Shown here piece after piece: positions 1 through 40,472 of a stretch of DNA of 40,472 nt; position 1 is the stretch's first letter, and the number at the start of each line of letters is the position of its first letter. Position numbers and translations under genes: made by a program. The DNA comes from an uncultured Pseudomonadota bacterium (GTDB lineage Bacteria > Pseudomonadota > Alphaproteobacteria > RF32 > CAG-239). The notes beneath the pieces are model-generated. The model was not told the origin of the DNA and searched no databases. It worked only from the letters and a program-made list of their open reading frames with translations. The DNA is taken from the NCBI GenBank assembly GCA_949295005.1, contig CASFJL010000001.1, positions 68,806 through 109,277 on the forward strand, in the 5' to 3' direction.

Positions 1-2
1 TA

Positions 3-584
3 GCCATAGACAGTAATGATGCCGGAGCAGCCTTAAAGTTTTTGCGCGTATCAGATAACATGAAGTCAGGAAAATTAAGCATTAATGGCAAAAGAGACAA
101 ATCTAAAAAGTTTATTGGTCATGGACAAATAAGAGATTTTAGCATGCAAAACACACCGGTTTTGGCCAAATTATTAACAGTGGCATCATTCAGCGGAATG
201 GTAGATATGTTAAGGGGAGAGGGAATAACATTTTCTCACTTTGATTTGCCGTTTTCTTATCAAAATCAAATATTGAGTTTTAATGAAGGAAAAGCTTTTG
301 GTAATGTGATGGGAATAACCATCAATGGAGATTTCAACCGCAATACGGAAGAATTAAATATTAAAGGTGTGATTGCGCCGGCATATAGTTTGAACAATTT
401 GATAGGAAAAATACCGGTTGTCGGCAATTTATTAAGCGGAAAAGACGGCACGGTATTTGCAGCCAATTATACAATCGGGGGCAATTTAGATAATCCTGAT
501 ATCAGTATCAATCCATTATCAGCCTTAAGCCCAAGTTCACTCAAAGATTTATTTTCTTCAATTTTTGGAGCAAAAGATGAATAA
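3..584 (+). CDS. AsmA-like / DUF3971-type envelope protein, C-terminal part (5' end outside window)
   Basis: The reading frame is open to the left edge, so only the C-terminal ~193 residues are present. The opening 'SNDAGAALKFL' followed by 'GKLSINGKRD' and later 'GDFNRNTEELNIKGVIAP' matches the repeat style of AsmA/YhdP-type proteins, where a residue pair ND-G precedes alternating beta strands. The end (IGKIPVVGNLLSG, then NPDISINPLSALSPSSL) is the usual C-terminal signature of these large inner-membrane-anchored periplasmic proteins, which are thought to bridge to the outer membrane and affect phospholipid transport. The stop overlaps the start of the next gene by 8 bp, suggesting co-transcription. 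The family assignment rests on motif style only; which AsmA-clan member it is cannot be told from this fragment. Confidence 0.7.
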   Translation, partial: AIDSNDAGAALKFLRVSDNMKSGKLSINGKRDKSKKFIGHGQIRDFSMQNTPVLAKLLTVASFSGMVDMLRGEGITFSHFDLPFSYQNQILSFNEGKAFGNVMGITINGDFNRNTEELNIKGVIAPAYSLNNLIGKIPVVGNLLSGKDGTVFAANYTIGGNLDNPDISINPLSALSPSSLKDLFSSIFGAKDE

Positions 585-1068
585 GAAAATAATAAAAATT
601 GGTTTAGATTTTCATGGCATAATAGATAAATATCCTCAATATTTTGCCAAGTTCAGTCAAATTGCCAAAGAGCAGAAAATAAAGATATATGTGATAACCG
701 GTGGTCCGTATGAAGTTGTGCAGAGCTATTTGAAAGAACATCATATTTATTATGATGAGATATTTGCAATTTTAGATTTTTATGAAGCAAAGGGAGCAGT
801 TGAACATTTTTCCAATGGGGAATATAAAGTTCCGGAAGATTTATGGAACAAGGCCAAAGGAGAATATTGCCAAAAGCATGGAATCAACATTCATATAGAT
901 GATAGTCAAGAATACAAAGAATGGTTTACCACGCCGTTTTGCATTTTTGATAAAGAAAACAAGCAATGCAGCATCACAAACAATTTAGGGGTTGATTTTA
1001 GTCAAACACCGGAAGAAGCCATTAAACAGATTCAAAAAATTTCACAAATACAAGTTATTCAGGCTTAA
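577..1068 (+). CDS. HAD-like small hydrolase/phosphatase-type protein
   Basis: The ATG at 577 (overlapping the preceding stop) gives 163 residues starting MNKKIIKIGLDFHGII; a TTG 12 bases upstream is less likely. The N-terminal strand followed by DFHGII resembles HAD motif I (DxxG), 'VITGG' at about residue 42 fits motif II (T/S after a hydrophobic strand), and 'IHIDDSQEY' in the second half fits the motif IV acidic pair, with Lys residues shortly before it. The family includes phosphatases and nucleotidases acting in the cytoplasm; no substrate can be named. Motif I has His where most members have a second Asp, so catalytic activity is uncertain. It appears to be the last gene of the operon with the AsmA-like gene. 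Its 3' end overlaps the convergent small gene by 14 bp. Confidence 0.6.
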   Translation: MNKKIIKIGLDFHGIIDKYPQYFAKFSQIAKEQKIKIYVITGGPYEVVQSYLKEHHIYYDEIFAILDFYEAKGAVEHFSNGEYKVPEDLWNKAKGEYCQKHGINIHIDDSQEYKEWFTTPFCIFDKENKQCSITNNLGVDFSQTPEEAIKQIQKISQIQVIQA

Positions 1069-1300
1069 CAAACATATTCAAAATAGCTTGTTTTCTTTTT
1101 TCATTCAATTTAGCTTCTGCTTTGAGCGTGATTTTTTCTTGAGCGCGCAATCTGGCAATTTTGGCAGTTTCTTTCAAGCAGGTTCTATCATAAGATAGAG
1201 CAATTTGCTCAATTTCATATTCAGAAGGGAGCATATTATATTTATTTTCTAAATTTTTTAATTTTTCATCACTCAAATTGAGAAATTTTTTTATATTCAA
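1055..1300 (-). CDS. Small charged hypothetical protein downstream of the regulator
   Basis: This 81-residue protein starts at TTG 1300. The start is supported by an AGGAG ribosome binding site that overlaps the TAG stop of the regulator gene nine bases upstream, so the two genes form a tight leftward operon. The sequence is rich in Lys, Glu and Ala and is predicted by eye to be mostly helical, with a heptad-like central stretch (LKETAKIARLRAQEK). There is no signal peptide or membrane segment, and I do not recognise a family. Given the coupling, it may be an accessory or antagonist of the regulator; that is inference from position only. Confidence 0.55.
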   Translation of the reverse strand: MNIKKFLNLSDEKLKNLENKYNMLPSEYEIEQIALSYDRTCLKETAKIARLRAQEKITLKAEAKLNEKRKQAILNMFVKPE

Positions 1301-1309
1301 GACGCGCTC

Positions 1310-1933
1310 CTATTGACTAATCCAAACGATTCTATTTAAGCGAATGATATCAGAAATCAAAATATTTTCTTCATCATTAGTGGGATTATACACATCGCAA
1401 ACCACAAGTTTGGAAGGAGTTCTTCTAATAAATTCTTTAATCAAGACCTGATTATCTTTAGTAAAAATAAGGATTCGGTCAGCTTTTCTAATATCAGAAT
1501 TTTGAGCCACAATCATTGTTGTTCCGAAGCGATAGATAGGTGCAAATGCATTGCAATCAATTTCAATGGCATATAAAGATTCTCTAAATTCTGGAAATAA
1601 AATCTTTGCCCAAGATTGAATTGGTAAGTTATCAGTATTTGAAAGGTTGAGCTCTGAGAGCTGAGAGAGTTTAATAAAAGGGATAGAAGAGCTTTCTTTT
1701 TCATCTTCATCAGAACTAAGAGCATAAAATTGTTCAAAAGACAGGCCAAAAATTTCTAACAGACGATTAATACTGTCAAGAGAGGGCCATCTTTGTTTGC
1801 CATCTGGTCGAAGTCTTTTGCTTTTATTAAAAGTTGTGGCGTCCAGACCGGCGCGCTTGGCTAGTCCTGAAGGTGAGAGACCGTGTTTTTCCGCCAACTT
1901 ATCAACAGCATTCCAAATATTTTCATATTTCAT
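1310..1933 (-). CDS. XRE-family HTH regulator with S24 (LexA/CI-like) C-terminal domain lacking the catalytic Ser
   Basis: The protein has 207 residues. Residues ~5-65 form an XRE-type DNA-binding domain, with the helix-turn-helix at LSPSGLAKRAGLDATTFNKS (about 19-38). After an acidic linker (SSDEDEKESSS), residues ~115-207 have the S24/LexA-like fold: YAIEIDCNAFAP, YRFGTTMIVAQ, QVLIKEFIRR, ending in NRIVWISQ. In cleavable repressors the motif is G-D-S-M-x-P; here it reads C-N-A-F-A-P, so the nucleophilic Ser is Ala, while the general-base Lys (IKE) remains. RecA-stimulated self-cleavage is therefore unlikely. From memory, a family of alphaproteobacterial regulators has this ending and a similarly altered motif. 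It is transcribed away from the phage gene series and probably represses it through the shared intergenic region. Confidence 0.85.
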   Translation of the reverse strand: MKYENIWNAVDKLAEKHGLSPSGLAKRAGLDATTFNKSKRLRPDGKQRWPSLDSINRLLEIFGLSFEQFYALSSDEDEKESSSIPFIKLSQLSELNLSNTDNLPIQSWAKILFPEFRESLYAIEIDCNAFAPIYRFGTTMIVAQNSDIRKADRILIFTKDNQVLIKEFIRRTPSKLVVCDVYNPTNDEENILISDIIRLNRIVWISQ

Positions 1934-1972
1934 TTTTTTTACTTTCTAAAAGGGGTTAAGGCATTTTTTCTC

Positions 1973-2001
1973 ATCATAACCTAAAATGAAATAGGAATCA
2001 A
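1973..2001 (-). promoter_or_regulatory. Predicted sigma-70 promoter of the regulator gene
   Basis: On the minus strand a -35 TTGATT (1996-2001) and -10 TATGAT (1973-1978) are separated by exactly 17 bases. Transcription would begin near 1966, about 33 bases before the ATG at 1933. The -35 box lies inside one arm of an imperfect inverted repeat (AGGAATCAA 1993-2001 / TTGAAATTCCT 2014-2024), so autoregulation is plausible. Confidence 0.55.
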
Positions 2002-2013
2002 TTCTTTTTTGTG

Positions 2014-2041
2014 TTGAAATTCCTACAACCATATGTATAAA
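2014..2041 (+). promoter_or_regulatory. Predicted rightward promoter for the phage-type gene series
   Basis: A -35 TTGAAA (2014-2019) and -10 TATAAA (2036-2041) are separated by 16 bases on the plus strand. The start point would be near 2048, leaving a ~43-base leader before the ATG at 2091. The -10 is covered by the inverted repeat at 2027-2052, so a bound repressor would block polymerase. It is the only convincing promoter seen ahead of the rightward genes. Confidence 0.5.
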
Positions 2042-2052
2042 TCATTATGGTT
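2027..2052. promoter_or_regulatory. Candidate operator: perfect 7-bp inverted repeat
   Basis: AACCATA (2027-2033) and TATGGTT (2046-2052) form a perfect dyad separated by 12 bases. It straddles the -10 box of the rightward promoter, the expected place for an operator of the divergent HTH regulator. Half-site spacing of about two helical turns (centre to centre 19 bp) suits a dimer. Binding by this regulator is inferred. Confidence 0.45.
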
Positions 2053-2090
2053 AATATTTAGTTAATTGTGTTTATGGGAAGTTAGGGAAA

Positions 2091-2420
2091 ATGAGGGAAT
2101 ATTATGAACCGTTTGAAAGTGCAGAAGAAGTATGGTTTTGGTTTTGCAGTTCTTTGTTAGCAAGAGGAGATGGTTTGCGGTCCAGAACTGATTATTGCGG
2201 AAAACCAAGATGTTGTGAAATTTCAGACATTTATCGTATAATTAAAAGGATGAAAAGGGCACATCATTTAAGCCAACGTCATTTACGTGTTATGACACAA
2301 TGGGGAGAAAAACAACTTTCACCATGGTATGATAAAAGAGCAAAAAGAAGCGAAGTCAGACTTTGGGAAGAAGGTTTATCAAATTTTGAAATATATTTAA
2401 GATATTATAATATGTTGTGA
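2091..2420 (+). CDS. Conserved-type hypothetical protein with WFWF motif, first gene of the rightward series
   Basis: The protein has 109 residues with an aromatic N-terminal motif (AEEVWFWFCSSLLARGDG), a central Cys-containing stretch (CGKPRCCEISDIYRIIKR) and a basic helical part (LSQRHLRVMTQWGEKQLSP) ending in LWEEGLSNFEIYL. I recall similar short alphaproteobacterial proteins of unknown function with the pattern 'WFWF..ARR.G....CEP.DIYR', but cannot confirm this here. No signal peptide or membrane segment is seen. It is the first gene after the operator-bearing promoter, divergent from the regulator, so it could be a regulator of the downstream late-type genes; that is inference. The ATG follows a GGGAAA-type weak Shine-Dalgarno. 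Confidence 0.6.
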   Translation: MREYYEPFESAEEVWFWFCSSLLARGDGLRSRTDYCGKPRCCEISDIYRIIKRMKRAHHLSQRHLRVMTQWGEKQLSPWYDKRAKRSEVRLWEEGLSNFEIYLRYYNML

Positions 2421-2428
2421 GGGCAGAG

Positions 2429-2869
2429 ATGTATAATTGCGGTTTTAAACAAGAATATATTCAAAAAGTTTATGTAGTTTTTGTTGATAATACAAGCCTT
2501 TGGTGGTTAAAGTTTTTAAAAAAAGGGTTTAGACATTGTTATATTATTTTTCAGTTAGGAAACAATCCACAACTTTTAATAGAATTAAATCCTATGTCGA
2601 ATCAGCTTTATATGTTTAAGCATACATCGCATTTAGGGTGTGATTATATTTTTCATTTAAAACAACAAGATAACACAAAAATAATTTCTATAAATATAAA
2701 GCAGGCAGAATTAAAAACAGCTCCGATTGGAGTTTTTAGTTGTGTAGAATTTGTAAAAAGAGTCTTAGGAATACATAGTTTTTGGCTGTTTACACCATTT
2801 CAATTATATAAATTTTTAACAAAAACTAAAAATAGTAGGAAAAAAGTCTTGACAAATGATTTTTTTTAA
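2429..2869 (+). CDS. Hypothetical phage-associated protein with papain-like Cys/His pattern
   Basis: I chose the ATG at 2429 (146 residues) because GAGG at 2419-2422 is well spaced; a GTG at 2417 overlapping the previous stop is the alternative. The order GFRHCYII (His, about residue 35) then FSCVEFVKRVLGI (Cys, about residue 104) and TPFQLYKFL resembles small phage proteins with a papain/NlpC-like arrangement, although here His precedes Cys as in permuted members of that clan. An enzymatic role such as peptidase or amidase is therefore possible but unproven. The C-terminus is very basic (KTKNSRKKVL). It lies between the first gene and the terminase genes, and a strong terminator follows 42 bases after its stop. 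Confidence 0.6.
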   Translation: MYNCGFKQEYIQKVYVVFVDNTSLWWLKFLKKGFRHCYIIFQLGNNPQLLIELNPMSNQLYMFKHTSHLGCDYIFHLKQQDNTKIISINIKQAELKTAPIGVFSCVEFVKRVLGIHSFWLFTPFQLYKFLTKTKNSRKKVLTNDFF

Positions 2870-2910
2870 TTTATAAGCAAAATATCACTTGCTCGTAGTG
2901 TATCTAAATC

Positions 2911-2935
2911 AAAGCTCCGTTACGGAGCTTTTTTT
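2911..2935 (+). terminator. Strong intrinsic terminator placed just before the small terminase gene
   Basis: AAAGCTCCG / CGGAGCTTT, a perfect 9-bp stem with a 3-base loop (TTA), is followed by a T run to 2935. The next start codon is only 9 bases further on, leaving no room for a separate promoter. Confidence 0.85.
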
Positions 2936-2943
2936 GTAGGATT

Positions 2944-3264
2944 ATGGATATGCCGACCAAAAAGATAAAAAACTTAAAAACATTAAAAGACAAATTAAAA
3001 AAATATTTACCGCAAAAGATTTCGGAGGTGATAACAAGTTACGAAAATTTTTCAGAAAAACAAGCTCCAGATGATGCCAAAGGTTTTAGTGCGCATCACA
3101 GCGCGTGCAAAGCAGCCGTTGTGCATGCAGAAACACTGTTAAAACTTGCGCGTTGGACGGAAGATGAAAATTTAGAAACTTCAGCATCAACCAAGCAAGA
3201 CGATTGGCTTGTTGATTGGTTGAATGAGGCAAAACAAGAGGAAGAAGAGGATGCAGAAAACTGA
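2944..3264 (+). CDS. Putative phage terminase small subunit
   Basis: This 106-residue acidic, helical protein lies immediately before the large terminase gene and overlaps it by 14 bp, the normal position for TerS. The N-terminus is very Lys-rich, as expected for DNA contact (KKIKNLKTLKDKLKKYL). The centre reads NFSEKQAPDDAKGFSAHHSACKAA, and the C-terminus is strongly acidic (EAKQEEEEDAEN), where TerS proteins often contact TerL. I do not see a classical HTH. The start may be ATG 2944 or ATG 2950; the AGG at 2938-2940 suits the second slightly better. Role assigned mainly by position; function in the cytoplasm would be recognition of DNA to be packaged. Confidence 0.55.
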   Translation: MDMPTKKIKNLKTLKDKLKKYLPQKISEVITSYENFSEKQAPDDAKGFSAHHSACKAAVVHAETLLKLARWTEDENLETSASTKQDDWLVDWLNEAKQEEEEDAEN

Positions 3265-4756
3265 TTTGAAAAAAATCAGTTTTTTTAATTTTGTATTTAT
3301 ATGGATGAAAATGCAAAACTTAAAAATACCCAAGCATCAAAAAACAATTTTGAAATGGCTTGAGAAATTATATTTGGATGACCTAAAAAAATATGGTTTG
3401 TTAATGTCATTTCGAAATTCGGGCAAGTCAACCATTGTGGGGTTGTTTTGCGCTTGGGTTTTGTATTATCGTCCGGAGACCAGAATTTTGGTAATGGCGG
3501 CAGATCATGCTCTGGCCAAAAAAATGGTAAGAAACGTAAAACGCATAATAGAACAGCATCCGCTGACCAAAGTTTTGAAACCGCAAAAACTTGAACAATG
3601 GGCATCTGATCAATTTACCATAAATCGGCCGCAAGAGTTAAGAGACCCATCCATGCTGGCAAAAGGCTTAGGCGCCAACATAACGGGCTTGCGCGCAGAT
3701 TTAATTATTTGTGATGATGTGGAAGTGCCGAGAAATTCGGATACTTTGGCCAAAAGAGAAGATATGCGGGCAAAATTAGAAGAGCTGGATTATATTTTAA
3801 CACCGGAAGGAATGCAATTATACATCGGCACACCGCATAGTTTTTATACAATTTATCAGGTTGCTTATGATGACAAAAAGCCGGAAACAGAGCCGTTTTT
3901 ATTAAATTTTGAAAAATTAGAAATTCCAATTTTGGATAAAGATGGACATTCTGCTTGGCCGGAAAGGTTTAGTGAAGAAAAAATAGCTTCAATCAGAATG
4001 CGTTCGGGAGAAAATAAGTTCTTATCGCAAATGATGTTAAAGCCGGTCAATTTTTCTGAAAGCATTCTTAATCCGGATTGTTTGAAAAAATATCAGGCCG
4101 AAATAAGCTTAGTTTCTTCCAACAATCGAGATTATTTGAAAATCGGTGAGCAAAAAATGGTTTCAGCCTCTTGTTGGTGGGATCCGTCTTTTGCCTCCAA
4201 AAAAGGAGATAATTCGGTTGTGGCTTGTGTTTTTACCGATGAAAACGGCCATTATTGGCTGCATGATTTGGAATATATCAAAATACAAGATGAAGTTTCT
4301 GAAAATAGAGCAACCAAGCAGTGTGAAAAAGTGGCAGATTTTTTAAGACGCAATTATTTATCTTCCATTCGGGTAGAAGCCAATGGTATCGGTAAATTTT
4401 TGCCTGGCATATTAAAACAGGTTTTGGCGCAAAACAATATGCGTGTTTCGGTTTTAGAGGCTTATTCTTCAACCAACAAAGCAGAAAGAATTTTATCAGC
4501 TTTTGAAGTTTTGTTGGCGGAAAAAGCCTTAAACGTGCATCAAAAAATTTGGGCAACTCCGTTTATTGAAGAAATGAGAGAATATACGCCCGATGGTAAA
4601 ACGCATGATGATGCGTTAGATGCTGTGGCCGGTTGTCTGAGTGCAGAACCTGTCAGATTACCGATAATATTTGCCGATAAAAAAGCAGACAAACTTTTTT
4701 CATGGCGCGGTGCGGATAAAGTATTTTCGGCACAAACAAATTTTGAAATAGAATAG
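3251..4756 (+). CDS. Phage terminase large subunit (packaging ATPase-nuclease)
   Basis: I chose the ATG at 3251, which follows a GAGGAAGAAGAGG tract and gives 501 residues. The ATPase domain has Walker A SFRNSGKST (~53-61), Walker B LIICDD (151-156) and a motif III-like IGTPHS (~192-197). The C-terminal RNase H-like nuclease shows Asp in CWWDPSF (D311), a second acidic residue in VEANGIG (E376) and the terminal HDDALDA cluster (~452-458). All catalytic residues expected of TerL are present, so the motor looks functional. TerL pumps DNA into the prohead through the portal and cuts it. The usual length for T7/P22-type large terminases is 470-590 residues. It is coupled to the small subunit and followed after 7 bases by the next gene. 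Confidence 0.9.
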   Translation: MQKTDLKKISFFNFVFIWMKMQNLKIPKHQKTILKWLEKLYLDDLKKYGLLMSFRNSGKSTIVGLFCAWVLYYRPETRILVMAADHALAKKMVRNVKRIIEQHPLTKVLKPQKLEQWASDQFTINRPQELRDPSMLAKGLGANITGLRADLIICDDVEVPRNSDTLAKREDMRAKLEELDYILTPEGMQLYIGTPHSFYTIYQVAYDDKKPETEPFLLNFEKLEIPILDKDGHSAWPERFSEEKIASIRMRSGENKFLSQMMLKPVNFSESILNPDCLKKYQAEISLVSSNNRDYLKIGEQKMVSASCWWDPSFASKKGDNSVVACVFTDENGHYWLHDLEYIKIQDEVSENRATKQCEKVADFLRRNYLSSIRVEANGIGKFLPGILKQVLAQNNMRVSVLEAYSSTNKAERILSAFEVLLAEKALNVHQKIWATPFIEEMREYTPDGKTHDDALDAVAGCLSAEPVRLPIIFADKKADKLFSWRGADKVFSAQTNFEIE

Positions 4757-4763
4757 GTGTAAG

Positions 4764-5051
4764 ATGTTTAATGAATTAACCAATTGGATAGCAATGGTTG
4801 AGATACCGATATTCGCCGCCTTGTTTCGGTTGGTAGGAAAAAACAAACAAGAGGCAGAAAACGGAATATCAGGTTTGACCAAAGCACATAATCAACATAT
4901 ATCCGTATTAAAAGATTCAATTGCAGATTTCAAGCTTCACGTTGCCAGAAATTATGTTTCGGTAACATATTTGAAAGATGTTGAAAACCGCCTGACCAAT
5001 CATTTATTGCGGATTGAAAAGAAACTTGACGGAGTAGGAAAAAATCAATGA
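4764..5051 (+). CDS. Small phage lysis-cassette protein with coiled-coil C-terminus
   Basis: The 95-residue product has a hydrophobic/amphipathic N-terminus (NWIAMVEIPIFAALFRLVG) followed by a polar helical region ending in YLKDVENRLTNHLLRIEKKLD, a clear heptad pattern. Proteins of this build commonly precede endolysin genes in alphaproteobacterial phages and gene transfer agents; a membrane-associated accessory to lysis is the likely role, but no function is established from sequence. Its TGA stop overlaps the ATG of the endolysin gene (ATGA), implying translational coupling. Confidence 0.6.
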   Translation: MFNELTNWIAMVEIPIFAALFRLVGKNKQEAENGISGLTKAHNQHISVLKDSIADFKLHVARNYVSVTYLKDVENRLTNHLLRIEKKLDGVGKNQ

Positions 5052-5467
5052 CGGACTTAACAACGGATATCCTTGCCAAAACCATTTACGGAGAAGCAAG
5101 GGGAGAAACCATCAGCGGGCAAGAAGCTGTGGCGAATGTGGTCTTAAACAGACTAAAATTCAGTCAAAAAAGAAAAAGATATTGGTGGGGAAACACAATT
5201 GCCGAGATTTGTCAGAAATCTCGGCAATTTTCTTGCTGGAACACAGATGACCCGAATTATCAAATTATCTTAAGGGTTAATGATGATAATCCGATTTATC
5301 TTGTTTGCAAAAGAATAGCGCAAAGAGCCATTGCCGGTTTGCTTAAAGACAACACGCATCAAGCAACGCATTATCATACCAAATATGTGCGTCCGGCTTG
5401 GTCAATCGGCAAAATTCCTTGCGCTGAAATTGGCACTCATATTTTTTATAATGATGTGGAGAAATAA
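5048..5467 (+). CDS. SleB-type cell wall hydrolase (endolysin)
   Basis: The 139-residue protein is a single Hydrolase_2/SleB domain: LAKTIYGEARGE (catalytic Glu in YGEARGE), GQEAVANVVLNRL, then QFSCWNTDDPNY and THYHTKYVRPAW near the end, all family hallmarks. Members cleave peptidoglycan glycan strands. It has no signal peptide, so release to the periplasm would depend on the neighbouring holin. The gene is overlapped by the preceding one and abuts the holin gene exactly (stop 5465-5467, start 5468), making a three-gene lysis cassette within the packaging and virion genes. Confidence 0.88.
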   Translation: MTDLTTDILAKTIYGEARGETISGQEAVANVVLNRLKFSQKRKRYWWGNTIAEICQKSRQFSCWNTDDPNYQIILRVNDDNPIYLVCKRIAQRAIAGLLKDNTHQATHYHTKYVRPAWSIGKIPCAEIGTHIFYNDVEK

Positions 5468-5998
5468 ATGATTGTAAAAATATTAAGCAAATTTGGCTTG
5501 CCTTTTTTAATAAAAATTGTCCAATCCGGATTAGAAAAATTGGGAAGCAGTGTGGCGCAAAATGCCAATCAAGCTTTGGGCAATGTGCAAAAGGCAATCA
5601 GCACGCAAGAAATCAGCAATTCAGAGCTTGAGGAGGCCAATCGTCATTTGGAAAAAATGCAAGAGCTTGAAAACGAGCTGGATACAAACACGCTCAATTC
5701 TATTCATGAGATTATGAAACAAGAATTAAGCGCAGAAGATAAGTTTGTACGTTTTTGGCGTCCGGCATTTGGATATTCAGTGGCGCTTGCGTGGTTATTA
5801 ACAATGGCCACCGTGTGTTATGTGGTTTTGGCACAATATCAAAATGCCGAGCAAATAATCAACGCTTTGGTTGAAACAACTTCTTTGTGGAGCGTGGCTT
5901 TGGGTGTGTTAGGTTTACAGGTCGTCAAAAGCACGCAAGAAAAAACACCGCCCTCACAAAGCAAAATGATATCAAAAATCGTTAATAAAATTAAGTAA
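5468..5998 (+). CDS. Holin of the 3TM family (GTA_holin_3TM-like)
   Basis: The protein has 176 residues. The N-terminal ~90 residues are polar with a long helical Glu/Leu-rich stretch. From residue ~92 the signature DKFVRFWRPAFGYSVALAW opens a hydrophobic region (SVALAWLLTMATVCYVVLA), and a second hydrophobic stretch is LWSVALGVLGLQVVK; the RPxFGY motif is typical of the 3TM holin family named after gene transfer agents and shared with many alphaproteobacterial phages. The role is timed permeabilisation of the inner membrane to let the endolysin out. Its presence means the element retains a way to lyse its host. A strong hairpin terminator begins one base after the stop. Confidence 0.85.
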   Translation: MIVKILSKFGLPFLIKIVQSGLEKLGSSVAQNANQALGNVQKAISTQEISNSELEEANRHLEKMQELENELDTNTLNSIHEIMKQELSAEDKFVRFWRPAFGYSVALAWLLTMATVCYVVLAQYQNAEQIINALVETTSLWSVALGVLGLQVVKSTQEKTPPSQSKMISKIVNKIK

Positions 5999-6032
5999 AA
6001 GCTCAGAAATTTTTTCTGAGCTTATTTTTTTT
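5999..6032 (+). terminator. Intrinsic terminator between lysis cassette and head genes
   Basis: AAGCTCAGAAA (5999-6009) and TTTCTGAGCTT (6013-6023) make an 11-bp perfect stem, followed by A and eight T. The AAAGGAGG ribosome binding site of the next gene starts two bases after the T run, so no promoter can lie between. Confidence 0.88.
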
Positions 6033-6045
6033 GAAAGGAGGAAAA

Positions 6046-6240
6046 ATGGGAGGAATTTTTAGTAGTGAACCCAAAATAAAAGTGGTTGAAGATACGTCTG
6101 CCAAAGATGCTGAAGAAGCAAGAAAAGAAGCTTTGGCGCGCCAAAGAAGAGGAATGGAAAGCACCATTCATACTTCATATAACGGTCTTTTTGACACAAA
6201 AAACAGAGATTTGAGCAGAAAAAAACTGTTGGGAGAATAA
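6046..6240 (+). CDS. Small phage protein preceding the portal gene
   Basis: ATG 6046 follows an excellent AAAGGAGG site and gives 64 residues beginning MGGIFSSEPKIKV; an upstream TTG would lie on the ribosome binding site and is rejected. The pattern 'MGG.F', a short helical Ala/Glu/Arg-rich centre (EEARKEALARQRRGM) and an end of RKKLLGE is a recurring form in podovirus head modules just upstream of the portal, in my recollection with a conserved 'RRG..ST' and terminal 'LLG'. Here RRGMESTIHTS is present. Function unknown; possibly a head-completion or portal-associated protein. Confidence 0.65.
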   Translation: MGGIFSSEPKIKVVEDTSAKDAEEARKEALARQRRGMESTIHTSYNGLFDTKNRDLSRKKLLGE

Positions 6241-6241
6241 C

Positions 6242-7780
6242 ATGGACAACAAGATAGAAAAGCTAATCAAGCGATATCAAAAAGCCATTGAAAGAAAACT
6301 TCAATGGGAGCCCCATTGGCAAGAATGTTATGAATATGCTTTTCCGCAAAGAGAGACTTCTTGTTTGAATAATTATCAAAATTATGAAGGTAGCAAAAAG
6401 AATGTGCATTTATTTGATGCCACGGCTCCTGATGCAGTTGACCAACTGGCATCATCTCTTTTGGCAGAATTAACCCCGCCATGGGCAAAATGGTTTGGCT
6501 TAAAAGCCGGAGCCGAGCTTTCGGGAGAAGAAGCCAATCAGGTATCAGAAACCTTAAATAAAACTTCAGAAGTGATGCTCCAAAATTTTGAGCATTCAAA
6601 TTTTGCGGTCGAAATTCATCAATGCTATTTAGATTTAATAACGGCAGGAACAGCTTGTTTAATGTTTGAAGAAGCACCTTTGGGAGAAGCATCAGCATTT
6701 CAATTTACGGCAATTCCGTTAAGAGAAATTGCTTTTGAAGAGAGTTATGACGGCAAAATTGATACCACTTTTCGCTGCTCAAAAATCAAAATCCCCGAAA
6801 TTCAAGTCAGATTTTCAGAGGTGGTGTTGCCTGAAAAGTGGCAACGATTGGCCAAAGATACACCGGATTATCAGTTAAGCTTGATTGAAGCCGTTATTCC
6901 TAAAAAAGATAAATTCGGCTCATCTGGTTATGAATACACGGCTTTTGTTTGGGATGAAAATTCTGGTATTGAAGACAATGTGATTTTGAAAGAAGGAACA
7001 TTTGCCACATCACCTTTTATTAATTTTCGCTGGCTCAAAGCTCCGGGAGAAATTTATGGTCGTTCTCCGGTAATGAAAGCTTTGCCGGATATTAAAACCG
7101 CAAACAAAGTCGTGGAGCTGATTTTGAAAAATGCGTCCATTTCCGTAACCGGTATTTGGCAAGCAGATGATGACGGCGTCTTAAATCCGGCAAATATCAA
7201 GCTGGTACCGGGAGCAATTATTCCCAAAGCGGTTGGCTCAAAAGGCTTAACCCCATTGGAAGCCCCCGGAAAATTTGATGTATCTCAGCTTATTTTGGAA
7301 AATTTGCAAGCCAGAATAAAGCACGCTTTGCTGGCAGACAGGTTATCTCAGGTTAATTCTCCGGAGATGACTGCAACTGAGGTTTTGGCCAGAGCAAGTG
7401 AAATTGCCAGAATTTTGGGGGCAAGCTTTGGCCGTTTGCAAACAGAATTGCTGACACCTTTGGTCAAGAGAGCATTTTCCATTTTAAGAAGAAGGGGAGA
7501 TGTTTTGAACTTTGATTTAGACGGCAAGATTGTCGATTTGCAATACAAATCACCGTTAGCCATGCTCAGAGCCAGAGAAGATATCAACAACATTTCAGAA
7601 TGGTTGAACTTGGTTTCTTCTTTTGGGCCGGAAGCTTTGGCAACAGTAAATGTAGGAGAAGTGGCCAAAGTGTTGGGCAAAATTTTGAATGTGCCTGAAA
7701 ACCTGATGCTTTCGGCAAACAACAATCTGTCTCAAGAAGAGTTAGCCTTATCTGAAGGAGGAGAAAACATCGTTGAGTGA
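6242..7780 (+). CDS. Phage portal / head-tail connector protein (T7 gp8-like)
   Basis: The 512-residue protein matches the T7-type head-tail connector family throughout: an N-terminal helical part with WEPHWQECYEYAFPQ, then VDQLASSLLAELTPPWAKWF, a 'DLITAGTACLMFEE' stretch, the wing region, INFRWLKAPGEIYGRSPVMKALPDI in the middle, and a C-terminal helical crown with MTATEVLARASEIARILG and FGRLQTELLTPL. The length is normal (T7 gp8 has 536). It would form the dodecameric ring through which TerL packages DNA and to which the tail tube attaches. It follows the small gene by one base, and its TGA overlaps the next gene. This identifies the element as short-tailed (podovirus-type). Confidence 0.92.
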   Translation: MDNKIEKLIKRYQKAIERKLQWEPHWQECYEYAFPQRETSCLNNYQNYEGSKKNVHLFDATAPDAVDQLASSLLAELTPPWAKWFGLKAGAELSGEEANQVSETLNKTSEVMLQNFEHSNFAVEIHQCYLDLITAGTACLMFEEAPLGEASAFQFTAIPLREIAFEESYDGKIDTTFRCSKIKIPEIQVRFSEVVLPEKWQRLAKDTPDYQLSLIEAVIPKKDKFGSSGYEYTAFVWDENSGIEDNVILKEGTFATSPFINFRWLKAPGEIYGRSPVMKALPDIKTANKVVELILKNASISVTGIWQADDDGVLNPANIKLVPGAIIPKAVGSKGLTPLEAPGKFDVSQLILENLQARIKHALLADRLSQVNSPEMTATEVLARASEIARILGASFGRLQTELLTPLVKRAFSILRRRGDVLNFDLDGKIVDLQYKSPLAMLRAREDINNISEWLNLVSSFGPEALATVNVGEVAKVLGKILNVPENLMLSANNNLSQEELALSEGGENIVE

Positions 7781-7994
7781 AGAATATGACACAAGTTTAA
7801 TGTCTGAGGAAGAAATAAAAAAAGCATTTGAAAAATGTTTTTTAAGCAAAGAGGGCAAAATTGTCCTCTCTTTTTTACGCAGACAAACCATTGAGCGTCA
7901 ATACGGCGCCAATGTCGAAGAAGCTCAGTTAAGAGATTTGGAAGGACAAAGAAGACTGTTCAGACAAATAGAACGGCTGAGCAAATCAAATTAA
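7773..7994 (+). CDS. Bbp19-like small phage protein
   Basis: The 73-residue product starts at TTG 7773, supported by GGAGGAG at 7757-7763 and overlap with the portal stop; no in-frame ATG occurs before residue 10. The core FEKCFLSKEGKIVLSFLRRQTIER plus LEGQRRLFRQIERL fits the small Bbp19-type family found next to portal genes in Bordetella phage BPP-1-like and alphaproteobacterial podoviruses. The role is unknown; a minor head or morphogenesis factor is presumed from position. Confidence 0.65.
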   Translation: MSEEYDTSLMSEEEIKKAFEKCFLSKEGKIVLSFLRRQTIERQYGANVEEAQLRDLEGQRRLFRQIERLSKSN

Positions 7995-8017
7995 TCAACT
8001 AAAAGAAAGGAAAAATT

Positions 8018-8716
8018 ATGCAACCAAAAAGAAAAACAGAAAATCTTTTGGAGAGTTCAGCATACGCTCTAAAAGGCAATCGTCCGCAAAATTTGGCGGA
8101 AAAATTTTGGGATAATCAGGAGGGCAAAGTCAAATTAGAAGAATTGATTGATGCTTATAATGCATTGTCTCAATCACAAAATGCAATGCCTGATGCCAAC
8201 CGAATGGTTCCGCAAAATTATATGCAATATCACATTAAAAGTCCGTCTCCTGTTTTGGAAGTGGATGAAGATTTGTTGAAAAGATTTTATGAAAAAGGCT
8301 TCAGCAATGACCAAGCCCAATTTGTTTATGACTTGGCCGGTGAAAGAGTTTTGCCGGTTTTAGATGAAATGGCCGTAAATTTTGAGGCAGAAAGACAATT
8401 GGAAAAATTAGCTCAACATTTTGGCGGCAGAGACAAGTTCAATGAAGTATCTCGCTCTTTGAGCAATTGGGCAAAACAAAATGTAAATCAAGAAATTTTT
8501 AACGCGTTGGGAACAACGGCAGAAGGTGTGATTGCTTTGTATAACATGATGTCTTCTTCCGAGCCTCTTCTTTGCAAAAATGAGCCTGAGTTTGAAAACT
8601 TAAACGAGGCAAACTTGCGCAAGATGATGGAAGACCCGCGTTATTGGCGTGATAAGGATAGCGCCTATATTGCCAAAATCACTCGTGGTTTTGAAAAATT
8701 ATATCCTGAAAAATAA
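8018..8716 (+). CDS. Capsid scaffolding / assembly protein (T7 gp9-like)
   Basis: This is a 232-residue acidic helical protein between portal and capsid genes, exactly where podoviruses carry the scaffold. The C-terminal signature LRKMMEDPRYWRDKD followed by AYIAKITRGFEKLYP is the conserved end of scaffolding proteins of this group and likely binds capsid subunits. The central region (DEDLLKRFYEKGFSNDQAQFVYDLA) is helical. It would direct prohead assembly and then leave. ATG 8018 has AAAGGA upstream. It is not a protease fusion; no catalytic motif is visible. Confidence 0.8.
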   Translation: MQPKRKTENLLESSAYALKGNRPQNLAEKFWDNQEGKVKLEELIDAYNALSQSQNAMPDANRMVPQNYMQYHIKSPSPVLEVDEDLLKRFYEKGFSNDQAQFVYDLAGERVLPVLDEMAVNFEAERQLEKLAQHFGGRDKFNEVSRSLSNWAKQNVNQEIFNALGTTAEGVIALYNMMSSSEPLLCKNEPEFENLNEANLRKMMEDPRYWRDKDSAYIAKITRGFEKLYPEK

Positions 8717-8747
8717 TATCTAAATCAACATATTAAGGAGAAAATAT

Positions 8748-9572
8748 ATGTCAACACAAGTAACACAATCTTTTATTAAAAATTTTGAAGCAGATGTTCA
8801 TTTGGCTTATCAGCAAATGGGCTCAAAATTGCGCAATATGGTCAGATACAAAGGCAATGTTGTCGGCGCCAGCACTGTTTTTCAAAAAGTAGGAAAAGGC
8901 ATGGCTTCAGGCAAAGCTCGTCATGGTTTGGTTCCGGTGATGAGCATTGACCACACCCCTGTTGAATGCGAACTTCAAGATTATTACGCAGGTGATTGGG
9001 TAGATGCATTAGATGAGCTCAAAATGAGCATTGATGAAAGAAGAGTTGTAGCCAGTGCCGGTGCTTATGCTTTGGGCCGCAAAACAGATGAATTGATTAT
9101 CAATGCTTTGAGCAAAGCATCATCAACCAACGATGTGGGCGAATATTCCGCTGTTTTGACTAAAGACACTCTTTTGAAAGCATTTGCCAAATTAAACAGC
9201 AATGATGTGCCTGATGACGGTCAACGCTTTGGTATTGTTGGTCCGTTGCAATGGAACGCACTTTTGAATATTGAAGAATTTTCAAATTCAGATTATGCGG
9301 GTGATAACTTGCCGTTTTTGAAAGGAACGGAAAGCCGTAAATGGTTGGGCATTAACTGGATGATGCACACCGGCTTGCCCTTAAACGGCACCAACAGAGA
9401 TTGCTTTATTTTCCACAAAACAGCAGTTGGCCACGCATCTGGTCAAGATGTAAAATCAGACATCACATGGCATGGTGACCATGCGGCTCACTTTGTAAAT
9501 AATATGATGAGTCAAGGTGCTTGCCTGATTGATGAAACAGGAATTGTTCGTATCAAATGTAAAGAAGCTTAA
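8748..9572 (+). CDS. Major capsid protein
   Basis: The 274-residue protein opens with STQVTQSFIKNFEADVHLAYQQMGSKL-type sequence, followed by FQKVGKGMASGKARHGLVP, a VDALDELKMSIDERRVVAS segment and ALGRKTDELIINAL. This succession (N-arm, 'D.D..DE.k..iDer' spine helix, 'GR..D.lI..al') is typical of HK97-fold capsid proteins in podovirus-type head modules. 'DETGIVRIKCKEA' ends the chain. It has a clean AAGGAG site and follows the scaffold by 31 bases. Nothing suggests truncation, so an icosahedral shell could be formed. Confidence 0.88.
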   Translation: MSTQVTQSFIKNFEADVHLAYQQMGSKLRNMVRYKGNVVGASTVFQKVGKGMASGKARHGLVPVMSIDHTPVECELQDYYAGDWVDALDELKMSIDERRVVASAGAYALGRKTDELIINALSKASSTNDVGEYSAVLTKDTLLKAFAKLNSNDVPDDGQRFGIVGPLQWNALLNIEEFSNSDYAGDNLPFLKGTESRKWLGINWMMHTGLPLNGTNRDCFIFHKTAVGHASGQDVKSDITWHGDHAAHFVNNMMSQGACLIDETGIVRIKCKEA

Positions 9573-9594
9573 ACAAAAAAATGGAGATTAAAAT

Positions 9595-9855
9595 ATGTCA
9601 TATAATGCAAAAAACTTTAGTGTAATGGCTTATGCCAATGGTTTTACTTTGTGGAATTATCGTTCTGAAGATAATTTAGAAACCATCAAAGGCAGCGGGT
9701 ATTTTAATGATGCCGGTGCTTTTGCCCGAGTAGGGGATATGATTTTGGTAAACGGTTCCATTAATGCTACTGTTGAGCCGGCAATTTTAACCGTGATGTC
9801 TATTGAAGATGATACGGTAACAGTTGCGCCATTGGCAACAGCGGCAGCTGCATAA
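9595..9855 (+). CDS. Small capsid-associated (decoration/head fibre base-like) protein
   Basis: The 86-residue beta-rich product contains NGFTLWNYRSEDNLETIKG, SGYFNDA and ARVGDMILVNG, then an Ala-rich tail. Short proteins with 'GFTLW.Y.....GYFN.A....VGD.I' follow the capsid gene in many podovirus-like prophages, where they are annotated as head decoration or trimeric spike-like proteins; the exact role is not proven. The gene follows the capsid gene by 22 bases with a GGAGA site. A strong terminator follows 33 bases after the stop, closing the head segment. Confidence 0.65.
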   Translation: MSYNAKNFSVMAYANGFTLWNYRSEDNLETIKGSGYFNDAGAFARVGDMILVNGSINATVEPAILTVMSIEDDTVTVAPLATAAAA

Positions 9856-9888
9856 AATAATAAAAAACAACACTACCAGCAAATGATG

Positions 9889-9922
9889 AGAGAGCCCATT
9901 GATTTGGGCTCTCTTTTTTTTT
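9889..9922 (+). terminator. Intrinsic terminator after the capsid genes, before tail genes
   Basis: AGAGAGCCCA (9889-9898) and TGGGCTCTCT (9905-9914) form a 10-bp stem with a 6-base loop and a T run to 9922. The AAGGAG site of the next gene starts immediately (9923-9928). Its place, after capsid and before the gp11-like gene, is the same as that of T-phi in phage T7. Confidence 0.9.
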
Positions 9923-9934
9923 AAGGAGAAAAAG

Positions 9935-10504
9935 ATGAATAACAGCAGCATAAGTTTATGTTCCAAAGCGTTATTAAAAATAGGAGCCACAAGTATTACC
10001 AGCTTTGAAGATGGTACGGCAGAAGCAGAAGTTTCCGGCAACTTATATTCTTATATCAGAGATTCATTGCTATCCTCTTATCCGTGGAGTTTTGCATTAA
10101 GTCAAACCAAATTAGCCAGACTGGAAAATGTTCCGGTTGCAGATTTTAATTATGCATATCTTTTGCCGACAGATTTTTTAAGAGTTGTTTCGGCGGGTAG
10201 CTCAGGCAAAGGCAGAGGACTGGTTTATAAAATTGTAAAAAACTGTTTATATACAAATATGAGTGAAGTTAATTTAACCTACATCAGACGTCCTGATGAA
10301 GATAATTTTCCGGCTTATTTTTGTGAGGCTTTGATTAATAAACTTGCTTATGAATTTTGCATTCCGTTAACAGAAAGCACAACCAGAGCAGAGTTTTTAA
10401 GCAAAATAGCAGAAGATTCCATCAGTCGAGCCAGATCGATTGATGCACAGCAATCAACCCCTTCATGTGTGGAAGATTTTAGTTTGGTGGAGGTGCGCCA
10501 ATGA
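9935..10504 (+). CDS. Tail tubular protein A (T7 gp11-like)
   Basis: ATG 9935, seven bases after AAGGAG, gives 189 residues; earlier in-frame starts would lie in the terminator hairpin. The N-terminus SLCSKALLKIGATSITSFEDGTAEA followed by RDSLLSSYPWSFAL and YAYLLPTDFLRV is diagnostic of gp11-like tubular protein A, which forms the upper ring joining portal and nozzle in short-tailed phages. FCEALINKLAYEFCIPLTES matches the second half. Its length fits T7 gp11 (196). The stop overlaps the next start (ATGA-type), coupling it to tubular protein B. Confidence 0.88.
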   Translation: MNNSSISLCSKALLKIGATSITSFEDGTAEAEVSGNLYSYIRDSLLSSYPWSFALSQTKLARLENVPVADFNYAYLLPTDFLRVVSAGSSGKGRGLVYKIVKNCLYTNMSEVNLTYIRRPDEDNFPAYFCEALINKLAYEFCIPLTESTTRAEFLSKIAEDSISRARSIDAQQSTPSCVEDFSLVEVRQ

Positions 10505-12399
10505 ATCAAATATATGCCAAAACCAATTTTACTTCAGGTCAATTATCAGAGAATTTGTATGGAAGAGGAGATTTAAGAATTTATGAAAACGGAGCAAAAT
10601 ATTTGCACAACATACAGATTTTTCCAACCGGAGGTGTTGCCAGAAGAAAAGGTCTGCAAGTTATAGATGAATTATCTCAAAAAGGAAAAATAATATCTTT
10701 TGAATTTAACACTGAGCAAACCTATCTTCTATGTTTTTTAGATAGAAGCATCAAAATATATAAAGATGGTAAAAATATTGCCAATTTAGCATCTCCATGG
10801 ACGGAAAGCCAATTATCACAAATAAATTGGACTCAAAGTGCAGATACCTTGCTTGTAGTTCATCCTGATGTGGCACCGCAGCAGATTAGCCGAAATAATA
10901 ATGAGGAATGGAAAATTGGAGAGTGGGAGTTTTATCAAAAAGACGGTCAGGTTTTTTGTCCTTATTATAATTTTTATCAAAACAAGGTAAAAATGAAACC
11001 TAATAGGACTTCAGGAGAAATTACCTTAACAACAGATACAGACATTTTTTCATCATTATATTTGGGAATAAGAATTAAGATAAACGGAGGAGAAGTTGTG
11101 ATTGGTAACATTGTACATTCAAGAGAATGTACAGCCACGGCAACCAAAGGATTAAGCAACTCTAATGAAACAACAGAATGGGAAGAACAAGCATTTTCTG
11201 CGTTAAGAGGATATCCAAACTCCGTGACCTTTCACCAAGACAGAATGGTTATTGGTGGGTCAAAATCTTTGCCCAACCATTTATGGTTATCCAAGTCATC
11301 AGATTTATTTAATTTTGACATTGGAACAGGTTTAGATGATGAAGCAATTGATTTTGCCATTTTATCAGATCAAGTTAACGCAATTATAAATGTGGTTTCA
11401 ACCAGACACTTGTTGGTGTTTACAACCGGAGCAGAATGGATGGTTTCAGGAGAGCCGTTAACGCCGACAAGTATCACACTTAACCGTCAGACCAATATCG
11501 GATGTTATTCAAAATATTCATTACCGCCGCAAAATGTAGACGGAGCCACGTTGTTTATTTCACAAAACGGCAAACAGTTGAGAGAATTTTTGTTTGCAGA
11601 TGTAGAACAAGCTTATCAGGCCAAAGACTTGACGTTGCTTTCAGATGATATTTTGGATAAACCAATAGATTGCGTTTATTTTCAAGATAAAAGCATTTTA
11701 TACATTATTTTAGAAGATGGAAGTGTTTCTTGTTTAACCACTTACAGAACAGAAGAAGTAAATGCTTGGAGCAAGTTGATTACGCAAGGAAAATTTATTT
11801 CCTGTGCGGTAATAGGGTCTGAGGTTTATTTTGTTATTCAAAGACAAGAAAAATATTTTATAGAAACATTTGCCAATGACTTTTATGTAGATTGCGGAAA
11901 AAAGTTTTCATCGGAGGTGCCCAAAAAAGAATGGGATGGATTAGATTATCTGGAAAATAAACAAGTCAGTGTGGTTGCAGATAATTTTACAATCGGAGAT
12001 TTTGTCGTTGAAAACGGAAAGATTACCCTTCAAGAAGATGCAAGCGAAATTATAGTCGGATTACCTTATGAACATGTTATAGAACCTTTACCTTTTATGG
12101 TAAATTCTACCATTCCGTATCCGCCTAAAGCTTATAGGCTGATTTATGGAATATTTCGTATTGTCGAGAGCAAATCTTTGAGGCTGGATTTTGGAAATGG
12201 ATATTTTGAAGTTCCGCTCAAGAAGATGCATAAGGACCAAATATTAGATTCTCCGCCCACATATTTTAGCGGAGATATAGAAGTAAGATCCATAGGTTGG
12301 ATAAGAGAAATGTCAAAAGCAATGTGGAGTATCAGAAGTGATGTTCCATGTCCGTTTACATTATTGTCAGTTGCCGTAGAAATCAAAACAAAAGATTAA
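10501..12399 (+). CDS. Tail tubular protein B-like nozzle protein (T7 gp12-like)
   Basis: The 632-residue beta-rich protein begins with TNFTSGQLSENLYGRGDLRIYENGAKYL and IFPTGGVARRKGLQ, the shared opening of gp12-type tail nozzle proteins of podoviruses. Later features include FHQDRMVIGGSKSLPNHLWLSKSSDLFNF and SDQVNAIINVVSTRHLLVFTTGAEWMV, which recur in the family. It is somewhat shorter than T7 gp12 (794). It would complete the tail tube below gp11. There is no obvious receptor-binding or depolymerase domain at the C-terminus, so it does not evidently double as a tail spike. Confidence 0.88.
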   Translation: MNQIYAKTNFTSGQLSENLYGRGDLRIYENGAKYLHNIQIFPTGGVARRKGLQVIDELSQKGKIISFEFNTEQTYLLCFLDRSIKIYKDGKNIANLASPWTESQLSQINWTQSADTLLVVHPDVAPQQISRNNNEEWKIGEWEFYQKDGQVFCPYYNFYQNKVKMKPNRTSGEITLTTDTDIFSSLYLGIRIKINGGEVVIGNIVHSRECTATATKGLSNSNETTEWEEQAFSALRGYPNSVTFHQDRMVIGGSKSLPNHLWLSKSSDLFNFDIGTGLDDEAIDFAILSDQVNAIINVVSTRHLLVFTTGAEWMVSGEPLTPTSITLNRQTNIGCYSKYSLPPQNVDGATLFISQNGKQLREFLFADVEQAYQAKDLTLLSDDILDKPIDCVYFQDKSILYIILEDGSVSCLTTYRTEEVNAWSKLITQGKFISCAVIGSEVYFVIQRQEKYFIETFANDFYVDCGKKFSSEVPKKEWDGLDYLENKQVSVVADNFTIGDFVVENGKITLQEDASEIIVGLPYEHVIEPLPFMVNSTIPYPPKAYRLIYGIFRIVESKSLRLDFGNGYFEVPLKKMHKDQILDSPPTYFSGDIEVRSIGWIREMSKAMWSIRSDVPCPFTLLSVAVEIKTKD

Positions 12400-12413
12400 A
12401 AAAGGAGAAAAAA

Positions 12414-12782
12414 ATGGGAGGAATTGAAACAGCTGTTGGCGTTGGAGTATCTGCCGCCAATTTATTGAATGATGCCAATAAGAGCAATAAACAATTAAAA
12501 CAAATGCAAAAAAATTATCAATATAATCAGCAAAAAAGAAAAAATTTGCTTAATGAACAATTGGCAAGCAGAAGAGCCAGTTTAAGTGCCATGGGTTTGG
12601 GTTCAAGCAAATCGGCAATAGCAGCTCAACAAAGAGAAGCAAAAGAAGGTTATGATGAGTTAGGATATAATAATGATAATTATAAATATGAATATAAGCA
12701 AAAATACGATGAAAAAGAAAAAAATTTAACAAGCGGCTTGCTAAATTCAATTTGGGATACAACCGGAAAAATCATAAAATAG
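12414..12782 (+). CDS. Small virion protein, candidate ejection (gp14-like) protein
   Basis: ATG 12414 after AAAGGAG gives 122 residues. The N-terminus is small-residue rich and weakly hydrophobic (GGIETAVGVGVSAANLLNDA), followed by a Gln/Asn/Lys-rich helix and then LASRRASLSAMGLGSSKSAIAAQQREA. The general build, a Gly/Ala N-terminus, a long helix and an 'R.s...G.~~SS.s' centre, resembles T7 internal virion protein gp14 and small proteins placed after the tail tube in related phages. T7 gp15- and gp16-sized partners are missing here. Assignment is tentative and based on order and composition. Confidence 0.5.
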   Translation: MGGIETAVGVGVSAANLLNDANKSNKQLKQMQKNYQYNQQKRKNLLNEQLASRRASLSAMGLGSSKSAIAAQQREAKEGYDELGYNNDNYKYEYKQKYDEKEKNLTSGLLNSIWDTTGKIIK

Positions 12783-12791
12783 GAGGTGAAT

Positions 12792-12986
12792 ATGCCAAGA
12801 AAAAAAATAACATACAAACAAAAAAGACAAATGGCCTATGAAAAAGAGTTGCCGATAGGAGATCAATTAGATGCTTTGTTAAAAGCTTTTGACATGCTTT
12901 TGCAAGAAGGTGGAGATTTACCCTATGAGTTGATTGACATAATTGAAAAATGGCAAGCTATCAAGTTTAAATATCCCAAGATATAA
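12792..12986 (+). CDS. Last small gene of the phage series, unknown function
   Basis: ATG 12792 lies 5 bases after AGGAGG, giving 64 residues; a GTG at 12786 overlaps the ribosome binding site. The N-terminus is highly basic (PRKKITYKQKRQMAYEKE), and the rest (GDQLDALLKAFDMLLQEGG, ELIDIIEKWQAIKFKYPK) is helical. The 'iGdqlDallka' and 'W.aIK..yPK' pattern recurs, to my recollection, in small phage proteins near tail genes, without known role. It starts nine bases after the preceding stop and ends just before a hairpin, so it closes the transcription unit. Confidence 0.6.
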   Translation: MPRKKITYKQKRQMAYEKELPIGDQLDALLKAFDMLLQEGGDLPYELIDIIEKWQAIKFKYPKI

Positions 12987-12989
12987 TAA

Positions 12990-13011
12990 CAGGCAGGTTA
13001 ATACCTGCCTG
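12990..13011 (+). terminator. Hairpin at the end of the phage gene series
   Basis: CAGGCAGGT (12990-12998) and ACCTGCCTG (13003-13011) form a perfect 9-bp stem with a TAAT loop. A run of T is lacking immediately after it (AATTATTAAATATATTGC then eight or more T), so termination may be incomplete or assisted. Confidence 0.55.
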
Positions 13012-13071
13012 AATTATTAAATATATTGCTTTTTTTTTAATTTTTATTATTTTGAGAAGAAAGAGAGTGTC

Positions 13072-13332
13072 ATGAAAAAGATAATATTTTTTATATTAGG
13101 TTCTATTTTTATTCCAAGGTTAATTGGAGGTTTAACGGGATTAGTATTTTGCCCACAAAATTATGAATATAATTCTGGTTTTTGGTGGGGTGTATATGTT
13201 TTAATATATATTTTATTTCCGATTTTATATCGCCCGACAATCAAACAAAAAATGAGCAAACTTGCATTCTATTTTTTATTATATACCATATTGTTTTTAA
13301 TCACGGGATTTTGCGTAATTTATTTTAACTAA
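13072..13332 (+). CDS. Small membrane protein of unknown function
   Basis: The 86-residue product has three hydrophobic stretches: IIFFILGSIFIPRLIGGLTGLV near the start, GFWWGVYVLIYILFPIL in the middle and FYFLLYTILFLITGFCVIYF at the end. It is an integral inner-membrane protein by appearance, without a recognisable family. It is even more AT-rich than its neighbours. It lies 85 bases after the phage series, behind its own weak GAGAG site, and next to the repeat patch, so it may be a cargo gene of the element or an unrelated host gene; the sequence does not decide. Confidence 0.5.
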   Translation: MKKIIFFILGSIFIPRLIGGLTGLVFCPQNYEYNSGFWWGVYVLIYILFPILYRPTIKQKMSKLAFYFLLYTILFLITGFCVIYFN

Positions 13333-13339
13333 CGTCTTT

Positions 13340-13425
13340 CAAGGCACAAATTTTTTGCCAAGAAAGGTGAGAGCATCGCGACATCAAGGCACGGACAGAG
13401 CGGCAATCAAACTAATGCGGTCAAG
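13340..13425. repeat. Intergenic repeat A, copy 1
   Basis: An ~86-bp unit starting CAAGGCAC, containing AGAGCATCGCG and ATCAAGGCACGGACAGAG, and ending GCGGTCAAG. It is nearly identical to copy 2 (107 bp downstream) and clearly richer in G+C than the surrounding genes. No coding potential is seen. Confidence 0.85.
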
Positions 13426-13446
13426 CAGGCTCTTCTTTTTTCAGAA

Positions 13447-13531
13447 CAAGGCACAAATTTTTCGCCAAGAAAGGTGAGAGCATCGCGGCATCAAGGCACG
13501 GACAGAGAGGCAATCAAACTAATGCGGTCAA
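13447..13531. repeat. Intergenic repeat A, copy 2
   Basis: Second copy of the CAAGGCAC...GCGGTCAA unit, differing from copy 1 at only a few positions (for example CATCGCGGC for CATCGCGAC). Directly after it comes a hairpin AAACGC-GCT-GCGTTT and then the first REP-like hairpin. Confidence 0.85.
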
Positions 13532-13543
13532 ACGCGCTGCGTT

Positions 13544-13666
13544 TGTCACCCTGAACTTGTTTCAGGGTCTATTTTCATATTTATTATTATCGCCTATCGA
13601 TAGTCGATAATATGCGCCATGCCGCTATGTTATTAAGGGATTGCTGAAATAAATTCAGCATGACGA
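13544..13666. repeat. REPIN-like pair of inverted REP hairpins
   Basis: Hairpin 1 is ACCCTGAA / TTCAGGGT (13548-13555, 13561-13568), preceded by GTC. Hairpin 2 is TGCTGAA / TTCAGCA (13642-13648, 13654-13660), followed by TGACG. Read on the minus strand, hairpin 2 has the same plan as hairpin 1: GTCA, a (C/G)CTGAA stem, a T-rich loop, TTTCAG. The two are thus members of one REP-like family in opposite orientation about 75 bp apart. Such motifs are common in alphaproteobacterial intergenic DNA. Confidence 0.65.
13586..13611. repeat. 26-bp near-perfect palindrome between the REP hairpins
   Basis: ATTATCG-C-CTATCGATAG-T-CGATAAT is an inverted repeat with a single mismatched pair (C/T) on each side of the perfect central CTATCGATAG. 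It lies midway between the two REP-like hairpins. Confidence 0.7.
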
Positions 13667-13686
13667 TAAGGAAAGAAAAATATTTT

Positions 13687-13771
13687 CAAGGCACGTTTTC
13701 TCCGCCAAGCACAAAGACAGCATCGCGGCATCAAGGCACGGACAGAGCGGCAATCAAACAGATGCGGTCAA
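13687..13771. repeat. Intergenic repeat A, copy 3 (more diverged 5' half)
   Basis: Third copy: the 5' part (CAAGGCACGTTTTCTCCGCCAAGCAC) has drifted, while CATCGCGGCATCAAGGCACG and the end GATGCGGTCAA are preserved. It runs straight into the 24-bp tandem repeat, which reuses the GCGGTCAA end. Confidence 0.8.
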
Positions 13772-13835
13772 GCTGGCTTCAGCTTGTGCGGTCAAGCTAG
13801 CTTCAGCTTGTGCGGTCAAGCTAGCTTCAGCTTGT
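13764..13835. repeat. Three tandem 24-bp repeats with internal hairpin
   Basis: Units at 13764-13787, 13788-13811 and 13812-13835 read GCGGTCAAGCTAGCTTCAGC + TTGT, the first with one change (CTGG for CTAG). Each contains AAGCT...AGCTT, able to form a small hairpin. There are no spacers of unique sequence, so this is not a CRISPR array. Confidence 0.9.
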
Positions 13836-13899
13836 TTACGTTTTTTTTAGAAAATTGGAATTAAAGTAACGCGAAGATAAAAAACGGATTCGCAAAACA

Positions 13900-14619
13900 A
13901 TGTTAAATGCCATAAATGAAGAGATAGTGCATATTCACGGTCAGCCGCAAAAATTGATTATATTTTTGCATGGTTATATTGACTGTGCAGACTATTTGGA
14001 AGGAAAAATCAAAAATTTTATCAACAATTTTGACAATGCAGCAATTCATATGCCGCAAGCGCCGATAAATTGTGAAATTTTGGAAGATAAACGCCAGTGG
14101 TATTCCATGCATAGATTTGACCCGAATGATGATAGAAAAACAGTTCCCACTTTTGCAGAATGTGTAGAAATTTATAACAAAATGACATTAGGTTTGGAAG
14201 AATCTTTTACTTATCTGAATGATTATATTGATAGTTGTTTAGCCGAATATCAGCTTGAAGATAAAGATTTATATTTATGCGGTTTTTCTCAAGGAGCCAT
14301 GTTAGCACTGTATACATCTTTGATGAGGGAGAACAAAATTGGAGGATGTGTCAGTTTCAGCGGTATTATGGCCGGTTATAAATTTTTGATGAAGCATAAC
14401 CAATCAACGCCAGACACATTGCTCATACATGGCGATGCAGACAATTTGGTTAGATTTGAAGCCTTAGAATTTACTAAAAAAAATTTAGAAACTTTGGGTG
14501 CAAAAGTTGAAACCTATGTTGTTAAAGGTGGGCAACATCGCATAACGGAAGATGGTCTGGAAATGGCATCGGATTTCATTTTAAGACATAGTCTGAATCA
14601 AAAAAGAAGAGTAGCTTAA
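13900..14619 (+). CDS. Phospholipase/carboxylesterase-family alpha/beta hydrolase
   Basis: The 239-residue cytoplasmic protein has the family fold: IIFLHGYIDCADYL (oxyanion strand, ~20-33), the nucleophile elbow CGFSQGAM with Ser130, the acid Asp181 in HGDADNLV and His213 in GGQHRI. The insertion around WYSMHRFDPNDD corresponds to the substrate lid typical of YpfH/EstB-type carboxylesterases. It hydrolyses carboxylic esters, with unknown natural substrate. The length is usual (200-240). Its stop overlaps that of the convergent binding-protein gene by three bases. It is preceded by a repeat-filled gap, and no strong Shine-Dalgarno is visible. Confidence 0.88.
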   Translation: MLNAINEEIVHIHGQPQKLIIFLHGYIDCADYLEGKIKNFINNFDNAAIHMPQAPINCEILEDKRQWYSMHRFDPNDDRKTVPTFAECVEIYNKMTLGLEESFTYLNDYIDSCLAEYQLEDKDLYLCGFSQGAMLALYTSLMRENKIGGCVSFSGIMAGYKFLMKHNQSTPDTLLIHGDADNLVRFEALEFTKKNLETLGAKVETYVVKGGQHRITEDGLEMASDFILRHSLNQKRRVA

Positions 14620-15635
14620 TAAAAATTTTGCACATCAAGCAACCCACCGTTTTGAATGAGTTTGTTTTTTCCTCTGTCAATATAAAATTCAGAACCGGAG
14701 CCTAAATTTTTTTCAAAAATTTCACCATAATTACCAAACTGTTTAAGAGCAAGTTTGACCCATTGTGGGTTTAAGCCAAATTTATTCCATAAATCAGGAT
14801 TTTCTCCTAACAGATTTTTTACAGAGCCGTTATCCAAGCCAATAAAAATATCTACATTTTGTGACGAAATTTCGTGTTTTTCAGCCAATTTAAGGGCATT
14901 AATAATCCATTTAACCGCAAGTCTTAAACCTTGATTATTTTTATCGACATAAGCGTATACAGGTTTTTCGGCAATAAGCTCGGGTAAAATATCTAAAGGG
15001 AGATTAGGGTTGTTTAATTGGCTGACGGTATTTTTGAGATAAAGCTCACTACCGCTATAAAGATCGCAGCGTTTTAATAAAAAAGCTTCTTTAGCTTTTG
15101 CTTTTGAATTAAAAAACAAAGGACGAAGATTTAATTTATATTTATCACTATAATCTTTAAGATTGTAATAATCATCACTTCCGGCAGCCAAGCAGATTTT
15201 TTTTCCTTTAAAATTTTCCATAGAGACAGCATCAGGAACATGATGAGCCAATAATAATTGTCTGGTATAATAAAGCAAAGCGGCTTGAGTTGATATTCCG
15301 CTCACATCTTGAGAAGCAGTTCCTGGGGTATCTCCAAGCATAACATCAATTTTATTGTTTTTTAGGGCATTATTTACCTGAGAAGCCGGAATATCAACCA
15401 ACTTAAATCTATCAGGATTTCCTAAAATAGCCAAAGCAAAAATGCGGCATAAATCAGCATCAATACCGCGCCAAAATCCGGCATCATCTTTATAAGCATA
15501 GCTTTTAGAAGATAAGTCTGTTCCGCATAAAATTTCTCCTCTAGCTTTTATAAAGCGTAAGCCGGCATCTTTAGCCAAAGCAGAAAAAGAAAATATGCAA
15601 CAAAAAAAGATCAATGCAAAAAGTTTTGATTTCAT
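14616..15635 (-). CDS. Amino-acid ABC transporter substrate-binding protein (AapJ-like)
   Basis: The 339-residue protein has a signal peptide (MKSKLFALIFFCCIFSFSALA, cleavage after ALA) and the family 3 solute-binding domain. The opening RFIKARGEILCGTDLSSKSY and GFWRGIDADLCRIFALAILG is the AapJ/BztA general amino-acid type. Further matches are KIDVMLGDTPGTASQDVSGIS and the C-terminal GNYGEIFEKNLGSGSEF. It would capture amino acids in the periplasm for an Aap-type permease. No permease or ATPase gene is adjacent, so it is an orphan here, with partners presumably elsewhere, or it acts as a sensor domain. Confidence 0.85.
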   Translation of the reverse strand: MKSKLFALIFFCCIFSFSALAKDAGLRFIKARGEILCGTDLSSKSYAYKDDAGFWRGIDADLCRIFALAILGNPDRFKLVDIPASQVNNALKNNKIDVMLGDTPGTASQDVSGISTQAALLYYTRQLLLAHHVPDAVSMENFKGKKICLAAGSDDYYNLKDYSDKYKLNLRPLFFNSKAKAKEAFLLKRCDLYSGSELYLKNTVSQLNNPNLPLDILPELIAEKPVYAYVDKNNQGLRLAVKWIINALKLAEKHEISSQNVDIFIGLDNGSVKNLLGENPDLWNKFGLNPQWVKLALKQFGNYGEIFEKNLGSGSEFYIDRGKNKLIQNGGLLDVQNFY

Positions 15636-15694
15636 TTTTTTTAACCAATTAATATTATAAAGAACAACATAAGGACAATATAGGATATTTAAAA

Positions 15695-16372
15695 ATGAAA
15701 AGTAAGCAATTTTTGCAACTTATTATCGGTTGTTTTTTTCTTTTGTGCGAAAGTTTGGCATTAGCCAAGGCTCCTGATGCGCAAGAGGCAAAATTATGGG
15801 CAGAAGATAAAGGCAATTTGTTATTACAAACTTTTCAAGAAAAAGATTTGGCAAAAAAATATCAAAAGCTGGATACACTTTTTTTAGAATATGTAGATTT
15901 GGATTATATTGCAAAATTTGTAATAGGAAAATATTGGCGCGCAATGGATGTTTTGCAACAAGAAGAATATCAACAATTGTTTAAGAGGTATGCGCTGGCG
16001 GTATATAAAGGTTTTCCGCTGAGTTTTCAATATCCGATAAGTTTTGAAATTATCAATGCCATTCAAAACAAAAATAACACAGATGTTTTTGCTTTTATTG
16101 ATTTGGGAAAAAATTTTGTAAAAGAAGGGCAAGAACAAAAAATCATGGTTGTTTTCAAAATAATAAAAAAACAAGATGTTTTAAAAATCATAGATATCAA
16201 ACTAGCAGAAAGTAGTTTGATTTTATCTTATCGGAACAAATTTTATCAAATGGTTGGAGAGGCTGAAGAAGACATGACATGGTTTTTGGAAGACTTTGCT
16301 TTAATAATTCAATCTGCAGAAAAAAAGAATGAGCAAAATTTATTAAAAAATCAGCAAGAAAAAGCTTTATAA
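15695..16372 (+). CDS. mlaC: MlaC/Ttg2-family periplasmic phospholipid-binding protein
   Basis: The 225-residue protein has a signal peptide (ending in ESLALAKA) and the Tgt2/MlaC domain: FLEYVDLDYIAKFVIGKYWRAM, QQEEYQQLFKRYALAVYKGF and KIIDIKLAESSLILSYRNKF are the three conserved blocks. MlaC ferries phospholipids between the outer-membrane MlaA complex and the inner-membrane MlaFEDB transporter. No mlaA, mlaD, mlaE or mlaF is adjacent, which is unusual because mlaC normally lies in that operon. The C-terminal Gln/Asn/Lys tail is an extension. It is divergent from the amino-acid binding protein gene, with about 60 bases between them. Confidence 0.8.
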   Translation: MKSKQFLQLIIGCFFLLCESLALAKAPDAQEAKLWAEDKGNLLLQTFQEKDLAKKYQKLDTLFLEYVDLDYIAKFVIGKYWRAMDVLQQEEYQQLFKRYALAVYKGFPLSFQYPISFEIINAIQNKNNTDVFAFIDLGKNFVKEGQEQKIMVVFKIIKKQDVLKIIDIKLAESSLILSYRNKFYQMVGEAEEDMTWFLEDFALIIQSAEKKNEQNLLKNQQEKAL

Positions 16373-16409
16373 TAATAAAATAACCTTGAAATTAAGAACA
16401 GAAAAATAT

Positions 16410-16448
16410 AATATCCACTTTAGTTTTTTTAATAATAAAGTGGATATT
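16410..16448 (+). promoter_or_regulatory. Perfect 13-bp hairpin immediately before gltX
   Basis: AATATCCACTTTA (16410-16422) and TAAAGTGGATATT (16436-16448) pair perfectly across a 13-base T-rich loop. The stem ends six bases before the gltX ATG, and no Shine-Dalgarno lies between. It may be the mlaC terminator or a structure governing gltX initiation. Confidence 0.55.
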
Positions 16449-16454
16449 TTAATT

Positions 16455-17777
16455 ATGAGTGAAATAAAAGTAAGATTTGCGCCCTCTCCAACAGGGTATA
16501 TGCATATCGGAAATACCAGAACCGCGTTGTTCAACTGGTTGTTGGCAAAGAAGTTGGGCGGCAAGTTTATGCTCCGTATTGATGATACGGATAAACTCCG
16601 TTCTAAAGAAGAATATGAGCTTTCTTTAAGAGATTCGTTAAAGTGGCTTGGGCTTGTTTGGGAAGAAGAAGCCAGACAATCAGCCCGCTTTGACCGCTAT
16701 AATGAAGTTGTTGAACAATTAAAAAAAGAAGGTCGCATTTATGCTTGTTATGAAACGGCAGAAGAATTGGAGTTTATGCGCAAACGATTGATGAACAAGG
16801 GTTTGCCTCCGATTTATGAGCGTTCTGCGTTAAAATTGACGGCAGAACAAATCGCCGCTTATGAAAAAGAAGGTCGCAAACCGCACTATCGTTTCAAACT
16901 CGTAGACGGAGAAATCAAATGGAATGATATGGTCAGAGGCGAAGTTAAATATGAAGCCAAAAATTTGAGCGATCCGATTATCATTCGTGAAGACGGTAGC
17001 TTTTTGTATCACTTACCATCGGTCATTGATGACCATGACTTCGGCATCACCCACATCATCCGTGGTGAAGACCACGTTACCAACACCGCATCTCAAGTTC
17101 AAATGTTTGAGGCTTTGGGCGGTATTGTTCCGACATTTGGTCACTTGCCGTTGTTGACCGGTAAAGAAGGTAAATTATCCAAACGCTTGGGCAGCTTGGG
17201 TGTTAGAGAATTGAAAGCTGAAGGTATTGAAGCTATGGCCATTAGCTCTTTCTTGGCAAAATTAGGTACATCTGAAAGCATTGAACCGTTTTATGATTTG
17301 GAAAGTTTGGCAAAATCTTTGGATTTGAGCAAAATCGGTCGTTCTCAGCCTAAATTTGATGTTGAAGAATTAGAAACTTTCAATACCAAATTCATTCACG
17401 GCGCACCTTATGAATATGTAAAAGGCCGCATTGATGCTGATGAAAACTTCTGGAATGCCGTTAAAGGTAATTTGACATTTGTCAAAGATATTACCGCTTG
17501 GGAAGATATTTGCCATAAAGAAGTTAAACCGATAATTGAAGATTCTGCTTTGACTGAAGCCGCAGCAGATTTGTTGCCGGCAGAACCATGGAATGAAGAA
17601 ACCTTCAATCTTTGGGTTAATGAAGTTAAAGCCAAAACCGGTAAAAAGGGCAAAGACTTGTTCCACCCGATAAGAAAAGCGTTAACCGCTCAAGAAAACG
17701 GACCGGAACTCAAAATCTTGATGCCTTTGATGGGAAGAAACAAAGCCTATAAGAGATTAAAAGGCGAAGCTGCATAA
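16455..17777 (+). CDS. gltX: Glutamyl-tRNA synthetase
   Basis: ATG 16455 gives 440 residues starting MSEIKVRFAPSPTGYMHIGN; frames further upstream run into the hairpin. Class I signatures are present: HIGN (17-20) and KLSKR (240-244), with the family's IIRGEDHVTNTASQ between them. It charges tRNA-Glu (and in many Alphaproteobacteria one of two copies charges tRNA-Gln for later amidation). The C-terminal anticodon-binding domain is on the short side compared with ~470-residue bacterial enzymes, and there is no Cys4 zinc site. The phrase GSLGVRELKAEGIEAMAISSF resembles the shorter alphaproteobacterial paralogue, so a second gltX elsewhere is likely. It precedes cysS by 31 bases, forming an apparent synthetase operon. 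Confidence 0.93.
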   Translation: MSEIKVRFAPSPTGYMHIGNTRTALFNWLLAKKLGGKFMLRIDDTDKLRSKEEYELSLRDSLKWLGLVWEEEARQSARFDRYNEVVEQLKKEGRIYACYETAEELEFMRKRLMNKGLPPIYERSALKLTAEQIAAYEKEGRKPHYRFKLVDGEIKWNDMVRGEVKYEAKNLSDPIIIREDGSFLYHLPSVIDDHDFGITHIIRGEDHVTNTASQVQMFEALGGIVPTFGHLPLLTGKEGKLSKRLGSLGVRELKAEGIEAMAISSFLAKLGTSESIEPFYDLESLAKSLDLSKIGRSQPKFDVEELETFNTKFIHGAPYEYVKGRIDADENFWNAVKGNLTFVKDITAWEDICHKEVKPIIEDSALTEAAADLLPAEPWNEETFNLWVNEVKAKTGKKGKDLFHPIRKALTAQENGPELKILMPLMGRNKAYKRLKGEAA

Positions 17778-17808
17778 TTTAACATAATAGAAATAAAGGA
17801 GAAAAATC

Positions 17809-19185
17809 GTGGTAGACATATACTTGCATAACACATTAACACGTCGCAAAGAAAAGTTTGTTCCCATCGACTGTAGCAATGTGCGTATGTATGTCTGTGG
17901 ACCCACGGTTTATGATAAAGCACACTTGGGCAACGGTAAAACACCGGTGTCTTATGACGTGCTTTATCGTCTGCTCCGTTATGTTTACGGTGCCGACCAT
18001 GTGACTTATGTTTCAAACATTACCGATGTTGATGACAAGATTTTAAATAAGCACAAAGAAACCGGTAAGCCGATTCGCGAGATTACCGAAGAAACCTACA
18101 ATTGGTATATTGAAGATATGAAAAAGCTCGGCAACTTGGAGCCGAACTATCGCCCGAGAGCCACAGACTATATCAACGAGATGATTGAACTGGTTAAGCG
18201 CTTGCTCGCTAATGGTCATGCTTATGAGGCTGAAGGTCATGTGCTTTTCTCGGTTGATTCAATGCCCGATTATGGTTGCTTGTCGGGCAGAAGCATGAAA
18301 GAGATGTTGGCAGGTGCCAGAGTAGAAGTTGCAGATTACAAGAAAAATCCGGCAGACTTTGTGCTTTGGAAACCATCTGAACCCACAGAACCGGGTTGGA
18401 ACAGCCCTTGGGGCTATGGTCGCCCCGGTTGGCATTTGGAATGCTCTGCCATGAGCTCCAAATTGCTTGGTAATGACTTTGATATCCATGGCGGCGGTTC
18501 AGATTTGATTTTCCCGCACCACGAAAATGAGTGCGCTCAATCAAGATGTGCTTTTGAAGGTACAAAATTTGCGCATTATTGGGTTCATGCCGGAATGTTG
18601 ATGGTCGATGGTGTGAAGATGTCTAAGTCTTTGGGCAATTTTTATATCTTGGATGATGTTTTAGAAAAAGCTCCGGCAGAAGCTTTAAGATTGTTGTTCT
18701 TGAGCTCTCACTATCACCAACCGTTTAACTTCACCTTTGAAGGCTTGAACAATGCTAAAGCTACTTTGGATAAGTTCTATAATGCCTTGTTAAGAGTTAA
18801 AGATGTTAAGGCAGAAAAAGTTGAGCCGGACGCAAGAGTTGTTGAGGCTTTGGCGGATGATTTGAACACGCCATTGGCTCTGACTTATCTGCATGAAAAT
18901 GTCAATAATTTGAACAAAGCCGAGAGTGAAGAAGATAAGATTAAATATAAATCTGAGTTATTGGCCAATGCTTATCTTTTGGGCTTGTTGTGGCAAGATG
19001 CTGAGAGTTGGTTCAAAGGCGGAGCTAATGGTGATGATGCCGAGATAGAAGCCAAAATCCAAGCTCGTGCCGAAGCCAAAAAGAACAAAGATTGGGCAAC
19101 GGCTGATAAGATTCGTAATGAGTTAAAAGAGCAGGGCATTATCTTGGAAGACGGTCCCAACGGCACTACATGGAAAAAGATGTAA
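17809..19185 (+). CDS. cysS: Cysteinyl-tRNA synthetase
   Basis: The 458-residue protein starts at GTG 17809 behind AAGGAG. It has the complete CysRS set: Cys30 in [10 protein letters not shown], the HIGH-type motif HLGN (39-42), zinc ligands Cys212 (HLECSAMS) and His237/Glu241 region ([11 protein letters not shown]), and KMSKS at 270-274. The helical anticodon-binding domain closes with [19 protein letters not shown] and GTTWKK, as usual. It charges tRNA-Cys in the cytoplasm. It shares an operon with gltX and ends at a strong terminator six bases after its stop. Codon choice is somewhat more G+C-rich than surrounding genes, as expected for well-expressed housekeeping genes. Confidence 0.96.
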
Positions 19186-19190
19186 ATATA

Positions 19191-19217
19191 AAACCCTGAG
19201 CAAGTCTCAGGGTTTTT
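19191..19217 (+). terminator. Terminator of the gltX-cysS operon
   Basis: AAACCCTGAG (19191-19200) and CTCAGGGTTT (19206-19215), a perfect 10-bp stem with a CAAGT loop and a short T run. Confidence 0.88.
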
Positions 19218-19304
19218 CATATGTAAAAAGATATATTAGAGCAAAGCAGTTTGGAAAGTATAATTACGAGCATCACAAAACTCATGCAATATATAAAAAT
19301 AAAA

Positions 19305-19332
19305 AAAACAGCCCCATGGAGCTGTTTTTTTT
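19305..19332. terminator. Second hairpin terminator, symmetric
   Basis: AAAACAGC (19305-19312) and GCTGTTTT (19321-19328) with an 8-base loop and A and T runs on both sides, so it can act in either direction. The ~90 bases between the cysS terminator and this one contain no gene; the hairpin may be a back-up or the end of an unrecognised small RNA. Confidence 0.65.
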
Positions 19333-19357
19333 ATTTTAGTGTGTATTGGAAAGGCAG

Positions 19358-19383
19358 AAAAAAAGACCTGCATAAAGCAGGTC
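19358..19383 (-). terminator. Terminator of tRNA-Leu
   Basis: On the minus strand GACCTGC-TTTAT-GCAGGTC is followed by seven T (plus-strand A run 19358-19364). It lies five bases beyond the 3' CCA of the tRNA. Confidence 0.88.
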
Positions 19384-19388
19384 ACTAT

Positions 19389-19474
19389 TGGTAGGGGTAG
19401 TCAGACTCGAACTGACACGGCCTGAGGCCACAAGATTTTGAGTCTAGCGCGTCTACCAGTTCCGCCATACCCCC
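19389..19474 (-). tRNA. tRNA-Leu (anticodon CAA)
   Basis: On the minus strand the sequence starts GGGGGTATGGCGGAACTGG, has a D-loop TGGTAGACGC, an anticodon stem-loop CTAGA-CTCAAAA-TCTTG giving anticodon CAA, a long variable arm (TGGCCTCAGGCCG) that marks a class II tRNA, the T-arm GTTCGAGTC and an encoded CCA end. The acceptor stem GGGGGTA/TACCCCT pairs completely with one G-U. It decodes UUG. The gene is flanked by its own promoter and terminator and is monocistronic. Confidence 0.95.
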
Positions 19475-19491
19475 ATCCGATAACGAAGATA

Positions 19492-19520
19492 TAGATATTA
19501 TATTAAGATGCAGATGTCAA
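19492..19520 (-). promoter_or_regulatory. Promoter of tRNA-Leu
   Basis: On the minus strand a consensus -35 TTGACA (19515-19520) is followed after 17 bases by TATCTA (19492-19497), with the tRNA starting 17 bases further on. Confidence 0.7.
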
Positions 19521-19551
19521 CATTTTTTTTATAAAAAAATAAAAAAATTTT

Positions 19552-20874
19552 TTATTCTGATTTGAACCAGTTTTTTTTCTTTACATAAAGATAATTTGCA
19601 AGAGAAAGAGTAATATTATAAGCATGTTCCGTAAGCCAACATATTGCAATATCTGCCTTTAAGAAAATAACTACAAACCAGACTGTCAAAGTATAAACAA
19701 TCAAAGCTAAGAGTTCCAATTTCATAGCGGCTTTAGTATCACCGATTCCAAAGATAACACCAAGCAAAACAAATCCGGGAACAAGGGAAAAATAAGTTGT
19801 CATGGAAGAATAATATGCCGGAATGGCAAGTTTAATTAAAGAGACATCATCAGTATAAATTCTCATTACCCAAAACGGAGAGATGATTAAGATTAATGTT
19901 GCAATAATTCCACCCACATAGCCAAGAACCATGATTCGGTTGGTAATAGATTTAATTTGTTTGATATATCCGGCACCATATAAATTTCCGGTGATGGCAT
20001 TGGCTGTTCCGAGCAAAGCATTTATAATCATAAAAGGCAGTGCGCTGACACTACGTAAAATATTAGAAATTGCCAATTCATTTTCACCAATATGCTCAAC
20101 GGCAAGCATAAAGAATAACCAAGTAGAAAAAGAGACAATATTTTGCAAAATTGTCCAGATTGAGATTCTTAAAACTTTGTTGAGAATTTTAAAGTTTCTG
20201 AAATAAGGGATATCTAAGCCATATTTTTTATAATTAGTTTTAAAAAAAGTATAAATCATAAAAAAGACAACCGAAGCTGCTTCGGCAATAACGGATGCAA
20301 TGGCGGCACCTGCAATACCAAGCTGTGGAAAACCGCATTTTCCAAAAATAAGCAGATAGTCTAAAATAACATTAAAGACAAGCATAACATAAGCGTTAAG
20401 GGATAATACTTTGGTGTTTGTTGTGCCTATATAAAAGGCGCGAAACATCACAAGAGCAAAAGAAAAAATAAAACCATATGATCTGGGCAAAAGATAATCT
20501 AAAGAGGCTTGCAACACCAGAGGAGAAGAAAATAAATAAGGTAACAAAATTTTGGCATAAATATGGATTCCCAAAATAATGATAAAGGCGCATAAAAGAA
20601 GAAAAAATAATCCTTGATAAAATATTTGCCCAATGCGTCTGAAACGCTTTTCTCCGTTGTGTTGAGCAATTAAAATTTGTGCTCCGGTGGCAAAGCCTTG
20701 AGCCAGCATAAAAATCATCACATACAAGACACCGGCAATGGCAGAGGCTCCGAGCTCAATTTTTCCAACCCGACCCAAAAAAGCCGTATCCGTCAAGCCG
20801 ATAAGTTGCTGAATAATCATACCTGTTAAAATAGGGTATGCAATTTGCCAAATTCTTTTGTAATTATATGTCAT
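19552..20874 (-). CDS. MATE-family efflux transporter
   Basis: The protein has about 440 residues counted from the ATG at 20872-20874 (MTYNYKRIWQIAYPIL); in-frame starts up to 18 codons earlier would add a hydrophobic leader not seen in the family. It has roughly 12 membrane helices and MATE hallmarks: GLTDTAFLGRVG in helix 1-2, AQGFATGAQILIAQHNGEK, FNVILDYLLIFG, and in the second half NALLGTANAITGNLYGAG. Family members export drugs or metabolites using Na+ or H+ gradients. There is no obvious Shine-Dalgarno. It ends near the tRNA-Leu gene on the same strand and is divergent from the TPR-methyltransferase gene; no substrate can be deduced. Confidence 0.88.
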   Translation of the reverse strand: MTYNYKRIWQIAYPILTGMIIQQLIGLTDTAFLGRVGKIELGASAIAGVLYVMIFMLAQGFATGAQILIAQHNGEKRFRRIGQIFYQGLFFLLLCAFIIILGIHIYAKILLPYLFSSPLVLQASLDYLLPRSYGFIFSFALVMFRAFYIGTTNTKVLSLNAYVMLVFNVILDYLLIFGKCGFPQLGIAGAAIASVIAEAASVVFFMIYTFFKTNYKKYGLDIPYFRNFKILNKVLRISIWTILQNIVSFSTWLFFMLAVEHIGENELAISNILRSVSALPFMIINALLGTANAITGNLYGAGYIKQIKSITNRIMVLGYVGGIIATLILIISPFWVMRIYTDDVSLIKLAIPAYYSSMTTYFSLVPGFVLLGVIFGIGDTKAAMKLELLALIVYTLTVWFVVIFLKADIAICWLTEHAYNITLSLANYLYVKKKNWFKSE

Positions 20875-21001
20875 AAAACACACGAAAAATATTTGAAAAC
20901 ATACAAAAAATATCATATTAAAACCCAAAAGTCAAATTTCATAATATGCTTGATTATTTGGTTGTTTTTTTTATACTGACAAAAAATATAAAGAGAAAAA
21001 G

Positions 21002-22318
21002 ATGTTAGATAAAACGCAAGCTCAGCAAACCAACAAAAGTTTAGATTTATATCAAAAACAAGAATATAAAAAATCAGCTAAACTGGCTCTTGAAATATTG
21101 AAAAAAAATCCTAATAACGAAACCATGCTTATGAATATGGGCAATATTTTTTTTGTAGAAAAAAAATATCAAGAAGCCTTGTTGTATTATCAAAAAGCAG
21201 AACAAATTAATCCCAATTCCTACGGCTTAAAAATAAATATAGGCAATGTTTTTTTAGAACAAGGTCAATATGAACAAGCTTTGAAATATGGCAAGTCAGC
21301 TTTGTCGTTAACATCACATCCGTTTGCGGCACTCAACCTGATGGGCTCAGCCTTATTGGGAGAAGAAAAATATCAAGAAGCAATTTTATATTTTGAGCAA
21401 GCATTAAAAATAAATAATCAAGATGCGTGGGTATATAATTATTTAAGCCAATGTTATCAGCATACGGGACAAATTTTGCAAGCATTAAAAAGTGGTTGGC
21501 AGGCTATAGAAAAATCTGGAGGAGAAGAAAATCATCATATCAATTTTGGATATATGCTTTATGAAATGAGCTTGGAAAATAATGTAGATGAAATACACTC
21601 TTTTGCAAAAACTTGGCTTGAAAAATATGGCAAAAATAAAATTGTGGAACATATGGGTAAATCAATTTTATCCAAAGGAGATATTAAAAAAGCTTCTCCT
21701 GAATATGTAAAAAATATATTTGATATTTTTGCCTCAGATTTTGAACAAGTATTGCAAGATTTGGAATATAAAACACCGGAATTAATTGGAGAATTTTTGC
21801 AAGAAATATATCAACATCAAAAGAAAAAATTAAAAATATTAGATGCCGGATGCGGAACCGGACTGTGTGGAAAATATTTATATCCATATGCAAAAATATG
21901 GTCTTTGGACGGAGTTGATTTATCAAAAAAAATGTTAGCAAAAGCCAAAGAAAAAAAACTTTATCATCGTTTGATTTGTGATGATTTGGTTTTATATTGC
22001 CAAAAGAAAAAACAGCAATATGACCTGATTGTGTCAGCAGATGTTTTTACATATTTTGGAGAGTTGGATTCGCTGTTTTACGCCTTATCACAAGCCTTAA
22101 AAAAACAAGGCAGAATAATTTTTAGCTTTACGGCAAATCAAGAAAATTCATCAGCATATTTATTGCATCCGTCCGGACGTTTTAAGCATCAATTATCTTA
22201 TGTAGAAAATATGTTAAAAAAGTATGGATTCGAGATAGAAAAAGAAAAATATTGTTTTTTAAGAAAAGAGGGGCAAGAAGATGTAAAAGGCCATATAATT
22301 TCAGCTTTAATAACATAA
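21002..22318 (+). CDS. TPR-repeat protein fused to a class I SAM methyltransferase
   Basis: The protein has 438 residues. Residues ~10-175 contain at least four tetratricopeptide repeats (for example MGNIFFVEKKYQEALLYYQKA and LMGSALLGEEKYQEAILYF). A linker (IFDIFASDFEQVLQDLEYKTP) leads to a Rossmann-type methyltransferase domain with motif I LDAGCGTGLCG (~280-290), the acidic Asp after VDLSKKM and the motif IV-like DLIVSADVFTYFG. TPR-methyltransferases of this plan occur in Alphaproteobacteria, with unknown targets; the TPR part probably presents a protein substrate. It is the only gene of its transcription unit, with a terminator directly after the stop. Confidence 0.85.
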   Translation: MLDKTQAQQTNKSLDLYQKQEYKKSAKLALEILKKNPNNETMLMNMGNIFFVEKKYQEALLYYQKAEQINPNSYGLKINIGNVFLEQGQYEQALKYGKSALSLTSHPFAALNLMGSALLGEEKYQEAILYFEQALKINNQDAWVYNYLSQCYQHTGQILQALKSGWQAIEKSGGEENHHINFGYMLYEMSLENNVDEIHSFAKTWLEKYGKNKIVEHMGKSILSKGDIKKASPEYVKNIFDIFASDFEQVLQDLEYKTPELIGEFLQEIYQHQKKKLKILDAGCGTGLCGKYLYPYAKIWSLDGVDLSKKMLAKAKEKKLYHRLICDDLVLYCQKKKQQYDLIVSADVFTYFGELDSLFYALSQALKKQGRIIFSFTANQENSSAYLLHPSGRFKHQLSYVENMLKKYGFEIEKEKYCFLRKEGQEDVKGHIISALIT

Positions 22319-22320
22319 AA

Positions 22321-22347
22321 AACCCTTGCAAAAAGCAAGGGTTTTTT
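22321..22347. terminator. Bidirectional terminator between convergent genes
   Basis: AACCCTTGC (22321-22329) and GCAAGGGTT (22335-22343) with an AAAAA loop and flanking A and T runs. It serves the methyltransferase gene and, on the other strand, the DUF2934 gene. Confidence 0.88.
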
Positions 22348-22366
22348 ATTAAAACAAAATCTATAA

Positions 22367-22597
22367 TTATTTAGATTTTTTTGCAGCAGAATTAGATTTG
22401 CAAGCTGCAGATTTTGTAGATTTTGAGTTAGAAGATTTGCTGCTGCAAGACTTTTTAGAAGAGCAAGCAGATTTTGAGCAATTAGAAAGTTGTTCAACAG
22501 CCATAGACCAAAAATATTCATCTTGACCATTCGGACAACCGGCATTTTGCCAGTTATAATAAGCAGCGATGCGGATTGCATCTTCATTGTTTTTCAT
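22367..22597 (-). CDS. DUF2934-type small protein with Ser/Lys/Cys-rich tail
   Basis: ATG 22595-22597 behind GGAG gives 76 residues. The first ~37 (DAIRIAAYYNWQNAGCPNG, then QDEYFWSMAVEQL) match DUF2934, a short domain of unknown function with a conserved 'A...W...G.P.G....fW..A' pattern. The remaining ~38 residues are a low-complexity tail of Ser, Lys, Ala and four Cys (SKSACSSKKSCSSKS), positively charged and probably disordered. Other DUF2934 proteins often have basic Ala/Lys-rich tails; the Cys content is unusual. A DNA-associated or metal-binding role is conceivable, but nothing is established. Confidence 0.75.
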   Translation of the reverse strand: MKNNEDAIRIAAYYNWQNAGCPNGQDEYFWSMAVEQLSNCSKSACSSKKSCSSKSSNSKSTKSAACKSNSAAKKSK

Positions 22598-22722
22598 GAT
22601 AATAAACTCCAAATTAAAAATGTTCTAAAACACTTATTACTATAACTTCAAAAAAAATAACGTCAACAATAAATTGCAGAAAAAATAAATGTTTATAAAA
22701 TAAAAGTTATAACTAGGTATAT

Positions 22723-22752
22723 TTGCTTGCAATTAAGAATATATCTTATAAA
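22723..22752 (+). promoter_or_regulatory. Candidate promoter of the glgB-glgX-malQ operon
   Basis: TTGCTT (22723-22728), 18 bases, then TATAAA (22747-22752). The ~45-base leader contains a small hairpin TTTAGT-TCTTGG-ACTAAA just before the GGGGAG ribosome binding site. Confidence 0.4.
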
Positions 22753-22801
22753 TTATCAGAGAAAAAAATTTAGTTCTTGGACTAAACTGGGGAGTATATT
22801 T

Positions 22802-25006
22802 ATGGAAAATTTATTATCAAAAGAAGAAATGAATGCCATTATAGATGGGGATCACGGTAATCCTTTTTCTGTGCTGGGAATACATAAAGATAAAGGCTCA
22901 AAAGAGGTATTTATCAGAACCTATCAACCACATGCCGTATCAGTAGAATTGATTGATGAAAACAACAATTCTTTGGGTTATTTAACCAAACTAGATGAGC
23001 GTGGATTCTTTCAAATCAACCTCGGTCCGAGAGACAATTTCAATTACAAATTCAAAATAGAAAATGACAAACATGAATTTTATGAAATTCATGATACATA
23101 CGCTTTTCCATCCATATTAGGAGATATTGATATTTACCTTTTGGCAGAAGGTAATCATTTGGATATGTATAAAAAACTTGGAGCGCACGTAAACACAATT
23201 AACGGTGTTAAAGGTGTGAGTTTTGCTGTTTGGGCGCCCAATGCCAAAAGAGTAAGTGTGGTCGGAAACTTTAACAATTGGGACGGCCGCACCCATGTTA
23301 TGCGCAAGCATATCAGCTGTGGCGTGTGGGATATTTTTGTGCCTGAGTTAAAAGAAGGTGAAGTTTATAAATATGAAATCAAAACACAAGAAGATTACAT
23401 TTTGACCAAAACAGATCCGGTTGGATTCTATTCTGAAGTCAGACCATGCACAGCGTCAATTGTATATGATATCAATAAATATCAATGGAATGATTCTGAC
23501 TGGATGGCATATAGAGAAATCCATAATAGTTTTGATAAACCGATGTCAATTTATGAGGTGCATTTAGGGTCATGGCGCCGCAAAGGAGAAAACGGTTCAG
23601 AGTTTTTAACTTATAGAGAATTGGCAGACAGATTGGTTCCATATGTGAGCAATATGGGTTTCACACATGTAGAGTTTTTGCCGCTAACAGAACACCCGTT
23701 AGATGCATCATGGGGATATCAAGTAACAGGTATGTTTGCGCCCACATCCAGATTCGGCACGCCTGATGATTTCAGATATATGATAGACACCTTCCACCAA
23801 GCCGGCATTAGTGTAATAATGGACTGGGTTCCGGCACACTTCCCGAAAGATGGTCATGGCTTGGTTGAATTTGACGGAACACATTTGTATGAGCACGCCG
23901 ACCCAAGAAAAGGCGAACACACCGATTGGGGTACAAAAATTTACAACTATGGTCGTACGGAAGTTTGTAACTTTTTATGTGCCAGTGCTTTATATTGGTT
24001 AAAAGAATATCATATAGACGGCTTGCGTGTTGATGCCGTCGCCTCAATGCTATATTTGGATTATTCCAGAAAGAATGGGGAGTGGATTCCCAATATCTAT
24101 GGCGGTAATGAAAATTTGGAGGCCATTTCATTTTTACGCAAGATGAATGAGTTGGCATATTCTCAAAGCAAAGGCGCAGTTACCATTGCAGAAGAGTCCA
24201 CGGCATGGCCGATGGTTTCTCGTCCGACATCAATGGGTGGTTTGGGTTTTGGATATAAATGGAATATGGGTTGGATGAATGATACTTTGCGCTATATTAG
24301 CCATGAACCCATTCACAGAAAATATCACCATGGTATGCTGACTTTTGGCTTGCTCTATGCTTTTAATGAAAACTTTATTTTGCCGATTTCTCATGATGAG
24401 GTGGTGCATGGCAAAGGCTCAATGTTGTCAAAAATGCCTGGAGATGAGTGGCAAAAGTTTGCCAATTTAAGAGCATATTATGGCTTTATGTATACACACC
24501 CAGGAAAAAAGCTTTTATTCATGGGGTGTGAGTTTGGACAAGATTGGGAGTGGAATTCAGAAGAAAGCTTGCGTTGGCATTTGTTGGAATATCCGATGTA
24601 TAAAGGTATGCAAAACTGTGTTAGAGATTTGAACCTGATGTATAAGGGCAATCCTGCTTTTTATGAAGAAGATTTTGACTATCGCGGGTTTGAATGGATT
24701 GATCATAGCAATGCAGATGATAGTGTTGTTGCCTATATCAGAAAAGCGCATGATCCAAGAGACTATATGGTTGTTATTACCAACTTCACGCCGGTTGTCA
24801 GACACAACTATCGTTTGGGTGTTAATGAGTTATGTCAATATCAAGAAATATTTAACAGTGATGATAAGAACTATTGGGGAAGTGGTGTTAAAAATGAGGG
24901 GTTGATAGATGCCCAAACTCAAGACTGGAATTGCAAACCATATTCAATTGAATTAACTTTGCCGCCGCTGTCTACAATTGTCTTAAAACCCGTTCGTAAG
25001 GAATAA
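22802..25006 (+). CDS. glgB: 1,4-alpha-glucan branching enzyme
   Basis: ATG 22802 after GGGGAG gives 734 residues. The order is an N1 domain (GNPFSVLGIHKD), a CBM48 domain (VSFAVWAPNAKRVSVVGNFNNWDG, ~139-162), then a GH13 barrel: YEVHLGSWRR (251-260), EHPLDASWGYQVTGMF, the nucleophile Asp411 in DGLRVDAVASMLY, the acid Glu464 in TIAEES and His531-Asp532 in ISHDEVVHGKGS. All catalytic residues are intact and the length equals that of E. coli GlgB. It makes alpha-1,6 branches in glycogen. It is the first gene of an operon; glgX follows after 5 bases. The synthesis genes glgA and glgC are not in this window. Confidence 0.96.
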   Translation: MENLLSKEEMNAIIDGDHGNPFSVLGIHKDKGSKEVFIRTYQPHAVSVELIDENNNSLGYLTKLDERGFFQINLGPRDNFNYKFKIENDKHEFYEIHDTYAFPSILGDIDIYLLAEGNHLDMYKKLGAHVNTINGVKGVSFAVWAPNAKRVSVVGNFNNWDGRTHVMRKHISCGVWDIFVPELKEGEVYKYEIKTQEDYILTKTDPVGFYSEVRPCTASIVYDINKYQWNDSDWMAYREIHNSFDKPMSIYEVHLGSWRRKGENGSEFLTYRELADRLVPYVSNMGFTHVEFLPLTEHPLDASWGYQVTGMFAPTSRFGTPDDFRYMIDTFHQAGISVIMDWVPAHFPKDGHGLVEFDGTHLYEHADPRKGEHTDWGTKIYNYGRTEVCNFLCASALYWLKEYHIDGLRVDAVASMLYLDYSRKNGEWIPNIYGGNENLEAISFLRKMNELAYSQSKGAVTIAEESTAWPMVSRPTSMGGLGFGYKWNMGWMNDTLRYISHEPIHRKYHHGMLTFGLLYAFNENFILPISHDEVVHGKGSMLSKMPGDEWQKFANLRAYYGFMYTHPGKKLLFMGCEFGQDWEWNSEESLRWHLLEYPMYKGMQNCVRDLNLMYKGNPAFYEEDFDYRGFEWIDHSNADDSVVAYIRKAHDPRDYMVVITNFTPVVRHNYRLGVNELCQYQEIFNSDDKNYWGSGVKNEGLIDAQTQDWNCKPYSIELTLPPLSTIVLKPVRKE

Positions 25007-25011
25007 GAAAA

Positions 25012-27090
25012 ATGTCAAAAGAAAAAGCTCAAGAAGGTTATCCATATCCGTTAGGGTCAACATATGACGGACATGGAGTAAATTTTGCGTTGTTTTCAAT
25101 CAATGCGCAAAAAGTTGAGCTTTGTCTTTTTGATGAAACCGGAATTAATGAAACAGCCAGATATGAAATTACGGAAAGTGATAATAATATTTGGCATATT
25201 TACATTCCGAATTTAAAACCGGAACAAGTTTATGGATATAGAGTTTATGGTCCTTACAAGCCCGAAGAAGGGCATAGATTTAATCCAAATAAATTATTGA
25301 TTGACCCTTATGGCAAAAAGCTGGTTGGTAAACTGATATGGCACAAAGCGTTATTTGGCTATGATGTTGATAGTCCGGAAAGAGATTTATCTTTCAGCAC
25401 TTTAGACAGTGCGCCATATGTACCAAAATCAGTTGTTGTTGCAGATGATTATGATTGGAGTGATGATGTTCGCCCCAATCATAAGTTTGAAGATACAATT
25501 GTTTATGAAACGCATTTAAGAGGCTATACCAAGCTTCACCCCAAAGTGGCAGATAGCAAAAGGGGGAGATTTGCCGGTTTTGCCTCTAAATCGGTTTTGC
25601 ATTATTTAAAATGGTTGGGAATAACGGCGGTAGAATTTTTGCCGATACATGCCTTTTTTGGAAACAGGCACAAAAAAGGTTTTGTAAAAGACAATTATTG
25701 GGGATATGAAAGTTTTAGTTTTTTTGCGCCGGAACAAAGATATTCCGCAAGTCATAAATTATCAGAAATAAAAGATATGATAAAAGCTTTGCACAAGCAA
25801 GGAATAGAAGTGATTTTAGACGTGGTATACAATCACACGGGAGAAGGCAATCAGCTTGGTCCGACAATTTGTTATCGCGGAATTGACAATGCCAACTATT
25901 ATTGTTTGAGCAAAGAAAATAAAAGATACTATTATGATTCCACTGGCTGTGGCGCATCATTTAACTTGCAAAACCCATATGTGTTAAAATTGGTTATGGA
26001 TTCTCTTCGTTATTGGTATGAAGAAATGCACGTGGATGGCTTTAGGTTTGATTTGGCAACAACCTTATGCCGTATGAATACGGAATTTAAGCAAGAGTGT
26101 GGTTTTTTATATTCCATTAAGCAAGATCCGGTTTTAAATAAAGCAAAATTGATTGCAGAACCGTGGGATATAGGTTATGGCGGTTATCAGGTTGGCGCAT
26201 TTATGTCCGGTTGGGCAGAGTGGAATGATAAGTTTAGAGATGTTGTTCGCCGTTTTTGGAAAGGGGATGAAGGTCAGGTTGCTGTTCTAGCCAGTCGGGT
26301 GGCCGGTTCCAGTGATGTTTTCAACCATACGGGGCGCAACATATGGAGTAGTGTTAATTTTGTTACGGCGCACGATGGTTTTTCATTAAGAGATTTGGTT
26401 AAGCATAATCAAAAGCACAATTTTGCTAATAATGAAAATAACCGTGACGGTTCAGACAGCAACTGGAGTTGGAATTCCGGAGCAGAAGGAGAGACAGATA
26501 ATTCCATAATCATAGATAATCGAATTAATCGAATGAAGGCAATGTTTGCAACCTTGCTTCTTTCTTTTGGAACACCGATGATTTTGGCCGGAGATGAATT
26601 GTGCCATACCAATATGGGTAACAACAATCCCTATTGTCAGGATAATTCCATTACATGGATAAACTGGGAAGGTATTAACCGCATAGACAGAGAAATGGCC
26701 AAATATGTCAGACGCTTAATTAAGCTGAGAAAAAGATTGGGCATATTTGAAAGAAAAAAATTTTTGGTAGGTGCACCTGTTGATGATAAAAACATTAAAG
26801 ATATTACGTGGTATAATGAGCTTGGTCATGAAATGACGACGGCTGAATGGCAGGATAATAAGCGTAAATCATTGGCATATAGTGTATACAACGGAAAAAA
26901 ATATGTTTTTTGCATTTTGAATGCTCAGTCAAAAGATATAAATTGGCAATTGCCAAATATAGATCGCAGAATGTGCTGGAAATTATTGCTGGACAGTTCA
27001 AGCAAATTTTTAACCAAAGTCAATACATGCAGCAACCAAAAAGTAAGTGTTCCGGCATGGAGTGTCTTGCTTTTTGAAATAGATAAATAA
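25012..27090 (+). CDS. glgX: Glycogen debranching enzyme (isoamylase type)
   Basis: The 692-residue protein has CBM48 (PYPLGSTYDGHGVNFALFS at ~11-29) and a GH13 barrel with YETHLRGYTKLHP, ILDVVYNHTGEGN, nucleophile Asp347 in VDGFRFDLATTL, Glu383 in LIAEPWD and His454-Asp455 in TAHDGFSLRDLV. The isoamylase-type signature around 'NWSWNSGAEGETDN' and 'CQDNSITWINWE' supports GlgX rather than a maltooligosyl trehalohydrolase. It removes alpha-1,6-linked limit branches from glycogen. It lies between glgB and malQ; ATG 25012 is five bases after the glgB stop, so translation is likely coupled. Confidence 0.95.
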   Translation: MSKEKAQEGYPYPLGSTYDGHGVNFALFSINAQKVELCLFDETGINETARYEITESDNNIWHIYIPNLKPEQVYGYRVYGPYKPEEGHRFNPNKLLIDPYGKKLVGKLIWHKALFGYDVDSPERDLSFSTLDSAPYVPKSVVVADDYDWSDDVRPNHKFEDTIVYETHLRGYTKLHPKVADSKRGRFAGFASKSVLHYLKWLGITAVEFLPIHAFFGNRHKKGFVKDNYWGYESFSFFAPEQRYSASHKLSEIKDMIKALHKQGIEVILDVVYNHTGEGNQLGPTICYRGIDNANYYCLSKENKRYYYDSTGCGASFNLQNPYVLKLVMDSLRYWYEEMHVDGFRFDLATTLCRMNTEFKQECGFLYSIKQDPVLNKAKLIAEPWDIGYGGYQVGAFMSGWAEWNDKFRDVVRRFWKGDEGQVAVLASRVAGSSDVFNHTGRNIWSSVNFVTAHDGFSLRDLVKHNQKHNFANNENNRDGSDSNWSWNSGAEGETDNSIIIDNRINRMKAMFATLLLSFGTPMILAGDELCHTNMGNNNPYCQDNSITWINWEGINRIDREMAKYVRRLIKLRKRLGIFERKKFLVGAPVDDKNIKDITWYNELGHEMTTAEWQDNKRKSLAYSVYNGKKYVFCILNAQSKDINWQLPNIDRRMCWKLLLDSSSKFLTKVNTCSNQKVSVPAWSVLLFEIDK

Positions 27091-27104
27091 ATATGGAGTT
27101 ATAA

Positions 27105-29249
27105 ATGGATAATTTAAAATTATTGGCAGAAAAGTTGGGAATATCAACTCATTTTACAGATGCCGGAAAAAATAGAAAAGAATATGATGTTGATGAAAAT
27201 CTTTTGGCTTTTTTTGCAGAAAAAATGGGTTATAAAGCTTCCAGTTCAGAAGAAATAAACAACTCCATAGAAGCGGTAGATAAAAGAAGATGGCAACAGT
27301 CTTTAGAAAAAATTTATGTTGTTGAGCAAGATGATGTTAAGTTTGATTTGGTTGTTCCGGCAGATTATGCGTCAGAAGATTTTGCCTTAAATTTAACCAG
27401 CAAATATTGCACGGTTCCCGAGCCAATGTCATTTGAAGTGATTAATGATGAAGAATATCGCTTAATCGGCAAGACCAAATATGTTCGCCTCAAATTTATT
27501 ATCACCTCAAAGTTAGAAATAGGTTATTATGATGTGGATTTGCAAGTCGGTTTCAAACATTATAAAACAACCCTTGCCGTTGCGCCGAAACGCTGTTGGC
27601 AGAATGAGGCTTTGCAGCACAAACTTTGGGGGTATGCAATTCAACTTTATTCATTAAAGAGTGAAAGAAACTGGGGTGTTGGTGATTTTACGGATTTGGC
27701 AAATTTTGTAAAATTGGCAGCCCAATCCGGAGCAGATATTATAGGTATAAATCCGTTAAATGTTTTAGCGCACGATTATCCTGAAAATGCCAGCCCGTAT
27801 CAGTCAATCAGCCGCATATACTTAAACCCGATTTATATTGATGTTGAAAAAGTTCCCGAATATCAAGCAGAAGATAAAGAAGAATATGCCGAGGATATTG
27901 AAGAATTTCGCCAAAGTGAATTGATTCAATATGAGCATATATATCCGATAAAAATCAGCTTTTTACAAAAGTGTTATGACAGATTGATAGAAAATAAAAA
28001 CTCAGACAGATATAAAGAGTTTGAAGAATATATGGTCAAAGAGGGTGCCGAGTTGGAAAGATTGGCTATTTTTCAAACCTTATATCATCAATATACCAAT
28101 GAAGTTTGGGGCGGGTGGAAAGCATGGCCTGAAGAATATCAAACCCCACATTCATTAGCCGTAAAAGAATATGCCAAAGAACATGCGTATGAAATAAATT
28201 TCTTTAAGTTTTTGCAGTTTGAGGCAGAAAGACAATTAAAAGAAGTTGTTGAAATTGTAAAATCATCAAAAATGAAAGTTGGTTTGTACAGAGATTTGGC
28301 GGTAGGTGTCGGACAAGACAGTGCCGAAGTTTGGAGCGAGCCGGATTTATTCTTTAAGGAAGCAGGAGCAGGTGCGCCGCCTGATGCGTTTTTCCCTGCA
28401 GGACAAAAATGGAATTTGGGTGCGTTCAGACCTCAAGCATTAAAAGATGATGCATACAGACCTTTTATTAAAATTTTAAGAGCCAATATGAACTATGCCG
28501 GAGCTTTAAGAATAGACCATGTCATGAGTTTGTTGCGCTTATTTATTTTGCCTGAAAAAATGGACGGTGGCACATATATATATTATAACTTCAAAGATAT
28601 GCTCAATATTGTAGCGTTAGAGAGTTGCTTAAATAAATGTGCAATAGTTGGAGAAAGTATTGGTAATGTTCCGGACGGATTTTTAGATAGTCTGGCAGAA
28701 AAAAATATATATTCTTTGAGCGTTTTATGGGCAGAGAGATATAACTGCGGTTGGGGAGATTTTAAATTGCCTCAAACTTATCCGAACAATGCTTTTGTAT
28801 CTGTCGGCACACATGATATGCCGCCTTTAAGAATGTGGTGGTTCGGCTATGATATTGAACTTTCATATCAATTGGGCTTAATTGAAAATGAGCATCTTCG
28901 TAATGAAGAATACAAAAAAAGAGAAAATGACCGTTGGCATTTGTTAAAGGCGCTGGATGAAGCAAAAGTTTGGCCTGAAGATAATTTAAGAAAGGCAGAT
29001 TATATTTATGGAGAAAATTATCCGGAAGGTATGGAAGAAGCCATTCATAAATTTATGGCAAAGACCAATTGTCCGGTTTTCTTGGCTCAGTTGGAAGATA
29101 TTTTGCATGTAGAAAAACAGCAAAATCTTCCAGGAACAGATAGAGACCTGCATCCAAACTGGAGAAGAAAAATTCCGGTTGCATTGGAAAAATTGGCTCA
29201 AGATATTGCCTATATTCGCAATGTCGCGGCAATTACTTCCGAAAGATAG
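27105..29249 (+). CDS. malQ: 4-alpha-glucanotransferase (amylomaltase)
   Basis: The 714-residue GH77 enzyme has an N-terminal extension (~1-160) as in E. coli-type MalQ, then LWGYAIQLYSLKSERNWGVGDF and ASPYQSISRIYLNPIYIDVE. Catalytic residues are visible: nucleophile Asp471 in RIDHVMSL, acid Glu517 in VGESIGNVP and Asp571 in GTHDMPPLR. It transfers maltodextrin segments between chains, converting short oligosaccharides freed by GlgX. The product LPGTDRDLHPNWRRK near the C-terminus is a MalQ hallmark. It follows glgX by 14 bases and ends at a strong terminator, completing a glycogen-remodelling operon that lacks a phosphorylase gene. Confidence 0.95.
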   Translation: MDNLKLLAEKLGISTHFTDAGKNRKEYDVDENLLAFFAEKMGYKASSSEEINNSIEAVDKRRWQQSLEKIYVVEQDDVKFDLVVPADYASEDFALNLTSKYCTVPEPMSFEVINDEEYRLIGKTKYVRLKFIITSKLEIGYYDVDLQVGFKHYKTTLAVAPKRCWQNEALQHKLWGYAIQLYSLKSERNWGVGDFTDLANFVKLAAQSGADIIGINPLNVLAHDYPENASPYQSISRIYLNPIYIDVEKVPEYQAEDKEEYAEDIEEFRQSELIQYEHIYPIKISFLQKCYDRLIENKNSDRYKEFEEYMVKEGAELERLAIFQTLYHQYTNEVWGGWKAWPEEYQTPHSLAVKEYAKEHAYEINFFKFLQFEAERQLKEVVEIVKSSKMKVGLYRDLAVGVGQDSAEVWSEPDLFFKEAGAGAPPDAFFPAGQKWNLGAFRPQALKDDAYRPFIKILRANMNYAGALRIDHVMSLLRLFILPEKMDGGTYIYYNFKDMLNIVALESCLNKCAIVGESIGNVPDGFLDSLAEKNIYSLSVLWAERYNCGWGDFKLPQTYPNNAFVSVGTHDMPPLRMWWFGYDIELSYQLGLIENEHLRNEEYKKRENDRWHLLKALDEAKVWPEDNLRKADYIYGENYPEGMEEAIHKFMAKTNCPVFLAQLEDILHVEKQQNLPGTDRDLHPNWRRKIPVALEKLAQDIAYIRNVAAITSER

Positions 29250-29260
29250 ACAGAATAAAA

Positions 29261-29297
29261 AAACTCCCAAGATTAAAATCTTTGGGAGTTTTTTTTT
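29261..29297 (+). terminator. Terminator of the glg-malQ operon
   Basis: AAACTCCCAA-GAT and ATC-TTTGGGAGTTT pair around a TAAA loop (one bulged base), followed by a long T run to 29297. Confidence 0.88.
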
Positions 29298-29404
29298 ACG
29301 AATTGCAAAAAACACTCAATTTTAAATATATTGACAAAGCTTTCAAAATATTACATCTTATGCCTCATAAGAAAATATAATTATGAACTTAAAATTATTT
29401 TTGT

Positions 29405-29599
29405 ATGAAACAATTTTTTTTAGAATTTATCGGTCTAGCCCTTGTCGGGATAGTGTTATCATCCGGTGTTTGTTTATTTGTGCTAGAAGATATTGTATCG
29501 TGGCAAACGATAGTTTTACCTCCTGTAATAATCGCTGCAATTTATTGCATTGCTAAAGCTCTTGAAAACGGCTATGGTGAAGATGCTGTTGATGACTGA
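29405..29599 (+). CDS. Small two-helix membrane protein, unknown
   Basis: The 64-residue product has two hydrophobic segments (FIGLALVGIVLSSGVCLFVLE-type start and VLPPVIIAAIYCIAKAL) and an acidic C-terminus (GYGEDAVDD). No family is recognised and there is no clear Shine-Dalgarno, so it may be weakly translated or not a gene. It stands alone between the malQ terminator and a broken small gene. Confidence 0.4.
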   Translation: MKQFFLEFIGLALVGIVLSSGVCLFVLEDIVSWQTIVLPPVIIAAIYCIAKALENGYGEDAVDD

Positions 29600-29648
29600 T
29601 TGAGTGTTTTATTTATTTTTATATTAACTGTCTTAAATTCAAAAATTA

Positions 29649-29748
29649 TGAAATTGAATACTATTGATACTATTAAAGATTTGGTTCTTTAGAAAATGCT
29701 GCTGACAATATGGGAATGTTCGGTGATTTAGCCGTTGAACTCCATTAA
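29649..29748 (+). pseudogene. Broken small gene ending at a terminator
   Basis: A frame from ATG 29649 (MKLNTIDTIKDL) meets TAG at about 29689. A one-base frame change at that point joins it to a frame reading SLENAADNMGMFGDLAVELH and stopping with TAA at 29746-29748, three bases before a strong hairpin terminator. The good fit of the second part to the terminator suggests a former ~33-residue gene inactivated by a frameshift. The family is unknown; chance is possible given the short length. Confidence 0.3.
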
Positions 29749-29751
29749 ATT

Positions 29752-29786
29752 AAAAAAGGTTTGAGTCTTTACTCAAACCTTTTTTC
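29752..29786. terminator. Bidirectional terminator, end of the flagellar operon
   Basis: AAAAAAGGTTTGAGT (29752-29766) and ACTCAAACCTTTTTT (29771-29785) form a 15-bp stem with a 4-base loop and work in both directions. It probably ends the leftward flgI-flgL transcript. The ~100 bases from here to the flgL stop at 29887 hold only a 22-codon minus-strand frame (start near 29848) with a GGAAGAGG site, too short to call. Confidence 0.8.
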
Positions 29787-29886
29787 TTTTGTAACGCTTC
29801 CATTTCTTTTTGTCGCGAGGTTAGTTCTATTGCTCATGCTTTTGCCTCTTCCTTTTGACTTATTCTAAAGTAAGCGTTTTTTTTAC

Positions 29887-31812
29887 TTACAAGTAATTAA
29901 GCAAAGATGTGCTCATGGCTGTTTGCAAAACCGAATAAGAAGCATTGAGCTGATTAACGGCCAACAACATTTTAACAGAGGCTTCTGTTTGATCAACATT
30001 TTTTAAGCTATCTATATTTGTTTGCAAATTAAACTCCACTTGTGTTAAGTTTTCATTGACAGTGTTCAAGACAACGGTATTTGAATCCATTTTTGCTTGA
30101 ATGGTGTATAAATCTGCATTTTTAGAGCCGTCAGATGTTCCGCCGCTAAACAACGCGTCACTAATTAAGTTGAGAGCTTCTTCAACCAAATCTTGAGTTT
30201 TAAGAGGGTTAACGGTCACATCTTCTTCCAGAGGGTTTCTGGTATCAACCAAATTACCCTGAGCAATAGAGCCAAGAGCTCTAAACATTTTTTCAAAGGC
30301 TCCGTTTTTAGCATTAACATCTAACACCAAAGATTGATTTTCACTAATTCTTTTTTCCGTATCAATATCACCGCCTTGATAATAGGTTTGAGCCGTCATA
30401 CTCCAATTATTAGAATTAATGGTTTGAGTATTATCAGGCCAATATCCGGGCTCATAGGTAACATAAAGCTCCGTTCCATCAGGGCTAATTCCGGTAACCT
30501 GAACGTGAGAAGCAATGTTTTTATCAAAACCATTCATGTTAACCACGGTTCCAATCGGAAAAGAGGTGCTAAAGTTTGCATTTCCGCCACCGGCTAAAGT
30601 TTCAGAAGCTTGAACTGGGGTAGATTCTTCAAAGGTGATAGTCTTACCATCAGCAGAAACAGACTTTACCACATAAGAACCACTATTAGCTCCAGCATCA
30701 CCCAATACCAATGTGTCACCGGCTTTAATAGATGAAAAGGCTCCAACTTGAGTTGCTTTAACAGTGTTAGCGGTTGCATCAAATATTAAATCGCCGGTGG
30801 TTTGAGCATTGGCAGTTAACACATCTTTGAGGAAACTGCCGCCATTGGCTTTAATTGTTCCGGTGTTTGTACCGGTATTGATAAGCTCAATTTCTCCGGT
30901 TTGTTCGGAAGATACTTCATAAACAGACAAATCTGCATTGCCGTTTGTTGGATATACAATATTAATACCATCATAATAAGCCTGAAATTCTTCCAATGTG
31001 GTAAAAGGAAAATTAACGGGAGCTTGCTCAGATTTTCCGCCGCCAAACAAATATTTTCCGTTAGCAGAAATATTCAAGCAATCAGCCAAAGCTTGCATTG
31101 TCGTAAAAGCAAAAGACTGCAGTTCTTTTAATTTTTGATATTGCTCATCACTCATGGTATGAGGTTCACCGGTTATAACGCCTTGAGCATTTAACAAAGT
31201 AGATTCGCCATCAATGGTATAAAGAGGAAAAGAAAATGTATTATCCTCTTCATCAAATGTAAAATTAGGAAAATTTCCGGGGTCTGTATTTTGCAATTTA
31301 TCTTTTAATGCATTTAAGACGTTAGTGGCATAATCATCAGTACCCGGTGTTAGAGTGGATAAATCAATATTATTACCGGTATTATCACCATTATCAGTAA
31401 AAGTATAAGTTTCACCATTGACAGTAATTGTTGTACCAACATAAACATCATCATTGCTGCTCAAGGTAATTTTTCCGCCGGTATAATCCGGAGTAATGGA
31501 TTCTAAGTCCATACCGCTAAATTCATTAAGCAAAGACTTCATATCTGTAATATTATCATATATTGCAGACAAAGAAGTATTGATAGCATTGACTTCAGTT
31601 TCAATGATTTTGTTATTTTCAATAAAATTGGTTACAACACCAAGAGCAGCTTCATTACCCACAATGGCAGAAGCACTCATGCCATAACCAGAATAAACAG
31701 GAGATTTTAATCCGGTCTGAGCTTGGAAACCATACAAATCAACATAAGACTTTGTATTAAGAGTACGATTGACCATGTTAACATAAGTATTATAAGTAGG
31801 AACTCTAGTCAT
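29887..31812 (-). CDS. flgL: Flagellar hook-associated protein 3 (hook-filament junction)
   Basis: The 641-residue protein has flagellin-like helical ends: the N-terminus RVPTYNTYVNMVNRTLNTKS with FQAQTGLKSPVYSGYG, and the C-terminus NLTQVEFNLQTNIDSLKNVDQTEA and VLQTAMSTSLLNYL. FTTMQALADCLNISANGKYLFGG is a classic FlgL segment. FlgL is usually 300-500 residues; here a large beta-rich, Thr/Gly/Asn-rich region (about 115-210 and 290-510) is inserted between the helical parts and would project from the junction surface. AGGAG lies 7 bases before the ATG, and flgK is 10 bases upstream. It is the last gene of the flagellar operon. Confidence 0.85.
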   Translation of the reverse strand: MTRVPTYNTYVNMVNRTLNTKSYVDLYGFQAQTGLKSPVYSGYGMSASAIVGNEAALGVVTNFIENNKIIETEVNAINTSLSAIYDNITDMKSLLNEFSGMDLESITPDYTGGKITLSSNDDVYVGTTITVNGETYTFTDNGDNTGNNIDLSTLTPGTDDYATNVLNALKDKLQNTDPGNFPNFTFDEEDNTFSFPLYTIDGESTLLNAQGVITGEPHTMSDEQYQKLKELQSFAFTTMQALADCLNISANGKYLFGGGKSEQAPVNFPFTTLEEFQAYYDGINIVYPTNGNADLSVYEVSSEQTGEIELINTGTNTGTIKANGGSFLKDVLTANAQTTGDLIFDATANTVKATQVGAFSSIKAGDTLVLGDAGANSGSYVVKSVSADGKTITFEESTPVQASETLAGGGNANFSTSFPIGTVVNMNGFDKNIASHVQVTGISPDGTELYVTYEPGYWPDNTQTINSNNWSMTAQTYYQGGDIDTEKRISENQSLVLDVNAKNGAFEKMFRALGSIAQGNLVDTRNPLEEDVTVNPLKTQDLVEEALNLISDALFSGGTSDGSKNADLYTIQAKMDSNTVVLNTVNENLTQVEFNLQTNIDSLKNVDQTEASVKMLLAVNQLNASYSVLQTAMSTSLLNYL

Positions 31813-31822
31813 AACACATCTC

Positions 31823-34003
31823 CTAAATAATGTTTAATAACATATCTAAAATTTCTTTATTAGCCGTAAAAGCTTTGGCATTAGCGGCATAAGTTTGTTG
31901 ATAAATAATCATATAGCCCAACTCTTGGTCAATATCCACACCGCTGATAGTAGCCTCTTTTGTGGAGATTGAAGAACACAGTTCATTTTGATAATCCACA
32001 TTGTATTGAGCATCGCTTTTTTGAGCGGCAATTGTACCAACAAAAGTTGAAGCATAGTTAGCCAGAGTCGTCTGAGTAGCACCGATAGCACCGGCCTGAT
32101 TAAAACTAAGACTTTGAGAAAAAACTTCAGTCAAATCTATGGCAATATCATTGGCAGATTTGGTTAATTGGAATTCTCCTGAATTAGCATTAAATTCGGG
32201 AGAACCGCCAGCAATAAGGTTAGGATTTTCTTGAATATCATCTCTTACCCCGATAGAAGATGCCATAGTCGCATTAGAAACTTGCAAACCAAGTTTTTCC
32301 ATCAATCCGGAAGAAGGATCCCCATTCATTCTGTTTTCCTGAATTTCCAATTGGTCACCGTTAGCATCCACAATTCTCATGATATAACCGTTTCCGTTAG
32401 GAACTAAGGAAGCTCTGACAGTTTGATTGAGTGTAGGGTCATTATTGATTTTATCAACAATATCTTGAATACTGTCACCGGGATTAATAACAATAGAAGC
32501 AAAATTTAAACCTTGTGAAGAGGATGAAAATCCCCAAACCACTTGCTCAGTAATGTTTAAGTTAGTGTTCTTTGACAGAACTTTAGTGTCATAAACAGAA
32601 TTATTGTTAGATGAAGTAAATAAGTCATTCATGCCAAAAAAGCTTGAAAAACCGCTATATTGAAAATCATAATTCTCAGAGCCGTTTGCAGCAAACTTAA
32701 TGGTAACATTTTGTTGCTCAGAACCGATTGCGGAAGATGCTTGATCAATAATTCCGAAAGAATAATTACTATCCCCCGTATCAATTAATAAATTTCCATT
32801 ATCATCAATTTTGACCACGGCTTGCGGAAGGTTTCCACCGGTAGGAGAAGTCATCCAATCTTGAATAGCTTGGGTCATCTCTTCTATCGTTCCTTCTGTA
32901 AATCCCATATCACCGCCCAAAGAAGCAGTTGCTACTTGTTTTCCGCTTTGGTCAAAAATAACAAAGCGCACATCTCCATTTTCAATTTTAATTCGTTGTT
33001 GGGCAGCATCAATAAAAGTTCTGGATCCGGTCAAACTAGACGGGGCCGGAATGGCAGTTCCTTGGTTGTGGATAGCGTTAATGGCATCTTTAAGCTCACC
33101 GGCCAATTCATCAAGCTGAGATTGTAAAGATGGGAGAATATTATCACGAATATCAATTAAACCTTTGAGTTCTCCGTCTTTAATCAAATTGGTAATATCT
33201 TTGCCATCAACATAAATACCGTCAATCTCTCCGCCGGCATAAGAGGCCGTTGGTCCGACTTGAGATACGGGAGTATGAGAAAGATAATGAGGATCATTGT
33301 CTAAAAGAGTGATTCCCGATGTGGTTTGAACAACCATGGAACCATTTTTTCTCTTAAAATAGCTAATATCAATTTTTTCGCTCAAAGAACGCAAAATCTG
33401 GTCTCTTTGGTCTTCCAAATCGGCAACACCGTCATAGCCCATAACTTTGTATTTAACAATTTTTTCATTAATATCATCAAGAGTTTTGAGATTGTTGTTA
33501 ATTTCATCAATATCTTCTTTAATATTTAAGTCAGCATCACCACGATATTTTTGAATTTCAGTGGCAATAGAATTAAGTCTTGAAGTTATGGTTTGAGCGT
33601 TTGTAAGCAAGGTATAACGAGCGGAAGCAGATGTAACATCAAGAGCAAAAGTTTCAAAAGCGGTTTGCAAGCTTCCGACGTTGGCGGCAATAGAATTATC
33701 GCCGCTGGTTGTTCCAAGCAGCATCTCGGTTTTACCCAAATAATCATTAACAGAACTATATTGCCCATAAGCTCCGTTTGAAGCAAGATAACTTTTTAAT
33801 AAACTTTCATCAACGACTCTATCAACACTATTAAGTGTAACTCCCATACCAGAACCGGCCACAACCAAATTTTTTTGGCTGGCGGTTTTTCTTGTATATC
33901 CTTCAGTATCAGCATTAGAAATATTTCGGCTGACCAAATCCAACTGTGTCTGAGCCGTTTTCATACCGGAAAGCGCAATATCAAATCCAGGAATTAAAGA
34001 CAT
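31823..34003 (-). CDS. flgK: Flagellar hook-associated protein 1
   Basis: The 726-residue protein opens with SLIPGFDIALSGMKTAQTQLDLVSRNISNADTEGYTRK, the rod/hook N-terminal motif (ISNADTEGYTR), and closes with YMIIYQQTYAANAKAFTANKEILDMLLN, the matching C-terminal hook signature. Between them lies the usual FlgK middle (ELAGELKDAINAIHNQGT). FlgK is the first hook-filament junction protein and is exported by the flagellar type III system. It is larger than the enteric protein (547). AAGGAGGAG precedes the ATG; flgN is 12 bases upstream, so chaperone and substrate genes are adjacent. Confidence 0.93.
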   Translation of the reverse strand: MSLIPGFDIALSGMKTAQTQLDLVSRNISNADTEGYTRKTASQKNLVVAGSGMGVTLNSVDRVVDESLLKSYLASNGAYGQYSSVNDYLGKTEMLLGTTSGDNSIAANVGSLQTAFETFALDVTSASARYTLLTNAQTITSRLNSIATEIQKYRGDADLNIKEDIDEINNNLKTLDDINEKIVKYKVMGYDGVADLEDQRDQILRSLSEKIDISYFKRKNGSMVVQTTSGITLLDNDPHYLSHTPVSQVGPTASYAGGEIDGIYVDGKDITNLIKDGELKGLIDIRDNILPSLQSQLDELAGELKDAINAIHNQGTAIPAPSSLTGSRTFIDAAQQRIKIENGDVRFVIFDQSGKQVATASLGGDMGFTEGTIEEMTQAIQDWMTSPTGGNLPQAVVKIDDNGNLLIDTGDSNYSFGIIDQASSAIGSEQQNVTIKFAANGSENYDFQYSGFSSFFGMNDLFTSSNNNSVYDTKVLSKNTNLNITEQVVWGFSSSSQGLNFASIVINPGDSIQDIVDKINNDPTLNQTVRASLVPNGNGYIMRIVDANGDQLEIQENRMNGDPSSGLMEKLGLQVSNATMASSIGVRDDIQENPNLIAGGSPEFNANSGEFQLTKSANDIAIDLTEVFSQSLSFNQAGAIGATQTTLANYASTFVGTIAAQKSDAQYNVDYQNELCSSISTKEATISGVDIDQELGYMIIYQQTYAANAKAFTANKEILDMLLNII

Positions 34004-34015
34004 GTTCTCCTCCTT

Positions 34016-34483
34016 TTATAAAGTTCTGTTTATAGCGATTGCATTCTTGCTATTATCCAAAGGCGAATATTTTCCTTGATTACCATAGGATGTCGCATTT
34101 GCATTATTAGCAGCTTTGGCAAAATTAATAATAGATTCCATAACGCTTTGGCTTGTTTGCATACGCGTTTTAAGAAGTTGATTATTTTCGTTTAAGAGTT
34201 TATCCAGCAAAGAGGCTTCTTCTTTGAGAGAAGAGCGTTCTTCAATGCTGAGCTCTTCTAAATAATTTTTATGTTTAATAAAGAAAGCGACCAAAGAACG
34301 ATACACACCAACTGTTTGAGCCTTTTTTTCAAACAAAGAAGAAATAACATCCATATTCATCTCACGCAAAGCCTGATTTTCTTCTTGCAAAAGAGAAGAA
34401 AAACAAGAAACAATATTGCGATAATCTGCAATTTTTTGACGAATATCTTCAGGTTTAATTTGTTCAATATTTTCCATGTTCAT
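34016..34483 (-). CDS. flgN: FlgN-like export chaperone
   Basis: The 155-residue all-helical protein has FSSLLQEENQALREMNMDVISSLFEKKAQ, the FlgN pattern 'L..Eh.aL...d...l..l...K'. The C-terminal part NNANATSYGNQGKYSP followed by a short tail is typical of alphaproteobacterial FlgN. FlgN binds FlgK and FlgL in the cytoplasm and escorts them to the export gate. Its place directly upstream of flgK and flgL supports this. ATG 34483 lies one base after the flgJ stop; an ATG two codons later is the alternative. Confidence 0.75.
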   Translation of the reverse strand: MNMENIEQIKPEDIRQKIADYRNIVSCFSSLLQEENQALREMNMDVISSLFEKKAQTVGVYRSLVAFFIKHKNYLEELSIEERSSLKEEASLLDKLLNENNQLLKTRMQTSQSVMESIINFAKAANNANATSYGNQGKYSPLDNSKNAIAINRTL

Positions 34484-34484
34484 A

Positions 34485-34820
34485 TCACAAAGCGTTAGAG
34501 CTTTGAGCCTCCTGCATTTGAATAATGGTGTCCATTACTGAATCGGCAATGCCGACGGTTCCTGTTTTGGCCATAACTTTGCCATATTCATTAAGCAATA
34601 AAGAGCGATAAATTTTTTCAGCATGACCTCCGCCAAACATTCCTTCGGTTGAAATTCCTTCAAACATAGATTCCATTGTTTTGGTCATAAAAAAGGCTTC
34701 AAAATCTTCAGCGATCTCACGAGCTTGACGGAGCTTATCATCAGAATTTTGATTGCGAATTGATGCATAAGAATTGTCAAGCTTCATAAAAGAAGAATAT
34801 GTTGTATTAATATCAGTCAT
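34485..34820 (-). CDS. flgJ: Rod-binding protein (FlgJ N-terminal domain only)
   Basis: The 111-residue protein contains REIAEDFEAFFMTKTMESMF and HAEKIYRSLLLNEYGKVMAKTG followed by GIADSVMDTII, the complete rod-binding domain of FlgJ. The peptidoglycan hydrolase half found in enteric FlgJ is absent, as in other Alphaproteobacteria, where a separate transglycosylase does that job. It is a periplasmic rod-cap/assembly factor. It starts one base after the flgI stop and ends one base before flgN, a tight operon. Confidence 0.88.
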   Translation of the reverse strand: MTDINTTYSSFMKLDNSYASIRNQNSDDKLRQAREIAEDFEAFFMTKTMESMFEGISTEGMFGGGHAEKIYRSLLLNEYGKVMAKTGTVGIADSVMDTIIQMQEAQSSNAL

Positions 34821-34821
34821 A

Positions 34822-35943
34822 TTAAATCACCTCAATATCTGCTTGCAAAGCACCGCTTGCTTTAATTGCTTGTAAAATACTGATTAAATCATGAGGCGTT
34901 ACGCCCAAAGCGTTTAAGCCGTCAACCAGTTCTTGTAAATTAACACCGGTGTTAAGCACCGTGAGTCTGCTATCATTTTCTTCTTCAATATTAACTAAAG
35001 TATCTGTTGCCAAAATGGTTTCACCGTCAGAGAACGGCAAAGGTTGAGAAACAAAAGGCACTTCAGAAATTTTGATGGTAAGGTTACCCTGAGCAATGGC
35101 CAATTTATTAATTTTTACGTCTTTGCCAATTACAACAATCCCTGAGCTTTGATCAACAACCACTTTAGCCAATTGGTCGGGCTGAACTTGAAGCTGTTCA
35201 ATTCTTGTCATTAAAGCCACCAGATTATTTTTATATTCTTGCGGCACATCCACACTAACTGTTCCCGCATCAAGAGCTTTAGCAGTTTGAACACCTAAAT
35301 TTGCATTAATAGCATCGCTAATTCTGCGAGATGTTGTAAAATCTGGGTTTCTTAAGGCGATGCGAATATTTTCCATATTATCAAAGACAAAAGGAATTTC
35401 ATTTTCAACAATTGCACCGTTAGGGATCTTGCCTGAGGTAGGAACGCCTCTTGTAACAGATTGATTAGCTCCTTGAGCAGAAATGCCGTTAACAGAAATC
35501 GGTCCCTGAGCCACGGCATAAACTTCACCATCGGCACCGGCTAATGTTGTTGCAATTAAAGTGCCGCCTTGCAAATTTTTGGCATCACCCATGGCACTGA
35601 CAAAGACATCAATTCGGCTACCTTGTCTTGCAAAAGGCGGCAGATTTGCAGTGACCATAACGGCGGCAATATTTTTAGATTTGAGTTGTCCGTCTCTGGC
35701 ATTAATTCCGATTTGATCCAAAAGAGAGATAATACTTTCTTTGGCAAAATCAATGGAGCGAATATTATCTCCGGTTCCGTTTAAGCCCACAACCAAACCA
35801 TAACCAACAAGTTGGTTATCGCGAACACCTTCAAAATCGGCAATATCTTTGATTCGAGAAGAGGCAAAAGCTTCTGTATTTAAATAAAGCATAGAAAATA
35901 AGACAGAAAAAATTGCCGTTTTTTTAAGAATTGAATTAAACAT
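34822..35943 (-). CDS. flgI: Flagellar P-ring protein
   Basis: The 373-residue protein has a signal peptide (MFNSILKKTAIFSVLFSML, ending near EAFA-S) and FlgI signatures: RIKDIADFEGVRDNQLVGYGLVVGLNGTGD, NIAAVMVTANLPPFARQGSRIDV and the C-terminal NTGVNLQELVDGLNALGV with DLISILQAIKASGAL. FlgI forms the periplasmic P ring around the rod. The length is normal (~365-375). It is the first gene of the leftward flagellar operon, 43 bases downstream of a sigma-54 promoter. The L-ring flgH and the chaperone flgA are not in this window. Confidence 0.96.
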   Translation of the reverse strand: MFNSILKKTAIFSVLFSMLYLNTEAFASSRIKDIADFEGVRDNQLVGYGLVVGLNGTGDNIRSIDFAKESIISLLDQIGINARDGQLKSKNIAAVMVTANLPPFARQGSRIDVFVSAMGDAKNLQGGTLIATTLAGADGEVYAVAQGPISVNGISAQGANQSVTRGVPTSGKIPNGAIVENEIPFVFDNMENIRIALRNPDFTTSRRISDAINANLGVQTAKALDAGTVSVDVPQEYKNNLVALMTRIEQLQVQPDQLAKVVVDQSSGIVVIGKDVKINKLAIAQGNLTIKISEVPFVSQPLPFSDGETILATDTLVNIEEENDSRLTVLNTGVNLQELVDGLNALGVTPHDLISILQAIKASGALQADIEVI

Positions 35944-35985
35944 TGCCCAAAACTTTCAAAAAATATTAATGTCTACAAAAATATA

Positions 35986-36001
35986 TGCAAAAACCGTGCC
36001 A
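35986..36001 (-). promoter_or_regulatory. Sigma-54 (-24/-12) promoter of the flagellar operon
   Basis: On the minus strand TGGCACGGTTTTTGCA has the RpoN consensus TGGCAC-N5-TTGCA with both the GG and GC elements at exact spacing. Transcription would start about 12 bases downstream, ~30 bases before the flgI ATG. Sigma-54 control of hook/basal body genes is established in Caulobacter and other Alphaproteobacteria, where FlbD is the activator. Confidence 0.85.
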
Positions 36002-36091
36002 ATTTAAAATTGTATTAGTTGTGGAAAAAAAGAAGTAATAAAACACAAAATATTATGTACAAAAAAATAAATTACATAACATAGTAAGTAT

Positions 36092-36124
36092 AAAAGTGTA
36101 TTTTGAATAAAATACACTTTTTTT
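36092..36124 (+). terminator. Perfect 13-bp hairpin with T run in a divergent gap
   Basis: AAAAGTGTATTTT (36092-36104) and AAAATACACTTTT (36109-36121) pair perfectly over a GAAT loop, followed by TTT. It has terminator form on the plus strand, yet the genes on either side diverge, so no known gene ends here. The gap between flgI and the next gene is 269 bases and otherwise contains only the sigma-54 promoter. Confidence 0.6.
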
Positions 36125-36212
36125 GACTCAAATTTCTTTTTTTAATTGTATTTTTATAATCATTCAGTATAATTGATAATATTAGTAAAATGTAATATAC
36201 GTGGTTTTAATA

Positions 36213-36521
36213 ATGACAAAATTGATGAATAAAATCATTATGATAAATAATCGCAGAACCAGTATGCGATTATGTTTTCAAGAATGGGAAGCTTTGTACG
36301 AAGTTTGCAAAATAGAAAAGATTTCTAAAAACCATTTAATTGAACTTATAGAAGGCAATAAAAGCAACAAATTAGGTTTGACATATTCCACCAGACTATT
36401 TTTGATGGCCTATTTTAGGGAAGCTGCTTCAGAAGAGGGGCACAAAAATGCCGGACATGGTATGTTAGAAAATTATGCTTCTATAAATAAAATATTGCAA
36501 AACATATCAGAAAAAAAATAG
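36213..36521 (+). CDS. Ribbon-helix-helix domain protein (RHH_4-like)
   Basis: ATG 36213 gives 102 residues (ATG 36225 or a GTG at 36201 are alternatives; no clear ribosome binding site). The segment NRRTSMRLCFQEWEALYEVC is a beta strand with Thr-Ser-Met-Arg-Leu contacts followed by helix 1, then ISKNHLIELIEGNK and TYSTRLFLMAYFRE form the second helical part; this fits the RHH_4-like ribbon-helix-helix family common in Alphaproteobacteria. It is a probable DNA-binding dimer. It is divergent from the flagellar operon, so regulation of that operon is possible but not shown. Confidence 0.7.
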   Translation: MTKLMNKIIMINNRRTSMRLCFQEWEALYEVCKIEKISKNHLIELIEGNKSNKLGLTYSTRLFLMAYFREAASEEGHKNAGHGMLENYASINKILQNISEKK

Positions 36522-36541
36522 TCAAATTATAGAACTAAATT

Positions 36542-36578
36542 AACAACTTGATTAAAATCAAGTTGTATTTTTTTTTAA
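36542..36578 (+). terminator. Terminator of the RHH gene
   Basis: ACAACTTGAT and ATCAAGTTGT form a 10-bp stem (36543-36552 with 36557-36566) over a TAAA loop, followed by A and a long T run. Confidence 0.85.
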
Positions 36579-36619
36579 ACAAGGTAGAGTTAGAAAAAAA
36601 TAAAATTTAGGAGCAGATG

Positions 36620-37255
36620 ATGAAAAATTTAATTTCATTTTTATTTATATCAATATTTATGTGTGCTTGTGCCACAGATCCATACACAGGAGAGAGCAAA
36701 GTTTCTAACACCGCGTGGGGAACAGGTATTGGAGCAGCGGCCGGAGCCGGAATTGGCGCCTTGATTGATGGAGAAAAAGGTGCCTTGATTGGTGCCGGTA
36801 TTGGTGCCGTATCCGGAGCCGGTGTTGGCGGATATATGGATTTGCAAGCCAGAAAACTGCGTCAAGAGTTAGAGGGAACAGGCGTTAGAGTTGCCAAAAA
36901 CGGTAATAACATTGTTTTGATTATGCCGGGAAACATTACTTTTGATACCAATAAATCTAACATCAAATCTAATTTCAAACCGGTTTTAGATTCTGTTGCC
37001 AAAGTGATAAAAGAATTTGATAAAACAAAAGTTCAAATTACCGGATATACCGATAATACGGGAACAGCCGCATATAATAATCAACTTTCTGCAGAAAGGG
37101 CAAATTCTGTTGCCACATATTTGCGCTTAAGAGGTGTGGCTCCGAGCAGAATTTTTGCTTCCGGTTTAGGTTCTTCTAACCCGATTGCGTCTAACACAAC
37201 GGCCTATGGCAGAGAGCAAAACAGAAGGGTTGAAATTAATTTAATTAGTTATTAA
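36620..37255 (+). CDS. OmpA-family lipoprotein with glycine zipper (YiaD/Pal-like)
   Basis: Of two adjacent ATGs (36617, 36620) the second has better spacing to AGGAG and gives 211 residues. The signal peptide ends in a lipobox-like FMCAC, so the mature protein is probably lipidated at the second Cys. Residues ~30-72 are a glycine-zipper segment (GTGIGAAAGAGIGALIDGEKG) that may insert into a membrane. From ~95 comes the OmpA_C domain: GNITFDTNKSNIKSNF, QITGYTDNTGTAAYN and YGREQNRRVEINL, which bind peptidoglycan through conserved Asp and Arg. It anchors the outer membrane to the wall. It is monocistronic with a terminator after it. Confidence 0.9.
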   Translation: MKNLISFLFISIFMCACATDPYTGESKVSNTAWGTGIGAAAGAGIGALIDGEKGALIGAGIGAVSGAGVGGYMDLQARKLRQELEGTGVRVAKNGNNIVLIMPGNITFDTNKSNIKSNFKPVLDSVAKVIKEFDKTKVQITGYTDNTGTAAYNNQLSAERANSVATYLRLRGVAPSRIFASGLGSSNPIASNTTAYGREQNRRVEINLISY

Positions 37256-37260
37256 AAAAG

Positions 37261-37287
37261 AAGGACCTGAAACAAGGTCCTTTTTTT
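37261..37287 (+). terminator. Terminator of the OmpA-like gene
   Basis: AAGGACCT (37261-37268) and AGGTCCTT (37275-37282) with a GAAACA loop and seven T. The ABC-F gene starts 14 bases later. Confidence 0.85.
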
Positions 37288-37300
37288 ATGGAAAGATAGC

Positions 37301-39142
37301 ATGATTGATATTCAAGATATAACGGTTCGTATCGGAAATAAGGTTTTGTTAGAAAATGCCTCCGCTCATATCGCAGACGGCTGGAAAGTTGGTGTTGTCG
37401 GTGCAAATGGTTGCGGTAAGTCAACGCTATTTAAAACCTTGCTGGGTCAGCTTGAAACCGAGCTTGGAGAAATATCTCTTCCTAAAGAAAGTAAAATTGT
37501 GACCGTATCTCAAGAAATGAAAGACATAGAGATTTCTATTTTGGATTACGTTTTATCTCAAGACAAAGAGCGTTGTGCATTGTTAAAAAAACTAGAGCAA
37601 GCCTCAGAGCATGAGCTCGCAGATATTTATGAGCGCCTTAATTTAATAGAAGCATCATCGGCAGAGGGTAGGGCATCTTCCATATTAATCGGATTAGGTT
37701 TTAAGAATGAAGATTTTTTAAGAAGCATCAAAGAGTTTTCCGGTGGTTGGAGAATGAGAGTTGCTTTGGCTGCGGCTTTGTTTCAGCCTTCAGATATTTT
37801 GCTTCTGGATGAACCGACCAACCACTTGGATATGGAATCAAGCATTTGGTTGGAAGACCATTTGAAAAAATATAAAGGAACATTGCTCTTAATTAGCCAC
37901 GATAAATATATTTTGAATGATTTGTGCAATCATATTATTCATTTTGAAAACCAAAGATTAAATACCTATAACGGCAATTATGATACATTTTGTTCAACCA
38001 GAAGCTTGCAGCGTGAAGTACAGGCAAAAATGATTGAAAAACAAGAAAAGCAAAGAGCACATCTGCAGTCTTTTATTGATAGGTTTAGGTACAAGGCTTC
38101 CAAAGCCAAGCAAGCGCAAAGCCGTATCAAAATGCTTGAAAAAATGGAAACAATAGCTCCGTTAGGAGCTGAATATGCAAGCTCATTTAATTTTCCGGAA
38201 CCCTTAAAATTGGCATCTCCTTTAATAAAAATAGAAGATGTTTCAGTGGGTTATGATGATAATGTGGTGTTAAAAAATCTAAAGTTGAGCTTTTCTAACA
38301 CAGACAGAATAGCGTTGTTAGGTGCAAATGGTAACGGTAAGTCTACATTTGCCAAGTTGCTTTCAGATAAATTAAAACCGTTTAGTGGTCAAATAATAAA
38401 ATCTTCAAAGTTAGAAATTGGTTATTTTGCCCAACATCAGTCTGAAGAGTTGCCTTTGGATATGACGCCTTGTGATTATTTAAAAAGCCTGATGCCCGAT
38501 TCGGCTGAAACTAAAATCAGGGCGCATTTGGCCTCTTTTGGACTTAATCAGGAAAAAGCCACCACAGAGATATCTAAATTATCCGGCGGAGAAAAAGCAC
38601 GTTTGCTTTTTGCCGTAATGTCCAGAAAAGCACCGTCTTTACTCATTTTGGATGAACCGACCAACCACTTGGATATAGAAGGAAGAGAAGCCTTGATAGA
38701 GGCTCTGAACTCTTATAGCGGCGCAGTTTTATTAATCACACACGATTTACATTTGGTAGAACTTGTGGCAGAAGATTTGTGGCTGGTTAAAAATCATACT
38801 TGCAAAGCTTATGATGGTGATTTAGAAGATTATAAAAATTCATTATTGGCAGTTGAGGTAAAACCTCTTAAAAATGAACAAAAAGAAAAGAAAGAAGATA
38901 AGACGGAAAAAATAAACAATTATAGCAAAATCAAATTCTTAAATTCAGAAATTAAGAAGCAAGAAAAACTTTTGAATAAATTAGAAGCAGAAAAAAAGAT
39001 TTTGGAAGAAAAATTTAGCTTAATAACAGATACAAATGAGCTGATAAATTTGCAAAAAGATTTTGCTTATTTACAAAATAACATTGAAAAAACAGAAAAT
39101 TATTGGATGGAACTTTCTGAAGAACTTCAAAGTTTGGAATAA
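37301..39142 (+). CDS. ABC-F family ATPase (YheS-like)
   Basis: The 613-residue soluble protein carries two ABC domains without membrane segments. Domain 1 has Walker A GANGCGKST (34-42), signature FSGGWRMRVALA and Walker B ILLLDEPTNHLD. Domain 2 has GANGNGKST, signature LSGGEKARLLFA and LLILDEPTNHLD. The linker RFRYKASKAKQAQSRIKMLEKME is the ribosome-contacting P-site tRNA interaction motif, and the C-terminus is a Lys/Glu coiled coil. Family members act on the ribosomal E site as translation factors; the linker length and coiled coil resemble YheS. An antibiotic-resistance role is not indicated. queH follows after 12 bases. Confidence 0.92.
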   Translation: MIDIQDITVRIGNKVLLENASAHIADGWKVGVVGANGCGKSTLFKTLLGQLETELGEISLPKESKIVTVSQEMKDIEISILDYVLSQDKERCALLKKLEQASEHELADIYERLNLIEASSAEGRASSILIGLGFKNEDFLRSIKEFSGGWRMRVALAAALFQPSDILLLDEPTNHLDMESSIWLEDHLKKYKGTLLLISHDKYILNDLCNHIIHFENQRLNTYNGNYDTFCSTRSLQREVQAKMIEKQEKQRAHLQSFIDRFRYKASKAKQAQSRIKMLEKMETIAPLGAEYASSFNFPEPLKLASPLIKIEDVSVGYDDNVVLKNLKLSFSNTDRIALLGANGNGKSTFAKLLSDKLKPFSGQIIKSSKLEIGYFAQHQSEELPLDMTPCDYLKSLMPDSAETKIRAHLASFGLNQEKATTEISKLSGGEKARLLFAVMSRKAPSLLILDEPTNHLDIEGREALIEALNSYSGAVLLITHDLHLVELVAEDLWLVKNHTCKAYDGDLEDYKNSLLAVEVKPLKNEQKEKKEDKTEKINNYSKIKFLNSEIKKQEKLLNKLEAEKKILEEKFSLITDTNELINLQKDFAYLQNNIEKTENYWMELSEELQSLE

Positions 39143-39154
39143 CAAGGAGAAGAT

Positions 39155-39685
39155 ATGGAAGAAAAAATTTTATTACTTTCTTGTTGTGCGCCGTGTTCAT
39201 GTGCGGTTATAAAAAAAATGGCAGAAGAAAAAACAGATTTTGCCGTTGTGTTTTATAATCCCAACATCAGACCGTTTTCAGAATATCAAAAAAGATGCGG
39301 AGAAAACAAACGGGTTTGTGAATTATATCAAGTTCCGTTTATTGAATTAGAATATGATAATAAGCGTTGGTGTGAGGCAACACAAGGTTTGGAAAATGAG
39401 CCGGAAAGGGGAAGCCGATGCTCAATATGTTTTCATCTGAGATTAAAAAGAGTAATGGAATATGCCAAGGCAAAAGGTTTTACGGCAGTGGCTTCTGTTT
39501 TGGGTGTTTCCAGATATAAGAATCTCAATCAAGTAAATGAAATGGCTCAAAAAGCCAGCAAAGAAACAAATATGCCCTATGTTCATATAGAGGGGAGAAA
39601 AAATGGCATGCAAGAGATTCGCATGCAGCTGATTAAGGAATTAAACTTATATAATCAAGATTATTGCGGTTGCAAGCCAAGATAA
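39155..39685 (+). CDS. queH: Epoxyqueuosine reductase QueH
   Basis: The 176-residue protein has the QueH (former DUF208) pattern: LSCCAPCSCAVI with adjacent Cys10-Cys11 and Cys14, FYNPNIRPFSEYQKRC, then RCSICFHLRL (Cys89, Cys92) and the terminal YCGCKPR (Cys171, Cys173). The CC pair and the CxxC are iron-sulphur and metal ligands. QueH reduces epoxyqueuosine to queuosine at tRNA position 34, the last step of the pathway, replacing the B12-dependent QueG. It follows the ABC-F gene closely (AAGGAGAAG site), forming a small translation-linked operon. Confidence 0.95.
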   Translation: MEEKILLLSCCAPCSCAVIKKMAEEKTDFAVVFYNPNIRPFSEYQKRCGENKRVCELYQVPFIELEYDNKRWCEATQGLENEPERGSRCSICFHLRLKRVMEYAKAKGFTAVASVLGVSRYKNLNQVNEMAQKASKETNMPYVHIEGRKNGMQEIRMQLIKELNLYNQDYCGCKPR

Positions 39686-39714
39686 AAAAAAGGAGTTTTG
39701 AAACTCCTTTTTTT
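39684..39714. terminator. Bidirectional terminator between queH and the convergent gene
   Basis: AGGAGTT (39691-39697) and AACTCCT (39702-39708) extended by A and T runs; its T run overlaps the stop codon of the convergent small gene. Confidence 0.85.
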
Positions 39715-40024
39715 AGATAGCTACAGATTTTTTAACCACACGCAGCGGAACCATATATTCTCTGGCCACTTCATCATTATCCAATTCCACAATTAAAACC
39801 TCGTCAACAGATTGTAACGGAGACTTTGCTTGAGGGTCAATTCCTTCCAAAACAATAGCATTTTCGCGGTTTCTATATAATAATGCACTTGTATTCCCAT
39901 CAAATACAAAACGAGGATTTTCAGGACCACCCAAACGAGCAGAAATTAAAATCATAATTTCACCGGCGGCATTTTGTAAAATATTAAATTTTGATTCTTT
40001 TTCAGTTACAATATCACTAGCCAT
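39713..40024 (-). CDS. Conserved-type small protein, function unknown
   Basis: I prefer the ATG at 40024 (103 residues starting MASDIVTEKESKFNIL), which has AGAG upstream; an ATG five codons earlier is possible. The protein is beta-rich and acidic, with GEIMILISARLGGPENPRFVFDGN in the first half and VDEVLIVELDNDEVAREYMVPL in the second. It has no signal peptide, membrane helix or catalytic motif that I recognise. The strong, regular alternation of hydrophobic residues suggests a real folded cytoplasmic protein; small proteins of this look are conserved in some Alphaproteobacteria, but I cannot name a family. Confidence 0.65.
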   Translation of the reverse strand: MASDIVTEKESKFNILQNAAGEIMILISARLGGPENPRFVFDGNTSALLYRNRENAIVLEGIDPQAKSPLQSVDEVLIVELDNDEVAREYMVPLRVVKKSVAI

Positions 40025-40138
40025 TATTTTTCTCTGCATATCATTTTATTAAAACTAAAAAAATCATATCATAAAATTATTAATAAATATAGTACAAATT
40101 TATAAAAAAAATTTTTTTATACAAATTTATTTTTTATG

Positions 40139-40167
40139 TTGACATAGTTTTTTTTATCATATATATA
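40139..40167 (+). promoter_or_regulatory. Promoter of tRNA-Lys
   Basis: A consensus TTGACA (40139-40144) is followed after 17 bases by TATATA (40162-40167). The short leader contains the hairpin CGTTGT-TAAG-ACAACG (40174-40189) whose last base is the first base of the tRNA. Confidence 0.75.
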
Positions 40168-40188
40168 TTCCCTCGTTGTTAAGACAAC

Positions 40189-40264
40189 GGGTGCGTAGCT
40201 CAGCTGGTAGAGCATTTGACTTTTAATCAAAGGGTCTCGGGTTCGAATCCCGACGCGCTCACCA
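40189..40264 (+). tRNA. tRNA-Lys (anticodon TTT)
   Basis: This 76-base gene folds fully: acceptor GGGTGCG / CGCGCTC, D-arm GCTCAGCTGGTAGAGC, anticodon arm TTTGA-CTTTTAA-TCAAA giving TTT, T-arm TCGGGTTCGAATCCCGA and discriminator A with encoded CCA. It decodes AAA and AAG. The promoter upstream and terminator nine bases after the CCA make it a single-gene unit. Confidence 0.97.
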
Positions 40265-40272
40265 TTTTAAGA

Positions 40273-40299
40273 AAACTCCGCTTTTGCGGAGTTTTTTTT
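40273..40299 (+). terminator. Terminator of tRNA-Lys
   Basis: AAACTCCGC-TTTT-GCGGAGTTT followed by further T to 40299; perfect stem. Confidence 0.9.
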
Positions 40300-40360
40300 G
40301 TGCTTGGTTTCGTTCGGGATTCGAACCCGTAAGGGAGCGCTAAGCAAAAAGGCGTCTCAT

Positions 40361-40472
40361 TGTCAAAGTATGGGGGCTCTACGTCAAAAATGGGGGCAAA
40401 AGCAGTACTCAAGATTATAAAAAGTATTATAATCAGTTCACCACAAACCTATTTTGGAGGACTGCTAATGCC
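40361..40472 (+). mobile_element. Probable left end of an insertion sequence (IS21-like?), truncated by the window
   Basis: Two direct repeats, TGTCAAAGTATGGGGGC (40361-40377) and CGTCAAAAATGGGGGC (40382-40397), differ by one base in length and few changes. Multiple short direct repeats beginning with TG near the tip are typical of IS21-family ends, with the istA gene starting ~100 bases inside. Here a GGAGGA site (40456-40461) and ATG at 40468 open a gene of which only ATGCC is in the window. The transposase itself is not visible, so family and even element status are provisional. Confidence 0.45.

Follow-up and report, generated by a model that had tools for sequence, protein, structure and literature searches.

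A putative late antitermination switch for a dispersed, domesticated podovirus-type gene cluster in gut Alphaproteobacteria and Rhodospirillales

In the known Q antitermination systems, a binding element lies between the -35 and -10 and a -10-like pause sequence follows the start site (PMC6606751). Among Alphaproteobacteria, the gene transfer agent (GTA) of Caulobacter is under the control of antitermination, which acts at a terminator inside its cluster. This terminator is of a repeat type and follows the first gene, activation involves IHF and GafY, and GafZ, which acts at one promoter only, was reported to resemble known antiterminators neither in sequence nor in structure (PMC11150451). 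The FpGTA of Faecalibacterium was described as the first GTA of its morphology (PMC12946183).

We analyzed a stretch of 40,472 nucleotides (the window) from an uncultured alphaproteobacterium, in which a phage-like cluster occupies 1310-12986 (window coordinates, plus strand unless stated). At the sequence level, the cluster has a Q-type arrangement: a sigma70 late promoter, then a terminator, then the late genes. We put at roughly 0.7 the probability that, in gut Alphaproteobacteria and Rhodospirillales, a domesticated, GTA-like regulon of podovirus type with dispersed operons is gated by late antitermination of the lambda pR'/tR' kind.

The late genes start with a terS-like gene (2950-3264; phrog_31793, 2.7e-36, a family of unknown function), whose start at 2950 was favoured over 2944 by the alignment of relatives. 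It precedes the gene for the terminase large subunit (3301-4756; phrog_38, 1.3e-84). A lysis block follows (4764-5998, with g4764, endolysin at 5048-5467 and a holin-like gene at 5468-5998), and then a block at 6046-8716 with a pre-portal gene, portal (6242-7780), a Bbp19-like gene (7773-7994) and a T7-type scaffold gene (8018-8716). The next block (8748-9855) holds the major capsid gene (8748-9572; phrog_3437, 3.4e-80) and a small gene (9595-9855). The gp11-like and gp12-like tail tube genes (9935-12399; phrog_394, 1.5e-49, and phrog_376, 7.9e-144) and two small conserved genes (12414-12986) complete the late operon. Neither integrase nor replication genes appeared when 1310-12986 was compared with PHROG and Pfam, several open reading frames (ORFs) there being without a match, and the PHROG matches included no phage RNA polymerase gene.

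The initial annotation had described three hairpins in this series, each with a T run adjoining the Shine-Dalgarno (SD) sequence of the next gene. All three were confirmed: T1 before terS (2911-2936; stem 2911-2931, T run 2929-2935), T2 before the pre-portal gene (5999-6032; stem 5999-6023, T run 6025-6032) and T3 before gp11 (9888-9922; stem 9888-9915, T run 9914-9922). The gap between stem and SD sequence is only about 20 nt, too little for a promoter. When compared with dinucleotide shuffles, the fold z-scores were -3.3 for T1, -3.7 for T2 and -4.9 for T3. The cluster had five strong terminator-like sites, against zero or one in 20 Markov controls; three of the five adjoined an SD sequence and an ORF start, compared with 6 of 155 in 400 kb of stretches from the same genome, which served as the genomic background. 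The hairpins look like genuine transcription stop signals, and the dependence of the downstream genes on read-through or antitermination that had been proposed from them is supported by our analysis.

Other hairpins were seen in the cluster. An A/T-rich hairpin with a T run lies between terS and terL (3256-3287; z -4.5 for 3245-3300), and a hairpin at the end of the operon (12990-13011, no strand assigned) coincides with strong terminators at the same end in relatives. Strong hairpins also lie within the endolysin gene (5197-5229) and the Bbp19-like gene (7850-7869). The latter recurs in L016, L017 and L100 and is absent from most relatives.

The three terminators had been treated as equals, which did not hold. 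A terminator before terS was kept in 20/20 gut relatives tested, and one before gp11, at the T-phi position noted earlier, in 17/17; T2 was found in 4 of 21 relatives, all of its own genus. At most other gene junctions of the gut relatives, terminators were near zero. The stem sequences of T1 and T3 are unrelated among relatives, though the position is kept.

No promoter fits between the hairpins and their genes, as had been stated, but a sigma70-type promoter just upstream of T1 had been missed (TTGACA-N17-TATAAG, 2849-2877). Our promoter scan overlooked it as well because its -10 is TATAAG. It is conserved upstream of T1 in relatives. A box, TAGGAAAAAAGTC (2836-2848), adjoins its -35, and a conserved dyad, CACTTGCTCGTAGTG (2886-2900; consensus CACTTG-N3-CAAGTG), lies at about +3 to +17. 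The spacer between -35 and -10 is not conserved among relatives, in which we also saw no clear conserved pause element after the start site; an A/T-rich stretch downstream of the dyad is confined to the gut clade. The predicted transcript from this promoter to T1 is about 50 nt long. T1, earlier regarded as a divider read from upstream, would thus close a leader, as the terminator of its own late promoter. A second, conserved copy of the dyad lies just upstream of T3 on the minus strand (9871-9885). The dyad is exact at both T1 and T3, two matches against 0.22 expected at one mismatch or fewer. No conserved promoter was seen near T3 in the aligned sequences of relatives.

The unit of box, promoter, dyad, terminator and SD sequence also precedes distant operons, so that the division into expression modules within the cluster, as first suggested, was incomplete. 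For example, the tail-fibre gene on another contig of the same genome (G000:C8) is headed by the same leader unit. In these distant units, the distance from box to dyad is usually about 50 nt. Terminators were present in 15 of 16 of their leaders, compared with 50 of 400 random segments; the exception is the tail-fibre leader of G014. A reversed-pattern control for the dyad search was nearly empty. Two or more dyad matches, one of which is usually T1 itself, were found in 9 of 10 genomes with g2091 (see below) and in 1 of 16 without it. Among the individual genomes, G002 has dispersed sites and no g2091 or TerL match, and G017 has g2091 and no dyad match at one mismatch. A further dyad match, at G000:C60, was probably due to chance, as neither a clear promoter nor a clear terminator was present there.

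In Rhodospirillales, the promoter and leader motif are kept upstream of the first late gene despite rearranged gene orders, and second copies occur within split clusters. Several GC-rich Magnetospirillum relatives have a leader hairpin without a good T run.

T1 and T3 might instead be partial terminators that a set fraction of transcription passes with no antiterminator, fixing protein ratios only, as with T-phi. The place of T3 between capsid and gp11 in all 17 gut relatives, and a hairpin at that position in 44 of 76 IMG/VR relatives, agree with this explanation; in T7, tail proteins are required in fewer copies than capsid. It leaves unexplained the terminator directly behind each dedicated late promoter, its doubling in tail-fibre leaders, and the common dyad. 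We consider it unlikely as the whole explanation, while T3 may, in addition to antitermination, set the capsid-to-tail ratio like T-phi.

Three genes of the cluster precede the late promoter. The rep gene (1310-1933, minus strand) encodes a CI/S24-type repressor (PHROG transcriptional repressor, 2.4e-7; weak matches to Peptidase_S24 and Cro/C1 HTH). The gap between rep and g2091 contains an early promoter region (1992-2041; -35 TTGAAA at 2014-2019, -10 TATAAA at 2036-2041) with an operator-like palindrome, TAGGAAT..ATTCCTA, and this region is conserved in the gut relatives. The box at the late promoter resembles an arm of the palindrome, suggesting that the repressor may bind there as well. 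This resemblance could also mean that dyad and box are both operators of the repressor or of an activator. Regulation of the late promoters would then act on initiation, and the hairpins would serve only to form mRNA ends or to stabilize the mRNA; repressor sites typically have the symmetry seen in the dyad, which covers part of the start region. The dyad is, however, absent from the rep-g2091 gap, and the hairpins, retained in 15 of 16 leaders, stand between promoter and gene, where polymerase must pass them. Control at initiation alone thus appears quite improbable.

Antitermination calls for a factor, for which the gene at 2091 had been named along with its neighbor. The product of g2091 (2091-2420; AF2 pLDDT 87.5) remains the best candidate: the top PDB match of its model was phage 21 Q (6jnx_P), and the gene is placed where Q sits. 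The match had a Z of 6.0 in VIA-align over 88 of 109 residues (next best, 3.3), a value near 6 being also reachable by unrelated helical proteins. The Foldseek E was 6.0 and the sequence identity 7%. Searches with g2091 in Pfam, NCBIfam, PHROG and PDB sequences gave nothing useful, tblastn against phage records gave no match, and the model had no significant match in a viral structure library. The fold likeness is suggestive only.

Immediately before the late promoter comes the neighbor, g2417 (2417-2869; annotated earlier from 2429), which is as conserved as g2091. The factor could be its product or a host protein, or could act on the leader RNA, where the dyads could fold into small hairpins, leaving g2091 a different role. 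The g2417 model is beta-rich, and residues H40, C41 and E111 are invariant and C109 nearly so; Pfam and fold searches with g2417 gave no clear assignment. The product is possibly an NlpC/P60-like enzyme, in disagreement with its suggested regulatory role. Across Rhodospirillales, the dyad half-sites change without compensating pairs, fitting a DNA site rather than an RNA stem, and we set the RNA hairpin aside. A factor or target of this other kind is therefore very improbable.

Under the antitermination reading, the repressor would hold the early promoter and, through the related box, the late promoters. Its failure would lead to production of the g2091 and g2417 products. The late promoters would then fire, and RNA polymerase would halt at the leader terminator after about 50 nt, until the Q21-like g2091 product loaded at the dyad, among the first bases to be transcribed, and made the polymerase terminator-resistant. 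The modified polymerase would pass T1, then T2 and T3 within the cluster, and likewise the leaders of the tail-fibre operon and other dispersed operons. In addition, T3 may lower the expression of the tail genes relative to that of capsid, in the manner of T-phi of T7.

The cluster has the same neighboring genes across gut genera, placing it at one chromosomal site, as expected from stable vertical inheritance. Most cluster genes had a dN/dS of about 0.02-0.23, indicating purifying selection; values for terL were discarded as an alignment artefact from a misaligned partial sequence. The genome is split over several loci, as in GTAs, with the tail fibre elsewhere under the shared leader. Two of the hairpins, with their copies before other operons around the chromosome, look like gates to be opened by a small protein of phage type from a neighboring gene. 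This points to a particle of short-tailed-phage type that was domesticated long ago and whose genes share a single on-switch. Shared descent with the RcGTA-type head-tail cluster is unlikely because the matching portal, scaffold and tube families are of T7 type. We tentatively suggest an undescribed family of podovirus-type GTAs, widespread in Rhodospirillales and in gut Alphaproteobacteria related to them. One Q21-like antiterminator, acting at the dyad of each leader, might gate both the main cluster of this family and its scattered accessory operons (tail fibre, spanin-like and others).

If this is true, a short-tailed-phage-type, domesticated, GTA-like system is added across a bacterial order, and box, promoter, leader dyad and terminator make a simple signature for locating all its scattered genes. 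The cluster is present in Azospirillum (L157, L172, L174). Particles with random host DNA of about 10 kb have been reported there, and a different gene cluster was named as their source (PMC3899980); the present cluster is a testable alternative source. After Caulobacter, it would also be a second alphaproteobacterial case of antitermination controlling a domesticated phage, one in which both the candidate factor and the placement of the cis site differ.

As in the Caulobacter GTA with GafY and GafZ, a domesticated phage cluster of an alphaproteobacterium here combines a repressor, putative antitermination and a terminator within the cluster. The Caulobacter system differs in its IHF/GafY activation, the action of GafZ at a single promoter, and its repeat-type terminator after the first gene. 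FpGTA differs in its host, Faecalibacterium, which is outside Alphaproteobacteria. T3 shares with T-phi of T7 its place between capsid and gp11; unlike in T7, the promoter is of sigma70 type, a dyad lies upstream of T3, and a phage RNA polymerase was not found in the cluster. The closest likeness in arrangement is to pR'-Q-tR' of lambda and phage 21, where the gene of a regulator is closely followed by a sigma70 late promoter, a short leader, a terminator and the late genes, and the g2091 model is most similar to the phage 21 Q. In contrast to both phages, we found no sequence similarity of g2091 to Q, the dyad follows the start site instead of lying between -35 and -10, the head genes are of T7 type, and the unit heads several dispersed operons.

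In the window, a repressor and two small genes precede a compact late series of terS, terL, lysis genes, portal, scaffold, capsid, gp11 and gp12. The hairpins that the initial annotation had placed before terS (T1), the pre-portal gene (T2) and gp11 (T3) were confirmed in position. Each abuts the next Shine-Dalgarno (SD) sequence as described, an arrangement that is rare in this genome (across 400 kb, 6 of 155 sites show it). All three folded more strongly than shuffled sequence, and the density of terminator-like hairpins in the cluster was above chance. The scanner detected further strong terminator-like hairpins in the endolysin gene (5197-5229) and in a Bbp19-like gene (7850-7869), the latter found again in three loci of relatives (L016, L017 and L100). 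Folding of segment 3245-3300 gave another between terS and terL.

Relatives were drawn from genomes and viral contigs, and the genes were mapped on each. The count of terminators per gene covered 21 gut elements, including the window, and fewer for some genes. A terminator was present upstream of terS in 20/20 and of gp11 in 17/17, upstream of mcp in 9/17 and hol in 5/21, and almost never before the remaining genes; upstream of prepor it was present in 4/21, all within the window's own genus. The stem sequences vary between relatives, so position is kept, not sequence. By these counts and varied stems, T1 and T3 look selected; T2 is a local variant.

Before terS, the aligned relatives share a block of a TAGGAA box, TTGACA, 17 bases, a -10 element and CACTTGCTNGTAGTGTATC, followed by a variable hairpin, a T run and the SD; the -35 is degraded in L003 and L004. 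Judged by this layout, T1 is a leader terminator, with a predicted leader transcript of about 50 nt in the window (start near 2884, end near 2936). In Rhodospirillales, gene order differs: the pre-portal gene follows g2417, and most loci have the same arrangement, with a related motif, at this junction. In several, a second copy stands ahead of a capsid operon that has become separated, while some GC-rich Magnetospirillum have a hairpin with no T run.

CAYTTGCTNRTARTG occurs in two exact copies in the window, before T1 and, in opposite orientation, before T3; by chance, 0.22 matches at ≤1 mismatch would be expected. The pair was found again in relatives. That the motif is a dyad (CACTTG-N3-CAAGTG) emerged from the tail-fibre leaders; both orientations are therefore the same kind of site. 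No promoter was seen at T3. T3 does lie between capsid and gp11, the place of T-phi in T7, as had been noted, and 44 of 76 viral-contig relatives have hairpins there. In many viral-contig relatives (L018-L039), another conserved sequence, TTGTTTGTTCATA, stands ahead of the gp11 terminator.

No tail-fibre gene was found in the main cluster. Genome-wide searches for dyad and box revealed further composite units (box, promoter, dyad, terminator and SD), including one on another contig of the window's genome (G000:C8:22470-22538), where two terminators in tandem stand ahead of a tail-fibre gene. Remote tail-fibre genes, identified by PHROG tail-fibre families and for L214 also by adjacent tail-assembly families, were present in ten genomes of the family, excluding a weak match in G008. 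A whole or partial unit precedes them, and among the counted leaders a terminator was missing only in G014. Tail-fibre genes on other contigs (L214:4184-6049, minus strand; G000:C8:22470 onward, L220 and L234) thus have the late operon's type of leader, with box, promoter, dyad and terminator, and the terminator is often a tandem pair. By our own reading of the sequences, the operons behind the unit in G014 and G027 encode small membrane proteins, some lipoprotein- or i-spanin-like (L216:6048-6977; L250), and those in G002 and G013 a pair of genes of no assigned function. G014 has two copies of the dyad here, separated by an ORF. At least one terminator was found in 15 of 16 unit leaders versus 50 of 400 random 150-base genome segments.

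At least two dyad matches were found in 9/10 genomes with g2091, the candidate antiterminator gene, versus 1/16 without it, a contrast partly built in because T1 is usually counted among the matches. The exceptions were G017 (with g2091) and G002 (without). G002 has several dispersed sites (L235, L246, L253 and L265) and no match to TerL or g2091, so cluster loss or an assembly gap could explain this exception.

Of 289 genomes sampled from the class, 38 hold a relative of g2091 (109 amino acids), at one place per genome except in one fragmented genome; the search of phage records gave no relative. After the leader layout had suggested a Q-like factor, a structure search was run with its AF2 model (pLDDT 87.5). 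The top PDB match among the aligned chains, well ahead of the rest, was phage 21 Q from a Q-engaged complex (88 residues, Z 6.0, rmsd 3.7); the second-best had Z 3.3. Small helical proteins can attain Z around 6 by chance and the Foldseek E-value was 6.0, so the match is support, not proof, that g2091 encodes a Q-like factor. Of the two genes proposed as antiterminator, those at 2091 and 2429, the match favors the former; the latter (g2417) has a beta-rich model with invariant H and C and looks different.

In gut relatives with long enough flanks, the host genes that border the element are the same (on one side only in L113), and its own genes are under purifying selection. No integrase or replication genes were recognised in it. 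With its separate tail-fibre operon, the element resembles a gene transfer agent (GTA) more than an active prophage. Azospirillum genomes (L157, L172 and L174) also hold this cluster, which could be an alternative source for the GTA-like particles of about 10 kb reported from that genus. Between the window and a close relative (L096), synonymous divergence was very low in bbp19 and scaffold (7773-8716) and high in gp11 and gp12, which suggests recombination within the cluster. Repeated intergenic units (aaggcacggacagagcggcaatcaaactaatgcggtcaag and similar) lie just downstream (13340-13830). No description of the element was found in the open literature that was searched.

Antitermination is the best-supported reading. 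Upon repressor release, g2091 would be made early, its product would load on the leader dyad, and leader and internal terminators would be read through in every operon of the regulon; we infer each of these functional steps, while the cis-elements and their recurrence are read from the sequence itself. The position of the dyad downstream of the transcription start and the T3 copy, which has no promoter, both depart from a textbook Q system and are the least understood points of the mechanism. The known systems that come closest are the GTA of Caulobacter, with antitermination by GafZ (PMC11150451), phage 21 Q (PMC6606751) and the podovirus-like FpGTA (PMC12946183).
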